Source of the DNA: Bacteroidota bacterium
Lineage (GTDB): Bacteria > Bacteroidota > Ignavibacteria > Kapaibacteriales > UBA2268
Direction: 5' to 3'
Length of the DNA: 59,305 nt
Assembly: GCA_004322215.1 (NCBI GenBank)
Contig: SCSM01000004.1
Coordinates: forward strand, 1 to 59,305
The position numbers and the translations under genes were made by a program. How positions within the stretch are numbered: position 1 is the stretch's first letter; each line of letters starts with the position of its first letter. Of the stretch, positions 1-59,305 are shown piece after piece. Under the pieces are notes generated by a model. That model saw only the letters and a list, made by a program, of their open reading frames with translations, was not told where the DNA came from and searched no databases.

Positions 1-192
1 TTGGAAAATAAATTTGGCAGTTATTATCTAAGGAAAATATCACCGGAAATAACTGATTCTAATCATATTGGTACAAAGACATTTTTGATTGCATTCGGTG
101 ATTACGTTGTAAAAGATAGTGTTGTAGATTACCTAAGTAAAATTCAAGGGCTTGATGATTTTTATTATTTAACAAGGTATGGCTGGTGGTAA
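1..192 (+). CDS. C-terminal part of an unrecognised protein (truncated at window edge)
   Basis: The reading frame is open from the first base of the window to a TAA at 190-192, giving 63 residues that end in YGWW. The first codon is TTG, so it could be a start, but with no upstream sequence visible the frame more likely continues to the left. No motif or family is recognised. The next gene starts 59 bases downstream on the same strand, so the two may share a transcript. Confidence 0.45.
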   Translation: MENKFGSYYLRKISPEITDSNHIGTKTFLIAFGDYVVKDSVVDYLSKIQGLDDFYYLTRYGWW

Positions 193-251
193 TATTCTCA
201 ACTAAAGATAGAAATAAAAAATTTTATTGATTACTATACAGGAGATTTAAC

Positions 252-401
252 ATGCTTGTAAGAATATTATCAATATGTCTTTTATTATTCCTTGTAAATC
301 CATTATTGGGACAGAATGAAAGAAAACACAAAGAACCACGCTTACTTTTCATTTTGAAAGACGGAATGATTGTGAATGGGAATGGGAATGGAAATAAATA
401 A
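252..401 (+). CDS. Small secreted peptide, 49 aa, function unknown
   Basis: An ATG at 252 sits a few bases after a GGAGA motif (241-245) and opens a 49-codon frame. Residues 1-20 form a textbook signal peptide: a basic residue at position 4, a hydrophobic core rich in Leu, Ile and Val, and a small-residue end LLGQ. The mature part of about 29 residues is basic, then ends in an NGNGNGNK tail encoded by an imperfect AATGGG hexamer repeat. A hairpin terminator begins only four bases after the stop. The ribosome binding site, signal peptide and terminator support a real gene, but the size makes a chance frame or a decayed gene possible. No function can be assigned. Confidence 0.45.
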   Translation: MLVRILSICLLLFLVNPLLGQNERKHKEPRLLFILKDGMIVNGNGNGNK

Positions 402-404
402 AAA

Positions 405-427
405 AAAACCGGCAGGGCGCCGGTTTT
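405..427. terminator. Bidirectional rho-independent terminator
   Basis: AAAACCGGC (405-413) pairs perfectly with GCCGGTTTT (419-427) around a five-base loop. On the minus strand the stem is followed by a run of eight T, so it is a strong terminator for the lipoprotein gene ending at 454. On the plus strand it can end the small peptide gene stopping at 401. The stem core is the same as in the terminator at 1365-1386. Confidence 0.75.
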
Positions 428-453
428 ATGTTATGAGGTTTATCCTTATGTTT

Positions 454-1176
454 TTAGTTCCCGCATTTAATTTCGGGCAGCTTGTCTTTCCATTCAAGCC
501 ACACCAAATACTGTTCGGGAGTCAGTATTAATTCTATTTTACTAAATAAATCCTGTCTGCATGCCTTTAATTCAATACAAACTTCGAGACGAACGGGATT
601 GTCCTTCAAAGCAACCCTTGTACTTTGATTAAGCGATATTAACGAATCCTTTAATTGTGCATCTGTCCACCCTTGTGCCTTAGCAGTATCAATGAGTGCT
701 AACCTTTTCTGATTAGCCGAATCAATAATTGCTTTTTCTGAAGTTCTAAGTATCACCATCTGATTTGATACACAAGTAATATGCTCATGTATATAAATTT
801 TTATCGAGTCAATCTGTTCTGTAGTCAGATTAAGGTTTCTCAGGACAAAGCCGAGATGAATCTTGTAACCCCTGTTCTTTTTGAACATGTGTTTATATTG
901 CCCGTAATGATTACCCCTGTCTGATTTGATTTCCCAACCCATTGCCTTACAGTCATCATCAGAATAGCCGTAAGCCGGAAGCATAATTATAACATTTGAT
1001 TCATCGCCGTCTTCTATTTCGCTTTCGGTATTATCAATAATTATCAATTCAAAATCGCTCGAGCTGAATGTATCTTTATTTGAACTGGGTTGAGTCGGTT
1101 CTTTTGTACAAGAACTTACCATTACGATGAAACCCGCAACAATGAAGCACAAAGCAAATAATTTTATATATTTCAT
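454..1176 (-). CDS. LTxxQ-motif lipoprotein (Spy/CpxP-like), paralogue 1
   Basis: This 240-residue protein has a lipoprotein signal with lipobox Cys23 (VSSC), so it should be anchored in the periplasm or at the surface. It contains LTTEQ at 117-121 and LTPEQ at 218-222, the LTxxQ signature of the Spy/CpxP family of periplasmic stress and chaperone proteins, with helical Lys/Glu/Gln-rich sequence between them. Beyond the lipobox there are five cysteines (about 76, 135, 200, 206 and 238) that align with those of the neighbouring paralogue, which suggests disulfides or metal binding. An AGGAGA ribosome binding site precedes the ATG. It lies 230 bases downstream of paralogue 2 and has its own terminator. 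A folding or metal-stress role is inferred only from the motif. Confidence 0.7.
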   Translation of the reverse strand: MKYIKLFALCFIVAGFIVMVSSCTKEPTQPSSNKDTFSSSDFELIIIDNTESEIEDGDESNVIIMLPAYGYSDDDCKAMGWEIKSDRGNHYGQYKHMFKKNRGYKIHLGFVLRNLNLTTEQIDSIKIYIHEHITCVSNQMVILRTSEKAIIDSANQKRLALIDTAKAQGWTDAQLKDSLISLNQSTRVALKDNPVRLEVCIELKACRQDLFSKIELILTPEQYLVWLEWKDKLPEIKCGN

Positions 1177-1364
1177 ATTATTTCTCCTAAAAATTGTTGT
1201 TAAAAATATTTTTATTTAAAAAAAGACACCCTGATAATAGAATTGTGCTTTTGAAAATTCGAGTGCCGTTCTAATAACAATAACACAAAAATTGGAAATT
1301 GGTTGCAAACAAAAATTTTATTTAGTCCGAAGTTATTGAATTGACGAGTGAATAAAACAAAAAA

Positions 1365-1386
1365 AAACCGGCGGTGGAGCCGGTTT
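1365..1386 (-). terminator. Rho-independent terminator of the second LTxxQ lipoprotein gene
   Basis: AAACCGGC (1365-1372) pairs with GCCGGTTT (1379-1386) around a six-base loop. Read on the minus strand it is followed by T residues (the A run at 1358-1367). It lies 20 bases after the stop of the gene at 1407 and is nearly the same hairpin as that of the first paralogue. Confidence 0.75.
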
Positions 1387-1406
1387 CTTTTTTAATAAAA
1401 TTTCGA

Positions 1407-2123
1407 TTATTGTTGTCCGCAAGGAACATCGGGCAAGTTGTTTCTCCATTCCTGCCAGATGATTAATTGTTCTGCATTCAGTAATGCTTCGATACCATCC
1501 AATAGTGTCTTATTGCAAGCTTTGATTGCTTCGCATACTTCAGTACGAACAGGATTATTCTTCAAAGCTTCTCTCGTTTTCAGAGCCAAATCCTTCAATG
1601 CCTGCTTCAGTTGCACTCTTGTCCAGCCCTCATCTTTTGCCTGCTGCATTATTTGTCTTCTTTCCTGGTTAGCTTGCTGAATGATAGTTCTCTCTGATTC
1701 CCTCAAAATGTGCATTTGCTCACGAACGCAATCCATGTGAGCTCTTAACAAAACTTTAATAGAATCAATCTGGTCCTGAGTCAAATTCAGCTTTCTAAGA
1801 ATCATACCGAGATGCATCCTCTGTCCTCTGCCGTTGCGCATATCACCCATTCTTCCACCATCCATCATCGAACCGCGACCACTACCCCAGCCCATAAACT
1901 GGCAATCTTCATTCGTATAGCCGGAAGGTGGTAATAACATAAAGTCATTTGTTTCTGTTGCGTCCTGTAAATCGCTCTGTGTGTTGTCTGTTACAGGTAA
2001 CTGAAATTCGGTCGAGTTGAACATATCGTCACTTGGGTTTGTCGGATTCTTTTGGCAAGAGTTGAATGTCATCAGCAAACCGACTAGAAGCATTGATAAC
2101 ATTACTAAACTTAATTTTTTCAT
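1407..2123 (-). CDS. LTxxQ-motif lipoprotein (Spy/CpxP-like), paralogue 2
   Basis: This 238-residue lipoprotein (lipobox Cys23, FNSC) is a paralogue of the gene at 454. Both share the stretch around GYxxxDCxxMGW, the LTxxQ block (LTQDQ at 114-118), a second degenerate block (LNAEQ at 215-219), the ending WxEWxxxLPxxxCG, and all five non-lipobox cysteines. It differs by a Gly/Met/Arg-rich segment at about 79-104, reminiscent of the metal-binding flexible parts of Spy/ZraP-type proteins. A CGGAG ribosome binding site lies just before the ATG. The pair probably arose by tandem duplication that also copied the terminator. The function is inferred from the motif only. Confidence 0.7.
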   Translation of the reverse strand: MKKLSLVMLSMLLVGLLMTFNSCQKNPTNPSDDMFNSTEFQLPVTDNTQSDLQDATETNDFMLLPPSGYTNEDCQFMGWGSGRGSMMDGGRMGDMRNGRGQRMHLGMILRKLNLTQDQIDSIKVLLRAHMDCVREQMHILRESERTIIQQANQERRQIMQQAKDEGWTRVQLKQALKDLALKTREALKNNPVRTEVCEAIKACNKTLLDGIEALLNAEQLIIWQEWRNNLPDVPCGQQ

Positions 2124-2538
2124 TATACACTCCGATTTATATTTAGAAAAATTTTATTTTGTTCCTTTGACTCTTATATTACCAAAAAGGTTTAATGATA
2201 AATTTTGTGCCCCGATACTATTAATAACAACACAAAAATATTATAAAGGTTGCAGAAAAAAATATATTTTTTTTACTTATACGCCATTGAAAAAATTTAG
2301 GTTAACATAAATAATAAATTAGCAATATTTAATGTTCAGCAACTCTATAAATATAAACATAATAGAATATAATTATTTTCATTAACAAGAGATCCAGACC
2401 TTACGTTTGGATTATTAATCATTTAAATGAATAACTTAAAATGATAATATTATTAGAATATTTTAATAATTAATAATCAATAGAATCTGATTTCGTTTAA
2501 ATCAGTGAAAATTTATTTGTTGAAAATACAGGTAATAA
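2124..2538. other. Intergenic region between divergent lipoprotein genes
   Basis: These 415 bases separate the leftward gene starting at 2123 from the rightward gene starting at 2539 and must hold both promoters. The sequence is very AT-rich. The only structure seen is a modest inverted repeat, ATCCAGAC (2392-2399) with GTTTGGAT (2405-2412), one mismatch and no T run. No coding frame with a credible start was seen. Confidence 0.4.
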
Positions 2539-3171
2539 ATGAAAATATTCAGATACTTTTTAATAAGCATTTCGGTTTTTCTTCTCTCATCATGTTTAGT
2601 AACACTAAATCCATTATTTGAAAATAAAGATTATGTTCAACTTGATTCAATATTAGGAAAATGGGGAACATTGGATTCAAATAAAGACGGCAGGTATTGG
2701 GAATTTGTTCAAAATAAAAGCGACAGGGAGCAAAAATGTATTAGTTATAATCTAATAACTTATGATGTAGATGGTGGTGAGACAAGCGATACTGCAAAAT
2801 TCGATATAGGAATAGGTAAGATAGGAAAATCATTTTTTATGGATATTTATCCAATGAGAAGTCATTCGAGTAGTGATAAGAACGGCATAGACAAAATAAA
2901 CAATTCATTTTATAAGATGCACATTTTAAAGGCATACACAATACACAAGCTCTCAATTTCAAAGGACACAATATATCTATTAGGTATTAATAATGGATGG
3001 TACAAAGACAATGTGACAACAGGAAAAATAAAATTGGAGCATGTTTCAACTGATAATGGAGACAATGAAATAATTACAGCATCAACAAATGATTTAAAAA
3101 AGTTTGTAAAAAAATTTGCAGGACATAAAGAAGTATTCACTGATACACTGAAGCTGGTAAAACTAAAATAG
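2539..3171 (+). CDS. Lipoprotein of unknown function
   Basis: The protein has 210 residues. Its first 19 form a lipoprotein signal ending in LLSSC, with Cys19 as the lipidation site, followed by LVTLNPLF, an N-terminal pattern I associate with small FCB-group lipoproteins. The rest looks like a beta-rich domain that repeats short segments around WGT and FDIGIG. No enzyme motif is visible. It stands alone, with large gaps on both sides, and its stop is TAG. Function not assigned. Confidence 0.6.
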   Translation: MKIFRYFLISISVFLLSSCLVTLNPLFENKDYVQLDSILGKWGTLDSNKDGRYWEFVQNKSDREQKCISYNLITYDVDGGETSDTAKFDIGIGKIGKSFFMDIYPMRSHSSSDKNGIDKINNSFYKMHILKAYTIHKLSISKDTIYLLGINNGWYKDNVTTGKIKLEHVSTDNGDNEIITASTNDLKKFVKKFAGHKEVFTDTLKLVKLK

Positions 3172-3305
3172 AAGGAAGCTCTAAGTGATATTGTTGATAA
3201 TTTTCTTTTTAACATTTCTCATAAGTTTCATAAGTTAAACAACATAATAATGAACAAAACGTGTCTAATTATGATTTAATAATCACAGAAAGTACAGTAG
3301 AATGA

Positions 3306-4289
3306 ATGTTGAACAAGAATGCAAGAAAAATATTGAGAACCATTGATGTATTAATTATTTTGGTTGCAGTTGCTGTTGCATCTACTGTAAGAATCTCCTA
3401 TTCTTTGTACAGTCCGGGTGGATATGAACAAAAAATCGCCTTTTTCAAACCGGTTATAGATAAAATGCTGAAAAAAGGTGCAGACAGTTCTTTCATCTAT
3501 TCACTCATATCCGATTCTAAAACAAAATTCAGCGAGAGATATGTTAAAATAAATGTAACCGGCTATCTGAAAAAAGTTGATTATTCAAACAACTATAATG
3601 CATTTTCAATCAGGAAATGCCGGGAATTTATAAGAAAGAATTTTGATATTCTCGATAAATGCGAAAAAGAACACGGTGTACCCAAGGAAGTAATAACATC
3701 CGTACTGTGGGTGGAAACCAAGCATGGCTCTTATTTGGGAGACAACCATTTACCAAGCGTTTACCTAAGCACAGCAATGTGTGACCAACCGGAATTCATC
3801 GAACTAAACAAGAAAGAATTGCACGATACTTACACCGGCGATACTTCAGAACTGCAGGAGCTCGAAAAAAAAATTGCAGAGAGAGCAAAACGGAAATCGA
3901 ATTGGGCAATTAATGAACTGGTTTATCTTGGTAAAATCAATAAAGCTGCAACGATTCCCGTTCTGAATTTAAGCGGCTCATGGGCAGGAGCATTCGGTTT
4001 ATCACAATTCCTTCCCTCAAGTTATTACAACTGGGCTGTTGACGGCAACGGCGACGGTGTAATTGATTTGTTCAATATAGAAGACGCTATATACAGCGTT
4101 GCAAATTACCTGAAAAAGAACGGCTGGTCAGACACTTACGAAAGCTGGAAAAAAGCCATACACCATTACAACAACAGTGACGATTACGTCAATGCAGTTC
4201 TCAAGCTTGCGGGTAAGCTCGAAATAAGTTCGATCAAAACCGCAGGAATGGGAGCGGATGATAAAAATTCGCTTCAAAATCAAAAATAA
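3306..4289 (+). CDS. MltB-like lytic murein transglycosylase
   Basis: A 327-residue membrane-anchored or exported enzyme predicted to cleave peptidoglycan between MurNAc and GlcNAc with formation of 1,6-anhydroMurNAc. Residues 13-29 form one hydrophobic anchor. The catalytic domain begins near 115; the likely catalytic acid is Glu137 in VETKHGS, matching the ESxxG region of the MltB/SLT_2 family. The family block GSWAGAFGLSQFLPSSY lies at 224-240. Immediately after it is a calcium-loop-like segment (Asp246, Asn248, Asp250, Gly251, Asp254), as in Slt35, the soluble form of E. coli MltB. The ribosome binding site before the ATG is weak. It converges with the LVIVD gene 12 bases downstream. Confidence 0.85.
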   Translation: MLNKNARKILRTIDVLIILVAVAVASTVRISYSLYSPGGYEQKIAFFKPVIDKMLKKGADSSFIYSLISDSKTKFSERYVKINVTGYLKKVDYSNNYNAFSIRKCREFIRKNFDILDKCEKEHGVPKEVITSVLWVETKHGSYLGDNHLPSVYLSTAMCDQPEFIELNKKELHDTYTGDTSELQELEKKIAERAKRKSNWAINELVYLGKINKAATIPVLNLSGSWAGAFGLSQFLPSSYYNWAVDGNGDGVIDLFNIEDAIYSVANYLKKNGWSDTYESWKKAIHHYNNSDDYVNAVLKLAGKLEISSIKTAGMGADDKNSLQNQK

Positions 4290-4301
4290 TAATTTTAATT
4301 A

Positions 4302-5573
4302 CTATTTCTTCACGTTAATTTTACTCAGTAAAATCAAATTCTTCGGGTCTGAATAGTCATACTGGAACAAGCCATCACTTCCAATAAGTATAGCAATTTT
4401 TCCTAACGGAATAATATCATAAGTTTGTAAATCGCTCAGCCAGTTCAGCAATTCAATTTTCAAAGGGTCTTTTACATCGAATACCTTCAGACCGGCTTTG
4501 CCATCGCATAAGAATAAAGTTGTACCATCAATCCCAACACCACCCGGTTCCTGCATTGGATATGATTTTATAAGTTTTGGATTGGTTAATTCTGTGATAT
4601 CCAGTATATCGAGCTGATTCAAGTCGCCAAAGCACCGGGTTCCAGTACGGAGAGTAACGTAAGCATATTTTCCTTCTGCAACAACAGGGTCGCATCCGCG
4701 AGCATGAGAGAACTGAGCAAGGTAAGTCGGATTCCACGGTGTCGAAGCATCATAGATGAACATTCCGGTTTGAGAGCCAATAAAAAGTTTGTCTCCAAAA
4801 GGAAAAATTGTTTCGATGTTCCAGCCGATATTGACTTTGTTCCATGGTCTCGGATTTTCCGGTATTGAGATATCTATTGACTGCAGATTAGACCTGTCAA
4901 CAACGTAAAGATATTTGTTATAGGTTGTAAACCGAGCCATAGAGCCACCCTTACCGGATGAGCCACCATTATAACCGATATCTTTAGAACCACCATCATA
5001 CAATTCACCGCTTTGCCATCGTCCATCAGTAGGTGATGTAACATAATCACCCCAGCCGTCAACTTCATAAGTTATTGTAGTATCTTTCACATCCCATCTG
5101 ATTAAAATACCTTTTTCCGGGTCAACATAAGCTCCTTCAAGGTCTAAAGGATTTGGGAAAATATCTTTCACCCTTTTGACAAGATGAGGATTCAGAGCAT
5201 CATTGATGTCAATTGCCACAAGGTCAATGTAACTATCTGCATAGAGTATACCGTCTCTGACGGCGATATCTCCGTTCCCCGGTATTTCAATGAATGAAAC
5301 AGTTGTCGGTGCAGATGGATTGGCGTCATCAATTATATGCACACCTTCACCTTTTTCACAAATAAATAAGTATTTACCAAAAATGTAAATTTTGCCGGGA
5401 TTACTAAGTTCCCTGGGAGCAGCGGTTTTTACACCATTTCTGAATTCATCAATACTCTGGTAAATAGGAGTATAAACCTTAGTCTTATAACTTATGGTTC
5501 TGGTTGAGTCACAAGATGAAAGAAAAATTGCGATGATAATCGTAACGCACGAGAGCAGGACTCTGTTTCTCAT
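4302..5573 (-). CDS. LVIVD-repeat surface lipoprotein
   Basis: A 423-residue lipoprotein (signal ending LSSC) made of repeated beta-propeller-like units of the LVIVD family, visible as recurring blocks such as IYIFGKYLFICEKGEGVHIID and GILYADSYIDLVAIDI. Such proteins are common on FCB-group surfaces and are probably binding or structural proteins; no ligand can be named. A frame extension to a GTG at 5582 exists, but an AAAGGAG motif lies 8 bases before the ATG at 5573 and would overlap the GTG, so the ATG is chosen. Conserved Gly/Tyr-rich loops follow residue 160. It appears to be a single-gene transcript. Confidence 0.75.
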   Translation of the reverse strand: MRNRVLLSCVTIIIAIFLSSCDSTRTISYKTKVYTPIYQSIDEFRNGVKTAAPRELSNPGKIYIFGKYLFICEKGEGVHIIDDANPSAPTTVSFIEIPGNGDIAVRDGILYADSYIDLVAIDINDALNPHLVKRVKDIFPNPLDLEGAYVDPEKGILIRWDVKDTTITYEVDGWGDYVTSPTDGRWQSGELYDGGSKDIGYNGGSSGKGGSMARFTTYNKYLYVVDRSNLQSIDISIPENPRPWNKVNIGWNIETIFPFGDKLFIGSQTGMFIYDASTPWNPTYLAQFSHARGCDPVVAEGKYAYVTLRTGTRCFGDLNQLDILDITELTNPKLIKSYPMQEPGGVGIDGTTLFLCDGKAGLKVFDVKDPLKIELLNWLSDLQTYDIIPLGKIAILIGSDGLFQYDYSDPKNLILLSKINVKK

Positions 5574-5581
5574 AACAAACA

Positions 5582-5588
5582 CTCCTTT
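5582..5588 (-). promoter_or_regulatory. Ribosome binding site that fixes the LVIVD gene start
   Basis: Read on the minus strand this is AAAGGAG, eight bases before the ATG at 5573. It coincides with the alternative GTG at 5582, which rules that start out. Confidence 0.65.
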
Positions 5589-5712
5589 CGGAATAGATTT
5601 ACAAATAGTTTAAGCAAAATGTCATTATATAAATGTATAAACCCCAAAAAACGGAAATTGTTTCAGTGAGGAGGAAATTATTTTTCACAAATTAACTCAA
5701 TTATTAAAAATT

Positions 5713-6324
5713 TTAGATTTTTGAAATTATTATAATCAACAATGAGAAAAAGATTCCCAATATCAAAGAGATTGTTCTGATTACTTTTTTCTTACTATAC
5801 AGATAGAAAAAAGCTCCAAATGTAATAATCAATGAAATGCTGATTAGAATAGGAATCAATTTTATATCTGACATTTCATCAAAAACAATTAATACGATTA
5901 ATGGGAGAATACCATAAAGTAAAAATATAATCAGACTCATATCATCCATAAATCTTTCTGCAAGTTTCTTTATTGGTTTAATTGATGGTTTAATTACAAT
6001 TGAAATTAATAATGCCATTGTAAAAGGGAGTAATGCCCAAAAACCAAGAATCGTTCTACCGGTAATCATGGGTATTGACACATTCATTAATAATACACTA
6101 AATATAATACAAAATCCAATAGATGGAATTGTCCATAGTGGGAAGTCATTAACCCAACCTATAACAAACAAAGTGAACATTAATAAAATTGGGACAAAAA
6201 AGAAAAATCCAGAAAAGAAATCAGGTAATGTCACGAAATTGCCCGAAAAAACATTAAACAAGCCAAGAAATAAAAATGGTAACGATGATAAAGTTGAAAC
6301 CCTCAGTGAAAAATTTCTTTCCAT
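5713..6324 (-). CDS. Multi-pass membrane protein of unknown function
   Basis: A 203-residue protein that is almost entirely hydrophobic, with about seven predicted membrane spans (roughly 12-28, 38-58, 64-82, 91-112, 130-149, 154-176 and 182-200). Only short Lys/Arg-rich loops lie between them, notably at 113-124 and 177-184. There is no recognisable transporter or enzyme motif. It lies alone between the LVIVD gene and queG, all on the same strand but with gaps of 67 bases or more, so co-transcription is uncertain. Confidence 0.55.
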   Translation of the reverse strand: MERNFSLRVSTLSSLPFLFLGLFNVFSGNFVTLPDFFSGFFFFVPILLMFTLFVIGWVNDFPLWTIPSIGFCIIFSVLLMNVSIPMITGRTILGFWALLPFTMALLISIVIKPSIKPIKKLAERFMDDMSLIIFLLYGILPLIVLIVFDEMSDIKLIPILISISLIITFGAFFYLYSKKKVIRTISLILGIFFSLLIIIISKI

Positions 6325-6391
6325 AATTAAGACTCCAAATGTGAAATTGATTTTTTACTAAATACGAATAGTATTAGTTTTTGGTATTTAT

Positions 6392-7324
6392 TTATTCCCT
6401 TATCATACACACATTGCGTTTTAGACCTTTCAGCTTTATGCGTCTGACAGGGCGGTCTTTGAATATTGTTTTAAATTCTTCGTTTGTCAGGTTTTCGATA
6501 AATTCTTTTGATAGTTCTGTGTGATTATCTTTAACTTGAAATCCGTCATCTTTTGTCGGTTTCGCAAAGCGGTTCCAGGGGCAAACTTCCTGGCAGATGT
6601 CACAGCCGTAAATTCTCGATTGTGAATTATTCACTATGTCGAGTGGAATTTCAACGTTAGGTTTCGTTTCGATTGTCCAATATGAAATACATAGGGATGC
6701 ATCAACAAGTCCGGGTTTAATTATTGCAGAAGTCGGGCATCTATCGAGGCATTTTGTGCAATCACCGCATAAATCCTTATGCGGTTCATCCGGTTCAAAT
6801 TCAACTGTTGTCAGTATGACTCCAAGAAAAATCCAGGAGCCAAATTCTCTTGTGAGGATTAGACTGTTTTTTCCCTGCCACCCGACTCCAGCTCTTTGAG
6901 CCAAAAGCTTTTCAGGAAGCGAGCCGGAATCAACAAAAGACAAATTTGTACTTTCAGGAAAAAGTTCTTTAATTTTATCAGCAAGTTGAATGAGTTTTAG
7001 TTTAATAATTTTATGATAATCCTTACCCCAGGCATAGCGTGAAATTTTTCCTGTTTTCAATTCACGAAATAGTTCATTATCAGGATTGTAATAATTAATA
7101 GCAGTAACGACAGCGGTTTTGCATCCCTCGAGGATTAGCAGCGGGTCGAATCGTTCATCTATATTACGTTCCAGATACTTCATAGTAGCATGTCTTCCTT
7201 CAGCAATCCACTTCCTGAACACTTCCTTTTCCTTCACAAACGGCTCGACACTTGCAAATCCGATTTTATCGAAACCGATGTCACGGGAAAATGAAGTAAT
7301 CAATGATTTAGGTAAGTTTTTCAC
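6392..7324 (-). CDS. queG: Epoxyqueuosine reductase QueG
   Basis: This 310-residue cytosolic iron-sulfur and cobalamin enzyme reduces epoxyqueuosine to queuosine in the wobble position of tRNAs with GUN anticodons, the last step of queuosine synthesis. Two [4Fe-4S] motifs are visible: Cys186, 189, 192 and 196 (CGDCTKCLDRCP), and Cys212, 241, 244 and 248 (CDICQEVCPWN). Asp132 in VDSGSLPEK corresponds to the catalytic acid of the family. The protein lacks the C-terminal HEAT-like extension of the longer QueG forms, so it is the short type. It lies 29 bases downstream of the HEPN gene on the same strand and could be read through from it. No other queuosine gene is in the window. Confidence 0.92.
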   Translation of the reverse strand: MKNLPKSLITSFSRDIGFDKIGFASVEPFVKEKEVFRKWIAEGRHATMKYLERNIDERFDPLLILEGCKTAVVTAINYYNPDNELFRELKTGKISRYAWGKDYHKIIKLKLIQLADKIKELFPESTNLSFVDSGSLPEKLLAQRAGVGWQGKNSLILTREFGSWIFLGVILTTVEFEPDEPHKDLCGDCTKCLDRCPTSAIIKPGLVDASLCISYWTIETKPNVEIPLDIVNNSQSRIYGCDICQEVCPWNRFAKPTKDDGFQVKDNHTELSKEFIENLTNEEFKTIFKDRPVRRIKLKGLKRNVCMIRE

Positions 7325-7353
7325 AAATGGACCAAAAATAATATTAAAAATTA

Positions 7354-7758
7354 TTATTCTTTTAAACGATTTTCCCTAATAAATTCTGTTATTCTATTAA
7401 TGAACAATCTGGTTTTTGAAACAAAATATTTAATGGATTCTTCTGATTGTTCTGTAAAATCACTATAATCACTTTCTTGTTTTGCTTCAAAAAGTAAAGT
7501 ATAAGAATCACCGTATTCTTTTTCAATCAGATTATTAATTAAAAAATGATTGTGAAAGAGTTGTTTTGTAACTTTATGAGTTTTACTAGTTAATTCATAG
7601 CTGATTAATAGTGTCTGTAAAGCATAGAATGCTAAATAATATAATCTGTTTGCAGATGAGTTCCACTTTTTTCCTTCAGCTAAATAAACAGCATCATTAT
7701 AAGTGTATTCAGATTTTTGCAACCTATATTTTATCAATTCTTTTTGATAATCTTTCAT
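7354..7758 (-). CDS. HEPN-domain protein (UPF0332-like), putative toxin partner
   Basis: A 134-residue all-helical protein of the HEPN superfamily. Family hallmarks are the NRLYYLAFYALQ helix at 37-48 and SKTHKV at 58-63. HEPN proteins of this class act as RNases or as nucleotidyltransferase partners in HEPN/MNT toxin-antitoxin modules. The strict RNase motif Rx4-6H is not clear here, so activity is uncertain. The gene overlaps the upstream nucleotidyltransferase gene by four bases (ATGA type), which supports a two-gene module. Confidence 0.75.
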   Translation of the reverse strand: MKDYQKELIKYRLQKSEYTYNDAVYLAEGKKWNSSANRLYYLAFYALQTLLISYELTSKTHKVTKQLFHNHFLINNLIEKEYGDSYTLLFEAKQESDYSDFTEQSEESIKYFVSKTRLFINRITEFIRENRLKE

Positions 7759-8087
7759 AAAGGAATATAATCATTAATAACTTCTCTAAAAAAAGGAGAA
7801 GTATGAAGTAATGAATTATTCATCCATTCATCACGACTGAAAAATATTCTGTTGAATAATTGATTTTCCGATAATTCTAAATCAAAAAGTAAGGAAGTAA
7901 TTTTTACTTTTCTATCAAAAGTTACTGCATCTGATAATAAAATTAATAAATCCCAATCAGAATCTTTTTGATTATCTTTTCTTGCTCTTGAACCAAATAG
8001 ATAAACTTCAGCTTCAGGGTCAACACTAAGAATTGATTCCTTAATTTTTGGTAAATTATTTAGTTCTTTACTTTCCAATATTATCAC
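7755..8087 (-). CDS. MNT-type minimal nucleotidyltransferase, putative antitoxin
   Basis: A 110-residue protein with the polymerase-beta nucleotidyltransferase signature: GSRA at 32-35 and the metal-binding pair Asp44/Asp46 in SDWDLLIL. In characterised HEPN/MNT pairs such an enzyme neutralises the HEPN partner by AMPylation. It starts with GTG and overlaps the HEPN gene by four bases. The gene upstream (Rieske) is 71 bases away. The pair resembles, but is not closely similar to, the HepT/MntA pair at 54.8-55.6 kb. Confidence 0.75.
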   Translation of the reverse strand: MIILESKELNNLPKIKESILSVDPEAEVYLFGSRARKDNQKDSDWDLLILLSDAVTFDRKVKITSLLFDLELSENQLFNRIFFSRDEWMNNSLLHTSPFFREVINDYIPL

Positions 8088-8158
8088 TTATTGATATAAA
8101 AACTTATAATATAACGAAATTATAAAATTAATTATTGCCAAAAAAACACACATCAGGT

Positions 8159-8581
8159 TTATTTATTATCTAAACTCATTTTCTCTCTCCACTTCGGAAT
8201 TTCAAATTCGGGAAATTCAATATATATTTTCCCATTCTTTTCAAATATTTCGTATTTCTTCAGCTTTCTCAGTCCTTGCAATGGATTAACATTCTTACCC
8301 GTTGCGAGTTCATAAGTCCATCCGTGTTCGGGACAGCTAACTTTCATATCCCGAATAATTCCGTCAAAAATTTTATCCTGGTGACGATGAGGACAGATAT
8401 TAGATAAACAATAAAGTTGACCATCTCTGCGGAAAACCGCGAGCTGTTTATCGAGGTCATCATCGAAAATAAATTGGTATCCCCTGCCATTGTAAACAGA
8501 ATCGGATTGGCAAAGATAAATGAATTCCTTTCCGTCTAATTGGATTCTGTCTGAGATAATGGCTAAGTTGAGTTTGAACAT
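8159..8581 (-). CDS. Rieske [2Fe-2S] ferredoxin-like protein
   Basis: A 140-residue single-domain Rieske protein with cluster ligands Cys63-Pro-His65 and Cys83-Pro-Glu-His86 (the CxH and CxxH pattern, 17 residues apart). There is no signal peptide, so it should be a cytosolic electron carrier, of the sort that feeds oxygenases or reductases. About 40 residues precede the cluster-binding part. The start lies one base after the stop of the metallo-beta-lactamase-fold gene, implying translational coupling. No oxygenase subunit is nearby, so the redox partner is unknown. Confidence 0.8.
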   Translation of the reverse strand: MFKLNLAIISDRIQLDGKEFIYLCQSDSVYNGRGYQFIFDDDLDKQLAVFRRDGQLYCLSNICPHRHQDKIFDGIIRDMKVSCPEHGWTYELATGKNVNPLQGLRKLKKYEIFEKNGKIYIEFPEFEIPKWREKMSLDNK

Positions 8582-8582
8582 A

Positions 8583-9437
8583 TTAATATTTTGTTATTTC
8601 AACACTCTCCCCTGCCGCAAAACCCTTTTCTGTAGCGACAATCTTAGATGCCTGTATAAATGCATCATGCTCGAACACTAAAATCCATTTCTCTTCATAA
8701 GCTTGAGCAAAAATTCTTTTTTTCTCTTCGATAGTCAATAAAGGATTATTATCGTAACCCATAACGAAAGGAATATTAATATGAGCGTGAGTCGGGGACA
8801 AATCAGCACAGTAAAGCAAGCTCTGCCTACCGTCCGAAATTTTGACCAACTGCATAGAATTGGTATGTCCGAAAACAGTATGCAATGAAATACCGGGATA
8901 TAATTCACCTGTGTCCTCGAGTGTTTCCAGCATACCTTCGGCATAAAGCGGCTCATAATCATCCCTGATAAACGATGCTTTATCTTTATCTGAAGGATGA
9001 ATAGCCCACTTAAGATGACTTTTCTGAACGTAATAGCGGGCATTTGGAAAGGTAGGCACCAGTTTGCCATTCCTGAATGTTGTAGCACCGCCAGCATGGT
9101 CAAAATGCAGATGAGTGAGAATCACATCGGTAATGTCATTATAGGTAATATCGAATCTCTCAAGTGCTTTCTCTATTGAAGAATTATCCCTGTCAATGTT
9201 ATAAATTTGTGCAAATTTATCGTTGAACTTTGTTCCGTTTCCGGTATCAATAAGAATCGTTCTTTCGTCAAACCTAATCAGAAGTGGACGTGCAGATAAA
9301 GGTATCCTGTTAAATTCATCTCCCTGATGATAAGCTTTAGACCAAAGAGTTTTCGGAACAACCCCGAACATAGCTCCTCCATCAAGTCCGAATAAACACG
9401 TATCAACTGCATCTAATTCAAATTTCCCAAAAGTCAT
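8583..9437 (-). CDS. Metallo-beta-lactamase-fold hydrolase
   Basis: A 284-residue cytosolic MBL-fold enzyme. The zinc motif HLHFDH is at about 109-114, preceded by the IDTGNG loop; further ligand-like residues occur in FGHTNS and the Asp of CADLSP. The length and the layout of the N-terminal half resemble the family annotated as N-acyl homoserine lactonase or generic MBL hydrolase, but the substrate cannot be deduced. A TTG at 9443 would add two residues; the ATG at 9437 is preferred. It is coupled to the Rieske gene downstream and lies 115 bases after a MarR regulator on the same strand. Confidence 0.8.
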   Translation of the reverse strand: MTFGKFELDAVDTCLFGLDGGAMFGVVPKTLWSKAYHQGDEFNRIPLSARPLLIRFDERTILIDTGNGTKFNDKFAQIYNIDRDNSSIEKALERFDITYNDITDVILTHLHFDHAGGATTFRNGKLVPTFPNARYYVQKSHLKWAIHPSDKDKASFIRDDYEPLYAEGMLETLEDTGELYPGISLHTVFGHTNSMQLVKISDGRQSLLYCADLSPTHAHINIPFVMGYDNNPLLTIEEKKRIFAQAYEEKWILVFEHDAFIQASKIVATEKGFAAGESVEITKY

Positions 9438-9552
9438 AATCAATCCAATTAAAAAATAATTGATTAAGACTTTTTTATAATCAGTTTATTTCAAATCAAT
9501 GCACTTTTTCTGATTAATGAAGATAAATCATTCAAAAAAAGTTGATAAAGAA

Positions 9553-10020
9553 TCAAACACCATTTTCCCATTTTTGCATTGCATTAAAAAACAATACAAC
9601 ATTATCGAGAATAGTTTCCCTTTTATCTTTCGGAAGATAATCGAGAATTTCTTCATGAAGTTTTGTGTATTCTTTAATAACATTATCAATAAAATTAACA
9701 GCATCGGGAGTTATGAAGGTTTGAATACCTCGCCTGTCATTCTTATCAATCTGCCTCGAAATCAGGTTTTTGAATTCGAGAGAATTGAGAAGATGAGTAA
9801 TTCTTCCGGGTGTTAATTTCATTTGTTTTGCAAGCTGCTTCGTGCTGACTGCATCATTCTCCTTAATAATTCTGAGGCATCTGAATTCAGCCGGTGTAAG
9901 TTTGAACTTACTACTGAAGAACTGGTCTTTGATTTGACAGAATTTTTCAAGCTGAATAGTTAAGTTTGCCATCATACGAGCTTGTTCAATTTGACTAACT
10001 GAAATTTTTTTTTCGGACAT
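9553..10020 (-). CDS. MarR-family transcriptional regulator
   Basis: A 155-residue winged-helix repressor-type protein. The DNA-binding region runs over about 45-105: an LTPAEFRCLRII helix, the recognition segment STKQLAKQMKLTPGRITHLL, and a wing ending in the DRR motif (KNDRRG). The flanking helices should form the dimer interface. A start at 10041 is possible, but the ATG at 10020 (MSEKKISVS) fits the usual family length better. As first gene of a leftward group with the MBL hydrolase and Rieske genes, it probably regulates them and perhaps itself. The ligand is unknown. Confidence 0.85.
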   Translation of the reverse strand: MSEKKISVSQIEQARMMANLTIQLEKFCQIKDQFFSSKFKLTPAEFRCLRIIKENDAVSTKQLAKQMKLTPGRITHLLNSLEFKNLISRQIDKNDRRGIQTFITPDAVNFIDNVIKEYTKLHEEILDYLPKDKRETILDNVVLFFNAMQKWENGV

Positions 10021-10355
10021 AGGACACCAATAATTTATCAATGGATAACAATTTATAAAATAAATTTATTACAAATTAAAATAGTTTATGTCATATTAGA
10101 AAGAAAAAATTAATTATTCAATCGGACTAATTTATCTGTAATTCATAAGTTGCAAAATTGAAATCAATTATAATGTCTTATAGCAATATGATTTATTTTA
10201 AGGAAGCAAGAAAATTAATGAATTTTTAAGATTTTAATACAAATTATAAACTTTTCTATTAGAAATTGGATATTAACTCAAATCTCAATAATTTTGTTGT
10301 TCTGAATTTTTCAATTTAAAAAAAACGATAATAATAAAAAGGAGATAGTATTCTA
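10021..10355. other. Divergent promoter region of marR and the PpiD-like gene
   Basis: These 335 non-coding bases lie between two divergently transcribed genes. They contain a candidate Bacteroidetes-type promoter for the rightward gene (10266-10296) and its AAAGGAG ribosome binding site at 10338-10344. No obvious palindromic MarR operator was identified by eye. The rest is AT-rich without coding potential. Confidence 0.5.
10266..10296 (+). promoter_or_regulatory. Candidate Bacteroidetes-type promoter (TTG-N20-TAnnTTTG)
   Basis: TTG at 10266-10268 and TAATTTTG at 10289-10296 match the -33/-7 consensus known for the primary sigma factor of Bacteroidetes, with 20 bases between them. It lies 60 bases before the start of the PpiD-like gene. 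In DNA this AT-rich such matches also arise by chance. Confidence 0.4.
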
Positions 10356-12533
10356 ATGGGCACGATGGAAAAAATGCGACAAACATCACCGTATTTCCTT
10401 GCGGCATTTGCTATTCTTTTTGTGGGATTCATGGTTGCATCTGATGCCGACATCAGCAATCTGATTAACAAAAGAGGAAGCATTGCTACAGAAGTAATCG
10501 GTTCAGTCAATGGAGAAGATATATTATACAAGGACTTTGACCAAAAGGTCAAAGAATTAATGGAACAAAAACGAAAGCAGACCTCAGACCCGAATGCCCA
10601 AATAGACGAAGACCAGATAATAAACCAGGTATGGAGTCAAATGGTTGATGAAACTCTACTGAAACAGGAGGCAAAAAAAGCCGGAGTAATGGTCTCAGAT
10701 GAAGAAATATTGGATGTAATGTTGGACAACCCACCGGATTACTTAAGGAAATCTTTTACCGATTCGGCGGGGAATTTCAATAAACAAGCGTATCTCGAAA
10801 TCGTTACAGACCCCGAAAAAATCAGGGGTGCACTTGGAACAAATGTCAGCGAGGAAGAGAAACAAAAAATAATTGAGGATTTTAAAGTAAACCTGATAAA
10901 CATTGAAAAGTATTTGAGACAGCAAAAACTTGCCGAAGGGCTCATTGGTGTTGTTTCATCTTCTGTTTCCCAAGTATCTCCATTATATGCAAAAGAAAAA
11001 TACATATATGATTATACTTCATCCGATGTGGATTTCCTTTATTTTGGCAGAGACCAAATCCAGGACAACCAAATACAGGTAACAGAAAAGGATATAGCTG
11101 ATTATTACGATAAACATAAAGAATCATTCAAACAAAAACCGCAGCGACGGCTAAAATACATTAAATTTGATATTGCACCTTCGGTTGACGATACAATCAG
11201 AGCAGGCAAGAAAGTTGACAGGATTACCGCAGACCTTAACTCGGTTACATCGCTTTTAGCAAAAGACAGTGTTTTCGATTTGAAGATGGGTGAATATGGC
11301 GGAAGCACCCAGGATTTTCAGTTGATAAAAGACATACCTGAATACAAATTGAACCTTCTTCAAAAAATGAATAAGAATGACATTGTCGGTCCTGTAATGA
11401 TTCCAAATGGAATTATTTATCTGAGACTCGATGATACAAGGTCAGGAACGAACGAAGTTGTGAAGGCAAGCCATATACTTATTAATTTCAGCAAGGGTAA
11501 GGACAGTGCTAAAGCAGAAGCAGATATGATAATGGCAAAGGCAAAAGCAGGAGAGGATTTTGCGACATTAGCGAGACAGTACTCACAGGATAAGGGTTCT
11601 GCAGCCCAGGGTGGTGATTTGGGATATTTTGCAAAGGGAGCAATGGTAAAACCATTTGAAGATGCTGCATTTGCTGCAGAGCCGGGTTTTATTGTCGGAC
11701 CGGTAGAGTCTCAGTTCGGATACCATATAATAAAAGTTGTTGATAAGAAATCCGATGAGATGAAATATAGTGAAATAATTATCAATCCCACTGTTTCTAC
11801 GACTACAAAAAATATGATTTTCAGAAATGCCTATGCATTCCAAAAGCAAGTCGAAGAAGGAAATTCATTCGATAACTTAGCTGAAAAATCCAAGTATAAA
11901 GTGCAGCAGACAATGTTCTTCACAAAAGGCACACCTGTTCTTAGTTCTCAATATCTGTCCGACCTGGCATTCGATTCCGAATCGGGAACATGTTTTCAGC
12001 CGACTGAATTGAAAAACCAGGGTGTTTTTGTGTGTATGGTATCTGATATACGTGAAGACAAATACAGGCCTCTGAAAGATATGAAGGAATATATTAAAGC
12101 ACAGGTAACAAATATCAAAAAGCTCGATGTACTGAAATCAAAAGCAGCAGATGCATATAGTAAAATTTCAGGACTCGATGCATTAAGCAAGGCAGGGACG
12201 ATTGACCCTTCATTAACCGTGAAATCGCTTGCAGGAGTTCAAAACACAGGTAATGTTCAGGGTATCGGCGAAGATTTTGTATTTACAACAAATGCGACTA
12301 ATCTTCCTATACAGACTATATCAGAGCCAATCAGGGGCACGATGGGATATTACATAATGCAGGTGAAAAGCCGTGTTAGTCCACCAACTGAAAGCGTGAA
12401 CACAGGTTATCTTCAGTATATTTCCAAAATGAAGAAGGACAATTATCAGAAGGAATTTTACCAATGGTTCGGCAAAGTCAAAGAAAACGCTACAATAGTT
12501 GACCAGAGGATGAAGTTTTACAGAGACTACTAA
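10356..12533 (+). CDS. PpiD/SurA-like peptidyl-prolyl cis-trans isomerase (periplasmic foldase)
   Basis: A 725-residue protein with a short cytoplasmic N-terminus and a membrane anchor at about 13-28, so the bulk faces the periplasm. A SurA_N-like chaperone region begins near 47 (VNGEDILYKDFDQKV), followed by long helices. A complete parvulin rotamase domain spans about 368-463, with ASHILI at its start, GGDLGYFAKG in the middle and FGYHIIKV at its end. The C-terminal 250 residues resemble a degenerate second parvulin unit (GYYIMQVKSR near 685). Like E. coli PpiD it should help fold secreted and outer-membrane proteins. It is preceded by a good ribosome binding site (AAAGGAG) and appears to be a single-gene transcript. 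Confidence 0.85.
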   Translation: MGTMEKMRQTSPYFLAAFAILFVGFMVASDADISNLINKRGSIATEVIGSVNGEDILYKDFDQKVKELMEQKRKQTSDPNAQIDEDQIINQVWSQMVDETLLKQEAKKAGVMVSDEEILDVMLDNPPDYLRKSFTDSAGNFNKQAYLEIVTDPEKIRGALGTNVSEEEKQKIIEDFKVNLINIEKYLRQQKLAEGLIGVVSSSVSQVSPLYAKEKYIYDYTSSDVDFLYFGRDQIQDNQIQVTEKDIADYYDKHKESFKQKPQRRLKYIKFDIAPSVDDTIRAGKKVDRITADLNSVTSLLAKDSVFDLKMGEYGGSTQDFQLIKDIPEYKLNLLQKMNKNDIVGPVMIPNGIIYLRLDDTRSGTNEVVKASHILINFSKGKDSAKAEADMIMAKAKAGEDFATLARQYSQDKGSAAQGGDLGYFAKGAMVKPFEDAAFAAEPGFIVGPVESQFGYHIIKVVDKKSDEMKYSEIIINPTVSTTTKNMIFRNAYAFQKQVEEGNSFDNLAEKSKYKVQQTMFFTKGTPVLSSQYLSDLAFDSESGTCFQPTELKNQGVFVCMVSDIREDKYRPLKDMKEYIKAQVTNIKKLDVLKSKAADAYSKISGLDALSKAGTIDPSLTVKSLAGVQNTGNVQGIGEDFVFTTNATNLPIQTISEPIRGTMGYYIMQVKSRVSPPTESVNTGYLQYISKMKKDNYQKEFYQWFGKVKENATIVDQRMKFYRDY

Positions 12534-12587
12534 TAAAAATTTAATATTTTGAATTTAATATTTTGAATTATTAATGTCGGTTATATG

Positions 12588-12613
12588 AAATGCTGAAAGA
12601 AGACGAAGCATTT
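12588..12613 (+). terminator. Possible weak terminator after the PpiD-like gene
   Basis: AAATGCT (12588-12594) pairs with AGCATTT (12607-12613), followed by TTT. The loop of 12 bases is long and the stem weak, so this is tentative. It lies between two convergent genes. Confidence 0.3.
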
Positions 12614-12666
12614 TTTGTGTATAATCTATATCATCATTATTATTCACCCAGAGACGCAAAGCTAAA

Positions 12667-13563
12667 TTAATTTTTTTTGGCTTTCAAGTCGTTTATTATT
12701 CGTGTGAAATCATCATTGCTGAGATAATAATGGGCATTGCAGAACTGGCAGACAAGCTCGTTTTGGTGCTCACTGTGCATCGATTCGATTTCTTCGACAG
12801 GGAGTGTGTAGAGTTTACTAATGAAATTATTTTTTGAACAGCGACAGAAGAAATCGACACGAGAGGTTTTGATTACATCAAAATCGAAGGGAAGATATTG
12901 CTGTAATGAATTTGTAAGGTCGTTATCACCATTTAAAGAATTATTTAATGAACGAATATTTTTGATATGTGTCCTAACTTCATTTAATTCTTTCAGCGAA
13001 ACGCCCGGCAAAGATTGTACAAGGATACCTGCAGAAGATTTGATGATATTGTTATCATCAAATCCGGTTTCGAGCTTTATGAAAGTCGGGACCTGTTCGG
13101 AGTTTGCAAAATAATCTTCGATAATATCTTCGACATTTTCAGAATTGATTTCAATAATACCAGTGACGGGTTCGCCTTTGTCATAGAGAATTTTGGACAA
13201 TTTGAAAAATCCGTTTTGAATCATCTTTTTTAAAGCAGAATCCGAATGATTCCCGTACCTTATAAAACCGCGGACTTCTCCAATGGGCATAGCTTCGGCA
13301 AAAACTTTTTCGAGCAAGCCGTCGGAACTAATATCGAGAATGATTCTTTCCTCACCTTTTAAAAAAGATGAAATGAGTGAAGCCGAAGTAAGATATTTTG
13401 CTAAAAGGGCGGCTGGAAATTGAGCAAGATTATGTTTTTCCTGCGATGTTTTCACAGTTGAACTATTACGAATAAATGAAGCTCTGAATCTGGCTTTTTT
13501 GTCCAATATGGTAATAATTCTATCGGCATTGAGAAACTTAGATTTAATCTCGTTTAATTCCAT
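12667..13563 (-). CDS. hslO: Hsp33 redox-regulated chaperone
   Basis: A 298-residue cytosolic holdase activated by oxidation. The zinc switch at the C-terminus is intact: Cys240-x-Cys242 (CRC) and Cys272-x-x-Cys275 (CQFC), the CxC...CxxC pattern that releases zinc when disulfides form. The N-terminal domain has the family's conserved blocks (RASFI, a GEVRGFIRYG-type block and SAGILVQSLPG). The frame extends 16 residues upstream to 13611, but that extension is hydrophobic and unrelated to the family, so the ATG at 13563 is used. It is convergent with the PpiD-like gene. Confidence 0.92.
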   Translation of the reverse strand: MELNEIKSKFLNADRIITILDKKARFRASFIRNSSTVKTSQEKHNLAQFPAALLAKYLTSASLISSFLKGEERIILDISSDGLLEKVFAEAMPIGEVRGFIRYGNHSDSALKKMIQNGFFKLSKILYDKGEPVTGIIEINSENVEDIIEDYFANSEQVPTFIKLETGFDDNNIIKSSAGILVQSLPGVSLKELNEVRTHIKNIRSLNNSLNGDNDLTNSLQQYLPFDFDVIKTSRVDFFCRCSKNNFISKLYTLPVEEIESMHSEHQNELVCQFCNAHYYLSNDDFTRIINDLKAKKN

Positions 13564-13973
13564 ATTTATATTGCTGAATATAAAATTAGTTATGACTGAA
13601 ATTATAAACAAATATTATTTTCTGATTATAATATTTTTTTTATCACAATAAGATAGAATTATCAATATTTAATAAATACTGAAATTTTCAAAAAAAATAA
13701 TTTAATGATTGGCATAATTGCAACTTATTTACTTAAAAGAAATAATAAGGTCGAAGAATATGAAAATAAAAAGGGTGAGAAATTGAAAATTAAACGAAAA
13801 TATTAGTATGAAAATCGAGATTGCAAGGGCTTAAATTAATAAATGACTGAGTAAAATGAAATATTAATTGAAGCAATTGACAACATTGAAATATATATAG
13901 ATAGTTTCATATAAGCTAAAAATTAATTAAATTTGTAAATTGTGAAATTTATTTCTAATAAAAAAATAAAAAA
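13564..13973. other. Intergenic region between hslO and glgA
   Basis: These 410 bases hold the divergent promoters of hslO (leftward) and glgA (rightward). The sequence is over 75 percent A+T by eye, with no convincing coding frame, hairpin or clear -33/-7 pair. A TTGACA at 13877-13882 has no TATAAT-like partner at 16-18 bases. Confidence 0.4.
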
Positions 13974-15449
13974 ATGGCAAAACCTTTAAGCGTTCTTTTT
14001 GTTAGCAGCGAAGCACTCCCATATATAAAAACCGGCGGAGTGGCAGACGTAGCTTATTCCCTTCCTTTAGCCCTGAGAGACCTTGGACATGACATGAGGA
14101 TAATGCTACCCAAATACGGAAGTGTGTCCGAACGCAGAAACAGGATACACGACATTAACCGTCTGAAGGATGTACCGATACCGATTGGTAGTCATACAGA
14201 CCCAGCAACGATTAAGTCCTCATCGATTAATAATCCTCGGGCTAAGGTGCAGGCATACATAACGACAAATAACAAGTATTTCGATGCAAAAAAAGGGATT
14301 TACAGCGATGCAAAGACCGGGAAACCATATCCCGATAACAGCGAAAGGTTTATTTATTTTTGCCGTTCGGTCATAGAAACATGCTTAATATTAAACTGGT
14401 ATCCTGACATAATTCATTGCAATGACTGGCAAACAGCATTTGTACTGATAATGGCGAAAACAGCATTTTCCAAGGATTTCAAGAAGACAAAATTTGTATT
14501 TACATTTCATAATATGAACCAGCAGGGTGAATTTTCAGAGAAGCAATTCGATTTGACGGGATTAAGCCAAAAGGTAAAGAATGATCTGATACACAAAAAG
14601 ATGATAAATCCCGTGAAAGGTGCTTTGATTTATTCTGATTATATAACAACGGTCAGCGAAACTTATGCCAAAGACGTTTTGCAGGACAGCAAACACACAA
14701 ATGATTTGAATTCACTTTTATTAAAGTACAAGAAGAGATACAAGGGTATTCTCAATGGAATTGATACATATAGCTGGGACCCGAAGATTGATTCCCTTAT
14801 AAGCAAAAAAATGGGGAACAATTTCAATGAATTCAAGCAGCCGAACAAGAAAACACTGGCTTTGAAGACGGGATTGAATTATAATGAAGATATTCCCATG
14901 ATAGGGATGATAACCCGTTTAGATGAGCAGAAGGGCTTTCCATTAGTGCTATCATCAATAGACAAGTTATTCCATGAGGATATTCAGATGGTAATCCTTT
15001 GCGATGGTTCTCAGGAATCGAAGAATGAGCTTAGGGATTTATCTTTGAAATATCCGAAAAAGCTAAAAGTGAGATTCGGATTTGATGAGCCGATGGCTCA
15101 CCTGATAGAAGCCGGCTCAGATATGTTCCTTATGCCATCGGAATATGAGCCATGCGGTTTGAATGCCATGTATTCACTTGCTTACGGTTCTGTCCCGATA
15201 GTTCGTTCGACAGGCGGATTGAATGAAATCGTAATAGATTTTAATTCTGAAAATAAATCAGGAAATGGAATAACATTTAAAAATTATAAAAGTGCCGATA
15301 TGATTCAATCAATCAATAAGGCATTAAGCTTATTCAAAAACAAAGAATTATGGGAAGTAATCGTACAAAATGGAATGAGTGGAGATTATTCCTGGGGTAA
15401 ATCCGTCAAAGAATACGATGAAATTTACAAAAGTATAACTAAAGATTAA
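13974..15449 (+). CDS. glgA: Glycogen (starch) synthase GlgA
   Basis: A 491-residue GT5 enzyme that extends alpha-1,4-glucan chains from ADP- or UDP-glucose in the cytoplasm. The N-terminal substrate loop reads KTGGVADV (19-26), the usual form being KxGGLGDV. The C-terminal GT-B half carries ITRLDEQKGF with its conserved Arg and Lys, and the EPCGLNAMYSLAYGS block that includes the catalytic Glu. The length is typical. The next gene, a surface lipoprotein, starts 20 bases downstream, and the same-strand run continues through an outer-membrane protein to hslVU. The other glycogen genes are not in the window. Confidence 0.93.
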   Translation: MAKPLSVLFVSSEALPYIKTGGVADVAYSLPLALRDLGHDMRIMLPKYGSVSERRNRIHDINRLKDVPIPIGSHTDPATIKSSSINNPRAKVQAYITTNNKYFDAKKGIYSDAKTGKPYPDNSERFIYFCRSVIETCLILNWYPDIIHCNDWQTAFVLIMAKTAFSKDFKKTKFVFTFHNMNQQGEFSEKQFDLTGLSQKVKNDLIHKKMINPVKGALIYSDYITTVSETYAKDVLQDSKHTNDLNSLLLKYKKRYKGILNGIDTYSWDPKIDSLISKKMGNNFNEFKQPNKKTLALKTGLNYNEDIPMIGMITRLDEQKGFPLVLSSIDKLFHEDIQMVILCDGSQESKNELRDLSLKYPKKLKVRFGFDEPMAHLIEAGSDMFLMPSEYEPCGLNAMYSLAYGSVPIVRSTGGLNEIVIDFNSENKSGNGITFKNYKSADMIQSINKALSLFKNKELWEVIVQNGMSGDYSWGKSVKEYDEIYKSITKD

Positions 15450-15469
15450 AAACGAAAAAAATCTTCGAT

Positions 15470-16726
15470 ATGTTAAGAAATATAATTAAAAAAAAACGAG
15501 TTTTATTTATTCCGTTAATAACAGTTCTGATTTTTTTACTTGTCTCCTGCAATGATGAGCCGACATACATGGGTTCGTCCCTTTTACTCGATACAATATC
15601 GATAATATCAGTTTCAACAGAAGATACGACTTTAATCGAATCTTCGAATTCATTTCTATACCGACTCGAAATATTCAATGCAGGAGTGATGTTCCTTGGC
15701 AAATACAATGATTTGGAAGCAATTTCGATGATTCGTTTTTCCGGAATACCTGACACACTCGGCAGTATTACCGAAGCAGATATTGATTCGGTAACACTCA
15801 CATTGCCGTTAATGCGATATGCTTATGGTGATGATACGTTATTATCACATTCGCTTTCGTTTAAAGTTTATAAAGTGATGAAATACTGGACAAATAAAAC
15901 TAACTGGGATACAATTTTTCCATCGGGAAGCACAACGGATTATTTCGATACAAAAGTACTCGGAACATTCGACGGTGAAATTTCACAGGAAGACGAAATG
16001 AAGCCAATGACACTGCAAATTGATAAGCAGCTTATAGCAGAATGGTTCAAACTATCTGCAGACTCAGCAACAGCAGGTACGATATGGGGTATTGCCTTAG
16101 TCCCGGATATTAACTCATCGGTTATACGAACACTTTCCGCCCAAGCGATAGATGAATTAAGAATTCATCCATATTTGAGGATTACATACAGGAAGAAACA
16201 GGATACACTCGATACACTGATATTGCAATCGGCAATTGATGCATCTGTGACAAACTCAAATCCACCTGATGAAAATACATTAACTGTCCAGGGGGGAATA
16301 TCGAGCAGGTTCAAGCTGAGTTTCGATATAAGTATAATACCCGATGAAGCGGCGATTCATGTAGCGGAACTTGATTTACATATTAATAAATCTGCATCTC
16401 AATACGGGAATTATAATCTGGATTCAACAATTGCAGCGAGTTTATATCTTGATTCGAGTTATACGAGTTCCTTTGGAAATTATTACGGAGGGAACGATTC
16501 GAATAACAGGGAATTATATAAATTCCCGAAAATAACATCTGCTGTACAGTATTGGGTAACTCACGGGAAAAAGGGAGTACTTGTTTTTTCACCCGAAGGA
16601 TTTAGTAATGAATACCGTGAATTTGATAAAATGGTTTTTTACGGTATGCAAACCCCTGACTTAACAAAAAGACCTGCAATGAGAATAATATACTCTACAA
16701 GGCCTAAATTTGGAATTAAAAAATAA
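15470..16726 (+). CDS. Surface lipoprotein with DNRLRE/DUF4270-like beta-sandwich region
   Basis: A 418-residue lipoprotein: the signal ends in LLVSC with Cys27 lipidated, followed by NDEPTYMGSS. The body looks like two consecutive beta-sandwich units. The first (about 60-240) contains the pattern SVTLTLP then FKVYKVMKYWTNKTNWDT, seen in DNRLRE-type carbohydrate-binding-like domains; the second (about 265-410) has a similar WVTHGKKGVLVFSPEG ending. A structural or glycan-binding role at the cell surface is plausible, but no function is established. It lies between glgA and an outer-membrane protein gene (24 bases downstream). Confidence 0.6.
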   Translation: MLRNIIKKKRVLFIPLITVLIFLLVSCNDEPTYMGSSLLLDTISIISVSTEDTTLIESSNSFLYRLEIFNAGVMFLGKYNDLEAISMIRFSGIPDTLGSITEADIDSVTLTLPLMRYAYGDDTLLSHSLSFKVYKVMKYWTNKTNWDTIFPSGSTTDYFDTKVLGTFDGEISQEDEMKPMTLQIDKQLIAEWFKLSADSATAGTIWGIALVPDINSSVIRTLSAQAIDELRIHPYLRITYRKKQDTLDTLILQSAIDASVTNSNPPDENTLTVQGGISSRFKLSFDISIIPDEAAIHVAELDLHINKSASQYGNYNLDSTIAASLYLDSSYTSSFGNYYGGNDSNNRELYKFPKITSAVQYWVTHGKKGVLVFSPEGFSNEYREFDKMVFYGMQTPDLTKRPAMRIIYSTRPKFGIKK

Positions 16727-16750
16727 TAAAAAAAGGATGAATCGAATAAA

Positions 16751-17992
16751 GTGAAAAGAATATATATCATATTGATTTTGATTTTAGCCGTGATGGAAAC
16801 AAAAATAGGATTAGCCCAGGGCGGTTCAAATTATTCAATATTTGGAATAGGTGATATATATCCCGGAGGAAATGCCGCATACGAATCACTCGGAGGAACT
16901 TCAATAGCAGTACCCTCCGATTTCGGGATAAATATGAGAAATCCGGCATTATGGTCTTTCACCAGGACATCGCGACTGCAGGCAGGATTCAGATTCAATC
17001 AGAATAATGTCAGTAACGGGCAGTATACTCTTTTCCAGAATAATGGAAAAGTTGATGGGATATTTGGAATATTCTCAGTAGATACATCCATCGGGCTTTC
17101 GGTGAGTTTCGGAGTACATCCCTACAGTTCGGTGAACTACCTAATTAAAACCGAAAATAATGTTGATCTGGATTCAACAAAAAAAGTCCTTGCACAAACT
17201 ACATTCAACGGAAGCGGTGGATTATCAAATGCATATATTGGAGCATCATTCAGACTATTTGATGGTTTAAACCTGGGTGCATCGGTACATGCAACATTTG
17301 GATTAATCGAGACCCAGATTACAACGATATTCCCTCAAAATTCTTATGCTGCTTCAGTCAGCATAAGAGATGACAACTTCTTCGGTTTTGGATACAAAGC
17401 CGGTGCATATTATTCAGGTATTGAAAATATTGGAATAGGTGCATTTATCGAAGGACATCCCAATATTAACGTCGATAGTAAATTGTATTATACATACCTG
17501 ACAATACTAAAAGATACTGTTAAGCAAAATCCCGAATATAGTGTGAAGATGCCATTATCATTTGGATTCGGATTGTCTTATACACTCGGTAAATTCCTTT
17601 TTGCAGGAGATTTTATTTTACAGGATTTTTCAAACTTTGATTATAATACAAACGTTAAAGCCAAGTATAAAAATTCTTCACAATTGTCATTTGGTATTTC
17701 ACGACTTGGCAATAAATCAATAAGTGCCAAATTCCTCGATAAAATCAATTACAATTTTGGTTTCGGATACAGGGAATTGTACTTTAATACTTATGGGAAT
17801 GATATAAATGAATATTACGGTTCATTCGGGATGGATATGCCTGTAATCGGCTCGGCAATGGTGAATTTTGCGCTGACATTCGGCTCGAGAGGAACAACTA
17901 ATGCAGGTTTGGTCAGGGAGCTTTTCGGAAGGTTAACTGTTGATTTGAGTATCGGTGAAATTTGGTTTGTGCCATACAGAAGAAACCAATAA
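16751..17992 (+). CDS. Outer-membrane beta-barrel protein (OmpP1/FadL/PorV-like)
   Basis: A 413-residue protein starting at GTG, with an AAAGGATG ribosome binding site upstream. Residues 1-23 are a cleavable signal peptide ending LAQ. The mature N-terminus (SIFGIGDIYPGG, then a NMRNPALWS motif) resembles the start of OmpP1/FadL-like and PorV-like barrels. The rest alternates aromatic and polar residues in about a dozen amphipathic strands with repeated GFGY-type turns. It is probably coordinated with the lipoprotein upstream. Substrate or partner unknown. Confidence 0.65.
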   Translation: MKRIYIILILILAVMETKIGLAQGGSNYSIFGIGDIYPGGNAAYESLGGTSIAVPSDFGINMRNPALWSFTRTSRLQAGFRFNQNNVSNGQYTLFQNNGKVDGIFGIFSVDTSIGLSVSFGVHPYSSVNYLIKTENNVDLDSTKKVLAQTTFNGSGGLSNAYIGASFRLFDGLNLGASVHATFGLIETQITTIFPQNSYAASVSIRDDNFFGFGYKAGAYYSGIENIGIGAFIEGHPNINVDSKLYYTYLTILKDTVKQNPEYSVKMPLSFGFGLSYTLGKFLFAGDFILQDFSNFDYNTNVKAKYKNSSQLSFGISRLGNKSISAKFLDKINYNFGFGYRELYFNTYGNDINEYYGSFGMDMPVIGSAMVNFALTFGSRGTTNAGLVRELFGRLTVDLSIGEIWFVPYRRNQ

Positions 17993-18030
17993 TAAATTAT
18001 GAATTTTAAATTTTGAATTTTGAATGAAGG

Positions 18031-18588
18031 ATGAAAAATAGAAATAATATAATTTTACCCGAGGTACATTCGACAACTGTTATAGGTGTGTTGAAAGACG
18101 GGAAGGCAGCGATGGGAGCTGACGGACAGGTATCATTCAACAATACCGTAATGAAGCATAATGCAAAAAAAGTGAGAAAGGTTTATAATGATAAAATCAT
18201 AGCAGGATTTGCAGGAGCCACCGCGGATGCATTTACATTGCTGCAACGATTCGAAGAAAAGCTCGAAGCCCACAGCGGAAATTTATACAGGGCATCAATA
18301 GAATTAGCAAAAGACTGGAGAACAGACAGGTACCTTAGACGTTTGGAGGCAATGCTTGCCGTTATGGACCCGACCAACGCTTTGCTGATAAGCGGAACAG
18401 GCGATGTAATCGAGCCGGACGACAGGATTATTTCAATCGGTTCAGGTGGACCATATGCATTATCTGCGGCAAGAGCTTTACTCAATCATACAGATAAAAC
18501 AGCTAAAGAAATAGTCGAAGAGTCACTCAAAATAGCAAGCGAAATCTGCATCTACACAAACTCCATTATAACAATTGAAGAATTATAA
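18031..18588 (+). CDS. hslV: HslV, peptidase subunit of the HslUV protease
   Basis: A 185-residue proteasome-like peptidase that forms a dodecamer capped by HslU and degrades misfolded or regulatory proteins in the cytoplasm. Thr15 in STTVIGV aligns with the catalytic Thr1 of E. coli HslV (MTTIVSV), so a 14-residue propeptide must be removed. The family blocks are intact: [49 protein letters not shown] and EICIYTN. It overlaps the alternative TTG start of hslU and directly precedes it, the usual operon arrangement. Confidence 0.95.
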
Positions 18589-18598
18589 AATATCAATT

Positions 18599-20047
18599 AT
18601 GAAAAATACAGACAATAAAAATACAGATTCAATAGTATTGACCGAGAAGCAAAAGAAAATAATCAGGAAAGTTACAGATAATGATTTTTTCAAAAAGCAG
18701 TTAACACCACGCCAAATAGTAAATGAATTAAATAAGTTTATCATAGGGCAGGATGATGCAAAAAAGGCGGTTGCAATTGCACTTAGAAACCGATGGAGAA
18801 GACAGCAAGTACAAACCGAATTAAAGGAAGAAATTCTTCCGAATAATATTATTTTAATCGGTCCGACAGGGGTTGGTAAAACCGAAATAGCACGCCGGCT
18901 TGCAAAGCTTGCAGGTGCCCCATTTGTAAAAGTTGAAGCGACAAAGTTTACAGAAGTAGGATATGTGGGAAGGGATGTCGAGTCAATGATTCGTGACCTT
19001 GTTGACAGGTCAGTTTCAATGGTGAAGGAAGAAAAGACTGCTGAAAAGCTGAAAGAGGCAAGAATTGCGGCTGAAAACAGGGTGCTTGACATTTTGATAC
19101 CCCCTGTTAAAAAAAGTCCGTCATTCGATACGGCTACCGATACAGACATTGAAGAAAATGCAAAGACGCGTGAAAAATTCCGCGAGATGTTGAAAAACGG
19201 CAAACTGAATGACAGGAATATTGAAATTGATATGATGGTTGACCAGGTTCCCTCACTCCAGGTGTTGGGACCAATCGGACTCGATGAGATGGGAATGAAT
19301 CTTCAGGATATGTTCGGGAGCTTGATTCCGAAGAAAAACAAGAAGAGGGTTTTAACGGTTTCAGAAGCTTTGAAGGTGCTAGAAAAAGAGGAAGTCGAAA
19401 AACTGATTGACATGGAAGCCGTAGTAAAAGAAGCAGTATTGAGAGCAGAAAATTCGGGAATCATTTTCGTAGATGAAATAGATAAAATTGCATCGCGAGG
19501 AGGTGCAAGCGGTTCCGGACCAGAAGTTTCGAGGGAAGGGGTGCAGCGGGATTTACTTCCAATTGTCGAAGGCACAAGCGTTAACACTAAATACGGGCAT
19601 GTTCATTCAGACCATGTATTATTCATTGCATCGGGAGCATTCCATGTATCGAAGCCGGCAGACTTAATACCCGAATTACAGGGACGGTTCCCTATCAGAG
19701 TGGAATTGAAAAGCTTGACAAAAGATGACTTCGTAAAGATATTGACAATACCCGAGAACGCACTTATAAAACAATACCAGGCGTTAATAGAATCCGAAGG
19801 TATAAAACTTGAATTCGACAGCTCAGCCATAGAGGAAATTGCATCAATTGCCGAACAGGTCAATGACGAAGTTACAAACATTGGTGCAAGACGTCTTCAC
19901 ACAATACTCACGACTTTACTCGACGACATACTTTACAACACACCCGACAACATCGAGAATGAGACATTCACAATTGATGCCAAGCGTGTCAACGATAAGC
20001 TCAAAGACATAGTCAAGAGCAGCGATTTGAGCAGATTTATATTATAG
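18599..20047 (+). CDS. hslU: HslU, ATPase subunit of the HslUV protease
   Basis: A 482-residue AAA+ unfoldase that feeds substrates to HslV. Visible features are the Walker A motif GPTGVGKTE, the pore-loop motif GYVGRDVES, an intermediate domain of about 150 residues, Walker B (FVDEIDKI), the sensor/box region GRFPIRVEL, the arginine-containing GARRL, and the C-terminal DLSRFIL that inserts into HslV and is identical to that of E. coli HslU. A TTG at 18575 would overlap hslV, but the ATG at 18599 is more likely. Translation is probably coupled with hslV, which ends ten bases before it. Confidence 0.95.
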
Positions 20048-20070
20048 TCTGATTTAATATAACATATTAA

Positions 20071-20271
20071 TTGAATTGTAATAAAATTTATACCATTGAC
20101 AGCTTCCCTATAGAGAAACAGGAAGAAATTAGTAATATTCTTCAGAAAAGATTGATAGAATATAAACGGGAGCAATTGATAAAAACAGTTTATAGTGCAA
20201 GAGAAGAGTATATGAAGGTTGAAGCAAAACCAGCTGCGTTTGATGAAATCATGAAGGAAATAATTAGTTGA
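20071..20271 (+). CDS. Putative antitoxin of a decayed RelE-type module
   Basis: A 66-residue acidic/basic helical protein starting at TTG. The sequence (SFPIEKQEEISNILQKR and later AREEYMKVEAKPAAFDEIM) has the look of a RelB-like addiction-module component. It is followed at once, with a TTGA overlap, by a frame clearly recognisable as a RelE/YafQ-like toxin that now contains two stops. The antitoxin frame itself is uninterrupted. It lies 23 bases after hslU and may be transcribed with it. Confidence 0.5.
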   Translation: MNCNKIYTIDSFPIEKQEEISNILQKRLIEYKREQLIKTVYSAREEYMKVEAKPAAFDEIMKEIIS

Positions 20272-20543
20272 AAAGAACCCTTCCTAAAAACCAAAGCTTT
20301 AATAAAAAGTGCACAAATTTTTTTTCCTCACTTCCAAAAAAAGCAGAAATTATTAGTGACACACTTAAAAACTCTGAATGAAAATATGTATGAGCCAAAA
20401 TTGAAACTCATAAACTCAAAGGTAAATTTGCCGGTTTATATTCTTGTAATGCAGGTTATGGCGTCAGAATTATTTTTGAGATAATCAAAGATTCAAAATC
20501 AAGAGTTGAAGAAATTCTACTTGAAGCATTTGGAACTCATTAA
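20268..20543 (+). pseudogene. Decayed RelE/YafQ-family mRNA-interferase toxin
   Basis: Reading the frame from TTG at 20268 to TAA at 20541-20543 gives 92 codons with two in-frame TGA stops at 20379-20381 and 20391-20393. On both sides the translation matches the toxin family: it begins with a KRTLPKNQSF-like segment and continues with THKLKGKFAGLYSCNAGYG and RIIFEI, ending LLEAFGTH, which is the typical arrangement of YafQ-like RNases. The gene is therefore intact apart from the two nonsense codons and should give only a 37-residue fragment. Other genes here use TGA as a normal stop, which argues against recoding. Confidence 0.75.
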
Positions 20544-20589
20544 GTAGTATATTAAAAATAATAATAATTTATATTATAAATTAAACAAA

Positions 20590-20612
20590 AATTCCCGCAA
20601 AAAGCGGGAATT
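20590..20612 (-). terminator. Rho-independent terminator of the HMA-like gene
   Basis: AATTCCCGC (20590-20598) pairs with GCGGGAATT (20604-20612) around an AAAAA loop. On the minus strand it is followed by TTTTGTTT. It lies 53 bases after the stop of the gene at 20666. Confidence 0.7.
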
Positions 20613-20665
20613 CAGGTAGAACGAGGTTCGTTTATTTCAAACAAATGCAATAATTCAAATCATCA

Positions 20666-21043
20666 TTACCCGGGACAATCCTGTGCCTTCTCTTTATCTT
20701 TTTCCGATTTGTCTGCTTCGTTGTTATCCTTTGCATCGTTACAAATCAGTTCGGCATCGTAACCGAGCTTCCTGATTGATTTCAATATATTATCGCAATT
20801 TGTCTTTTCACTGTTAATATTCACGGTCAACACTTTTGAGCTAAGGTCGAGGTCAGAATCAATAACTCCGAGCGTTTCGCTGAGAGATGATTCAATTATA
20901 TTTTTAGAATCCCAGCTATTTGCAGAGGTCTTGATTTTCAAGACAGTGCAATTTTCTTTGTCTGCTGCTAAAATTTTTGCAGCGAAGAGCAATGCAACTG
21001 CAAAAACAATTGCAAAGAATTTAATGGTTGATGTCCTGTTCAT
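20666..21043 (-). CDS. Exported HMA-fold protein lacking the CxxC metal site
   Basis: A 125-residue protein with an N-terminal signal sequence (about 1-27, ending LAADKE). Residues 32-101 follow the beta-alpha-beta-beta-alpha-beta layout of a heavy-metal-associated domain: a VLKIKTS strand, helix NIIESSLSETLGV, strand-turn-strand through KVLTVNINSEKT, helix NILKSIRKLGY and final strand. Where metal-binding members have GMxCxxC it reads TSANSWD, so the canonical copper site is absent. Cysteines elsewhere (32, 83, 101 and 123) could make disulfides. The tail at 102-125 is highly charged. It is monocistronic with a clear terminator. Copper transport is not supported. Confidence 0.6.
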   Translation of the reverse strand: MNRTSTIKFFAIVFAVALLFAAKILAADKENCTVLKIKTSANSWDSKNIIESSLSETLGVIDSDLDLSSKVLTVNINSEKTNCDNILKSIRKLGYDAELICNDAKDNNEADKSEKDKEKAQDCPG

Positions 21044-21397
21044 TTTATTTCCCTCTATATTATTTCAATTGATTTCACTTTAGTAGATAATACGATTTTT
21101 TATTATTTAGGTTACATAAAAAAAATGAATAAATAATAATGAAAAGTGAATAGCCAAATTTCGGTTAATATTATCAATTTAAGGTATTTAAAAAATCAAC
21201 AAAAATAATATCTTTGAATATTTAAATTTTTTTTGAGACCTTTTTCGGTTTTATGTGTCATTATAAATATTATTATGGCAAATTTTCAAAAAGTTATAAA
21301 TTATTCTCAAGTAATTAATAAGTTTGTAGGACAATAAAAAAGGATTTGATGAAAGATTGATACACCATTAGGTGTATAACTATTAGCAGGATAAGTA
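21044..21397. other. Intergenic region upstream of the CotH tandem
   Basis: These 354 bases separate the leftward HMA-like gene from the rightward CotH genes. Two TAnnTTTG matches are present on the plus strand, TATCTTTG at 21209-21216 and TAAGTTTG at 21319-21326, the second 72 bases before the CotH start. A GGTGTATAACTA-like palindromic stretch near 21370-21380 is short and of uncertain meaning. No coding frame over 30 codons with a ribosome binding site was seen. Confidence 0.4.
21319..21326 (+). promoter_or_regulatory. Candidate Bacteroidetes-type -7 element
   Basis: TAAGTTTG matches TAnnTTTG and lies 72 bases before the first CotH gene. No convincing TTTG element is seen at the expected upstream distance, so it is a weak call. 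Confidence 0.3.
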
Positions 21398-24300
21398 ATG
21401 TTTTACAGACATATTATTGCGTTTACCGTAATACTAATATTAGCAAGCCCGGTTCCCAGCCAGAGCCAAATAATAATCAACGAAATAATGGCATCAAGCT
21501 ATCAGTCCGCTTTCGATGAGGACAACGACTCACCCGATTGGATTGAACTTTATAATAACACCTCAACAGCGTTAAATCTTAAAGGATACAGAATTTCAGA
21601 CAAAAAAAACTTTTCCGGTGCATGGAAATTTCCCGATACATATCTGAATGCAGGGGAAAGATTATTGGTATTTGCATCGGATAAAAACCGTACGGGTTCG
21701 AATAAGTATGTAATTGAAGCAAGTGGTGAAGGAATCAATCAGTATGAATATGATGATGGATTCAGGTTCGAATATCTGAAAATAGCAGGCGATTACGATA
21801 TTCAAATGCGTGTAAATTCTTTACGAAATTCATATTTTAACGGTTCAGCCGGACTGATAATGCGAGAAGGTATCGATGAGAGAAGCAAATTCGCAGGAGT
21901 TTTTTGCTTTAACCCGGATAATTTTACTTTTATTATCAGAAAAGAAGAAGGGACATATCCTGAAATAGCACCTTCTACAATTTTCAAACTCAAATATCCC
22001 AACGGGTGGGTGCGGCTGAAAAGGCAGGGAGATTCTGTTTCCGGATATACAAAGGACCTGGGGGGTCATTGGTACTTAATTAAAACTTATTATTACCCTG
22101 CTCCCAATTCTATGTTTGTCGGAATAGCGGTATCATCATCAAAAGAAGATATGTTGGCAAAGGCAGTGGTATCGGATTTAATATTAGATGGGAAAGCAAT
22201 GAATTATGATACATTGTCCGGTGTTGAAATAAATACCGATATTACAGGTAAAAGTTATTATTCAAATGAGTTACATACAGACTTCAAATTGAGTTCAGAT
22301 GGAGAAACATTATACTTGTGGAATTCTGCCGGAGAATTATCAGATTCAATGAGTTTTCCTGCTCTTACTTCTGATGTTTCTTATGGGCGATACCCTGATG
22401 GCAGTGTTGAAAGAGAGTATTTTTCACCTTCAACTCCCGGTAACAGTAACCAAAAGGGTAATTCAGGTTATGCAGAATTGCCGAAATTAAATATACCGGC
22501 GGGATGGTACAATAACCAATTATTATTAAGGTTTGAAAACAATAATCCGAATTTGCAAATAAGGTACACAACTGACGGAACTGATGTATCCGATACATCT
22601 ACTATATATGATAAAAATTCAATCGTGATTGACAGTTCAGTAGTAATCAGGGCAAAAGCATACCAGGAAAATTTATTTCCATCAAAAGAAATTGTAAATA
22701 CATATATATTGAATGACAATAGTTCACTGCCGGTAGTATCATTCGCAATCAGCCCTAAATTGCTATGGGACACAGTTTCAGGCATATTTAACAATAAAAA
22801 TATTTGGCCTGCTCCTGAAATTGAAGGCAATTTCGAATTATTTGATAATTCAAAAACCAGGGTATTTTCAAGTCATTCGGAATTGAGTGTACACGGAGGT
22901 AATTCCCGCACTTATGCACAAAAATCATTAAAGCTGACTTCGCGTGGCAGATACGAATCATCAACTTTTGTATACCCGTTTTTTGGTAATAATTACCTCG
23001 ATGAATTTAATGGAATAATTTTCAGAAATTCCGGAATTGACTGGCAGGATTCAAAATTAAGAGATGCATTATGTTCAGTAATTTCAGAACAAATACCCTC
23101 TCAAAGAATGGCGAAATACCGTCCTTATGTCTCATTTCTGAATGGCAGGTATTGGGGACTCTACGATTTAAGGGAAAAACTCGATGAATTTTATTTAAGT
23201 AAGAATTACCATTTGCCTGTTGAAGGTATAAATATCATAGACCAGGATGAATTTATTATGTACGGCAGGATAGATGAATATGATGACATGAAAAGTAAAT
23301 TATTTAGTTCCGATATGTCGAAAGAAGAATCATATAAAACGATTGACAGCTTAATTGATATCGAGAACCTGATTGATTATCTTTCATTGGAAATTTACTG
23401 TAATAACATGGACTGGCCCTGGAACAACATCAAAGTATGGAACTCAGTCAAATACGACGGCAAATGGAGGTGGATGCTGCATGATTTAGACTGGACATTC
23501 GGACTATGGGGTGCAGACGCAAGTTTTGATGTAATGAAGGATGTCCTGGAACCCGATAGATCAAGATTCACAAAATTATTTTTAAAGATACTTGAAAATA
23601 ATCAGGTCAGGGAAAGATTCCTTAATAAATTTGCGGATTTAATGAACAGTGTATTTCTGCCGAACAGGTTAAATAAGTTGCTTGACAGTCTTGCAGAAGG
23701 GATCGAGCCGGAAATGCAAAGGCATATAGATAAATGGGGAATCAGTTATCAAAAATGGCAGGATAAAATCAATAAGATGAGAAATTTCATAAATGAAAGA
23801 CCCGGCTGGCAAAGAACAAATATTGTGAATCATTACGGTCTTTCCGGCTATTCTAAAGTAGCTCTGAATGTAAATATAAGAGGTTCAGGTACAATAAAAA
23901 TTAATACACTGAATATAACAGATTTTCCGTGGGAAGGATATTATTTTAATAAAATACCAGTGCCAATAAAGGCAATATCCGATTCAGGATATAAGTTCAA
24001 AAATTGGAATACAACGCTTTCATTCAATGACAGTACATCTCCGGAACAGATGGTCAATCTTCAGAGTGATGCAATTATAACTGCAAATTTCGATAAAATT
24101 GATGATACCGCAGCCCGGGAAATATGGAGCAATAATTTATCGTGCTATCCCAATCCGTTTAAGGATAAGATAGCTATAAAAGTTATATCAGAAAGCACAC
24201 AAAAAGCTGAGATAGAAATTCAAAATTTATTAGGTCAAAAGTTAAAGACGATAACAACCGATTTTTTATCGTCGGGCATAAATGAATTTACCTGGGATGG

Positions 24301-24403
24301 AACTACTGAAACCGGAAACACAGTGAGTAATGGTATTTATTTTTGTATTCTTTCCACTAATAAAAACAAATTAATTTATAAGATTATTAAATTCTGCAAC
24401 TAA
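21398..24403 (+). CDS. T9SS-exported CotH-kinase protein with a split lamin-tail domain (1001 aa)
   Basis: A signal peptide (1-23) is followed by the first half of a lamin-tail domain (24-100: IIINEIMASS, PDWIELYN, GERLLVFASDKNRTG). A beta-sandwich region like DUF1349 comes next (about 115-275, with GSAGLIMREG). The second half of the lamin-tail fold follows (288-350: LHTDFKLSSDGETLYLW, DVSYGRYPDG, PSTPGNSN). After that come a chitobiase-C-like segment (385-435: YTTDGTDVS), the CotH kinase region (443-810) with RNSGIDWQDSKLRDAL, YWGLYDLREKLDEFYL and HDLDWTFG (695-702), an InlB-type beta repeat (820-898), and a T9SS sorting domain (913-1001, CYPNPF). CotH proteins are atypical protein kinases of spore coats; a surface kinase role here is inference. 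The second CotH gene follows after 11 bases. Confidence 0.85.
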   Translation: MFYRHIIAFTVILILASPVPSQSQIIINEIMASSYQSAFDEDNDSPDWIELYNNTSTALNLKGYRISDKKNFSGAWKFPDTYLNAGERLLVFASDKNRTGSNKYVIEASGEGINQYEYDDGFRFEYLKIAGDYDIQMRVNSLRNSYFNGSAGLIMREGIDERSKFAGVFCFNPDNFTFIIRKEEGTYPEIAPSTIFKLKYPNGWVRLKRQGDSVSGYTKDLGGHWYLIKTYYYPAPNSMFVGIAVSSSKEDMLAKAVVSDLILDGKAMNYDTLSGVEINTDITGKSYYSNELHTDFKLSSDGETLYLWNSAGELSDSMSFPALTSDVSYGRYPDGSVEREYFSPSTPGNSNQKGNSGYAELPKLNIPAGWYNNQLLLRFENNNPNLQIRYTTDGTDVSDTSTIYDKNSIVIDSSVVIRAKAYQENLFPSKEIVNTYILNDNSSLPVVSFAISPKLLWDTVSGIFNNKNIWPAPEIEGNFELFDNSKTRVFSSHSELSVHGGNSRTYAQKSLKLTSRGRYESSTFVYPFFGNNYLDEFNGIIFRNSGIDWQDSKLRDALCSVISEQIPSQRMAKYRPYVSFLNGRYWGLYDLREKLDEFYLSKNYHLPVEGINIIDQDEFIMYGRIDEYDDMKSKLFSSDMSKEESYKTIDSLIDIENLIDYLSLEIYCNNMDWPWNNIKVWNSVKYDGKWRWMLHDLDWTFGLWGADASFDVMKDVLEPDRSRFTKLFLKILENNQVRERFLNKFADLMNSVFLPNRLNKLLDSLAEGIEPEMQRHIDKWGISYQKWQDKINKMRNFINERPGWQRTNIVNHYGLSGYSKVALNVNIRGSGTIKINTLNITDFPWEGYYFNKIPVPIKAISDSGYKFKNWNTTLSFNDSTSPEQMVNLQSDAIITANFDKIDDTAAREIWSNNLSCYPNPFKDKIAIKVISESTQKAEIEIQNLLGQKLKTITTDFLSSGINEFTWDGTTETGNTVSNGIYFCILSTNKNKLIYKIIKFCN

Positions 24404-24414
24404 GGAGAAATCAA

Positions 24415-27400
24415 ATGAGGACATACATTTTTCTGGCAATATTAATTGTTATAATCGGCTTTGGAAAAGCACATGCAGTCGAAGAATATTATTTGACTTG
24501 CGACCCGGCAAAGCTACAGGAAATCTACGACAGGTACAATGAAGATATTTATATTGACGCAACATTGACATTGAAGGGAAGAACCTGGCAGGATGTTCAA
24601 TTCAGAATTCACGGACAAGATACGAGAGCATATCCAAAAAAATCCATAAAGGTCAAATTTAATGGCGAACCGTTTCTTGACAGCATTGTAGAATTTAATT
24701 TTAATGCTGAATATGGTGATAAATCGTACATGAGACAATATTTATCCGCAAGGATTATGAGAGAGTCAGGAATGCAATGTTTCAATGCTACATTCGCAAG
24801 ATTGTACATCAATGGTGAATATTACGGATTGTATCTCATGATTGAGCAGGTGGGAAAAAGATTTTTGCGTGACCGCGGCTTAAATGATGAAGGGAATTTA
24901 TACAAGGCATCACTCCAAAACCTTTCATGTCTCAGTAAATGGGATAATATCGAACTTGGCTGGGAAAAGAAAACCAATGAAGGACAGGGTACCGAAGACC
25001 TTGCTGAATTAATCAGAAAATTAGATGTAGAACCAGACAGTACGTTTTATAATCTTACACATGAAATATTCGATTATAATCAAATGATAAACTTTCTTGC
25101 GCTAAATATTGTAATATCAAATACCAGTACATATTATCATAATTATTTTATGTATAATGACATGTATGGTACAAAGAAATGGTATATATTGCCCTGGGAC
25201 ATGGACAAAACCCTTGGTGCATGGTGGCCTGGGGAGCAATATAATTACAATTCATCAAGGCCTGATAACCCTATATATGAAAAGTCATTTCTGATAAAAC
25301 AAATCTTTAACGACGTTCAGAACAGAATTGATGAAATTTGCAATACCGTATTTAATTCAAATCATCTGTATCCGATAATTGACAGTCTGATTACGGATTT
25401 AAAACCTTCAGTGATAGAAGATAACAAAGACAAAATAGCAGACACGACGGTTTGGATGGGTGGAATCGATATGAATAAATATTTTATCGGTTCGAGATAT
25501 ACAGAATTAAATAAGCAGTATCCGATTATACCAAGAGTTTTCAGGGTTGACCCGACAGAAGGGACCTATACCGGAGACATTAAATTAGTGTGGCATCCAT
25601 GTACTTTCCCAGAAGATGTTGCTATAAAATACAGAGTAACTTATTCGACTGATGTTTACTTGCTCGATTCTGCCAAAACAAAGTGGATTAACGAAATAAC
25701 CGATACAACTTATACAATTCCAAAATCGGAACTGAAAGAAGGGACATACTATTGGAAAATTTCTGCATTAGCCAATGGTAAGGATGTTGACGGTTATGAT
25801 AATTTTAATAAATTTACATTTAAAAACGGAACTGTTCTACCCTGCCAGATTACTCAAAACACAACATTGACAAAAGACGGCTCACCTTATAGTATTGATT
25901 GCAACTTTGAAGTTACTAATAATGCAACTTTAACAATCAAAAACGGTGTGGAGCTTTACATACTCAATAATTCACAGGTTGATATAAGAGGCAGTCTGAG
26001 GGTAGAAGGAACACAAAGCGAACCAGTGATAATTAAATCAATCAGCGACGACACTACATCCAATTTAGTAAGGGTATTTAACGGAAATGGCGATTCCTGG
26101 CTGAAGTTCGCAGATGTTAAAGATATTTATATTTATTTCCTGACCGGTTCAGGAGTATTAATAGAGGATTCAAAATTCAATTATGAAAAAGTGGTCAACA
26201 GGTATACATTACATGGTTCCGGGTGCAGCAGCTTTAATTTCAGGAGAAGCTCTTTAACCGGTAATGGAACTCCTTTACCTGAGGGAATGATTATGACAAG
26301 TGTCGGAAATTGCAATGTCGAAGATTCTTATTTCGAGAAAATTATTGACCCTGTAGAATATATGGATGTCAAGAGTGGTTCTATAAAAAATAACCTGATA
26401 AAAAATTCGGTTGATGACGGCATTGATTTGAATGGTTCAAACGGAATCGTAATATCGGGAAACCAAATTTATAATTCTGTAGATAAAGGAATTTCAATTG
26501 GTAATGAAAATTTCGGAAGTGCAAAAAATATAACAATAGAAAGGAATATCATAGCCGGCAATTCTATGGGAATAGGGATAAAAGACAGTGCAGAAGCCAT
26601 TGTAGTTAATTGTACTTTTTATGACAATAATTATGGAATAAAATGTTATGAAAAAAACACCGGATTCGGCGGAGGTGTAATAACAATAAAAAATACAATT
26701 TTTGCAAATTCAAGAACCAAATCAATAGATGTTGATGCTAAGTCCAGGGCAACAGTAACTTATTCAATTTCAAATATCGATTACCTTAAAAGTGTAGGAT
26801 GTTTGAAAGCAGACCCTCAGTTAATTGCACCTGCAAGCAAAAATTTTAACCTGAATAGCAATTCTCCATGCATAAATGCAGGTGACCCAACAAGCCCCAA
26901 TGACCCTGACGGAACAAGAGCAGATATTGGAGCAATACCTTTCAATAACCAAAAAGCTGTTTTGGTAATCAACGAAATTAATTATAATTCTTCATTGGAT
27001 TTTGATTGTGCCGATTGGATTGAGTTTTATAATCCGGGTTCAGAGGATGCCGACATTTCAGATTGGTACTTCAGCGACAGCGACGATTCTCATAAATACT
27101 TATTTCCTAAAGGTACAACCGTTATCAAAGACAGCTTCCTTGTTCTTTGCAGGGACGGTTCACTGTTTTCATCAAAGTTTCCGAATGTGAAAAATTATAT
27201 TGGAAATTTTGAATTCGGACTTGATGCCGCAGGAGAGCTTGTGCGGCTGTTCAACCAGTCAGGAGAAATCATTGATTCACTGACTTATGACGATAAGTTA
27301 CCCTGGCCCGAAGAACCGGATGGGAATGGACCGACACTCGAATTAATATATTATCAGCTCGATAATTCTTTGGCTCAAAGCTGGAAAGCTTCATATACAC

Positions 27401-27738
27401 TACACGGTACTCCTGGAGAGCAGAACTCGGTTTTCACAGGTGTTGAGGATAATTACACACTATCAGGTACTACTTTAAAAGTTTCACCAAATCCAGTAGA
27501 GGGTAATTGCGCAGTTGAAATCACATTAGAAAGTTCAGAGAAAATTTCCCTCGGAGTTTATGATATTAGCGGAAGATTGATTGCAAATTTAATTGACAAG
27601 CAAATAATCGAAGGCGGTCAACACAGATTTAATTTCAATGCTTCAGCTTTAGCTCAGCAATTGTTTTATCTGAAACTTGAAGGATATTATCCTAACCAGG
27701 GTGTAATCTGTGTTCCGGTTGTAAAAATCGGAAAATAG
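24415..27738 (+). CDS. T9SS-exported CotH-kinase / beta-helix / lamin-tail protein (1107 aa)
   Basis: A signal peptide (1-21, ending AHA) is followed by a CotH domain over about 25-365. This includes a RIHGQDTRAYPKKSIKVKF block (64-82), INGEYYGLYLMIEQ (132-145), YYHNYFMYND (240-249) and PWDMDKTLG (260-268); the last two match the nucleotide-binding region of characterised CotH kinases. Next come a fibronectin-III-like segment (375-470), a right-handed beta-helix rich in short N-I-I repeats (480-845), a lamin-tail domain (849-1003) and a T9SS sorting domain (1019-1107, VSPNPVEGN). An AAGGAG motif overlaps the end of the upstream CotH gene, so the two are one operon. Both products should be on the cell surface. 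Substrates are unknown. Confidence 0.87.
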   Translation: MRTYIFLAILIVIIGFGKAHAVEEYYLTCDPAKLQEIYDRYNEDIYIDATLTLKGRTWQDVQFRIHGQDTRAYPKKSIKVKFNGEPFLDSIVEFNFNAEYGDKSYMRQYLSARIMRESGMQCFNATFARLYINGEYYGLYLMIEQVGKRFLRDRGLNDEGNLYKASLQNLSCLSKWDNIELGWEKKTNEGQGTEDLAELIRKLDVEPDSTFYNLTHEIFDYNQMINFLALNIVISNTSTYYHNYFMYNDMYGTKKWYILPWDMDKTLGAWWPGEQYNYNSSRPDNPIYEKSFLIKQIFNDVQNRIDEICNTVFNSNHLYPIIDSLITDLKPSVIEDNKDKIADTTVWMGGIDMNKYFIGSRYTELNKQYPIIPRVFRVDPTEGTYTGDIKLVWHPCTFPEDVAIKYRVTYSTDVYLLDSAKTKWINEITDTTYTIPKSELKEGTYYWKISALANGKDVDGYDNFNKFTFKNGTVLPCQITQNTTLTKDGSPYSIDCNFEVTNNATLTIKNGVELYILNNSQVDIRGSLRVEGTQSEPVIIKSISDDTTSNLVRVFNGNGDSWLKFADVKDIYIYFLTGSGVLIEDSKFNYEKVVNRYTLHGSGCSSFNFRRSSLTGNGTPLPEGMIMTSVGNCNVEDSYFEKIIDPVEYMDVKSGSIKNNLIKNSVDDGIDLNGSNGIVISGNQIYNSVDKGISIGNENFGSAKNITIERNIIAGNSMGIGIKDSAEAIVVNCTFYDNNYGIKCYEKNTGFGGGVITIKNTIFANSRTKSIDVDAKSRATVTYSISNIDYLKSVGCLKADPQLIAPASKNFNLNSNSPCINAGDPTSPNDPDGTRADIGAIPFNNQKAVLVINEINYNSSLDFDCADWIEFYNPGSEDADISDWYFSDSDDSHKYLFPKGTTVIKDSFLVLCRDGSLFSSKFPNVKNYIGNFEFGLDAAGELVRLFNQSGEIIDSLTYDDKLPWPEEPDGNGPTLELIYYQLDNSLAQSWKASYTLHGTPGEQNSVFTGVEDNYTLSGTTLKVSPNPVEGNCAVEITLESSEKISLGVYDISGRLIANLIDKQIIEGGQHRFNFNASALAQQLFYLKLEGYYPNQGVICVPVVKIGK

Positions 27739-27808
27739 GAATCAGGAAATAGGAAATAGTTATTATTAAGAATTTTGAATTTTTAATAATTAATTAAAAT
27801 ATTTAACG

Positions 27809-27830
27809 GGGGCAGGAAATTTTCTGCCCC
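27809..27830. terminator. GC-rich hairpin after the CotH operon, probable terminator
   Basis: GGGGCAG (27809-27815) pairs exactly with CTGCCCC (27824-27830) around an eight-base loop, GAAATTTT, that can itself pair further. There is no long T run after it, so termination may be partial. It is the only strong structure in the 211 bases between the CotH operon and the ABC transporter. Confidence 0.45.
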
Positions 27831-27949
27831 TGCCTATTTCATATTACATTCAAGATAATAAATTTCAATTATCCATAATCTATTGTCAATTATTATTGCA
27901 ACCATTTTCGTTAATTTGCGTAAATGACATGGAATAATAACGGAGCTAT

Positions 27950-28864
27950 ATGGAAATATTAAGTGTAAACTCAATTGTAAAAAGGTTTGGTGATTTCGAA
28001 GCTGTCAGCAAAGTCTCGTTTTCAGTTGAGCAGGGTACTATATTTGGTTTGCTGGGACCTAACGGAGCAGGCAAAACGACAACAATCAGAATGATTACTA
28101 ATATACTCAAACCGGACGAGGGTGAAATCATAATGTTTGGTGAAAGAGTAAGTGCCAGCCATCAAAATAGAATTGGCTACCTACCTGAAGAAAGGGGTTT
28201 GTACAAAAAAATCAAAGTAATTGACCAGTTGATTTATTTCGGAATGTTGAAAGGAATGACTCGCTCAGAGGCACAAAGCGAAGCAAGAAAATGGCTGAAA
28301 AAATTAGATGCAGGAACATGGGAATCCAAAAAAATACAGGAACTGTCTAAAGGCATGCAGCAGAAGGTTCAATTCATCAGTACAATTTTGCATGAGCCGG
28401 ATGTGCTGATTCTCGATGAGCCGTTTTCCGGTTTTGACCCTATTAATACAGAAATAATAAAGAAGATTGTAATGGATTTAAAGGAAGAAGGTAAAACGAT
28501 AATTCTTTCGACACATATCATGGAACAGGTGGAACAGCTTTGCGACCATATCTGCCTGATTGACACCGGGAAGCCAGTGCTATCAGGTTTGGTAAGAGAA
28601 ATCAAACGGGCTTATGGAAGAGATACTATAATTATGGAATGGGATGGTGACGATTCCTTCCTGAATGATTTTCAGAATATCAAATTCATTAACCGTTCTA
28701 ATAATCGTGCTGAATTCAGAATCACAGACGGACTGAAGCCGATGCAGATTTTACAGAAGGCATCGCTGCAAAATAACATTTATAAATTTGAATTGGCTGA
28801 ACCGAGTTTAAACGAAATTTTTATTGACGTAGTAACAAAACAGGGAGTAAGTAATGAATCCTAG
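27950..28864 (+). CDS. ABC transporter ATPase, NatA-like exporter subunit
   Basis: A 304-residue cytoplasmic ATPase with Walker A GPNGAGKTT (36-44), signature LSKGMQQ (132-138), Walker B VLILDEP (152-158) and the H-loop THIMEQ. The signature is LSKGMQQ rather than LSGGQ, as is common in this export subfamily. The last 85 residues form the DUF4162-like tail of the NatA/YhaQ group. It overlaps the permease gene by 11 bases. The family includes sodium and drug exporters; the substrate here is not determined. Confidence 0.87.
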   Translation: MEILSVNSIVKRFGDFEAVSKVSFSVEQGTIFGLLGPNGAGKTTTIRMITNILKPDEGEIIMFGERVSASHQNRIGYLPEERGLYKKIKVIDQLIYFGMLKGMTRSEAQSEARKWLKKLDAGTWESKKIQELSKGMQQKVQFISTILHEPDVLILDEPFSGFDPINTEIIKKIVMDLKEEGKTIILSTHIMEQVEQLCDHICLIDTGKPVLSGLVREIKRAYGRDTIIMEWDGDDSFLNDFQNIKFINRSNNRAEFRITDGLKPMQILQKASLQNNIYKFELAEPSLNEIFIDVVTKQGVSNES

Positions 28865-30161
28865 AACATCAACGAATAAAATCAAAACGATAATCGCACA
28901 CGAATACATTACCAAGGTTAAGACAAAAGGATTTATTATTGCAACGCTGATAGGGCCGCTGCTTCTGCTGGCAGTTATATTCATTCCGATACTCGTAACG
29001 ATGCTTGGAGCAGACAGCACTGAAAGAAAAATAGCAATAGTGGATTATACCGATAAGCTCGGCAAGCAGATTGAATCCCAGGATACATCAAAATATTTCA
29101 TTTCCTATCAAACTGAAGAATCGCTAAGAAAAGAAGTTTTGAACGGTAAGCTCGACGGATACTTAGTAATTCCGAAGGATTTTCTGAAAAAAGGAGTGGC
29201 TGATGTTTATACAATGGGCGGTGGCGGCATCGGATTCATAAATAAAATCGAATCGAATGTTCGTGAAGTTGCCCGTAAAGAAAGATTGCGTGAGGCAGGA
29301 GTGGATTTGAGTGTGATCAAGCTCGTCGAAGAAGGTGTCGAAATCAATACACAGAAAATAACCAAGGAAGGAACTGAGAAAGATTATGCAGAAGCTTATG
29401 CAGTAGTAGGATATGTATTCGGTTTTATTATTTATACATTGATGCTTCTTTACGGAAGTTTCGTTTCGCGCGGTGTGATTGAGGAAAAGGCAAATCGCAT
29501 CATAGAGGTAATTGCATCGTCAGCACGACCATTTGAGATAATGATGGGGAAGGTAATCGGTATTGGTTGTGTGGGATTGACCCAGGTATTATTCTGGGTA
29601 ATTCTATCAGGAGTATTGCTATATATTGTTGCCCCGATGATGGGAGGAGTAGTAGGAGATGCTGCAAAAATGCAAAGCCAGATGATGCAACAGAATCCGA
29701 ATATGGTTATGCCTTCTTCGTTTGAAATACCTGCAATTTCTCCATGGATATTTGTTGCGTTTATATTTTATTTCCTTTCCGGATATTTTTTATATGCAAC
29801 TTTATTTGCTGCGGTTGGTTCGGCAGTTGACCAGGAGTCTGATGCACAGCAATTGCAATTCCCGATAATGCTGCCGATAATTATCCCGATTCTTTTGGTT
29901 GGCTATGTAATATCGAATCCTGAAAGCACCGTTTCAATTGTCTTATCCTTATTCCCATTGTTTGCCCCGATACTGATGATGGTGAGAGTGGCGGCGACAC
30001 CTGTGCCGCTATGGCAAATCATTGCATCAGTTGTTCTGATGCTCGGTTCATTCTATGTGGCAGTATGGCTTGCAGCAAGGATTTACAGAGTCGGAATACT
30101 GATGTACGGAAAAAAACCGAACCTAAGGGATTTGATTAAGTGGGTACGGCAAGCGGGATGA
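28854..30161 (+). CDS. ABC-2-type permease, NatB-like exporter subunit
   Basis: A 435-residue membrane protein. One span at about 27-50 is followed by a large extracytoplasmic domain (about 55-175), then five or more spans from residue 190 to the end; this is the ABC2_membrane_3/NatB layout. The block SRGVIEEKANRIIEVI before the second span (about residue 204) is a family hallmark. It forms a complete exporter with the ATPase gene it overlaps. No substrate-specific feature is evident. Confidence 0.83.
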   Translation: MNPRTSTNKIKTIIAHEYITKVKTKGFIIATLIGPLLLLAVIFIPILVTMLGADSTERKIAIVDYTDKLGKQIESQDTSKYFISYQTEESLRKEVLNGKLDGYLVIPKDFLKKGVADVYTMGGGGIGFINKIESNVREVARKERLREAGVDLSVIKLVEEGVEINTQKITKEGTEKDYAEAYAVVGYVFGFIIYTLMLLYGSFVSRGVIEEKANRIIEVIASSARPFEIMMGKVIGIGCVGLTQVLFWVILSGVLLYIVAPMMGGVVGDAAKMQSQMMQQNPNMVMPSSFEIPAISPWIFVAFIFYFLSGYFLYATLFAAVGSAVDQESDAQQLQFPIMLPIIIPILLVGYVISNPESTVSIVLSLFPLFAPILMMVRVAATPVPLWQIIASVVLMLGSFYVAVWLAARIYRVGILMYGKKPNLRDLIKWVRQAG

Positions 30162-30285
30162 AATAATTATTATTATTCACAATTAATATTTATTCGCGAT
30201 GAGAAAACAAAGGTTGCAGGAATTGATTTGATAACGATAGTTAAATCCCTGCTTGAAAGAATTGTTATATAGATTTTACACCTAC

Positions 30286-30301
30286 TCCCGATGGATCGGG
30301 A
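30286..30301. repeat. Palindrome TCCCGAT-GG-ATCGGGA
   Basis: Seven-base arms are separated by only two bases, so it is more a palindrome than a hairpin. It could be an end of a degraded mobile element or a protein site. Confidence 0.5.
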
Positions 30302-30322
30302 TTTCCGTTGCACTACAACCTG

Positions 30323-30340
30323 CCCTTCATCAAAGAAGGG
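30323..30340. repeat. Inverted repeat CCCTTC...GAAGGG
   Basis: Six-base arms with a six-base loop lie inside the palindrome-rich patch. There is no T run, so a terminator role for the permease gene ending at 30161 is weak. Confidence 0.4.
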
Positions 30341-30435
30341 AGTATAGGATTTAAGAATAAAGATTAACGATTTATGATTTGAGACGACCCTTCGACTACG
30401 CTGTTAATGACACATTAGATTTTATTTTATTATGC

Positions 30436-30561
30436 ATAGCCACGACTTTTAAGTCGTGGAATTGTAATTTATCACATTAAAGGATTTATCCACTTAAAAT
30501 AAATGACTAAAGTCATAAGATTGGCTTTGAAACCAACCCACTATCTAAAGATAGTGGCTAT
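30436..30561. repeat. REPIN/MITE-like element, 126 bp, with inverted ends
   Basis: The stretch starts with ATAGCCAC (30436-30443) and ends with its exact complement GTGGCTAT (30554-30561). Inside are three clean palindromes: CCACGACTT/AAGTCGTGG (30440-30459), ATGACT/AGTCAT (30503-30516) and CCACTATCT/AGATAGTGG (30538-30557), plus an imperfect TTGGCTTTGAAACCAA (30521-30536). There is no gene within. This architecture is typical of non-autonomous elements mobilised by a Y1 (RAYT) transposase encoded elsewhere. Only one copy is in the window. Confidence 0.55.
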
Positions 30562-30651
30562 TCAAAATAATAAAGAACGTGCTTAATTTGTCATATTTGT
30601 GTTTTACCATAGCATCGGCGGTTGTCATTGACTCAGTATAACATTTTTAAT

Positions 30652-31851
30652 TTAAATTACGCCGACTTCTTTCATGCTCTTTTTAATGCGTTCGAAAGTG
30701 CGTTCTATGTCGTGGTCAATGCCGACGGAGAAACGCACCAAGCCGGGGGATAAGCCGATTCGCTCCTGCTCCTCTTTTGGTATTTCGGAAGAGGTGCTGG
30801 TTCCCGGCGAACTGAACAGAGTTTTGTAAAATCCGAGAGAGACAGCAAAGTAGCCGACAAGCTCTTCCTGCATTTTAACCATCAGATTGTTTGCTATTTC
30901 TTCGTCCTTCACGTCAATCGTTAGCATGCCGCCGAATCCGTAATCGGAATTGAGCAGTGACTTGATTAATTCGTGCTGGGGATGAGAAGGCAAGCCGGGA
31001 TAGAAAACCCTGATGCCGAGATTTGTAAAATTTTCAGCGAGGTATAATGCATTTTTGCTATGCTGTACCATACGCACGTGAAGTGTTCTCATGTTCTTGA
31101 AAATACTCGCAGCTCTCATCGGGTCCATCACAGGACCAAGTAGCATACAGGCACCCGAACCGACATCTCTCATGGAGGAGATGAAGTCTCGTGTGCTGCA
31201 GATAGAACCGGCAATGCAATCGCTGGAGCCGTTAACAAATTTTGTAAGGGAATAGACAACGACATCAGCACCGAGTTTTATTGGCGAAAGCATCAAGGGA
31301 CTGAATGTGTTGTCAACTACAATTTTTAAATTATATTGATTAGCTAATTTACTTAATGTAGGAATATCGGCAACCTCGAGCAGGGGATTGCTTATTGATT
31401 CGAAATAAATCACTTTTGTTTTCGAATTGATTTTAGCCATGACTTCGGCAAGATTGGTAATGTCAACAAAGTGAGTGGTGATGCCGAGTTTAGGCAGAAA
31501 ATTTTTAAGAAGTGCATAAGTACCACCATAAATAGTTCGGCTGGAAATAATCTCATCACCGGAATTGCAGAGCTGGAGCAATACACAACTGATGGCAGAC
31601 ATTCCCGAAGCAGTGATTTGAGCACATTCGCTTGCTTCCATCAGAGCCATGACACGTGCAAGGTATTCGTCAGTCGGATTGATGTGACGCGAATACAAAT
31701 AACAACCCTCTGCCCTACCCTGGAATACTTCTTTCATTCTTTCGGCAGAGAGGAAGGTAAAAGTTGATGAATCTTCGATGGAGGGATTCACACCCCCGAA
31801 TTCTCCAAATACAAGATAGTCCTGAATTCTGTCGGCAGGATTTTCGTTCAT
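30652..31851 (-). CDS. Cys/Met-metabolism PLP-dependent lyase (cystathionine gamma-synthase / methionine gamma-lyase family)
   Basis: A 399-residue cytosolic enzyme of the trans-sulfuration family. PLP features, numbered from the chosen start: Lys204 in SLTKF forms the Schiff base, Tyr53 and Arg55 (YSRHINPT) bind phosphate across the dimer, ASGMSAI at about 81-87 is the glycine-loop equivalent, and Asp180 in VDNTF holds the pyridine nitrogen. Where classic methionine gamma-lyases have a reactive Cys in the YGCT-type loop, this protein has YGGTY, so that specific function is less likely. A TTG at 31896 lacks a ribosome binding site; the ATG at 31851 has GGGAG eight bases before it. Exact reaction not assigned. 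Confidence 0.85.
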   Translation of the reverse strand: MNENPADRIQDYLVFGEFGGVNPSIEDSSTFTFLSAERMKEVFQGRAEGCYLYSRHINPTDEYLARVMALMEASECAQITASGMSAISCVLLQLCNSGDEIISSRTIYGGTYALLKNFLPKLGITTHFVDITNLAEVMAKINSKTKVIYFESISNPLLEVADIPTLSKLANQYNLKIVVDNTFSPLMLSPIKLGADVVVYSLTKFVNGSSDCIAGSICSTRDFISSMRDVGSGACMLLGPVMDPMRAASIFKNMRTLHVRMVQHSKNALYLAENFTNLGIRVFYPGLPSHPQHELIKSLLNSDYGFGGMLTIDVKDEEIANNLMVKMQEELVGYFAVSLGFYKTLFSSPGTSTSSEIPKEEQERIGLSPGLVRFSVGIDHDIERTFERIKKSMKEVGVI

Positions 31852-31859
31852 TTTAAAAT

Positions 31860-31864
31860 CTCCC
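31860..31864 (-). promoter_or_regulatory. Ribosome binding site that fixes the PLP-enzyme start
   Basis: On the minus strand this is GGGAG, eight bases before the ATG at 31851. It falls inside the reading frame that would begin at the upstream TTG at 31896, and so favours the shorter protein. Confidence 0.6.
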
Positions 31865-32051
31865 GGGGACAATACCCCATTTAAATTCTTATTCAATTAA
31901 ATAATAAAGTAATAATGACAAAATTGCTAAAAAACAAATTCACAAGCAATTATAAAATATTTTGCTCAATAATATGTTTATGAGTTATTTTTGCCAATTA
32001 ATATTAAAATCTAATCAATAAATTTATTTTATATTCTTAAGGATAGGGATT

Positions 32052-33239
32052 ATGGAATTAAAAGCAATACAGGAAGCATTGAAGGAAGCCGGATTCGACG
32101 GATGGCTGTTTTACGATTTTCACAACAGGGATGGAATAGCCGCAAGGATACTGAATATGGATACAAACCGGTTTGCTTCGCGCCGCTGGTTTTATTATAT
32201 ACCCTCAAAGGGAGAGCCACAAAAGCTTGTTCATAAAATAGAGCCGTGGAGATGCGACCATCTTCCGGGTAAAAAGAATGTATATCTACCCTGGCCAGAA
32301 CAGCATAAAATGCTGAAGGACATACTCGGTTCGTCTAAGAAGGTTGCAATGCAATATTCACCAAATAATGCCATTCCTTATGTTTCGATTGTTGACGGGG
32401 GAACGATTGAATTAATCAGGAGCTTTGGAATTGAGGTCGTATCGAGTGCAGACCTTGTGAGCCAGTTCGAATCACATCTATCTATGGAAGACTGGCACAG
32501 TCACGTGGAAGCGGGAAAAATCATGCAGATGGTAAAAGATGAAGCATTCAAAGAAATTGCGAGGAGAATCAAAGCAGGGAATAATCCGACCGAATATGAA
32601 ATACAGCAGTATATGCAGAATACAATGAAGGAAAACGGGATGAAGTGGGACGACGGTCCGATTGTTGCAATTAACGAACATGCCGCAGACCCGCATTTCG
32701 AGCCAACTCCGGAGAACAGCCATACAATGAATGAAGGTGACCTTGTACTTCTCGATTTGTGGGCAAAGTTAGATAAATCCGGAAGCATTTATTATGATAT
32801 TACGTGGATGGGATATATAGGAACCGAAGTTCCTGCCGAATTGGAAGGAATATTCCAGATTGACAGGAAAGCAAGGGATACCGCATTACAATTGGTAAAA
32901 GACAGTTTTGCTGCCGGAAAAGAATTGTATGGCTGGGAAGTTGACGATGCCTGCCGTAAAGTGATTATCGATGCGGGATACGGAGAATACTTCACACACA
33001 GGACAGGACATAATATCGGTGAGGAAGTTCATGGTAACGGAGTGAATATTGATAATCTCGAAACAAAGGATGAGAGGAAAATAATTCCCGGCACATGTTT
33101 TTCGATTGAACCCGGAATTTACATCGAGCATAAGAGTATCGGCTTCCGCACAGAGATTGATGCATTCGTAACTGATGAGGGGAAGGTTAAAGTTGCGGGA
33201 GCAATCCAGGAGACAATAGTGCCTATAATGGGATTGTAA
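32052..33239 (+). CDS. M24-family metallopeptidase (Xaa-Pro aminopeptidase-like)
   Basis: A 395-residue enzyme with the pita-bread fold. All five metal ligands are present in order: Asp235 (VLLDLW), Asp249 (YYDITW), His320 (RTGHNIG), Glu353 (SIEPGIY) and Glu368 (RTEID). The N-terminal 150 residues form the creatinase-like domain. There is no signal peptide, so it acts in the cytoplasm, probably removing N-terminal residues before proline. The residues around the active site (HGNGVNIDNLET) differ somewhat from well-known PepP/PepQ, so the substrate class is a guess. It is flanked by large gaps and probably monocistronic. Confidence 0.85.
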   Translation: MELKAIQEALKEAGFDGWLFYDFHNRDGIAARILNMDTNRFASRRWFYYIPSKGEPQKLVHKIEPWRCDHLPGKKNVYLPWPEQHKMLKDILGSSKKVAMQYSPNNAIPYVSIVDGGTIELIRSFGIEVVSSADLVSQFESHLSMEDWHSHVEAGKIMQMVKDEAFKEIARRIKAGNNPTEYEIQQYMQNTMKENGMKWDDGPIVAINEHAADPHFEPTPENSHTMNEGDLVLLDLWAKLDKSGSIYYDITWMGYIGTEVPAELEGIFQIDRKARDTALQLVKDSFAAGKELYGWEVDDACRKVIIDAGYGEYFTHRTGHNIGEEVHGNGVNIDNLETKDERKIIPGTCFSIEPGIYIEHKSIGFRTEIDAFVTDEGKVKVAGAIQETIVPIMGL

Positions 33240-33268
33240 TAATAAAATCAGAATTAGGATATTAATGC

Positions 33269-33283
33269 TTCAACAATGTTGAA
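33269..33283 (+). terminator. Weak possible terminator after the M24 peptidase gene
   Basis: TTCAAC (33269-33274) pairs with GTTGAA (33278-33283) around three bases, followed by a TTATTTTATT stretch. The AT-rich six-pair stem is weak. Confidence 0.3.
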
Positions 33284-33380
33284 TTATTTTATTATTTGAT
33301 TTCCGGTATTTCATGGATTTCGTAAAAGATTATTATATTTAAAAATATAAATTTGTTTTAATATAAAATCTGAGTTTATA

Positions 33381-34892
33381 ATGAGAAAAATTCACCTCGT
33401 TATTTATTTTATTATTCTGAATTGTTTAATAGAAATATGTTTATCAGCACAAAATAATTTCAGAGAATTTGAAATTTCACCAAGAGTCGGAAATGAGATA
33501 AGTTCAGATGAGAAGATATATTTCAACCTGTTTCCGAAAATAAAAAATTTTAAGAGTGCAAAGTCATTTATTAATGACAGTGAAGAAAAATACTTTGAAA
33601 TCAAGTATGATTCTTCAAATATTACAAAGACAATCAAATATTTCATCAATGATGATGATTCTAAAAATTTGAAGAAATCAATAGAAGAATACGAGAAAAT
33701 TTATAAGGGATACGAATTAAATGATAAAACCGGAATTGTATGGGATAGTATAATTCATAAATTAATAATGCCTGTATTCAGATATAATAGTGAGAATAAG
33801 GATACTTTTATTTTCAGGACAATAAAAGGTGAAAAAGTAAAAGGTACAATTTTAGTAGCTGACAGTATATACTTAGTTTTAGCACCGGAAAAATATCTGT
33901 ATGATTGGAACACAGCAAAGAATATTTGTATATTCTATCATTATTCTGAAATTGAAGAATTAATTGAGCCAATTGGAATAAAATTAATCGGGAATAAGGA
34001 ATTGTTTCAAAAAAATCTTCTATTCTTTATTGAAAAATCATCATTTTTGAAGATGATTGGAAATGAGATAATACCGTTAGCGCCTGAAATCGAAACATTA
34101 GTTATAAATTCACAAAATATTTATAAGAATTACATTGATTCAACTTTACCAAAAATGACGAATATGAGAACTAATATGCAATATGATTCTCATATAAAAT
34201 TGGGGTATTCTTATCCTTTTAACATTAATGAAAAAACATTATTTTCTCTTAAATATGATAAAATCTATTGGGTAGACAGAGGAATTTTTGGCGGTTATTG
34301 GGCAGGCAAAATTGATGCAATAAGTGAAATTAATTGTAACATGATAGATAATTGGAATCCCTTAATTTCATTTGATTATAAAATTTTTCAGGATTTTAAT
34401 ATAGGATTAATTTATAAGACTTACAAGAGTGTATATCATCCCGAACAAAAAATAATTGAAAATAAAATTCTGGAAGTAAATACTGATGGTAATATTTATT
34501 CAATTTATACATCGTATATACAAAAACATCATGATTTATTATCGTATAAATTTATTGATAAATTTGAATTGAATTATTTAATCGGATTTTTATTAATAAA
34601 ATCAGATAATAATTTAAAAATCAATTACAATGGCTATTATAAATTTGAAAACAGGGATGAGCCGATAAAATTTAAAAATACAGCCATAGGTGCCTTGGTA
34701 TCACTGAATACATATTATTATTTTACAGAATATTTTACATTAAATTCTGAATTATATGCTTATTTGCTGACAAACGAGAAACTATATTACTGGGAATATG
34801 AATTTTCTTCAACAGATAAAATTTTTATGAATGAGACCGATATTTATTATGCAGATTTTGGAATCAATATAAGTTTGGGAGTTCATTTTTAA
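33381..34892 (+). CDS. Secreted or outer-membrane protein of unknown function, 503 aa
   Basis: Residues 1-23 form a signal peptide ending LSAQ. Residues 24-280 are Lys/Glu/Asn-rich with no recognised domain; a short segment (FIFRTIKGEKVKGTILVADS) resembles a small beta-barrel fold but is not diagnostic. The C-terminal 230 residues have alternating aromatic strands and end in NISLGVHF, a terminal Phe pattern like that of outer-membrane beta-barrels. The base composition is more AT-rich than in neighbouring housekeeping genes, as expected for rapidly evolving surface proteins. No operon partner is evident. Confidence 0.5.
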   Translation: MRKIHLVIYFIILNCLIEICLSAQNNFREFEISPRVGNEISSDEKIYFNLFPKIKNFKSAKSFINDSEEKYFEIKYDSSNITKTIKYFINDDDSKNLKKSIEEYEKIYKGYELNDKTGIVWDSIIHKLIMPVFRYNSENKDTFIFRTIKGEKVKGTILVADSIYLVLAPEKYLYDWNTAKNICIFYHYSEIEELIEPIGIKLIGNKELFQKNLLFFIEKSSFLKMIGNEIIPLAPEIETLVINSQNIYKNYIDSTLPKMTNMRTNMQYDSHIKLGYSYPFNINEKTLFSLKYDKIYWVDRGIFGGYWAGKIDAISEINCNMIDNWNPLISFDYKIFQDFNIGLIYKTYKSVYHPEQKIIENKILEVNTDGNIYSIYTSYIQKHHDLLSYKFIDKFELNYLIGFLLIKSDNNLKINYNGYYKFENRDEPIKFKNTAIGALVSLNTYYYFTEYFTLNSELYAYLLTNEKLYYWEYEFSSTDKIFMNETDIYYADFGINISLGVHF

Positions 34893-35109
34893 TTTTCAAG
34901 AGTTACCTTTCCTACCGCCTTAAATTATTATATGTTAGATAGCCAGTGAAATAAAAATTAAGAGTAGATTAATTAGCTATTTATTGTAATCAATTTGTTA
35001 GACTTGACAACTTTAGGTAATTTTAAAATTCTTATAATTACAGGTTTCTGAATTATATATCTTATTGAAAACCGTGATTTGAGATAATGAAATTAATTGA
35101 ATTTAATGA

Positions 35110-36507
<1,398 letters not shown>

Positions 36508-36612
36508 TATTTAAATAATATCAATTAATGCAAGTTATCTGATTGAGAAAATTTTCAATTTAAAATTTAAAAACAGAGAATTAATAAATTTATAGTCAAT
36601 TTCAATTAAAAT

Positions 36613-37287
36613 TTGAAGAAAATAATAATAGCTATAGACGGACCTGCAGGGTCGGGTAAATCCACTACTGCAAAAATTGCTGCGGAAAGACTTGGTTATG
36701 TTTATATTGATACAGGTGCCATGTACAGAGCAGTAACACTTGCATGGCTGAGAGCTAAAAAGGAATTGACAGAAGACATTTTATGTAAAATGCTGGATGG
36801 AATACATATTGAATTGAAGCCATCGGAAAATGGGCAAAGAACTATACTCAATGGAGAAGATGTAAGCGATGAAATCCGCACGATAGAAGTAACAAAAAAT
36901 GTAAGCCCAGTGAGTGCTATCGGATGTGTACGGGAAAAACTTGTAGAAATGCAGCGGGAATTAGGGAAAAACGGAGCCGTAGTGATGGATGGTAGAGATA
37001 TTGGAACCATAGTATTTCCTAATGCCGAATTGAAAATATTCCTGATTGCATCTGCTGAAACCCGAGCACAGAGAAGAACACTCGAACTGAAAAATAAAGG
37101 AATCGAAGAATCAATCGAGGAAATAAAAAAGCAGATAATAGAAAGAGACAGGTATGACAGTTCAAGAGAAATCAGCCCATTGAGAAAAGCATACGATGCA
37201 ATCGAAATTGATACATCAAATCTGACTATCGAGGGGCAAGTGGAAAAAGTAGTGGAACTTGCATTAGAAAAAATTAACCTGCAATAA
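36613..37287 (+). CDS. cmk: Cytidylate kinase
   Basis: A 224-residue cytosolic kinase that phosphorylates CMP and dCMP with ATP. The P-loop GPAGSGKST is at 10-18, followed by IDTGAMYRA (family CMP-site motif), a VMDGRDIGT block and RDRYDSSR in the lid region. It starts with TTG, chosen because the P-loop begins at the normal distance. The length is standard for the family. It lies between the tpl and permease genes, each more than 100 bases away, so it is probably transcribed by itself. Confidence 0.93.
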   Translation: MKKIIIAIDGPAGSGKSTTAKIAAERLGYVYIDTGAMYRAVTLAWLRAKKELTEDILCKMLDGIHIELKPSENGQRTILNGEDVSDEIRTIEVTKNVSPVSAIGCVREKLVEMQRELGKNGAVVMDGRDIGTIVFPNAELKIFLIASAETRAQRRTLELKNKGIEESIEEIKKQIIERDRYDSSREISPLRKAYDAIEIDTSNLTIEGQVEKVVELALEKINLQ

Positions 37288-37423
37288 TTCAATTTCTTTT
37301 ATTTTAATAAAAAATTTTCTATTTTGACATTCGGGTGAAAGCTGTTCCTGAAATGATTAGTAAAAGGAACATCTTTCTTTTTTATTTAGGAAACAATAAA
37401 TTTATATAATAAGCAGGTATTTT

Positions 37424-39055
37424 ATGTCCATAAGTCCGGTGTTATTAATAGGTTTGGTAATCATATTCGTTTTAGCATATCCAATAATCAAATTAAGAAA
37501 TCAAATATTTAAAAGAAAACCGGTAGAAGTTTTTCATGAAGAGATGAAGACAAGCCAATTGAGACGAGTACTCGGCAAATGGTCATTGACAAGTTTAGGA
37601 ATAGGTGCAATAATAGGAGCCGGAATATTTGTAATGACCGGTATAGGAGCAAGGGAATATGCAGGCCCCGCACTTGCATTATCATTTGTATTCGCGGGTA
37701 TAGGATGCGCATTGGCAGCATTGTGCTATGCAGAATTTGCATCGTTTCTGCCTGTCGAAGGTTCTGCTTATGCATACTCTTATGCGACGATGGGAGAATT
37801 TTTTGCCTGGATTATCGGCTGGGATTTAATACTTGAATATGCAATGGCATCGGGCGCTGTAGCCGTCGGCTGGTCAGGTTATATGGGAAAATTTTTAAAC
37901 CTGTTTGACATAAAATTACCATTCTGGCTGATGCATGATGTATTTTCTGCAAAACAAGCTCTATCGGATTCTGTTACTAATACAGGAGTAATGGCAGAAT
38001 TACAAAGCCACTTTACACAAATATCAATGCCAACGATAGCAGGGATACCATTTGCAATCAACCTCCCCGCTTTCCTGATTGTATGGTTTGTTACTATGAT
38101 TCTTATCAAAGGAATTAAAGAAGCAGCCAGTACAAATGTTATTATGGTTGCAATCAAAGTTACCGTAGTAATTTTTATTATTATTGTCGGTGCTCAATAT
38201 ATTAATACAGCAAATTGGGACCCGTTTATACCGGCAAGAGCATCAATATTAGGTCCGCTTGGTGATTCACATATGGCTTACGGATTACTTGGCATTATTT
38301 CCGGTGCTGCCTATATTTTCTTTGCTTACATCGGATTCGACACCGTATCCACACATGCAGGTGAATCAATAAATCCGAAAAAGGATATTCCCTTCGGAAT
38401 TATAATGTCTTTAATAGTTTGTACGATTCTTTACATTCTCGTTTCTCTTGTTCTAACTGGAATGATGAATTATAAAAAAATTGATTTGAATGCACCGTTA
38501 GCCGTAGCATTTACTTCAGTCGGGTTAAAATATGCAGTATTTATAATTTCAGTAGCTGCAATAGCCGGTATAACATCGGTGTTAATAGTTATGCTATTGG
38601 GTCAATCACGTGTGTTCTTTGCTATGTCGAAGGACGGCTTATTGCCAAAGAATTTTTTTGGAAGACTGCATACAAAATTCAGGACACCATACAAGGCAAA
38701 TCTTCTAACAGGAACAGTTGTTTCATTAGTAGCAGCATTTACACCGATACATATCATAGCAGAGCTTGTCAACATAGGTACATTGCTTGCATTCGTAATG
38801 GTATGCGGTTCAGTATGGATAATGAGATACAGAGAGCCAAACCGGGAAAGACCTTTCAGGACGCCGTTTATTAATGTTGTTGCACCACTCGGGATGCTCT
38901 TCAATCTTGGGATGATGCTATCTCTCGGAGCACATAACTGGGAGCGGCTTTTGTTCTGGCTTGCACTTGGTATGGCGATATATTTCTTTTATGGAAGAAA
39001 ACACAGTGTGATGTATAAATTGGGAAATGGAAATAAGGAAATTGAAAATTTTTAA
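37424..39055 (+). CDS. APC-superfamily amino-acid permease (CAT-like)
   Basis: A 543-residue membrane transporter. After an extra hydrophobic N-terminal segment (about 5-24) and a hydrophilic link, the first core helix carries the substrate-site motif GIGAIIGAGIFVMTG (59-73). The CAT-type features EFASFLPVEGSAYAYSY and FFAYIGFDTVSTHAGE follow, with roughly 12 core spans and a cytosolic C-tail. Such proteins take up amino acids with protons or by exchange; cationic amino acids are typical of the subgroup, but the substrate is not proven. Its nearness to tpl could mean aromatic amino acids, which is only a context argument. Confidence 0.85.
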   Translation: MSISPVLLIGLVIIFVLAYPIIKLRNQIFKRKPVEVFHEEMKTSQLRRVLGKWSLTSLGIGAIIGAGIFVMTGIGAREYAGPALALSFVFAGIGCALAALCYAEFASFLPVEGSAYAYSYATMGEFFAWIIGWDLILEYAMASGAVAVGWSGYMGKFLNLFDIKLPFWLMHDVFSAKQALSDSVTNTGVMAELQSHFTQISMPTIAGIPFAINLPAFLIVWFVTMILIKGIKEAASTNVIMVAIKVTVVIFIIIVGAQYINTANWDPFIPARASILGPLGDSHMAYGLLGIISGAAYIFFAYIGFDTVSTHAGESINPKKDIPFGIIMSLIVCTILYILVSLVLTGMMNYKKIDLNAPLAVAFTSVGLKYAVFIISVAAIAGITSVLIVMLLGQSRVFFAMSKDGLLPKNFFGRLHTKFRTPYKANLLTGTVVSLVAAFTPIHIIAELVNIGTLLAFVMVCGSVWIMRYREPNRERPFRTPFINVVAPLGMLFNLGMMLSLGAHNWERLLFWLALGMAIYFFYGRKHSVMYKLGNGNKEIENF

Positions 39056-39187
39056 AAAATCCTATAAATTTCTATTAAATATATGCTTTAATTATATAAT
39101 AATTTAATATATAACCGCAGAATATATTTCACACAAAATAGATATATTATTTAAATCACAATTTTTATTAATTTAAAAGGAGCAGTT

Positions 39188-39799
39188 ATGAAGAAGTTTT
39201 TTCTTTTAACATGTATATTATTATTAAGTGCAACAATTCTTAAAGCACAATTCAGTTTTAGTGTCGGGTCAAACTTTTTAACCGGAGGTGCATCATTCGG
39301 GTATAAGATAGGAGATTTAGTGCCTTATATCGGTATTCAATACATTAGTGGAGGAGTAACTTCGACAGAGTCCGGTTACCGAACGATTTGGCCAGATACG
39401 AGTCTTATTCCTTATAGCGACAAATTTGAAGAATCCATAAGCATATATATGCCAAATGCCGGATTAAAATATTTTATAATAAGTAACAAAGATTTAAAGT
39501 TATTTTTAAACGGGAGTTTTAATATTGGCTTTGTTTCATCAACTGATAAAAGGAACGGAGTTGAAGATACGACCAATAATTACCTGAGTGATTTAAGTAT
39601 ATGGGGATTTGAAATTGGTATCGGCTCAGAATATTTCTTATCCAAGAACTTCAGTGTAGGAGGAATGCTATCATTAAGACAATTATTTGTCGGCTCGAAA
39701 TATTCAGACAATTATCCACCTCCAACAAGCTATGAAGAGTCAATAAATGTAGGTTTGTTAAATTCACAGTTTACATTTAATTATTATTTTGGCGAGTAA
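39188..39799 (+). CDS. Small outer-membrane beta-barrel protein
   Basis: A 203-residue protein with a signal peptide at 1-20 (ending LKAQ) and about eight amphipathic strands, with FGYKIGDLVPYIG near the start and terminal NYYFGE. It resembles OmpW/OmpA-like small barrels in pattern only. An AAAGGAG ribosome binding site precedes the ATG and a strong terminator follows the stop, so it is a stand-alone gene. Function unknown. Confidence 0.6.
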   Translation: MKKFFLLTCILLLSATILKAQFSFSVGSNFLTGGASFGYKIGDLVPYIGIQYISGGVTSTESGYRTIWPDTSLIPYSDKFEESISIYMPNAGLKYFIISNKDLKLFLNGSFNIGFVSSTDKRNGVEDTTNNYLSDLSIWGFEIGIGSEYFLSKNFSVGGMLSLRQLFVGSKYSDNYPPPTSYEESINVGLLNSQFTFNYYFGE

Positions 39800-39831
39800 T
39801 TTGAAATAAAAAAATATAAAATAAATAATTT

Positions 39832-39873
39832 ATCCTCAATTATTAAAAAAAATATAATTGAGGATTTTCTTTT
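39832..39873 (+). terminator. Rho-independent terminator of the small barrel gene
   Basis: ATCCTCAATTAT (39832-39843) pairs perfectly with ATAATTGAGGAT (39854-39865), a 12-pair stem with a ten-base loop, followed by TTTCTTTT. It lies 32 bases after the stop at 39799 and between two convergent genes. Confidence 0.85.
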
Positions 39874-39953
39874 ACTTCATGTCATCTTAATTTGCATTAT
39901 ACATTGCCTACGATTCTTTATTTGTACATTTATCCAATTAATTACCACCGCAA

Positions 39954-41201
39954 TTAATAGCAAAATAATACTTTTAAATGTATATCATTTGAACAGTCAC
40001 TGATATTAATAAAATATGTTCCCGGATTCAGCAGAACATTATTATCATCTCTCCCATCCCATAAAACAGTTGAATTTCCATTTGCCATATTATTGAAAGT
40101 TCTCACAGTTTCACCTAAGAAATTAACAATTTCAATTTTTTTGATAGTTCCGCGGAGATTTTTAATATTAATAGTCAATTCAGAGTTGAAAGGATTAGGA
40201 TAACATTGAATAGTGTTCGAATTTTCTGATGATTCAACATAACCCGTTGATTGCTTTGCCTGACCTGAATTTGCATCAATCATTAATGATGAACAGTCAA
40301 CAGCTTCAAAATCCGAGCCATTGATTTTTTTTATTTCATTCAAACTGTCATTGTTCCAACGTTCATCGGGAACACCTGAGATGAACCATGCAGAGCCATT
40401 ATCAGCGAGAATGATTCCATACTTCTTCATAGCCCTGAGAATAACCCGGACATCAGCGGGATACCCGGAAATATCCACACTACTTTTAAGCCGGAATCTT
40501 TGTCCCATTGGAGGATATTTCATATCGGTCAGCGAGGAAGCATAATGGCGTGCGGGCCATACATAGTCACGTCTTGTTTGTGGACAAGTAAATCTTATAG
40601 CATGATTAATTTCACCTGTAGCAACTTCATCAAACCTGACAAGTCCGGGAAGAATAGGCAGACCTGCGGCATCGGCAGACGTCCATGTATCTGGTCTGAG
40701 ATTATTTGAATTCAAATCGAAAACGGCACCTGAGCCGGCTCTCCATGTGCCGTCCCCATTGGGATATGCCGAGTATATTTCATATAAAATGCAATTTCCG
40801 GTGTCAACAATCAGGATGTGCCTGTCGCCGGTACTATTGACTCCTCCTTCGATTGGCGGATTAGGAGGAATAGGATACGGACCAGGGTCACATTCATCGG
40901 GCCATTGAAATGAAAGTGTAACTTTGGGTTGATTACCTGGCACTAAAACATAAGGTATTCCGATAGGAGCACTGTTCCATTCACCAGAGCCGAAATCAGG
41001 ATGCAATCCCTTAGTTGTACCTATTGTCTGTATATATGCATTTGAATTGGCATCCATAGGTAGTTCATCAATAGGGGAATTCCAGATGTTATCAGGAGGG
41101 AAAAAAGTGCAAGGGATTTGTTCCTGAATTTGTTTAGTTTCAGCTTTAGTCAAATAAAAAAATAATAGAAGCAGTAATATTTTTAAAGTAAAATTTTTCA
41201 T
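39954..41201 (-). CDS. T9SS-exported protein of unknown function (415 aa)
   Basis: The signal peptide (1-20) is followed by a conserved-looking domain (about 28-310) with an N-terminal NIWNSPIDELP motif, a GLHPDFGSG block, a GDRHILIVDTGNCILYEIY segment and a TCPQTRRDYVWPARHYASS segment. I have the impression that this pattern recurs in uncharacterised secreted proteins of several phyla, but no activity can be named. The last 85 residues form a T9SS sorting domain: CYPNPFNSELTINI, an FLGETVRTF block, and a WDGRDDNNVLLNPGTYFINI block. It should be surface-attached or released. It has two Asp/His-containing motifs that could be catalytic. Confidence 0.7.
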   Translation of the reverse strand: MKNFTLKILLLLLFFYLTKAETKQIQEQIPCTFFPPDNIWNSPIDELPMDANSNAYIQTIGTTKGLHPDFGSGEWNSAPIGIPYVLVPGNQPKVTLSFQWPDECDPGPYPIPPNPPIEGGVNSTGDRHILIVDTGNCILYEIYSAYPNGDGTWRAGSGAVFDLNSNNLRPDTWTSADAAGLPILPGLVRFDEVATGEINHAIRFTCPQTRRDYVWPARHYASSLTDMKYPPMGQRFRLKSSVDISGYPADVRVILRAMKKYGIILADNGSAWFISGVPDERWNNDSLNEIKKINGSDFEAVDCSSLMIDANSGQAKQSTGYVESSENSNTIQCYPNPFNSELTINIKNLRGTIKKIEIVNFLGETVRTFNNMANGNSTVLWDGRDDNNVLLNPGTYFINISDCSNDIHLKVLFCY

Positions 41202-41312
41202 TATATAATAAAAAGAATATAATTATACATATTTATAATATATAGCTGCAAGATAATAATAGGTATAATAATAAACAATGATATTCTTAATAAATTGCGA
41301 ATTAATATTAAA

Positions 41313-42722
41313 TTATTTGGAAAGTAGTATTTCAACACTTGAACTGTCAGTAAAATCAAGAATTTTCTCTACCCATTTTCTATAACTTCCTGACTGGTGT
41401 CCATTCCTATATGAACCTTCCTCAGAATATATCAGAGATAATAATGAAGAACGAGGAAATTTATTGTTAAATTTAATAATAACCGAAGAATCAGCATCAA
41501 TTCTATATTGAATACCCTTTAATTTTACTGCATAGTTAATCCATTCTTGCTTATATGAATCATAAGAAAATGTATATTTAGCATCAAAATTTATGGAGTC
41601 AATATAATTATCAAATTCATTCACTTTAAATCTAGTATTACTGTATATTAGATAGGAATTTTCAGTTAACTTATACTCAAAAGAACCTATTTTTTCATAA
41701 TTAATACTAAAAGTATTCTTATATCCTCTTGAAAAATCTGATAAAGTATCTATATAATCATTTGTTGAATTATCCGGGAACCAACCGGAAGCGGAATGAA
41801 CATGAAAATATACATCTAAATTATTGAATGAGAAATAAATACTTCTTATCTGACTAAAGTCATAATCCTGTGATTTTAATTTAACCTCAAACCAGTCATT
41901 AAATTCTATTGTTTTAGAAATACTTTTTACTTTGATTTTAACATTTCCTGATGAAATATCGGGTACGGTTACTCCAATTGAATCATTGGTTATAAAATCT
42001 ATTTTTGAAGGAATATCATTGAAATAAACTTCTAAAATTGAATCCTTAACAAAATTTTTTCCATATAAAATTACTTTATATCCGGTTGCACCAAATTGAG
42101 GAAAGAAAGATGATAATTGAATCTGACAATCAATTACTTCAAATAATTCATCATAAGTAATTTCACCAAATTTACTTTTGACTTTAATATCATATTTACC
42201 ATAATTCAAATCAGGAACAATTACAATCAATGAATCATCACTTATTGATTCAATTTCGGCATTAATATCGTTAAATGAGACAGAAACAATTGAATCTTCT
42301 TTAAATTTATGTCCATAAAGAACGACATTGGAATTGATACATCCTGATTTCGGGAAAAAAGATGTTAATTGAAATTGACAATCAATTACCTCAAACATTT
42401 TTTCGGAATAATAAGTTCTATCCTTACTTTTAATAGTAATTCCATATCTGCCAAATTCAGTGCTTGGAATAATTACTAAAATCGAATCATCACTAAAAGA
42501 GATAATTTTAGCTTGTTTGCCATTAATAGATATAAATTTTACAGAGTCTGTAACGAAATGTTGTCCATAAATAATTATACTTGAACCGATACATCCAGAT
42601 TCCGGAGTGAAAGATTTCAGAATTAAAGGATACTGTTTATCAGGTTCTTGCGGATTTTCTGAACAAGAAACAAAACTTAAAATAACAAATAAAGCTATTA
42701 ATATTTTGCTAATTTGATTCAT
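41313..42722 (-). CDS. Lipoprotein with three IPT/TIG repeats
   Basis: A 469-residue lipoprotein with lipobox Cys20 (FVSC). Three tandem immunoglobulin-like IPT/TIG repeats follow (about 32-113, 117-197 and 201-281), each with the pattern SFxPxxGxxGxxVxxYGxxF, then F-N-D and SDDSIxVxVP. They are followed by an approximately 185-residue C-terminal beta-rich domain without known relatives. Repeats 1 and 2 carry a shared Cys (Cys44/Cys128), while the third has Ala/Thr there. It is a surface-exposed, probably adhesive or scaffold protein. The gene is unusually AT-rich, including a high fraction of AAT/TTA codons. Confidence 0.75.
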   Translation of the reverse strand: MNQISKILIALFVILSFVSCSENPQEPDKQYPLILKSFTPESGCIGSSIIIYGQHFVTDSVKFISINGKQAKIISFSDDSILVIIPSTEFGRYGITIKSKDRTYYSEKMFEVIDCQFQLTSFFPKSGCINSNVVLYGHKFKEDSIVSVSFNDINAEIESISDDSLIVIVPDLNYGKYDIKVKSKFGEITYDELFEVIDCQIQLSSFFPQFGATGYKVILYGKNFVKDSILEVYFNDIPSKIDFITNDSIGVTVPDISSGNVKIKVKSISKTIEFNDWFEVKLKSQDYDFSQIRSIYFSFNNLDVYFHVHSASGWFPDNSTNDYIDTLSDFSRGYKNTFSINYEKIGSFEYKLTENSYLIYSNTRFKVNEFDNYIDSINFDAKYTFSYDSYKQEWINYAVKLKGIQYRIDADSSVIIKFNNKFPRSSLLSLIYSEEGSYRNGHQSGSYRKWVEKILDFTDSSSVEILLSK

Positions 42723-42788
42723 ATAGTAATCAGTAAATAGATTTACAAGCCAAATTTATTAAATTAATTTTAAAATAAAAAGAAAAAA

Positions 42789-42959
42789 TTATATCTCAGC
42801 TTTTCTGAATTTCTCTCTTAATCTTTTGGTTTTTTCATCCATGACTAATTCATTAAAGCGGTTGATTTCATCTAACCATTTGAATTTTTGTTCGATGGAT
42901 AGTTTCATGTATTCCCTGATTTTTTCATCCTCGAGATAATATTTGAAACCCTTAGCCAT
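42789..42959 (-). CDS. Small basic protein of an NTase-linked two-gene module
   Basis: A 56-residue (60 from the ATG at 42971) highly charged helical protein with the pattern KGFKYYL, YMKLSIEQKFKWLDEI and RLREKFRKAEI. It overlaps the upstream nucleotidyltransferase gene by a few bases, showing coupling. No family name is recalled with certainty. The overlap with a nucleotidyltransferase points to a toxin-antitoxin-like pair, in which the small protein might be the antitoxin or regulatory partner. Confidence 0.55.
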   Translation of the reverse strand: MAKGFKYYLEDEKIREYMKLSIEQKFKWLDEINRFNELVMDEKTKRLREKFRKAEI

Positions 42960-43461
42960 TATCATCTTCATGAATTTGTTTTACCTTTTTCAGCATTTCT
43001 ATATCACTCAAATCCTGTTCTCTACCAGAATATTCTTTCAGATTAATTAAATCTTCAATAGATGTAATATAAATATTAAATCCATTAACTTTTTTGACAA
43101 TTTTATTTTCAAAGGCAAGCTCAAAATTTAAGTTATGTGAAATTACAATATCAATGACTTTAAAATTATCAACTTTATGATAGAAACTGAAAGCTTTCAT
43201 ATTCCTGTTTTCAATCCACTCTTTAACAACTTCCAGGTAAGCTAAATCTTCAGGATTTACAGGCAGTCTTGGTTTATAATTTAAATCAGTGAGAATTCCG
43301 ATAATATTCAATATATTTTTTTTATCGGTTGATATAACAATATCAATATCCTGAGTAACACGAGGGACACCGTGCAAATTAACTGCCAAACCTCCGACAA
43401 TCAGATATTTGACATCTTTTTTATAAAATTCCTCAAGTACATCAAGGTAGAACATTTGCAC
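42952..43461 (-). CDS. Nucleotidyltransferase (AbiEii/DUF6036-like), putative TA component
   Basis: A 169-residue protein of the polymerase-beta superfamily. The GGLAVNLHG motif (23-31), the metal-binding pair Asp38/Asp40 (TQDIDIVI) and a third acid Asp104 (VIDIVIS) are all present, as is the C-terminal family block EDLINLKEYSGREQDLSDIE, so it should be catalytically competent. It is longer than minimal MNT proteins and has no HEPN partner. Instead the small basic protein follows with a short overlap. The activity (transfer of a nucleotide to protein or RNA) is inferred from family knowledge. Confidence 0.75.
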   Translation of the reverse strand: MQMFYLDVLEEFYKKDVKYLIVGGLAVNLHGVPRVTQDIDIVISTDKKNILNIIGILTDLNYKPRLPVNPEDLAYLEVVKEWIENRNMKAFSFYHKVDNFKVIDIVISHNLNFELAFENKIVKKVNGFNIYITSIEDLINLKEYSGREQDLSDIEMLKKVKQIHEDDNG

Positions 43462-43530
43462 ACATAATATAAAACTAAAACAACATTAATTTAATGAATT
43501 TTATTATTATTAAAAACAATTTTTAATAAC

Positions 43531-44076
43531 CTAATTATTTTTGACTTCTGATTTCCTTAATATGACAATCATCCTTACTAAATAATTTCCGAAAGAAACA
43601 ATCAAAGCCCCAAGAGCTAAGAATATCCCGTAGCTTGTGAAAAACTCAACTTTAAAAATTATACAAATCATTACAAGAGCAAGTATATTCACTGAAATCT
43701 TTCCTATAATATCCGAATAAATTACATAGCCTAGCTTCTTCGACAAATAAAGTCCTCCTAGTAAAATCAAAACATCTCTTGACAAAACTGCAATTAAAAA
43801 CCAAGCCGGGATTAATCCTTTAATGAGCATCACTATAGCCACAGCAGCAATTAATACTTTATCGGCAAGCGGGTCAATTATTTTTCCGAATTCGGTTATT
43901 TCATCCCTTTTCCTTGCAGTATATCCATCAAGAAAATCAGTAAGCATTGCGATGATGCCTAATATTAAAAATCCAACATAATCATCATGAAGCAACATCC
44001 AACAAATGGGAAAAGTAAGAATAAGTCTAAGGAAACTGAGGGAATTCGAAATATTTAATATTTTATTTTTGCTCAT
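43531..44076 (-). CDS. CDP-alcohol phosphatidyltransferase (PgsA-like)
   Basis: A 181-residue membrane enzyme with about five spans. The diagnostic motif Dx2DGx2ARx8Gx3Dx3D is complete: Asp47, Asp50-Gly51, Ala54-Arg55, Gly64, Asp68 and Asp72. The length fits bacterial phosphatidylglycerophosphate synthase, which makes phosphatidylglycerol phosphate from CDP-diacylglycerol and glycerol-3-phosphate. Other acceptors cannot be excluded. Its start overlaps the end of the symporter gene by 14 bases, so they share a transcript. Confidence 0.85.
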   Translation of the reverse strand: MSKNKILNISNSLSFLRLILTFPICWMLLHDDYVGFLILGIIAMLTDFLDGYTARKRDEITEFGKIIDPLADKVLIAAVAIVMLIKGLIPAWFLIAVLSRDVLILLGGLYLSKKLGYVIYSDIIGKISVNILALVMICIIFKVEFFTSYGIFLALGALIVSFGNYLVRMIVILRKSEVKNN

Positions 44077-45484
44077 TGCTTTTTATTTTGCTAATTAACA
44101 ATACACTGAGAACGAGAGAAATAGAAATACCTGCAAGCATCGGCTCTATTTCCCAAAATAGCTTTCCTAATATTGTAATCTTTCCAGTAAAAACTCTTCC
44201 GATAGTCCAAATTAAAGAAATTCCCGAAGAAACAAGCATGATTATTATAGCACCATTTCGAGAGAGATGGTACCTTTTGAAAAAGCTGATTGTCAGAGGA
44301 ATAAGCAAACCCGGAATTGCTATTGATGATGTTTTATATAATAACTGTAATGCCGAAGGCAGAATAATCGCCAGTGCAACACTTAGAATTGCTGTAATGA
44401 TTAATCCAATTCGAATCAGAGATTTTGTTGAATCCTGCTCCCTGAATTTCAATTTGATTTTTTTTAATATATCATTTCCTATTGTAACTGCAGTTATGAA
44501 AGCATAGCTGTCGAGAGTTGACATAACAACTGCTAATAAAGCAGTAACAAAAAAGCCCTTCCAGAAAACAGGCAGGACTGTGTTAGCAAGAGTAGTATAA
44601 GCATTTAAAGGATTGATATTCGGGAAGACTGCTCTTGAGTATAAGCCGGTCAACAGTGTTAATGTATCGAATAATACCCAGAAGCCAATTGAAACCAAAA
44701 TTCCTCTCTGTGCAGTTTTTGCCGATGTTGCCGCAGAGCATCTCTGGTGAAATCCCGGGTCAACAAATGTCTGGAATGAAATAATGAACCAGGACAGTAT
44801 TACCTGCCAGGATAAACCTCCTGAAAATGACAAATGATATGCAGGTAATTTTCCAAACACCTGGAAAGGAGAACCGTAGGTTAAAATTGTATAAACCAGT
44901 AGTACACCAAAGCCAATGTACATTATTACAAATTGAGCCGTATTAGTCAATACATCAGCACGGAAACCGCCTGTGTATAGATATGCAAGGGATAATATTG
45001 CAGAGCAAATAACACAAATCCATAATGACCAGCCGGTGAATAACTGAAATATTAATCCGACCATCAAAATATATTGAGCAGGAAGTGTTATTATTATAAC
45101 AATGACTGAAGAAATAAACCCGGCTTTTTTCCCATATTTAATTTCCATGTGCTCGGGAATAGTCTTAACATCAGACTTCCTTATTTTTTTTGCTATAAAA
45201 ATAGCAAATAAAAATGCAGTGATATAATACGGTAATCCGAAGCAAACCCAGGCGACAAGCCCTCCGGTATAGACAAATTCACCGATACCGAAAATATTAC
45301 CATACCATGTCGCAACTAATGTGGCTACAAAGAAAGGAAGTGTAAGACCCCTTCCTGCGAGAATGAAATCAATGTCTGAATATGCAGATTTTGATTTTTT
45401 CTTATTAGTTAAATAGAAGCCGACAAATAAAATCAGCAGGAAATATATTATTATGACTAGTATATCGAGCCAATGAAATGTCAT
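44063..45484 (-). CDS. Sodium:solute symporter (SSS family)
   Basis: A 473-residue membrane protein with about 13 spans and the LeuT-like SSS layout. A typical early block is VATWYGNIFGIGEFVYTGGL (about 57-76), followed by the GFRADVLTNTAQFVIMYIG segment near 165 and the QRCSAATSAKTAQRG-like segment (250-265) of the family. The substrate cannot be told from sequence. It lies between the epimerase gene (6 bases upstream) and the phosphatidyltransferase gene (overlapping), so transcription likely comes from the polysaccharide operon. Confidence 0.82.
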   Translation of the reverse strand: MTFHWLDILVIIIYFLLILFVGFYLTNKKKSKSAYSDIDFILAGRGLTLPFFVATLVATWYGNIFGIGEFVYTGGLVAWVCFGLPYYITAFLFAIFIAKKIRKSDVKTIPEHMEIKYGKKAGFISSVIVIIITLPAQYILMVGLIFQLFTGWSLWICVICSAILSLAYLYTGGFRADVLTNTAQFVIMYIGFGVLLVYTILTYGSPFQVFGKLPAYHLSFSGGLSWQVILSWFIISFQTFVDPGFHQRCSAATSAKTAQRGILVSIGFWVLFDTLTLLTGLYSRAVFPNINPLNAYTTLANTVLPVFWKGFFVTALLAVVMSTLDSYAFITAVTIGNDILKKIKLKFREQDSTKSLIRIGLIITAILSVALAIILPSALQLLYKTSSIAIPGLLIPLTISFFKRYHLSRNGAIIIMLVSSGISLIWTIGRVFTGKITILGKLFWEIEPMLAGISISLVLSVLLISKIKSNEQK

Positions 45485-45490
45485 TCTTTA

Positions 45491-46414
45491 TCATTTGAAA
45501 TTCTTTTTAAAATAATCAACTGTATCTCTCAAACCATCATCCAATGAAACAGTAGGTTCCCAACCATGATGTTTATTTATTTTATTATAAGAGCATACAC
45601 TTCTTCTCTGCTCTCCGGCTTTGGGTTCAGCATGTATTTCATTGCAGTCAGATTTAGTCAATTCTTTTAATTTTTTAAAAATATAATTTACGTCATGTTC
45701 GATGCCGGTTGCCACATTGTAAATCCCTGAAACATTATCATTCAAAGCCAGAAGATTGGCTTTAACTACATCCGATACGAAAATATAATCTCTCGTGTTT
45801 AAGCCGTCACCATTAATTACAGGTTGATTTCCGAGTAGCATTTTATTAATAAAAATAGCTACAACACCTGCTTCCCCATGTGGATTCTGCCTTGGCCCGT
45901 AAACATTGGCATATCTGAATGCAACATGGTCAATACCATAAACTTCTTTGTAATAGAAAAGATACTTTTCTATTGCAAGCTTAGCAATACCATAGGGGGA
46001 ACAGGGATTTGTCGGATGTTTTTCGTCAGCGGGGAAGCAATCCTGCTCACCATAAATGGCACCACCTGATGAAGCGAAAATTATTTTTTTTACAGCATAA
46101 TTTTTTGCGGATTCATATAAGTTCAAACTACCAAGAATGTTTGTATTTGCATCAAAACATGGATTATCAACTGAAAATCGGACATTCATTTGAGCGGCAT
46201 GATGATTTAATATATCGAACTTTTCTTTTTTAAACAGTTCATCAACTTTCTCATCATTTATATCCATTTCAATTAGAGTTGCTTTAAGATTTACATTTTC
46301 CCTTCTGCCGGTCGAAAAATTATCAATGATAAATACATCATGACCTCCACTGATGTAAGCATCAACTATATGAGAAGCAATAAAACCCGCACCGCCTGTA
46401 ACAAGTATTTTCAT
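45491..46414 (-). CDS. NAD-dependent UDP-hexose epimerase (GalE-like SDR)
   Basis: A 307-residue extended short-chain dehydrogenase. The dinucleotide motif GGAGFIASH (7-15) has the GxxGxxA pattern, and the catalytic residues Ser115/116, Tyr141 and Lys145 (YGIAK) are present. It is shorter than classic GalE and reads like the UDP-glucose 4-epimerase class of polysaccharide clusters, supplying UDP-galactose or a similar sugar. It is the last clear polysaccharide gene, 37 bases after the fucosyltransferase gene. Confidence 0.83.
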   Translation of the reverse strand: MKILVTGGAGFIASHIVDAYISGGHDVFIIDNFSTGRRENVNLKATLIEMDINDEKVDELFKKEKFDILNHHAAQMNVRFSVDNPCFDANTNILGSLNLYESAKNYAVKKIIFASSGGAIYGEQDCFPADEKHPTNPCSPYGIAKLAIEKYLFYYKEVYGIDHVAFRYANVYGPRQNPHGEAGVVAIFINKMLLGNQPVINGDGLNTRDYIFVSDVVKANLLALNDNVSGIYNVATGIEHDVNYIFKKLKELTKSDCNEIHAEPKAGEQRRSVCSYNKINKHHGWEPTVSLDDGLRDTVDYFKKNFK

Positions 46415-46451
46415 AATATTAATTTAAAATTTTAAAATTCATAATCCAAAA

Positions 46452-47330
46452 TTATAAAATTGTCCATTTCTCAGGATACAAATCCTTAGTATCAGCTTTA
46501 TATTCATTGAACCACCTTTTAGGTGCAATGATTATTTTATTTCCATTTCTGCAAAGCCAGGCACCCCACCAGGAGAAGGAACTGTTTGCAATAATGTGGT
46601 GTTTGCACAAACTCAAAAGACGCATATCTTCAAAATCATTTTGTCCGGAATTATGATTAACAAATGTCATTGGAAATGATGTTTGAAGATTCTCTCTTGC
46701 CCATTCCGGCTCATCAGAAAAGACATAGAGATGAGGTTGTTCCACGCTCTTTGAAAGATATTTAACAGCATTTAAATAATAATCAATTCCGCAAACTCCG
46801 TGCATAATATTTGTTAATTTATTCGATACATAGTCGCCGCGACGTATGTGAATACTTATTGAATTGCTATCCTGAATTTGCACAGCTAATTTTTCATTCA
46901 TTCCTTCAATCTTTTCGTGAAAGGAAAATTCATTTAATATAATTGATTCAATACCATTAAAATATTTTTCACTCTGCCAGTAACCGCTAATGTATATTTC
47001 AGGTGGCAGGTATAAAAACTTTTCATCAAAATGGAAATGATGTTCATAATATATTTTTCTTCTTTTCAGAGGCAATAATCTACCGACTCTTTCTCGCAGA
47101 ATCATCAAAGATTTCGATTTGTTCTTTCCAATAAATTTTGATATTTCTTCATCCGACGCTATTTGTGATGTAATATTAAAATGGTTTAGCGAATACCAAC
47201 GATGAGCATAGAATTGAAAATCGCTAATGTCGAGTTTCAGTTCAACACCATGATGTTCGGCAAGAGACTTCCCTGCCGCATACTGGAACATTTGGTTTCC
47301 GATTCCACCTATTAATTTAGTAATTATCAT
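46452..47330 (-). CDS. Alpha-1,2-fucosyltransferase (GT11 family)
   Basis: A 292-residue cytosolic glycosyltransferase. GT11 landmarks are the N-terminal GGIGNQMFQYA (8-18), the GDP-fucose-binding HIRRGDY (161-167) and NSSFSWWGAWL (249-259). The enzyme should add L-fucose from GDP-fucose, typically in alpha-1,2 linkage to galactose. It directly abuts the methyltransferase gene upstream, with no intervening bases. GDP-fucose is made by gmd and fcl in the same operon, which closes a consistent pathway. Confidence 0.9.
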   Translation of the reverse strand: MIITKLIGGIGNQMFQYAAGKSLAEHHGVELKLDISDFQFYAHRWYSLNHFNITSQIASDEEISKFIGKNKSKSLMILRERVGRLLPLKRRKIYYEHHFHFDEKFLYLPPEIYISGYWQSEKYFNGIESIILNEFSFHEKIEGMNEKLAVQIQDSNSISIHIRRGDYVSNKLTNIMHGVCGIDYYLNAVKYLSKSVEQPHLYVFSDEPEWARENLQTSFPMTFVNHNSGQNDFEDMRLLSLCKHHIIANSSFSWWGAWLCRNGNKIIIAPKRWFNEYKADTKDLYPEKWTIL

Positions 47331-48086
47331 CTATATCTTTTTTGCTAAAATATGATAACCATAACATAATAATTCTTCTGAGCCATTATTTTTTCTGCTC
47401 AATCTGCCTAAAATAAATAATAAAAATTTTATAAATAACCTGCTAAAAATAAGACTTTTATTTGAATACTTTTTCGCAACTTCGGGAAGCCGTCTTAATT
47501 CCTGTGCCATATATTCAAAATAGTTCCCATTTCTTTCGATTTCTATTATCCCGAATCCATTATCTATGAGATGTTTTTCATAAAAGTATTTATTGAATCC
47601 TGTCGAAAAATGATAAGGAGCAAAATGAGTCAGACTGTTGAAGGGTGCTGTTAATATTAAATTCCCCCCTTTTTTCAGCAACCTGGTAAATTCCTTAATC
47701 ACTAATACAGGTTCGGGAACATGCTCGAGTACCTCGACACAAAGAATCACATCAATCGATTCATTTTCTAAAGGAATAGAAGTTATATCACTTACAATAT
47801 CAATATTCGATTGGTCCCAGCTGCCCGTCTGCAAGCCGGAGCCATCACCGCTTCCGTCATATTGGGCAAAATCCTGTGAGACGTAATTAAGATGACTGCA
47901 ATAATTTTTATACTTCAGCTCACCTGCTCCTGCATCGAGAATTGTTAAACCGGGAGAAAGTTTCTGAAGCTGTTCCTTAATCCAATTTTCTCTATTCTCT
48001 TCATTAAATCTTCCGACCTTACCTCTTGCAAAAACATTATGGTAAAGCCATGTGATAAATTTATTTTGTTTTAGTATTTCTTTCAT
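47331..48086 (-). CDS. SAM-dependent methyltransferase, polysaccharide cluster
   Basis: A 251-residue class I methyltransferase: motif I LTILDAGAGELKY (SAM loop), an acidic pattern DVILCVEVLEHVPEP in the middle and LLKKGGNLILTAPFNS after it. A C-terminal basic/hydrophobic helix may attach it to the membrane. It overlaps the GT4 gene by four bases. In this context it probably methylates a sugar or lipid-linked glycan, but the substrate is unknown. Confidence 0.78.
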   Translation of the reverse strand: MKEILKQNKFITWLYHNVFARGKVGRFNEENRENWIKEQLQKLSPGLTILDAGAGELKYKNYCSHLNYVSQDFAQYDGSGDGSGLQTGSWDQSNIDIVSDITSIPLENESIDVILCVEVLEHVPEPVLVIKEFTRLLKKGGNLILTAPFNSLTHFAPYHFSTGFNKYFYEKHLIDNGFGIIEIERNGNYFEYMAQELRRLPEVAKKYSNKSLIFSRLFIKFLLFILGRLSRKNNGSEELLCYGYHILAKKI

Positions 48087-49228
48087 GCAGACTGCAATCT
48101 TGTAATTAAATCATTAAAGCCCATACCATACTGACTCCACGGACGTTCTTCATTTCTCATCTTTGCAGAATTAACAAGTTTATTAATTTCTTCATCGCTT
48201 AAGTTAAGAGCAGAAATAATTGCATTTCCCAAACCATTATGAGTGTCTTCAATAAAAATAACTGCATCTTTAGCCATATCAATTGAGGCACCGTATTTTC
48301 TCACAATAACAGGGACATTATAGCTGATTGCAGTTCTGACAACTGCTGAAGTCATGTACTCATGAGCATCATTGATAACAAAATCGGAAGCACTGAAAAT
48401 AGTTCTCAACTTTTCATTCGGAAGCAGTTCATCATAAACTTTAATTTTATCGTTTTTCACAGGAACATATTTACCGACACCCATTCCGGCGACAATCAGC
48501 CGAGCATCATCTTTTGCAAATTTGATGAAATACTGTACTACTTCAGAAGGATTCCTGTTTTTTCTTGCTGTACCTATATATGAAATTATTCTGGTATTTT
48601 TATTTAATGATAATATTTCTCTTGCATCGGATTTAGGTATTATATCACCATGAAACTTTGTATAATCGCCAAGGTATGTTATAGCGTAAGGTTTATCTGA
48701 TTGATAGAAATTCCTGATTAATAGAACAGAAGATTCCTCCTGTGTCTGGAAAGCAGAAGAGATTTCAAATACTTTTCCTTTCAAATAATTGTCACACTCC
48801 GCAAGCCCGGGTTCTGTAAAACTGTGAGAAACAAGTTCATGAACCTGGTAAATAACTTTAATATTAGAAATTAAAAGTTTATTACTCCAATCATCAATCA
48901 TAGATTTAACAGAAGTTGTAATACCATTTGCTAATTTCTTTCTTAATGCAAATGGAATAATTTTAGAAACTATAGATGTTAAAATCCTTCCTGAAGGATT
49001 CTGATTGATAAAAAAAGTAGTAAGTGTTTCAGTCCAGTGTATAATAATTGCATCAGGACCTATATTATTGACTAATTCGGTATTAAATAAATCTTCGGCA
49101 TTTAATCCTATGACATACCATCCGGCTTCTTTCAGTGAACCTGCCCAGGTCGAGAGCAAAGGATGCATCACAGCACTCCATTGGTCTTTAAGATATGGAT
49201 TGGGAAAAACTGCTACTGTTTTTGGCAT
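48083..49228 (-). CDS. GT4-like glycosyltransferase
   Basis: A 381-residue GT-B enzyme. The N-terminal half starts at VAVFPNPYLKDQWSAVMHP and includes IIHWTETL. The C-terminal half has ISYIGTARKNRNP, VAGMGVGKYVP and the DFVINDAHEYMTSAVVRTA donor-site region, which lacks the strict EX7E pair. It is presumably cytosolic or peripheral at the membrane and adds one sugar to the glycan. It overlaps the methyltransferase gene downstream by four bases and lies nine bases after the gmd-like gene. Confidence 0.7.
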   Translation of the reverse strand: MPKTVAVFPNPYLKDQWSAVMHPLLSTWAGSLKEAGWYVIGLNAEDLFNTELVNNIGPDAIIIHWTETLTTFFINQNPSGRILTSIVSKIIPFALRKKLANGITTSVKSMIDDWSNKLLISNIKVIYQVHELVSHSFTEPGLAECDNYLKGKVFEISSAFQTQEESSVLLIRNFYQSDKPYAITYLGDYTKFHGDIIPKSDAREILSLNKNTRIISYIGTARKNRNPSEVVQYFIKFAKDDARLIVAGMGVGKYVPVKNDKIKVYDELLPNEKLRTIFSASDFVINDAHEYMTSAVVRTAISYNVPVIVRKYGASIDMAKDAVIFIEDTHNGLGNAIISALNLSDEEINKLVNSAKMRNEERPWSQYGMGFNDLITRLQSA

Positions 49229-49237
49229 AAAATTCTA

Positions 49238-50209
49238 TCAGATATAATTTTTCAATTCTTCTTCGATTAATAAATCCAACACCTCATTAAAGCTTTTATT
49301 ATAACTCCAACCCAGCTTTTGTTTAGATTTTGAATTATCACCGTAAATATCCTGAATATCAGTCGGACGATATAGGTTGTAATCCAATTCGAGCTTGCTC
49401 ATTGGAATTGAAAATTTATTAAAAACATATTCTATAATTTCTCTTAATGAGATTGATTTCCCGGAACAAACAACAAAATCATCAGGATTATTCTGCTGCA
49501 GCATCAGCCAAATTGCATTTACATAATCGGGAGAATAGCCGAAATCTCTCTTAATATCAATATTCCCGACTTTTAAAGTTTTTCTTTTGTTATTTGCAAT
49601 TTCAATACTGTTTGTAATTACTTTTTTAACAAAATAATTTTTTGTGCGGAGATAAGATTCATGATTGAACAAAATGCCGCTCCATGCTTTGATTCCATAA
49701 GATTCACGGTAGTTTACGGTAATCCAGTGAGCAGATGCTTTCGATACGGCATAAGGGCTGAGAGGATGTATCCTGCTTTCTTCGTTAATCGGCAAATCTT
49801 CTACTTTCCCATACATTTCACTTGTTGATGCCTGGTAAAATTTAATATTTTTATCAATTATTTTTATACTCTCGAGAATATTCAGAACTGATACTATATT
49901 AAAAGATATAGTACCAATAGGTTGTTCAAATGATTTTCCGACAGAACTTTGTGCAGCGAGGTTATATACTTCATTCGGCTGGTATTTCTGAATTACATGC
50001 AATACATTTGATAAATCAGTCAAATCGCATACATCCAATTGAATTTGAGAATCTATAACAAGATATTGCAAATTCTTTGTAGAAGATTCCGAAAGTCCTC
50101 TTGTTAAGCCAATCACTTCATAACCTTTTTCGAGAAGTAACCGGCTAAGATAAGAGCCGTCCTGCCCTGTTATTCCAGTTATTAATGCTTTTTTTGAATT
50201 CATAATCAA
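49238..50209 (-). CDS. GDP-mannose 4,6-dehydratase-like SDR (second copy)
   Basis: A 323-residue SDR related to Gmd: [21 protein letters not shown] at the start with the GxxGxxG-type loop, catalytic Thr129, Glu131, Tyr153 and Lys157 (YAVSK), and FNHESYLRTKN where Gmd has [10 protein letters not shown]. The last difference and the shorter length set it apart from the gene at 52923. It may be a GDP-6-deoxy-hexose reductase (Rmd-like) or a dehydratase of related specificity. Four bases of overlap with the upstream methyltransferase gene tie it to the operon. Confidence 0.7.
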   Translation of the reverse strand: MIMNSKKALITGITGQDGSYLSRLLLEKGYEVIGLTRGLSESSTKNLQYLVIDSQIQLDVCDLTDLSNVLHVIQKYQPNEVYNLAAQSSVGKSFEQPIGTISFNIVSVLNILESIKIIDKNIKFYQASTSEMYGKVEDLPINEESRIHPLSPYAVSKASAHWITVNYRESYGIKAWSGILFNHESYLRTKNYFVKKVITNSIEIANNKRKTLKVGNIDIKRDFGYSPDYVNAIWLMLQQNNPDDFVVCSGKSISLREIIEYVFNKFSIPMSKLELDYNLYRPTDIQDIYGDNSKSKQKLGWSYNKSFNEVLDLLIEEELKNYI

Positions 50210-50976
50210 TTTTTCCGAAAAGCAAGAAAAATAAATGTATATTCCCTATTAACGGCTTCCCATCGTACTGCTTTTTCCATAGTTTTGGTATCGAGCTTGT
50301 CGCACAAAGTAAAACCGTTCACAGATGCTTTATTACAAATATCTTCGATTTCCATTTTCTGAAATACTTTCATTTGTGATTGACCAGGACCATAAGGATA
50401 AATGCCATCACAATTAATATAATCATCCCAAAAATCTGTTGTGATTAATAACAATCCGTTTTTCTTTAATATCCTGTTCATTTCCTGAAAAAACTTTTCA
50501 ATATTTATTCCATGCTCTATGACTGATAAACTCAATACAGCCCGGAAAAAATCATCCTGATAATTTGTATTCTCAATATTTTGTACACTGAATTTCACTT
50601 TGCTGTTTTTTACTTTTGCATACATTGTCATATCAACAATATCGCATGCAAATAATTCATTGTACCCGAAATTAGAAAGTGAGTTCAGCACTGAACTGTC
50701 AGGGCTTCCACCTGCATCGAGAATTGGCATGCCCGGAGTACATTCACGAAGGAGATAAAACATACATTTCAGAGTATCCCAATTTTTTTGTGGGTCTAAA
50801 TGAGGATGAAAACCCAGGAATTCTGTTAACCGGGTTGCGCTGATTATTTCATTTTTAGATTTTAGAGTATTACATTCAAATATCCCGGATAAGAGATTTA
50901 CAGAGTCAACAGACAACTTAGGGTCTTTGCTGACTTTCACATTTCTTTGAAGAAGCTCTTTAATTGTTTTAATCAC
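50206..50976 (-). CDS. SAM-dependent methyltransferase, polysaccharide cluster
   Basis: A 256-residue class I methyltransferase with motif I PILDAGGSPDSSVL (Gly-rich loop), then SLSVIEHGINIEKF and LLLITTDFWDDYI. It starts with GTG and overlaps the GT2 gene by GTGA. The first 60 residues are charged and without match. The substrate is unknown; together with two other methyltransferases it suggests a methylated glycan. Confidence 0.72.
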   Translation of the reverse strand: MIKTIKELLQRNVKVSKDPKLSVDSVNLLSGIFECNTLKSKNEIISATRLTEFLGFHPHLDPQKNWDTLKCMFYLLRECTPGMPILDAGGSPDSSVLNSLSNFGYNELFACDIVDMTMYAKVKNSKVKFSVQNIENTNYQDDFFRAVLSLSVIEHGINIEKFFQEMNRILKKNGLLLITTDFWDDYINCDGIYPYGPGQSQMKVFQKMEIEDICNKASVNGFTLCDKLDTKTMEKAVRWEAVNREYTFIFLAFRKN

Positions 50977-51857
50977 TCGGATTTCCCTGATATAATTGAA
51001 CGTGCTTTATATTTAAGTCGCACAAAACCTGACTCCTTCCTGAATATTTTAACAGTATCTGTTTCATCAACAAATCCCTTTTCGATTAATGAAGACCTGT
51101 TCTCCGGTGAAAAATCCATTTCAGGATAAACAGCACTCCATTTCTTTATGAAGTTTGAATTATCAGATTCAAAGCTGTCCAGATTCTTTACCCTGGTTTT
51201 GTTATTAGCATGCATATAATGTTCTATGAATGAATTGTCTGAAATCAATAATTTATAACCTGCATGGTTTAATTTGAATGACAGGTCAACGTCCCCGGCA
51301 TAGAACATAAAATTATCTTCGTCGATGAAGCCAACTTTGTCCAGTGCATCTCTAAGAAACAAACCATGGTTGACATTGATTAATCCATAGAATTTAAATA
51401 CAACATATTTTTCAAATTCGGGCCAGTTCCTCCAATAGAAAGCAAGTGCACCTGCATTTACTCCTTTTTTCAATTCATTTTCAAATTTAGCATAACCAAA
51501 CTTAATTGCACCCGGGATGACAAGACAATCATCACTCAGCATGCAAATATATTTACCCTGTGAAGATTTAAATCCAAGATTCATGAAATATCCCCATGAG
51601 CGGCGTTCAATTGATTTACCTTCCCATTTTCCCCAATTATGCTGAACGATTGTTATTATATCCTTCTGTTTCATAAGCCATTCCAAACTTCCATCATTCG
51701 AACCACCGTCAATTACAATTATTTCATGTGGGAAGTCAGCATCTTTCATTTCATTCCTGATTGATTGAACAGTATATTTCAGAAACTTCAGCCGGTTGTA
51801 ACTACCGAGAACTACACTGACTCCTGAGCTATTCATCTTTTCACGAAATGTCATCAA
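50973..51857 (-). CDS. GT2-family glycosyltransferase
   Basis: A 294-residue GT-A enzyme: VSVVLGSYNRL at 14-24, the nucleotide-binding DGGSNDGS, and the SDDC motif (metal-binding DxD-like) in CMLSDDCLV. A later FIDEDNFMFYAGDVDLSFKL block is the acceptor-side signature. It should transfer a sugar to the growing glycan at the membrane face. The gene overlaps fcl and the methyltransferase gene by four bases on either side. Confidence 0.85.
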   Translation of the reverse strand: MMTFREKMNSSGVSVVLGSYNRLKFLKYTVQSIRNEMKDADFPHEIIVIDGGSNDGSLEWLMKQKDIITIVQHNWGKWEGKSIERRSWGYFMNLGFKSSQGKYICMLSDDCLVIPGAIKFGYAKFENELKKGVNAGALAFYWRNWPEFEKYVVFKFYGLINVNHGLFLRDALDKVGFIDEDNFMFYAGDVDLSFKLNHAGYKLLISDNSFIEHYMHANNKTRVKNLDSFESDNSNFIKKWSAVYPEMDFSPENRSSLIEKGFVDETDTVKIFRKESGFVRLKYKARSIISGKSE

Positions 51858-52939
51858 TATGATACTCCGAGTTTTTGTTCATATTCAGAAATTATCATTC
51901 TAACACCTTCCTGAAGTGAAATCCCTGGCTTCCATCCCAATTTGAATAACCTGCTGACATCCAGGAGTTTTTTATGAGTGCCTTCAGGTTTGTCTTTATC
52001 AAAAATAATGTCCTCATTATAGCCGACAATATCTTTAATCAAGTACACCAAATCACGAATTGTAATATCTTCGCCCGTACCTACATTTATAAATTCACCG
52101 ATATCATTGTATGAATAGTTTTCCATAAGGAATACACATGCTTCTGCCATATCGTCAACATGAAGAAATTCCCTGAACACATTTCCTGTTCCCCAGACTT
52201 TTATACCATTTTTAGTGATTCCGATTTTTTCCAATGATGAAATAATAGATTTTTCATCATCATAGTTTGCTGAATTGTCAATTCCAAAACCCAATTTATT
52301 AATTGAAAAATCTTTTATAATCAAATCGAATTTTTTTTCGTAAAGCAATTTCCCGAGAATTATTTTTCTTATCAAAGCAGGAAGAACGTGCGAAGTTTCA
52401 AGATTGTAATTATCATTTCTTCCATAAAGATTAGTCGGCATAACAGAAATAAAATTCGTTCCGTACTGTTCATTGTAATACCTGCAAAGCTTAATAGCTG
52501 CTATTTTTGCTATAGCATACGGTTCGTTAGTCGGCTCGAGTGTATCAGTAAGCAGATAATCTTCTTTCATTGGCTGGGGGGCAAACTTTGGATATATGCA
52601 GGATGAGCCGAGATTAATCAGTTTTTTCACTCCATATTTATAAGCAGAGTTAATAATGTTTGCAGATATGAGAATATTGTCATAAATAAATTCAGCTTTA
52701 TATGTATTATTCGCTACGATTCCACCGACTTTAGCAGCAGCATGAAAAACATACTCCGGCTTGTGCTTTTCAAATAATCCTTCGACTAATTCCTGGCGCC
52801 TCAAATCAAGTTGTTTAATATCATATAATGTGAAATTTGAATAACCTTTATCCTTGAGATTTCTATGTAAAGCAGAACCAACCAGTCCCGTGTGCCCTGC
52901 TATATAAATATTCGACGAATAATTACCTTTCATTTTCAA
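51854..52939 (-). CDS. fcl: GDP-L-fucose synthase
   Basis: A 361-residue SDR that epimerises and reduces GDP-4-keto-6-deoxy-mannose to GDP-L-fucose. The [10 protein letters not shown] loop (15-24), SSCIYP with the catalytic Ser and Cys (112-117), Tyr141-Lys145 (YAIAK) and TNLYGRND (169-176) are typical. It is about 45 residues longer than E. coli WcaG because of an insert near 200-245 just before KVWGTG, which is usual in Bacteroidetes enzymes. It overlaps gmd by 17 bases. Confidence 0.92.
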
Positions 52940-54077
52940 CAGCTCCGAAACTAAGAGATTTATGTTCTGTCCAGTGCATACCTTTTTCCTTTACGGCTTT
53001 AAACCCTGCACCCTGTGTTTTTAAACCGAATATCAGCATATCATAATCCATCATGACTTCAACCAATTCATAGAAATTAACTTTTGGCTCCCATCCAAGC
53101 TTTTTGCGTGCTTTCGAAATATCAGCTTTCAGGTAATCAACATCGGTTGGTCTGAAATATCTTTTGTCAATTCCAATTACTTCCATTCCCGATTTCAAAT
53201 TTTCTTTCCATTGAGATTCGAAACTTTTGACTATACCTTTTTCTTCAACTCCTTTGCCTTTCCATTCAATTTCAACACCGCAATAAGAAAAAGCTTTTTC
53301 AAGGAAGTTTCTAACAGAATTACTCTCACCTGTGCCGACAACATAATCGTCAGCTTCATCCTGTTGCAGCATAATCCACATCATCTCTACATATTCGGGA
53401 GCAAAACCCCAGTCACGCTTTGAATCGAGATACCCGAGAAACAGCTTATCATGTTTTCCGGCTAATATTCTTGAAATTCCCCGTGTGATTTTGCGTGTAA
53501 CAAATGTCTCACCGCGTCTTGGAGATTCATGATTGAATAAAATACCATTACAGGAAAAAAGATTATATGCATTCCTGTAATTAACTGCCATCCAGTATGA
53601 ATAAAGTTTTGCAATGGCATAAGGGCTTTGCGGCTGAAATGCAGTATTTTCATTTTGTGGAGGCGGAGCAGAACCAAAAAGCTCAGATGAAGATGCCTGG
53701 TAGAATTTTGTTTTAATACCGCTTCTCCTGACCGCTTCCAAAATTCTTGTCGTTCCTAAGCCGGTTATGTTGCCTGTATATTCCGGCATATCGAATGATA
53801 CCCTGACGTGGCTTTGGGCACCGAGATGATAGATTTCATCAGGTATGATATTATAAATCATTTCAGTTAGCAATCCAGGGTCCGAAAGGTCACCATAATG
53901 AAGATACATATTTACCTTCCTTTCATGCGGGTCCTGGTATATATGGTCAAGCCGGTGTGTATTAAATGTGCTTGCCCTGCGTATTATGCCATGCACCTCA
54001 TACCCTTTTGAAAGGAGTAATTCGGCAAGATAAGAACCGTCCTGTCCTGTTATTCCTGTTATTAGAGCTTTTTTCAT
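52923..54077 (-). CDS. gmd: GDP-mannose 4,6-dehydratase
   Basis: A 384-residue SDR catalysing the first step from GDP-mannose to GDP-fucose. The loop [15 protein letters not shown] (8-22), Arg-containing [16 protein letters not shown] (30-45), the catalytic S-E/Y/K (Glu132, Tyr153, Lys157) and [17 protein letters not shown] (181-197) are exact family features. It is the second gene of the operon, 20 bases after the methyltransferase gene. Confidence 0.95.
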
Positions 54078-54097
54078 TATTCACCAATCTAATGTTT

Positions 54098-54841
54098 TCA
54101 CTTCTTCTTTAATGTAACGAGAAGATAAACTCCCCCGTCCATCATTTTTGAATTAACGACCGCTTTACTTTCAAATTCTTTATTAATATTTATTTGCATT
54201 TTTGAATTATTGATAAAAAAGCATCCTGAATCTTCATAAAAGTTCCATTGATGTAAACCGCTGTAATTGTGCCTTATCCCTTCGTTTGTACTGTGGTATA
54301 GCACTACATAGGAATCTCTCTTCACAACTTTCAGCATTTGTCTTAGTGCCTCGACAGGGTTGAAACAATGGTCCAAGCTGTTGATTGCATGAACAATATC
54401 GAAAGAGTTTTCATCAAATTGCTCAGTCAGTTTTTCAGCATAACCAACCTGTGTACGAACCGGAGGTTGAATATTATTTTTATTCAATATCTCATTATAC
54501 TTAATTGCCAAAGGGTCAACGGCTGTAATATCAATTAATTTCCCGTTCCACTTTTTACCAAGCATCGTTACCGGACCTGCACCTACATCGAGAATCTTGG
54601 GAACAGAGCCATTCGGTATATATATAAGATTCTTAATATAATCCTGCAATTCGGAATCAGGATTGCAAAATAAATTGACATCTAGATTTTTAACGAAATT
54701 TTCCTGGTAATATACTTCACTTTTCTTCCCGATATTCCATATAAATTTATGTACACCCGAACCTGTACCTGACCTGCTTGAAAATAATCTCAAAATAAGC
54801 CGGTTAAATGCACCATTCAATATTTCAAACAATTTTTTCAC
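54098..54841 (-). CDS. SAM-dependent methyltransferase, first gene of the polysaccharide cluster
   Basis: A 247-residue class I methyltransferase: SAM loop KILDVGAGPVTML, then FDIVHAINSLDHCFNP and a Val/Leu-rich strand after it. It starts with GTG only four bases after the HepT stop, which places the HepT/MntA pair at the head of the same transcript. The substrate is unknown. Confidence 0.72.
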   Translation of the reverse strand: MKKLFEILNGAFNRLILRLFSSRSGTGSGVHKFIWNIGKKSEVYYQENFVKNLDVNLFCNPDSELQDYIKNLIYIPNGSVPKILDVGAGPVTMLGKKWNGKLIDITAVDPLAIKYNEILNKNNIQPPVRTQVGYAEKLTEQFDENSFDIVHAINSLDHCFNPVEALRQMLKVVKRDSYVVLYHSTNEGIRHNYSGLHQWNFYEDSGCFFINNSKMQININKEFESKAVVNSKMMDGGVYLLVTLKKK

Positions 54842-54845
54842 AATA

Positions 54846-55250
54846 TCACATTTCTTTTTTTAAATTCTCATAGACAACTATCATGGCATTAATATATTCC
54901 GGAACAATCTTATGATATATATTTAATGCAATTTCTTCATTATAAATGTGAACTATCTCATTTCTCAACTTTACCATTTCAATAAAAACCTGTTCATAAT
55001 TCTCAGGAATAATTCCAAATTGATAAGCCGACTTAAAACAATCTAAAGGAGAATTGCAATCAATACCCTTAACTTCAGACAAATATAATTTCATCACTTT
55101 CCACATAGTTTCATAGATATATTCAAAACGTTTTGAAGCAACCTCTATTAAAACTTCTAAGTCTAAATTTAAAGTCAGAAAATTTTGAAATTTCTTTAAA
55201 GCTTTTTCAAAACTTGCTAATCTTTTCAGGTATTTTTCGGAGAATGCCAT
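54846..55250 (-). CDS. HepT-type HEPN toxin (HI0074-like)
   Basis: A 134-residue helical protein of the nucleotidyltransferase-substrate-binding (HI0074) HEPN family. The catalytic HEPN motif Rx4HxY is perfect: Arg96, His101 and Tyr103 in RNEIVHIY. In studied cases this family is an RNase inactivated by AMPylation of that Tyr by the MntA partner. It overlaps the mntA-like gene by 25 bases. Confidence 0.87.
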   Translation of the reverse strand: MAFSEKYLKRLASFEKALKKFQNFLTLNLDLEVLIEVASKRFEYIYETMWKVMKLYLSEVKGIDCNSPLDCFKSAYQFGIIPENYEQVFIEMVKLRNEIVHIYNEEIALNIYHKIVPEYINAMIVVYENLKKEM

Positions 55251-55555
55251 ATCTGTGCTTCCTTTAAAGCAAAATTTTTAAATTCGTCATCTACTCTATT
55301 AAAATCAACGACATCTATCTTCAGCAAAGTATCAACTTTGTTATTCAAATCCTCCATAATATTTACAAATTCTCTTGCAGGTATTTCCCCATCCTCAAAT
55401 AATAAGCCGATGTCAATATCTGAATATTTGCCATTTTTGTTTTCGGCACGTGAACCAAAAAGAAATACAGTCGTTTTATTTTTATCCAGATGACTGAAAA
55501 CGACATCGAGAATTTGTTCACGGAGCAAATCAAACTTTGAGTATTGATTTTTCAT
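55226..55555 (-). CDS. MntA-type nucleotidyltransferase antitoxin
   Basis: A 109-residue minimal nucleotidyltransferase: GSRA (34-37) and SDIDIG with the acidic pair Asp46/Asp48. Known MntA proteins neutralise HepT by adding AMP units to the HEPN Tyr. Overlap with the HepT gene supports a coupled module. It may be a stability element of the polysaccharide operon that starts just downstream. Confidence 0.87.
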   Translation of the reverse strand: MKNQYSKFDLLREQILDVVFSHLDKNKTTVFLFGSRAENKNGKYSDIDIGLLFEDGEIPAREFVNIMEDLNNKVDTLLKIDVVDFNRVDDEFKNFALKEAQIWHSPKNT

Positions 55556-55632
55556 TTACTTGATTTTATTAGAAAATCATTTATATTTAATATCGTCAAA
55601 ATTAACAATTTTTATTTTGTGAAAGGGAAAAA

Positions 55633-56034
55633 ATGTCTTATAAACCGATTTTCGATAAATATAAAACGATAGCAGTTTACGGAATGTCAACAAATCCGAT
55701 GAAGCCGTCTAATTATGTACCTGCATTTCTTGAATCTGCGGGATATACTATTATCCCTATTAATCCAGCCGCACAGGAGATAGATGGAAAAAAAGCATAT
55801 CCAAAGATATCTGATGTGCCTGTTCTAATTGAAATATTGGATGTTTTCAGACCATCGGAACAGGCATTGGATGTTGTTAAGGAAGCAGTTGAAAGAAAAA
55901 CAGCAAAAGGGGACATTAATGTAATCTGGCTCCAGGAAGGCATTATCAATGACGAAGCAAAAAAACTCGCCGAAGAAAATGGTATTGAATTTGTGCAGGA
56001 CAGATGTATGAAGAAAGAATATCAAAGTTTATAA
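55633..56034 (+). CDS. CoA-binding-domain protein (YccU-like)
   Basis: A 133-residue Rossmann-fold protein of the CoA_binding_2 family: IAVYGMSTNPMKPSNY at 13-28, IIPINPAAQEIDGKKAYP, and C-terminal QDRCMKKEY, a family ending. It probably binds CoA or a related nucleotide; no enzymatic role is known for the group. An AAAGGG ribosome binding site precedes the ATG and the cupin gene follows after 16 bases. Confidence 0.85.
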   Translation: MSYKPIFDKYKTIAVYGMSTNPMKPSNYVPAFLESAGYTIIPINPAAQEIDGKKAYPKISDVPVLIEILDVFRPSEQALDVVKEAVERKTAKGDINVIWLQEGIINDEAKKLAEENGIEFVQDRCMKKEYQSL

Positions 56035-56050
56035 TATAAAATGTGCAATT

Positions 56051-56317
56051 ATGAAAATAATAATTCAAAAACTGACTGAAGAAGAAATTCAAAAACTGGG
56101 AATAAGGAAATGGCCCATCTGGACAAAGGAAAAATCAACTTTCGATTGGTTTTACGACACCCGGGAGCAATGCCTGTTTCTCGAAGGAAAAGTGAGAGTC
56201 AAAACAGAATTTGAGGAGGTTGAATTCGGCAAAGGAGATTTCGTGACATTTCCACAAGGATTGAAATGCGAATGGAATGTAGTGGAGCCGGTACGAAAGC
56301 ATTACCTTTTTGATTAA
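56051..56317 (+). CDS. Small cupin-domain protein (cupin_3-like)
   Basis: An 88-residue single-cupin protein with the barrel pattern FDWFYDTREQCLFLEGKVRV, then FGKGDFVTFPQG and CEWNV. It is the small group often found next to sugar or amino-acid genes and of unknown role. The usual metal ligands are partly replaced (Asp/Glu but no His cluster). It probably forms an operon with the CoA-binding protein upstream and the RSH gene 26 bases downstream. Confidence 0.8.
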   Translation: MKIIIQKLTEEEIQKLGIRKWPIWTKEKSTFDWFYDTREQCLFLEGKVRVKTEFEEVEFGKGDFVTFPQGLKCEWNVVEPVRKHYLFD

Positions 56318-56343
56318 CCGATTTTATTGAAAGGTATATAAAA

Positions 56344-58605
56344 TTGAAACTTTGGCCCCTGAGAAAAAAACAGGAAATACCCGATAAGGAATTTGTTCTC
56401 GGCAAAGACCCGAAAAAGGATTTGGATTATCTTCTTATGCAATGCAGGGAACAGAATAAAACATTCGATGAAGCTTTGATTACTAAAGCATTCAATTGGT
56501 GCTACGACACTCATAAAAACAAGATGCGTTATTCAGGACAGCCCTTCTATGTTCATCCTGTTTCTGTAGCATTAATAGTCGTTAAAGAAATGCCATTAGA
56601 TGATATATCTGTAGTATGTGCTTTGCTACACAATGTAGTTGATGAAGGCAATACTTACGGTATAAAGGATATACAAAACGAGTTTGGACCTACGGTTGCA
56701 GAAATCATCGAACATATAATCAAAATCAAATACATAGAAGGCAGGCAAATGGAGCATCTTGAAAATTACCGTAAACTTTTGCTTGCTTTATTCAAAGATG
56801 TAAGAATAATTCTTATAAAAATAGCAGACCGACTCGATAATCTTCGTTCGGTAGAATACCTCGATGAAGATAAACAAAGAAAAATGTCCGAAGAAACACT
56901 CGAAATTTATTCCGCTTTTGCACACAGATTCGGCTTGGGTTCATTAAAATGGGAACTCGAGGATTTGGCGTTCAAGGTTTTGAACAAAGAGGCATACGAA
57001 GAAATAAGTAATGCACTCCAATTAAAAAGAGAAGACAGGGAGCAATTTATTGAAAACTTTACTAATCCGATTAAACACAATCTTTCTAAGGATGTTTTGC
57101 TGAAGCGAAAGAATGTAAAATTCGACATTATCGGGAGACCGAAACACATCTATTCTATATATAACAAAATGAAAAAGCGAGGCGTATCCATTAATGAATT
57201 ATTCGACCTGTTTGCCATAAGAATCATTCTCGACACCGATGACAGTTCATATTGTTTTATCGTTTATGGAATAATATCCGATATTTTTAAACCTGTCCCC
57301 GGAACATTTAAGGATTATATTTCCAATCCCAAGCAAAACGGCTACCAGTCTTTGCATACAGCCGTACTCGACACAAGCGGCAAGCCGGTTGAAATACAAA
57401 TCCGCACAAAAAAAATGGATGAAATTGCAGAAAGAGGCGTCGCTTCTCATTTTAATTACAAGAGGGATTTGCTTCCTGCCCAATCAGTTCTCGATGACCG
57501 GAATATCGAAGAATGGATGGGTATGGTTCGCAATGTTTTCGAATATGCGGGCGATGAGACTCCGGAAGAGCTGATTGATAGCGTTAGAAAAAATCTTTTC
57601 AGCGATGAAATTTTCGTTTTTACACCTACTTATGAATTCAGGAAATTCCCGAAAGAAGCCACTCCTCTCGATTTTGCATTTGCTATCCATAGCGAAATTG
57701 GTTTTCATTGCATAGGTGCTAAAGTTAACGGTAAGGTAGTACCTTTGGATTATAAGCTTCAGAGCGGAGATGTTATAGAAATACTGACATCAAAAACGCA
57801 AAAGCCGAAGAAGGATTGGCTGAAATATGTCGTTACTCAAAGGTCAAAAAATAATATTCAAAAGTACCTGAAAGACGAGAAAAAGAAAGATGAGGAAAGG
57901 GGACTTTCGATTTGGAAAGGAATAGTCAACAGGTACAACATCAAAGAAGATGAGAATTTCATAAAGGAATTGCTGCAGGAACTTAAATTCGAATCTATGA
58001 AGAATTTCTTCCAATCTCTTGGCACGGCAAACTTCGATGTTTCAGTTGTATATGAGTTCCTTGCAGACAAAAAAATTAATTTGTCACTGAATCATATTAA
58101 CGGGGAAGAATTGTTGCCCGATAAAGATACCCCACAAATGAAAGATTCACAGGACAGCATCACAACAAAAATCAAGAATGCAACTATCAATGTATCTTAT
58201 GCCGGATGCTGCCATCCTTTGCCCGGAGATAAAATCGTCGGGCATATAAAGGAAGGAAGAGAAATTATCGTTCATCAGAAAACCTGCGGACATGTAAAGC
58301 ACCTGATTGACTCTCACCAGACCACTGTTTTCGATATGGACTGGTCTAACCTGATTCATAAAGATTTCACGATTAAAATCAGGATTGTCGCAGAGGAAAA
58401 GCCGGAAATACTGAATCTTATAACCTCAAAAATACTGTCTCTTAAAAACAATGTGAATTTCAGGGGCTTGAATGTCAACAACATTGATGAAGGATTGGAA
58501 GGAATAATTACCGCTAACGTCCACAGCATAGATGACATGAATACAGTGTTCGACTCGCTCCGTCAGCTGACAGGGATTAAATTGGTGGAGAGGTATAATG
58601 AGTAA
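56344..58605 (+). CDS. Long RelA/SpoT homologue with substituted hydrolase site
   Basis: A 753-residue (p)ppGpp enzyme. The HD hydrolase region (about 44-200) keeps His71 and the KIADRLDN segment (159-166), but the key HDxxED reads HNVVDE (His96-Asn97, Asp100-Glu101), so hydrolysis is probably lost. The synthetase (250-372) is well kept: FDIIGRPKHIYSI, the PVPGTFKDY segment (TFKD in the RxKD position, ppGpp-synthetase loop), NGYQSLHT and EIQIRTKKMDEIAERG. TGS (420-482), a zinc-finger-like CC...C region (Cys622, Cys623, Cys648) and ACT (675-750) follow. It starts with TTG after a GAAAGG ribosome binding site. A synthetase-only or regulatory enzyme is inferred. Confidence 0.85.
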   Translation: MKLWPLRKKQEIPDKEFVLGKDPKKDLDYLLMQCREQNKTFDEALITKAFNWCYDTHKNKMRYSGQPFYVHPVSVALIVVKEMPLDDISVVCALLHNVVDEGNTYGIKDIQNEFGPTVAEIIEHIIKIKYIEGRQMEHLENYRKLLLALFKDVRIILIKIADRLDNLRSVEYLDEDKQRKMSEETLEIYSAFAHRFGLGSLKWELEDLAFKVLNKEAYEEISNALQLKREDREQFIENFTNPIKHNLSKDVLLKRKNVKFDIIGRPKHIYSIYNKMKKRGVSINELFDLFAIRIILDTDDSSYCFIVYGIISDIFKPVPGTFKDYISNPKQNGYQSLHTAVLDTSGKPVEIQIRTKKMDEIAERGVASHFNYKRDLLPAQSVLDDRNIEEWMGMVRNVFEYAGDETPEELIDSVRKNLFSDEIFVFTPTYEFRKFPKEATPLDFAFAIHSEIGFHCIGAKVNGKVVPLDYKLQSGDVIEILTSKTQKPKKDWLKYVVTQRSKNNIQKYLKDEKKKDEERGLSIWKGIVNRYNIKEDENFIKELLQELKFESMKNFFQSLGTANFDVSVVYEFLADKKINLSLNHINGEELLPDKDTPQMKDSQDSITTKIKNATINVSYAGCCHPLPGDKIVGHIKEGREIIVHQKTCGHVKHLIDSHQTTVFDMDWSNLIHKDFTIKIRIVAEEKPEILNLITSKILSLKNNVNFRGLNVNNIDEGLEGIITANVHSIDDMNTVFDSLRQLTGIKLVERYNE

Positions 58606-58663
58606 ATCCATAAATAATATAAAATAAATTCTCTGTATAAGTTTCAATATCTAATGAGGATAT

Positions 58664-58918
58664 ATGAAAATAGTTAATTTTTCACTACATTCATTACTTA
58701 AATTCTCTATTTTAAGGAGACACGGCTTTAATATCAGTGAAAAAGAAATAAATGATTGTATCCAATATCCTGATAATTTAAGTTCAGGATTTAATAATAG
58801 AAAAATAGCTCAGAAAATAATTGACGAGAAACATAGTATAAGAGTTATTTTTGAAGAAACAGAAAACGAAATAATTATTATTACTTTTTATCCGGTAAGG
58901 AGTGGACGTTATGAATAA
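58664..58918 (+). CDS. DUF4258-like toxin of a toxin-antitoxin pair
   Basis: An 84-residue protein of the RelE-like DUF4258 group, recognised by LRRHGFNISEKEI early, SIRVIFEETENEIIIITFYP in the middle and RSGRYE at its end. It should be an mRNA-cleaving or ribosome-acting toxin, by family resemblance. Its stop overlaps the DUF2283 antitoxin start by eight bases. The pair is 58 bases after the RSH gene. Confidence 0.78.
   Translation: MKIVNFSLHSLLKFSILRRHGFNISEKEINDCIQYPDNLSSGFNNRKIAQKIIDEKHSIRVIFEETENEIIIITFYPVRSGRYE
58897..58902 (+). promoter_or_regulatory. Ribosome binding site that fixes the antitoxin start
   Basis: AAGGAG lies eight bases before the ATG at 58911. It overlaps the alternative GTG at 58902, so that start is rejected. 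Confidence 0.65.
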
Positions 58919-59120
58919 TATGTTTTACAGTCCCGATACTGACAGCTTAATAATCGAGTTAAACAATAAAACGATTGATTATGCAGAAGAATTTGAAAAT
59001 ATGATAATTCATTATTCAAAAAATAATGAACCCGTATTAATCGAATTAATGGATGCCAGGCAATTCAGTTTGAACCTATTCGAAACAATAATCAAAGAAA
59101 AGAAATACGTTGAAGCATAG
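58911..59120 (+). CDS. DUF2283-like antitoxin
   Basis: A 69-residue protein with the DUF2283 pattern: YSPDTDSLIIELNN near the start (usual form DxxxDxxYIxL) and EEFENMIIHYSKNNEPVLIELMDA. In this group a DUF4258 toxin is usually encoded just upstream, as here. An AAGGAG motif eight bases before the ATG at 58911 is decisive for the start; a GTG at 58902 is rejected. A strong terminator follows 41 bases after the stop. Confidence 0.8.
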   Translation: MNNMFYSPDTDSLIIELNNKTIDYAEEFENMIIHYSKNNEPVLIELMDARQFSLNLFETIIKEKKYVEA

Positions 59121-59161
59121 TGTAATAGTGAATATTTTATTAAATTTTAAGCAAATACCCG

Positions 59162-59190
59162 AAACTCTCAACACAGTTGAGAGTTTTTTT
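59162..59190 (+). terminator. Rho-independent terminator after the DUF4258/DUF2283 pair
   Basis: AAACTCTCAAC (59162-59172) pairs with GTTGAGAGTTT (59176-59186) around an ACA loop, followed by T residues to 59190. An 11-pair stem with a T run makes it one of the clearest terminators in the window. Confidence 0.87.
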
Positions 59191-59249
59191 CCTGACTTCC
59201 GCATTTTTTAAAAAAGACAGAAAAAAACGCTGGAAACACGCATAAATAC

Positions 59250-59257
59250 TATATTTG
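59250..59257 (+). promoter_or_regulatory. Candidate Bacteroidetes-type -7 element upstream of the last gene
   Basis: TATATTTG matches TAnnTTTG, 35 bases before the ATG at 59292. There is no obvious TTTG at the expected -33 distance, so the call is weak. Confidence 0.35.
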
Positions 59258-59291
59258 AATTTTTACGTTGGGTGTCCCAGAGGAGTTTTTT

Positions 59292-59305
59292 ATGTTTGTT
59301 CGAAA
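59292..59305 (+). CDS. Start of a gene cut off by the window edge
   Basis: An ATG at 59292 opens MFVR, preceded by AGGAG (59281-59285) at a seven- to eight-base distance. Only 14 bases are visible, so nothing can be said about the product. The preceding terminator and -7-like element support a new transcription unit. Confidence 0.45.

Follow-up and report, generated by a model that had tools for sequence, protein, structure and literature searches.

A tandem pair of putatively exported CotH proteins, one with serine in place of the catalytic aspartate, in an uncultured Kapabacteria-like bacterium

Background

CotH of Bacillus is a spore-coat enzyme that is made inside the cell. Counterparts of PKA D166, N171 and D184 are described for CotH in the available part of PMC12189002, and the mutations D228Q and D251A left B. 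subtilis CotH inactive (available part of PMC7821199). Exported CotH proteins with lamin-tail domains (LTD) are already known, and cellulosomal CotH proteins and signal-peptide-bearing fungal CotHs are in print (accessible sections of PMC6083626, PMC12484212 and PMC9973265), so that exported CotH outside spores, which the original prediction took for a distinct arrangement, is not new in kind. In another kinase-fold pair, Fam20A lacks one active-site residue yet activates Fam20C (accessible sections of PMC4421793 and PMC5865150).

In the literature searched, as far as its accessible text goes, no published description of the Ser-type CotH clade treated here or of its pairing was found. Combining CotH with type IX secretion (T9SS) gave, in the accessible text, only a match that concerns Rhizopus peptides, and the matches for “CotH kinase” with Bacteroidetes were off topic by their titles. 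A CotH pseudokinase clade was not described in the available parts of PMC9758233 or PMC12189002, a term search did not find CotH in a review of bacterial pseudokinases (PMC12599244), and no literature was found for type IX secretion combined with protein kinase and extracellular phosphorylation.

Results

A tandem pair of CotH genes

The window (the whole stretch of 59,305 nucleotides analysed, contig SCSM01000004.1) came from an uncultured Kapabacteria/Ignavibacteria-like bacterium. It contained the following features.

21398..24403, + strand: ORF1, 1001 aa, Asp-type CotH protein
22883..23809, + strand: CotH domain of ORF1 (Asp-type), fold match to 5jd9, model pLDDT 69.8
24146..24388, + strand: T9SS sorting domain of ORF1, above the Pfam and NCBIfam cut-offs
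24402..24407, + strand: AAGGAG ribosome-binding site of ORF2, read directly, overlapping the ORF1 stop
24415..27738, + strand: ORF2, 1107 aa, Ser-type CotH protein
24604..25443, + strand: CotH domain of ORF2 (Ser-type), fold match to 5jd9, model pLDDT 89.5
26218..26661, + strand: right-handed beta-helix of ORF2, domain match
26950..27288, + strand: lamin-tail domain of ORF2, domain match
27484..27678, + strand: T9SS sorting domain-like tail of ORF2, slightly under the curated cut-offs

The predicted tandem CotH pair was borne out: both ORFs and their coordinates were confirmed, together with the 11-base spacing (24404–24414) and the overlap of AAGGAG with the TAA stop of ORF1 (24401–24403). 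ORF1 was ordered as a signal-peptide-like N-terminus, LTD, weak DUF1349, CHB_HEX_C/Fn3_assoc, CotH, Flg_new_2 and T9SS type A tail, and ORF2 as a signal-peptide-like N-terminus, CotH, beta-helix, LTD and near-threshold T9SS tail. CotH and LTD in both ORFs, CHB_HEX_C_1/Fn3_assoc in ORF1 and the beta-helix in ORF2 agreed with the prediction; the DUF1349 also assigned to ORF1 scored 17.9 bits against a cut-off of 32.4 and was dropped as evidence. At three other loci the beta-helix was encoded by its own gene, adjacent to the CotH gene.

Against PF08757 (CotH, curated cut-off 23.8 bits) ORF1 and ORF2 scored 132.6 and 181.8 bits. The predicted fold of the ORF1 CotH domain matched CotH kinase 5jd9 with Z 29.6 over 327 residues (rmsd 3.1) and that of ORF2 with Z 39.6 over 343 residues (rmsd 2.2), so a fold resembling that of the CotH kinase of Bacillus cereus is predicted for both domains. 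A recent tandem duplication was ruled out as the origin of the pair, the two CotH domains being 21.9% identical and falling in separate clades.

Predicted export by a type IX system

The C-terminal tail of ORF1 scored 31.7 bits with the Pfam T9SS model (cut-off 27) and 36.3 bits with the NCBIfam model (cut-off 23), and that of ORF2 26.1 and 18.5 bits, respectively. The Pfam tail model was matched at E≤0.001 by 18 of 32 full or partial ORF2 relatives, the window's ORF2 included; the ORF2 tail is therefore probably real despite its sub-cut-off score. Both N-termini resembled Sec signal peptides when read by eye. The same genome encoded SprA (963.6 bits with its model, summed within one frame) and had at least 150 T9SS-tail matches (150 scored of 353 candidates). 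Together, the tails, SprA and these matches support the T9SS-type export that had been predicted, and we infer a surface location for ORF1 and ORF2.

Serine replaces the catalytic aspartate in ORF2

Residues were read in a frame in which the catalytic Asp is B. subtilis D228 (equivalent to PKA D166) and the metal-binding segment is the D251 region. The following positions were located.

23411..23413, + strand: Asp672 of ORF1, which aligns with B. subtilis D228, the CotH catalytic Asp
25126..25128, + strand: ORF2 Ser238 (AGT), replacing the catalytic Asp in an N-x-S-T-Y-x-H-N-Y loop
25198..25206, + strand: ORF2 Asp262-Met-Asp264, conserved metal-binding segment (B. subtilis D251)
25264..25281, + strand: Asp284-Asn285-Pro286-x-x-Glu289 of ORF2, fully or almost invariant in the Ser-type

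Catalytic Asp, Asn and metal-site Asp were all present in ORF1. Because these are kept, it is a candidate kinase, and from its sequence we infer that it may be catalytic. In its CotH domain QK takes the place of the KK shared by ORF2 and Bacillus, and a His occupies the position of the Bacillus adenine-stacking Trp. ORF2 retained the Asn, both Asp of the metal segment and a Lys pair; its alignment from Ser238 to the Asn was gap-free, and Ser was found in all 10 sequences of the set A1.

The DxDxTxG motif, which the original prediction took as active-site-like in ORF1 and ORF2 alike, is the segment that binds metal (around B. subtilis D251) and was rejected as proof that both are kinases. Retention of the CotH active site thus held for ORF1 (catalytic Asp, Asn and metal Asp) but not for ORF2, with Ser238 at the catalytic Asp. 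Loss of conserved residues, which the original prediction had named as refuting it, was found at the catalytic Asp of ORF2, clade-wide and conserved.

A Ser-type clade

A tree was built without the catalytic-loop columns from 143 of 150 aligned rows, 7 short or >93% identical rows being dropped. A branch with support 100 set 30 rows (29 Ser, 1 Ala) apart from the other 113, of which 112 had Asp and one Ser. In the tree this stray Ser (L030) sits among the Asp-type rows. Whole or nearly whole Ser-type CotH domains scored 325–564 bits and all other CotH at most 156 with the A1 profile, which does contain the Ser column; two Ser-type domains cut by contig ends (L081 and L082) scored 225 and 166 bits. 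The loop-free tree and this score gap are the non-circular evidence for the clade. The patterns of the genome-contig scan, which was non-exhaustive, left out the Ser/Asp column, although they are biased towards sequences that resemble the Ser-type.

For the residue counts, rows were classed by a motif that includes the Ser/Asp residue itself. T239, Y240, H242 and N285 had a frequency of 1.0 in the Ser-type; D284 stood at 0.93 in the Ser-type vs 0.09 in the Asp-type, and E289 at 0.97 vs 0.03. The Asn and metal Asp were kept in 31/31 rows of ORF2's clade, and the ion-pair-like Glu in only 25/30 Ser-type rows. Among 119 Asp-type rows (defined as lacking the Ser-type motif), 117 had the catalytic Asp, 110 the Asn and 118 the metal Asp. 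The adenine-stacking Tyr142 column was rejected as a discriminator: Lys occupied it in 51/119 other rows as well as in 30/31 of the Ser-type, whose remaining row had a gap.

Compared with two congeneric orthologues, the ORF2 CotH domain had a pN of 0.11 vs a pS of 0.62–0.73, with 82% identity in this domain and 65–70% in the remaining protein. The low pN vs pS and the conserved pocket ruled out a decaying copy. With most of the other active-site residues retained and further conserved ones of its own, the clade looks repurposed rather than decayed.

In a sample of the phylum, 395 genomes yielded a single match at the Ser-type level (577 bits; the next scored 224), and it came from the window's own genome; at the 17 loci that followed, the pattern could read the loop in 10, all with Asp, and not in 7. 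In a sample of the class, Ser-type-level scores were found in 8/391 genomes, the window's included. The Ser-type clade is therefore rare in the sampled genomes.

Linkage of Ser-type and Asp-type genes

The pair was present with the same neighbours in all 3 other genomes of the genus searched, in line with the co-occurrence that had been anticipated. AAA, HMA-domain and ABC transporter genes adjoined it in all 3, the transporter genes being inverted in G002. A link to these neighbours was considered, and no functional tie was found despite the conserved adjacency.

With locus classes again set by the residue-containing motif and distances measured between stop-to-stop frames, a neighbouring non-Ser-type CotH ORF lay within 250 nt at 12/30 named Ser-type loci vs 3/42 Asp-type loci (Fisher p = 0.001, ignoring relatedness; the count is non-independent, three of the 12 paired loci being from the window's genus). 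Where at least 1 kb of sequence flanked both sides, linkage was 10/15 vs 2/30. The catalytic loop was reached in 11 of the 12 partners, all 11 with Asp, the twelfth (L062) being a fragment without the loop; including the window, 12 of 13 adjacent pairs had a readable partner, with Asp in each. Partners lay upstream, downstream or divergently, and were spread over two or more CotH groups, each with its own support. At the genome level, with genomes classed by the same motif, a CotH gene with the DWP motif occurred in 8/9 Ser-type genomes vs 13/51 others (Fisher p = 0.0006, ignoring relatedness), and under a looser definition of the partner the counts were 8/9 vs 18/51.

A nearby partner for every Ser-type gene was not found; some stand alone. 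Solitary Ser-type genes had room on both sides at L056, L063 and L067 and little flanking room at L059, L068, L071 and L076; at L073 the only other CotH gene was an Asp-type one 4.2 kb off, and genome G014 had a Ser-type gene and no DWP-motif CotH gene. Pairs of Asp-type CotH genes also occurred (L038, L039, L096, L098 and L112), so pairing is not exclusive to the Ser-type.

Discussion

ORF1 keeps the catalytic Asp and the branch of ORF2 has Ser, so the pair looks like a kinase with a pseudokinase-like partner. Our preferred reading, held tentatively and short of probable, is an exported candidate kinase (ORF1) and a pseudokinase-like partner (ORF2) with a logic like that of Fam20C/Fam20A. The two genes would probably form one operon for a surface-exported CotH pair, in which ORF1 would be the candidate kinase. 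The kinase-like fold of ORF2 would bind and tune or scaffold the Asp-type CotH, which its beta-helix and lamin-tail domains may tether to a surface or matrix target. T9SS cargo, named in the original prediction as a possible target of surface phosphorylation, would be a putative substrate. In favour of this explanation are the residues kept in ORF1 and replaced in ORF2, the loop-free clade, the low pN vs pS, the linkage at locus and genome level, and the Fam20A precedent. Counting against this explanation are the QK and the His for Trp of ORF1, the solitary Ser-type genes, G014, and the Glu kept in 25/30 rows. Extracellular ATP is scarce, which weighs against any exported kinase.

Ser-type CotH could instead be enzymatically active with an altered chemistry, like the AMPylase SelO, a possible but doubtful reading in which Ser238-Thr-Tyr and Asp284/Glu289 would form a remodelled site modifying surface proteins, glycans or the partner. 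The kept Asn and both metal-segment Asp, the other residues newly fixed in the clade and the strong purifying selection on the ORF2 CotH domain are consistent with it, and SelO, which has a kinase fold but no catalytic Asp and performs AMPylation, is a precedent (available part of PMC12409994). However, there was no direct sign of changed chemistry, a nucleotide-binding pseudokinase would also be expected to keep the pocket, and a stand-alone enzyme would not predict recurrent pairing with Asp-type CotH. A non-catalytic role for both, as surface or matrix proteins whose CotH fold is a binding module for adhesion or polymer binding beside lamin-tail, beta-helix and chitobiase-C domains, is rather unlikely. 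We know of no ATP source outside the cell, which was counted for such a role, as were the modular adhesin-like architecture and the T9SS tails; a structural as well as regulatory role was also suggested for cellulosomal CotH proteins (accessible text of PMC12484212). Pure binders would not need the near-invariant catalytic Asp, Asn and metal Asp of the Asp-type or the Asn and metal Asp of ORF2's clade, so this conservation counts against a non-catalytic role.

The original view, that ORF2 is an ordinary protein kinase despite its Ser and that one operon encodes two exported kinases, now seems quite improbable. Some kinases retain residual activity without the catalytic base, and ORF2 retains its fold along with most of the other active-site residues; on the other hand, D228Q kills the activity of B. 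subtilis CotH, and Ser is fixed across the whole clade alongside other clade-specific residues.

The pair raises the question whether it is a bacterial version of animal secretory kinase-pseudokinase logic or a new chemistry of the CotH fold. A more far-reaching proposal, to which we give little credence, is that the Ser-type clade would be a new class of enzymes, exported transferases on the kinase fold whose active site (STYxHNY and DNPxxE) has been rebuilt and which would work with an Asp-type CotH kinase at the bacterial surface; Bacteroidota and some neighbouring phyla would then have a system for modifying proteins or glycans outside the cell. Little is known of extracellular phosphorylation in bacteria, and the recurrent pairing of an intact CotH with one that lacks the Asp, on putatively exported proteins, offers a defined system in which to ask this question of logic or chemistry. 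The annotation “CotH kinase” spans a clade whose members should not be presumed to phosphorylate.

Comparison with known systems

The Bacillus CotH kinase (5jd9/5jda; PF08757) has the fold predicted for the CotH domains of both ORFs and shares the Asp, Asn and metal Asp with ORF1; it has no LTD, beta-helix or T9SS domains, and its catalytic Asp is absent from ORF2. Cellulosomal CotH proteins attach via dockerins; ORF1 by contrast has a T9SS tail. Cellulosomal proteins such as Cthe_0239 (LTD, LTD, Fn3, CotH) are exported, as is predicted for ORF1, and like it carry LTD and CotH on one chain, and no Ser-type partner is described for them in the accessible text of PMC6083626.

Fam20C/Fam20A are an atypical kinase-fold pair with extracellular targets, as is proposed for ORF1 and ORF2, one member missing one active-site residue, and their entries are distantly related to the predicted ORF2 fold (Z about 10). 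In Fam20A the missing residue is a Glu of the metal/ion-pair site and the catalytic Asp is still present, whereas ORF2 lost the catalytic Asp; Fam20C and Fam20A are animal secretory-pathway proteins with a proven complex, whereas a complex of ORF1 and ORF2 is putative. SelO is, like ORF2, kinase-like without the catalytic Asp in its usual place (available part of PMC12409994), but it belongs to a different family, is not T9SS-exported and has a proven chemistry, where that of ORF2 is putative.

A tandem pair of CotH genes

The original prediction of two adjacent CotH genes was confirmed:

21398–24403, + strand, ORF1, 1001 aa, CotH protein with Asp at the catalytic position (Asp672; Asp-type)
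24415–27738, + strand, ORF2, 1107 aa, CotH protein with Ser at this position (Ser238; Ser-type)

The genes were separated by 11 bases, and the predicted ribosome binding site overlap was found as AAGGAG running across the ORF1 stop. Pfam searches detected CotH in ORF1 (132.6 bits) and ORF2 (181.8 bits), LTD in both, CHB_HEX_C_1, Fn3_assoc and Flg_new_2 in ORF1 and a beta-helix in ORF2; this bore out the predicted architectures except for DUF1349, which was sub-threshold. T9SS tails had been assigned to both proteins, but only that of ORF1 passed the cut-off, ORF2 scoring slightly under it. Since SprA was encoded in the same genome, where matches to T9SS tails numbered at least 150, export of the pair by T9SS is plausible and would be ordinary there. 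The AlphaFold model of the ORF2 CotH domain (pLDDT 89.5) matched the Bacillus CotH structure 5jd9 with Z 39.6 over 343 residues, and that of ORF1 (middling pLDDT, 69.8) with Z 29.6 over 327 residues; the best non-CotH folds gave Z 11.9 and 12.8.

Co-occurrence in related genomes was borne out, the pair being present in 3/3 congeners searched. It was accompanied there by an AAA ATPase gene, an HMA-domain gene and two ABC transporter genes; in genome G002 the transporter genes were inverted. In genome G001, unread assembly bases interrupted the ORF1 frame, and this was not counted as a broken gene. The nearest relative among named records was Ignavibacteria bacterium RIFOXYC2_FULL_35_21 (locus L053); other matching records, including L058, were named Candidatus Kapaibacterium. 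Immediately upstream of the pair (window 18031–20047) lay an otherwise ordinary proteasome-family gene (Pfam) and then an AAA ATPase gene, which we read as HslVU-like.

A third CotH gene of this genome (in region L001 1–3917, contig C6) had an Asp-type loop and ended in a T9SS tail (C6:110724–110951). It shared a 4-base overlap with an upstream gene of 372 aa (from ATG), whose sole Pfam match was a T9SS tail and whose repeat-like sequence resembled a beta-helix by eye.

Ser replaces the catalytic Asp in ORF2

B. subtilis CotH variants D228Q and D251A are both reported inactive (PMC7821199), and equivalents of PKA D166, N171 and D184 are described in CotH (PMC12189002). The spacing between loop NFDGFVHNY and segment IPWDYD of 5jd9 was 23, equal to that from D228 to D251. 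Setting the segment Trp as residue 245 placed a Tyr at residue 142, matching the text of PMC12189002 and supporting the alignment register. As aligned, ORF1 (loop NMDWPWNN, metal segment HDLD) retained the catalytic Asp, and ORF2 (NTSTYYHNY, WDMD) had Ser where it was expected, with no gap up to the Asn. The DxDxTxG motif originally noted as active-site-like in both proteins was retained in both but corresponded to the second, D251-region segment and not to the catalytic loop; at the catalytic Asp, an active site was borne out for ORF1 but not for ORF2.

A conserved Ser-type clade

Alignment of 149 distinct CotH domains with 5jd9 gave the Ser-type loop motif N-x-[S/A]-T-Y-x-H-N-Y. In a tree of 143 rows, 30 Ser-type sequences (29 Ser, 1 Ala) shared one branch with support of 100, which was found again after the loop columns were taken out; the remaining 113 comprised 112 Asp and 1 Ser. 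Hosts were Kapaibacterium/Ignavibacteria-like genomes, further members of Bacteroidota (under the record names Bacteroidales, Flavobacteriales and Sphingobacteriia), Neomarinimicrobiota and Fermentibacteria/Aegiribacteria. One Neomarinimicrobiota member (L070 3–2732) had Ala for Ser and PGD for PWD. Outside the clade, a lone CotH on a long branch (L030 1–3921, genome G030) carried Ser at the catalytic position, possibly a second, independent loss.

Asn243 and both metal-segment Asp residues (Asp262 and Asp264) were retained in 31/31 Ser-type rows, Trp in 30/31, a Lys pair in 30/31 (one gap) and Glu in 25/30; the roles of the Lys pair and Glu are our assumption. Near-invariant residues peculiar to the clade were W183, T239, Y240, H242, D284, N285 and E289. 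Between congeners, the ORF2 CotH domain was 82% identical vs 65–70% for the remaining protein, with pN 0.11 and pS 0.62–0.73, a rough ratio because synonymous sites were nearly saturated. The retained residues, the clade's own residues and the low pN relative to pS ruled out decay; judged from these sequences, loss of the catalytic Asp is a conserved change.

Pairing with other CotH genes

Another, non-Ser-type CotH ORF lay within 250 nt at 12 of the 30 named Ser-type loci, vs another CotH ORF at 3 of 42 named Asp-type loci in the same scan; where at least 1 kb was available on each side, the counts were 10/15 and 2/30. Eleven of the 12 partners had Asp, the L062 partner being a fragment ending short of the loop. 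Partners were upstream (the window's genus, L060, L061, L062 and L065), downstream (L069, L072 and L075) or divergent (L079 and L080), and the downstream ones formed their own supported tree group, separate from that of the upstream and divergent ones. In Planctomycetota (L096, L098, L112 and L113), distantly related CotH genes, both with Asp, were also neighbours.

At L066 and L064, an Asp-type gene lay 1.5–1.8 kb upstream with a beta-helix gene in between; at L079 such a gene followed the pair. These stand-alone genes match the domain fused into ORF2:

L066 6078–7865, beta-helix gene between CotH genes
L064 6343–7875, beta-helix gene between CotH genes
L079 509–1615, beta-helix gene beside CotH genes

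In ORF2 and most relatives scanned the beta-helix was on the CotH chain (26/32, with LTD in 25/32 and T9SS tails in 18/32, some of the sequences being curtailed by contig ends). Such gene fusion and fission supports a working link. Solitary Ser-type genes count against it: L056, L063 and L067 had no CotH neighbour within the available sequence, despite room, and the sole CotH neighbour of L073 was 4.2 kb off. L059, L068, L071 and L076 had none within shorter flanks. Among 60 genomes, kinship ignored, a DWP-motif Asp-type CotH occurred in 8/9 with a Ser-type gene vs 13/51 others (18/51 with looser ORF1 relatives counted).

Two Bacteroidota Ser-type CotHs (L072 7800–10817 and L075 7812–10664) had lipoprotein-like N-termini by eye and no T9SS tail detected by Pfam, so the surface anchor seems exchangeable.

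Comparison with known systems

CotH domains on exported proteins are already known: they are reported in cellulosomes, also with LTD and Fn3 (PMC6083626, PMC12484212), fungal CotHs have signal peptides (PMC9973265), and the CotH-domain protein Sfz6 is reported with a Zetaproteobacteria stalk gene cluster (PMC8250860). The Asp-to-Ser clade and its pairing are apparently undescribed, no description being found in our searches of open-licence papers.

We tentatively propose, holding it somewhat short of probable, that ORF1 is an exported candidate kinase and ORF2 its exported pseudokinase-like partner, and that the LTD and beta-helix modules would tether both to a surface polymer or cargo. The main alternative is that ORF2 may perform new chemistry, for which SelO would be the precedent (PMC12409994). 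For a kinase with a pseudokinase-like partner, the logic may be that of Fam20A, which is reported to miss one active-site residue in every orthologue and to activate Fam20C (PMC4421793, PMC5865150); Fam20C and Fam20A entries matched the ORF2 model with Z of about 10, a distant fold relation.
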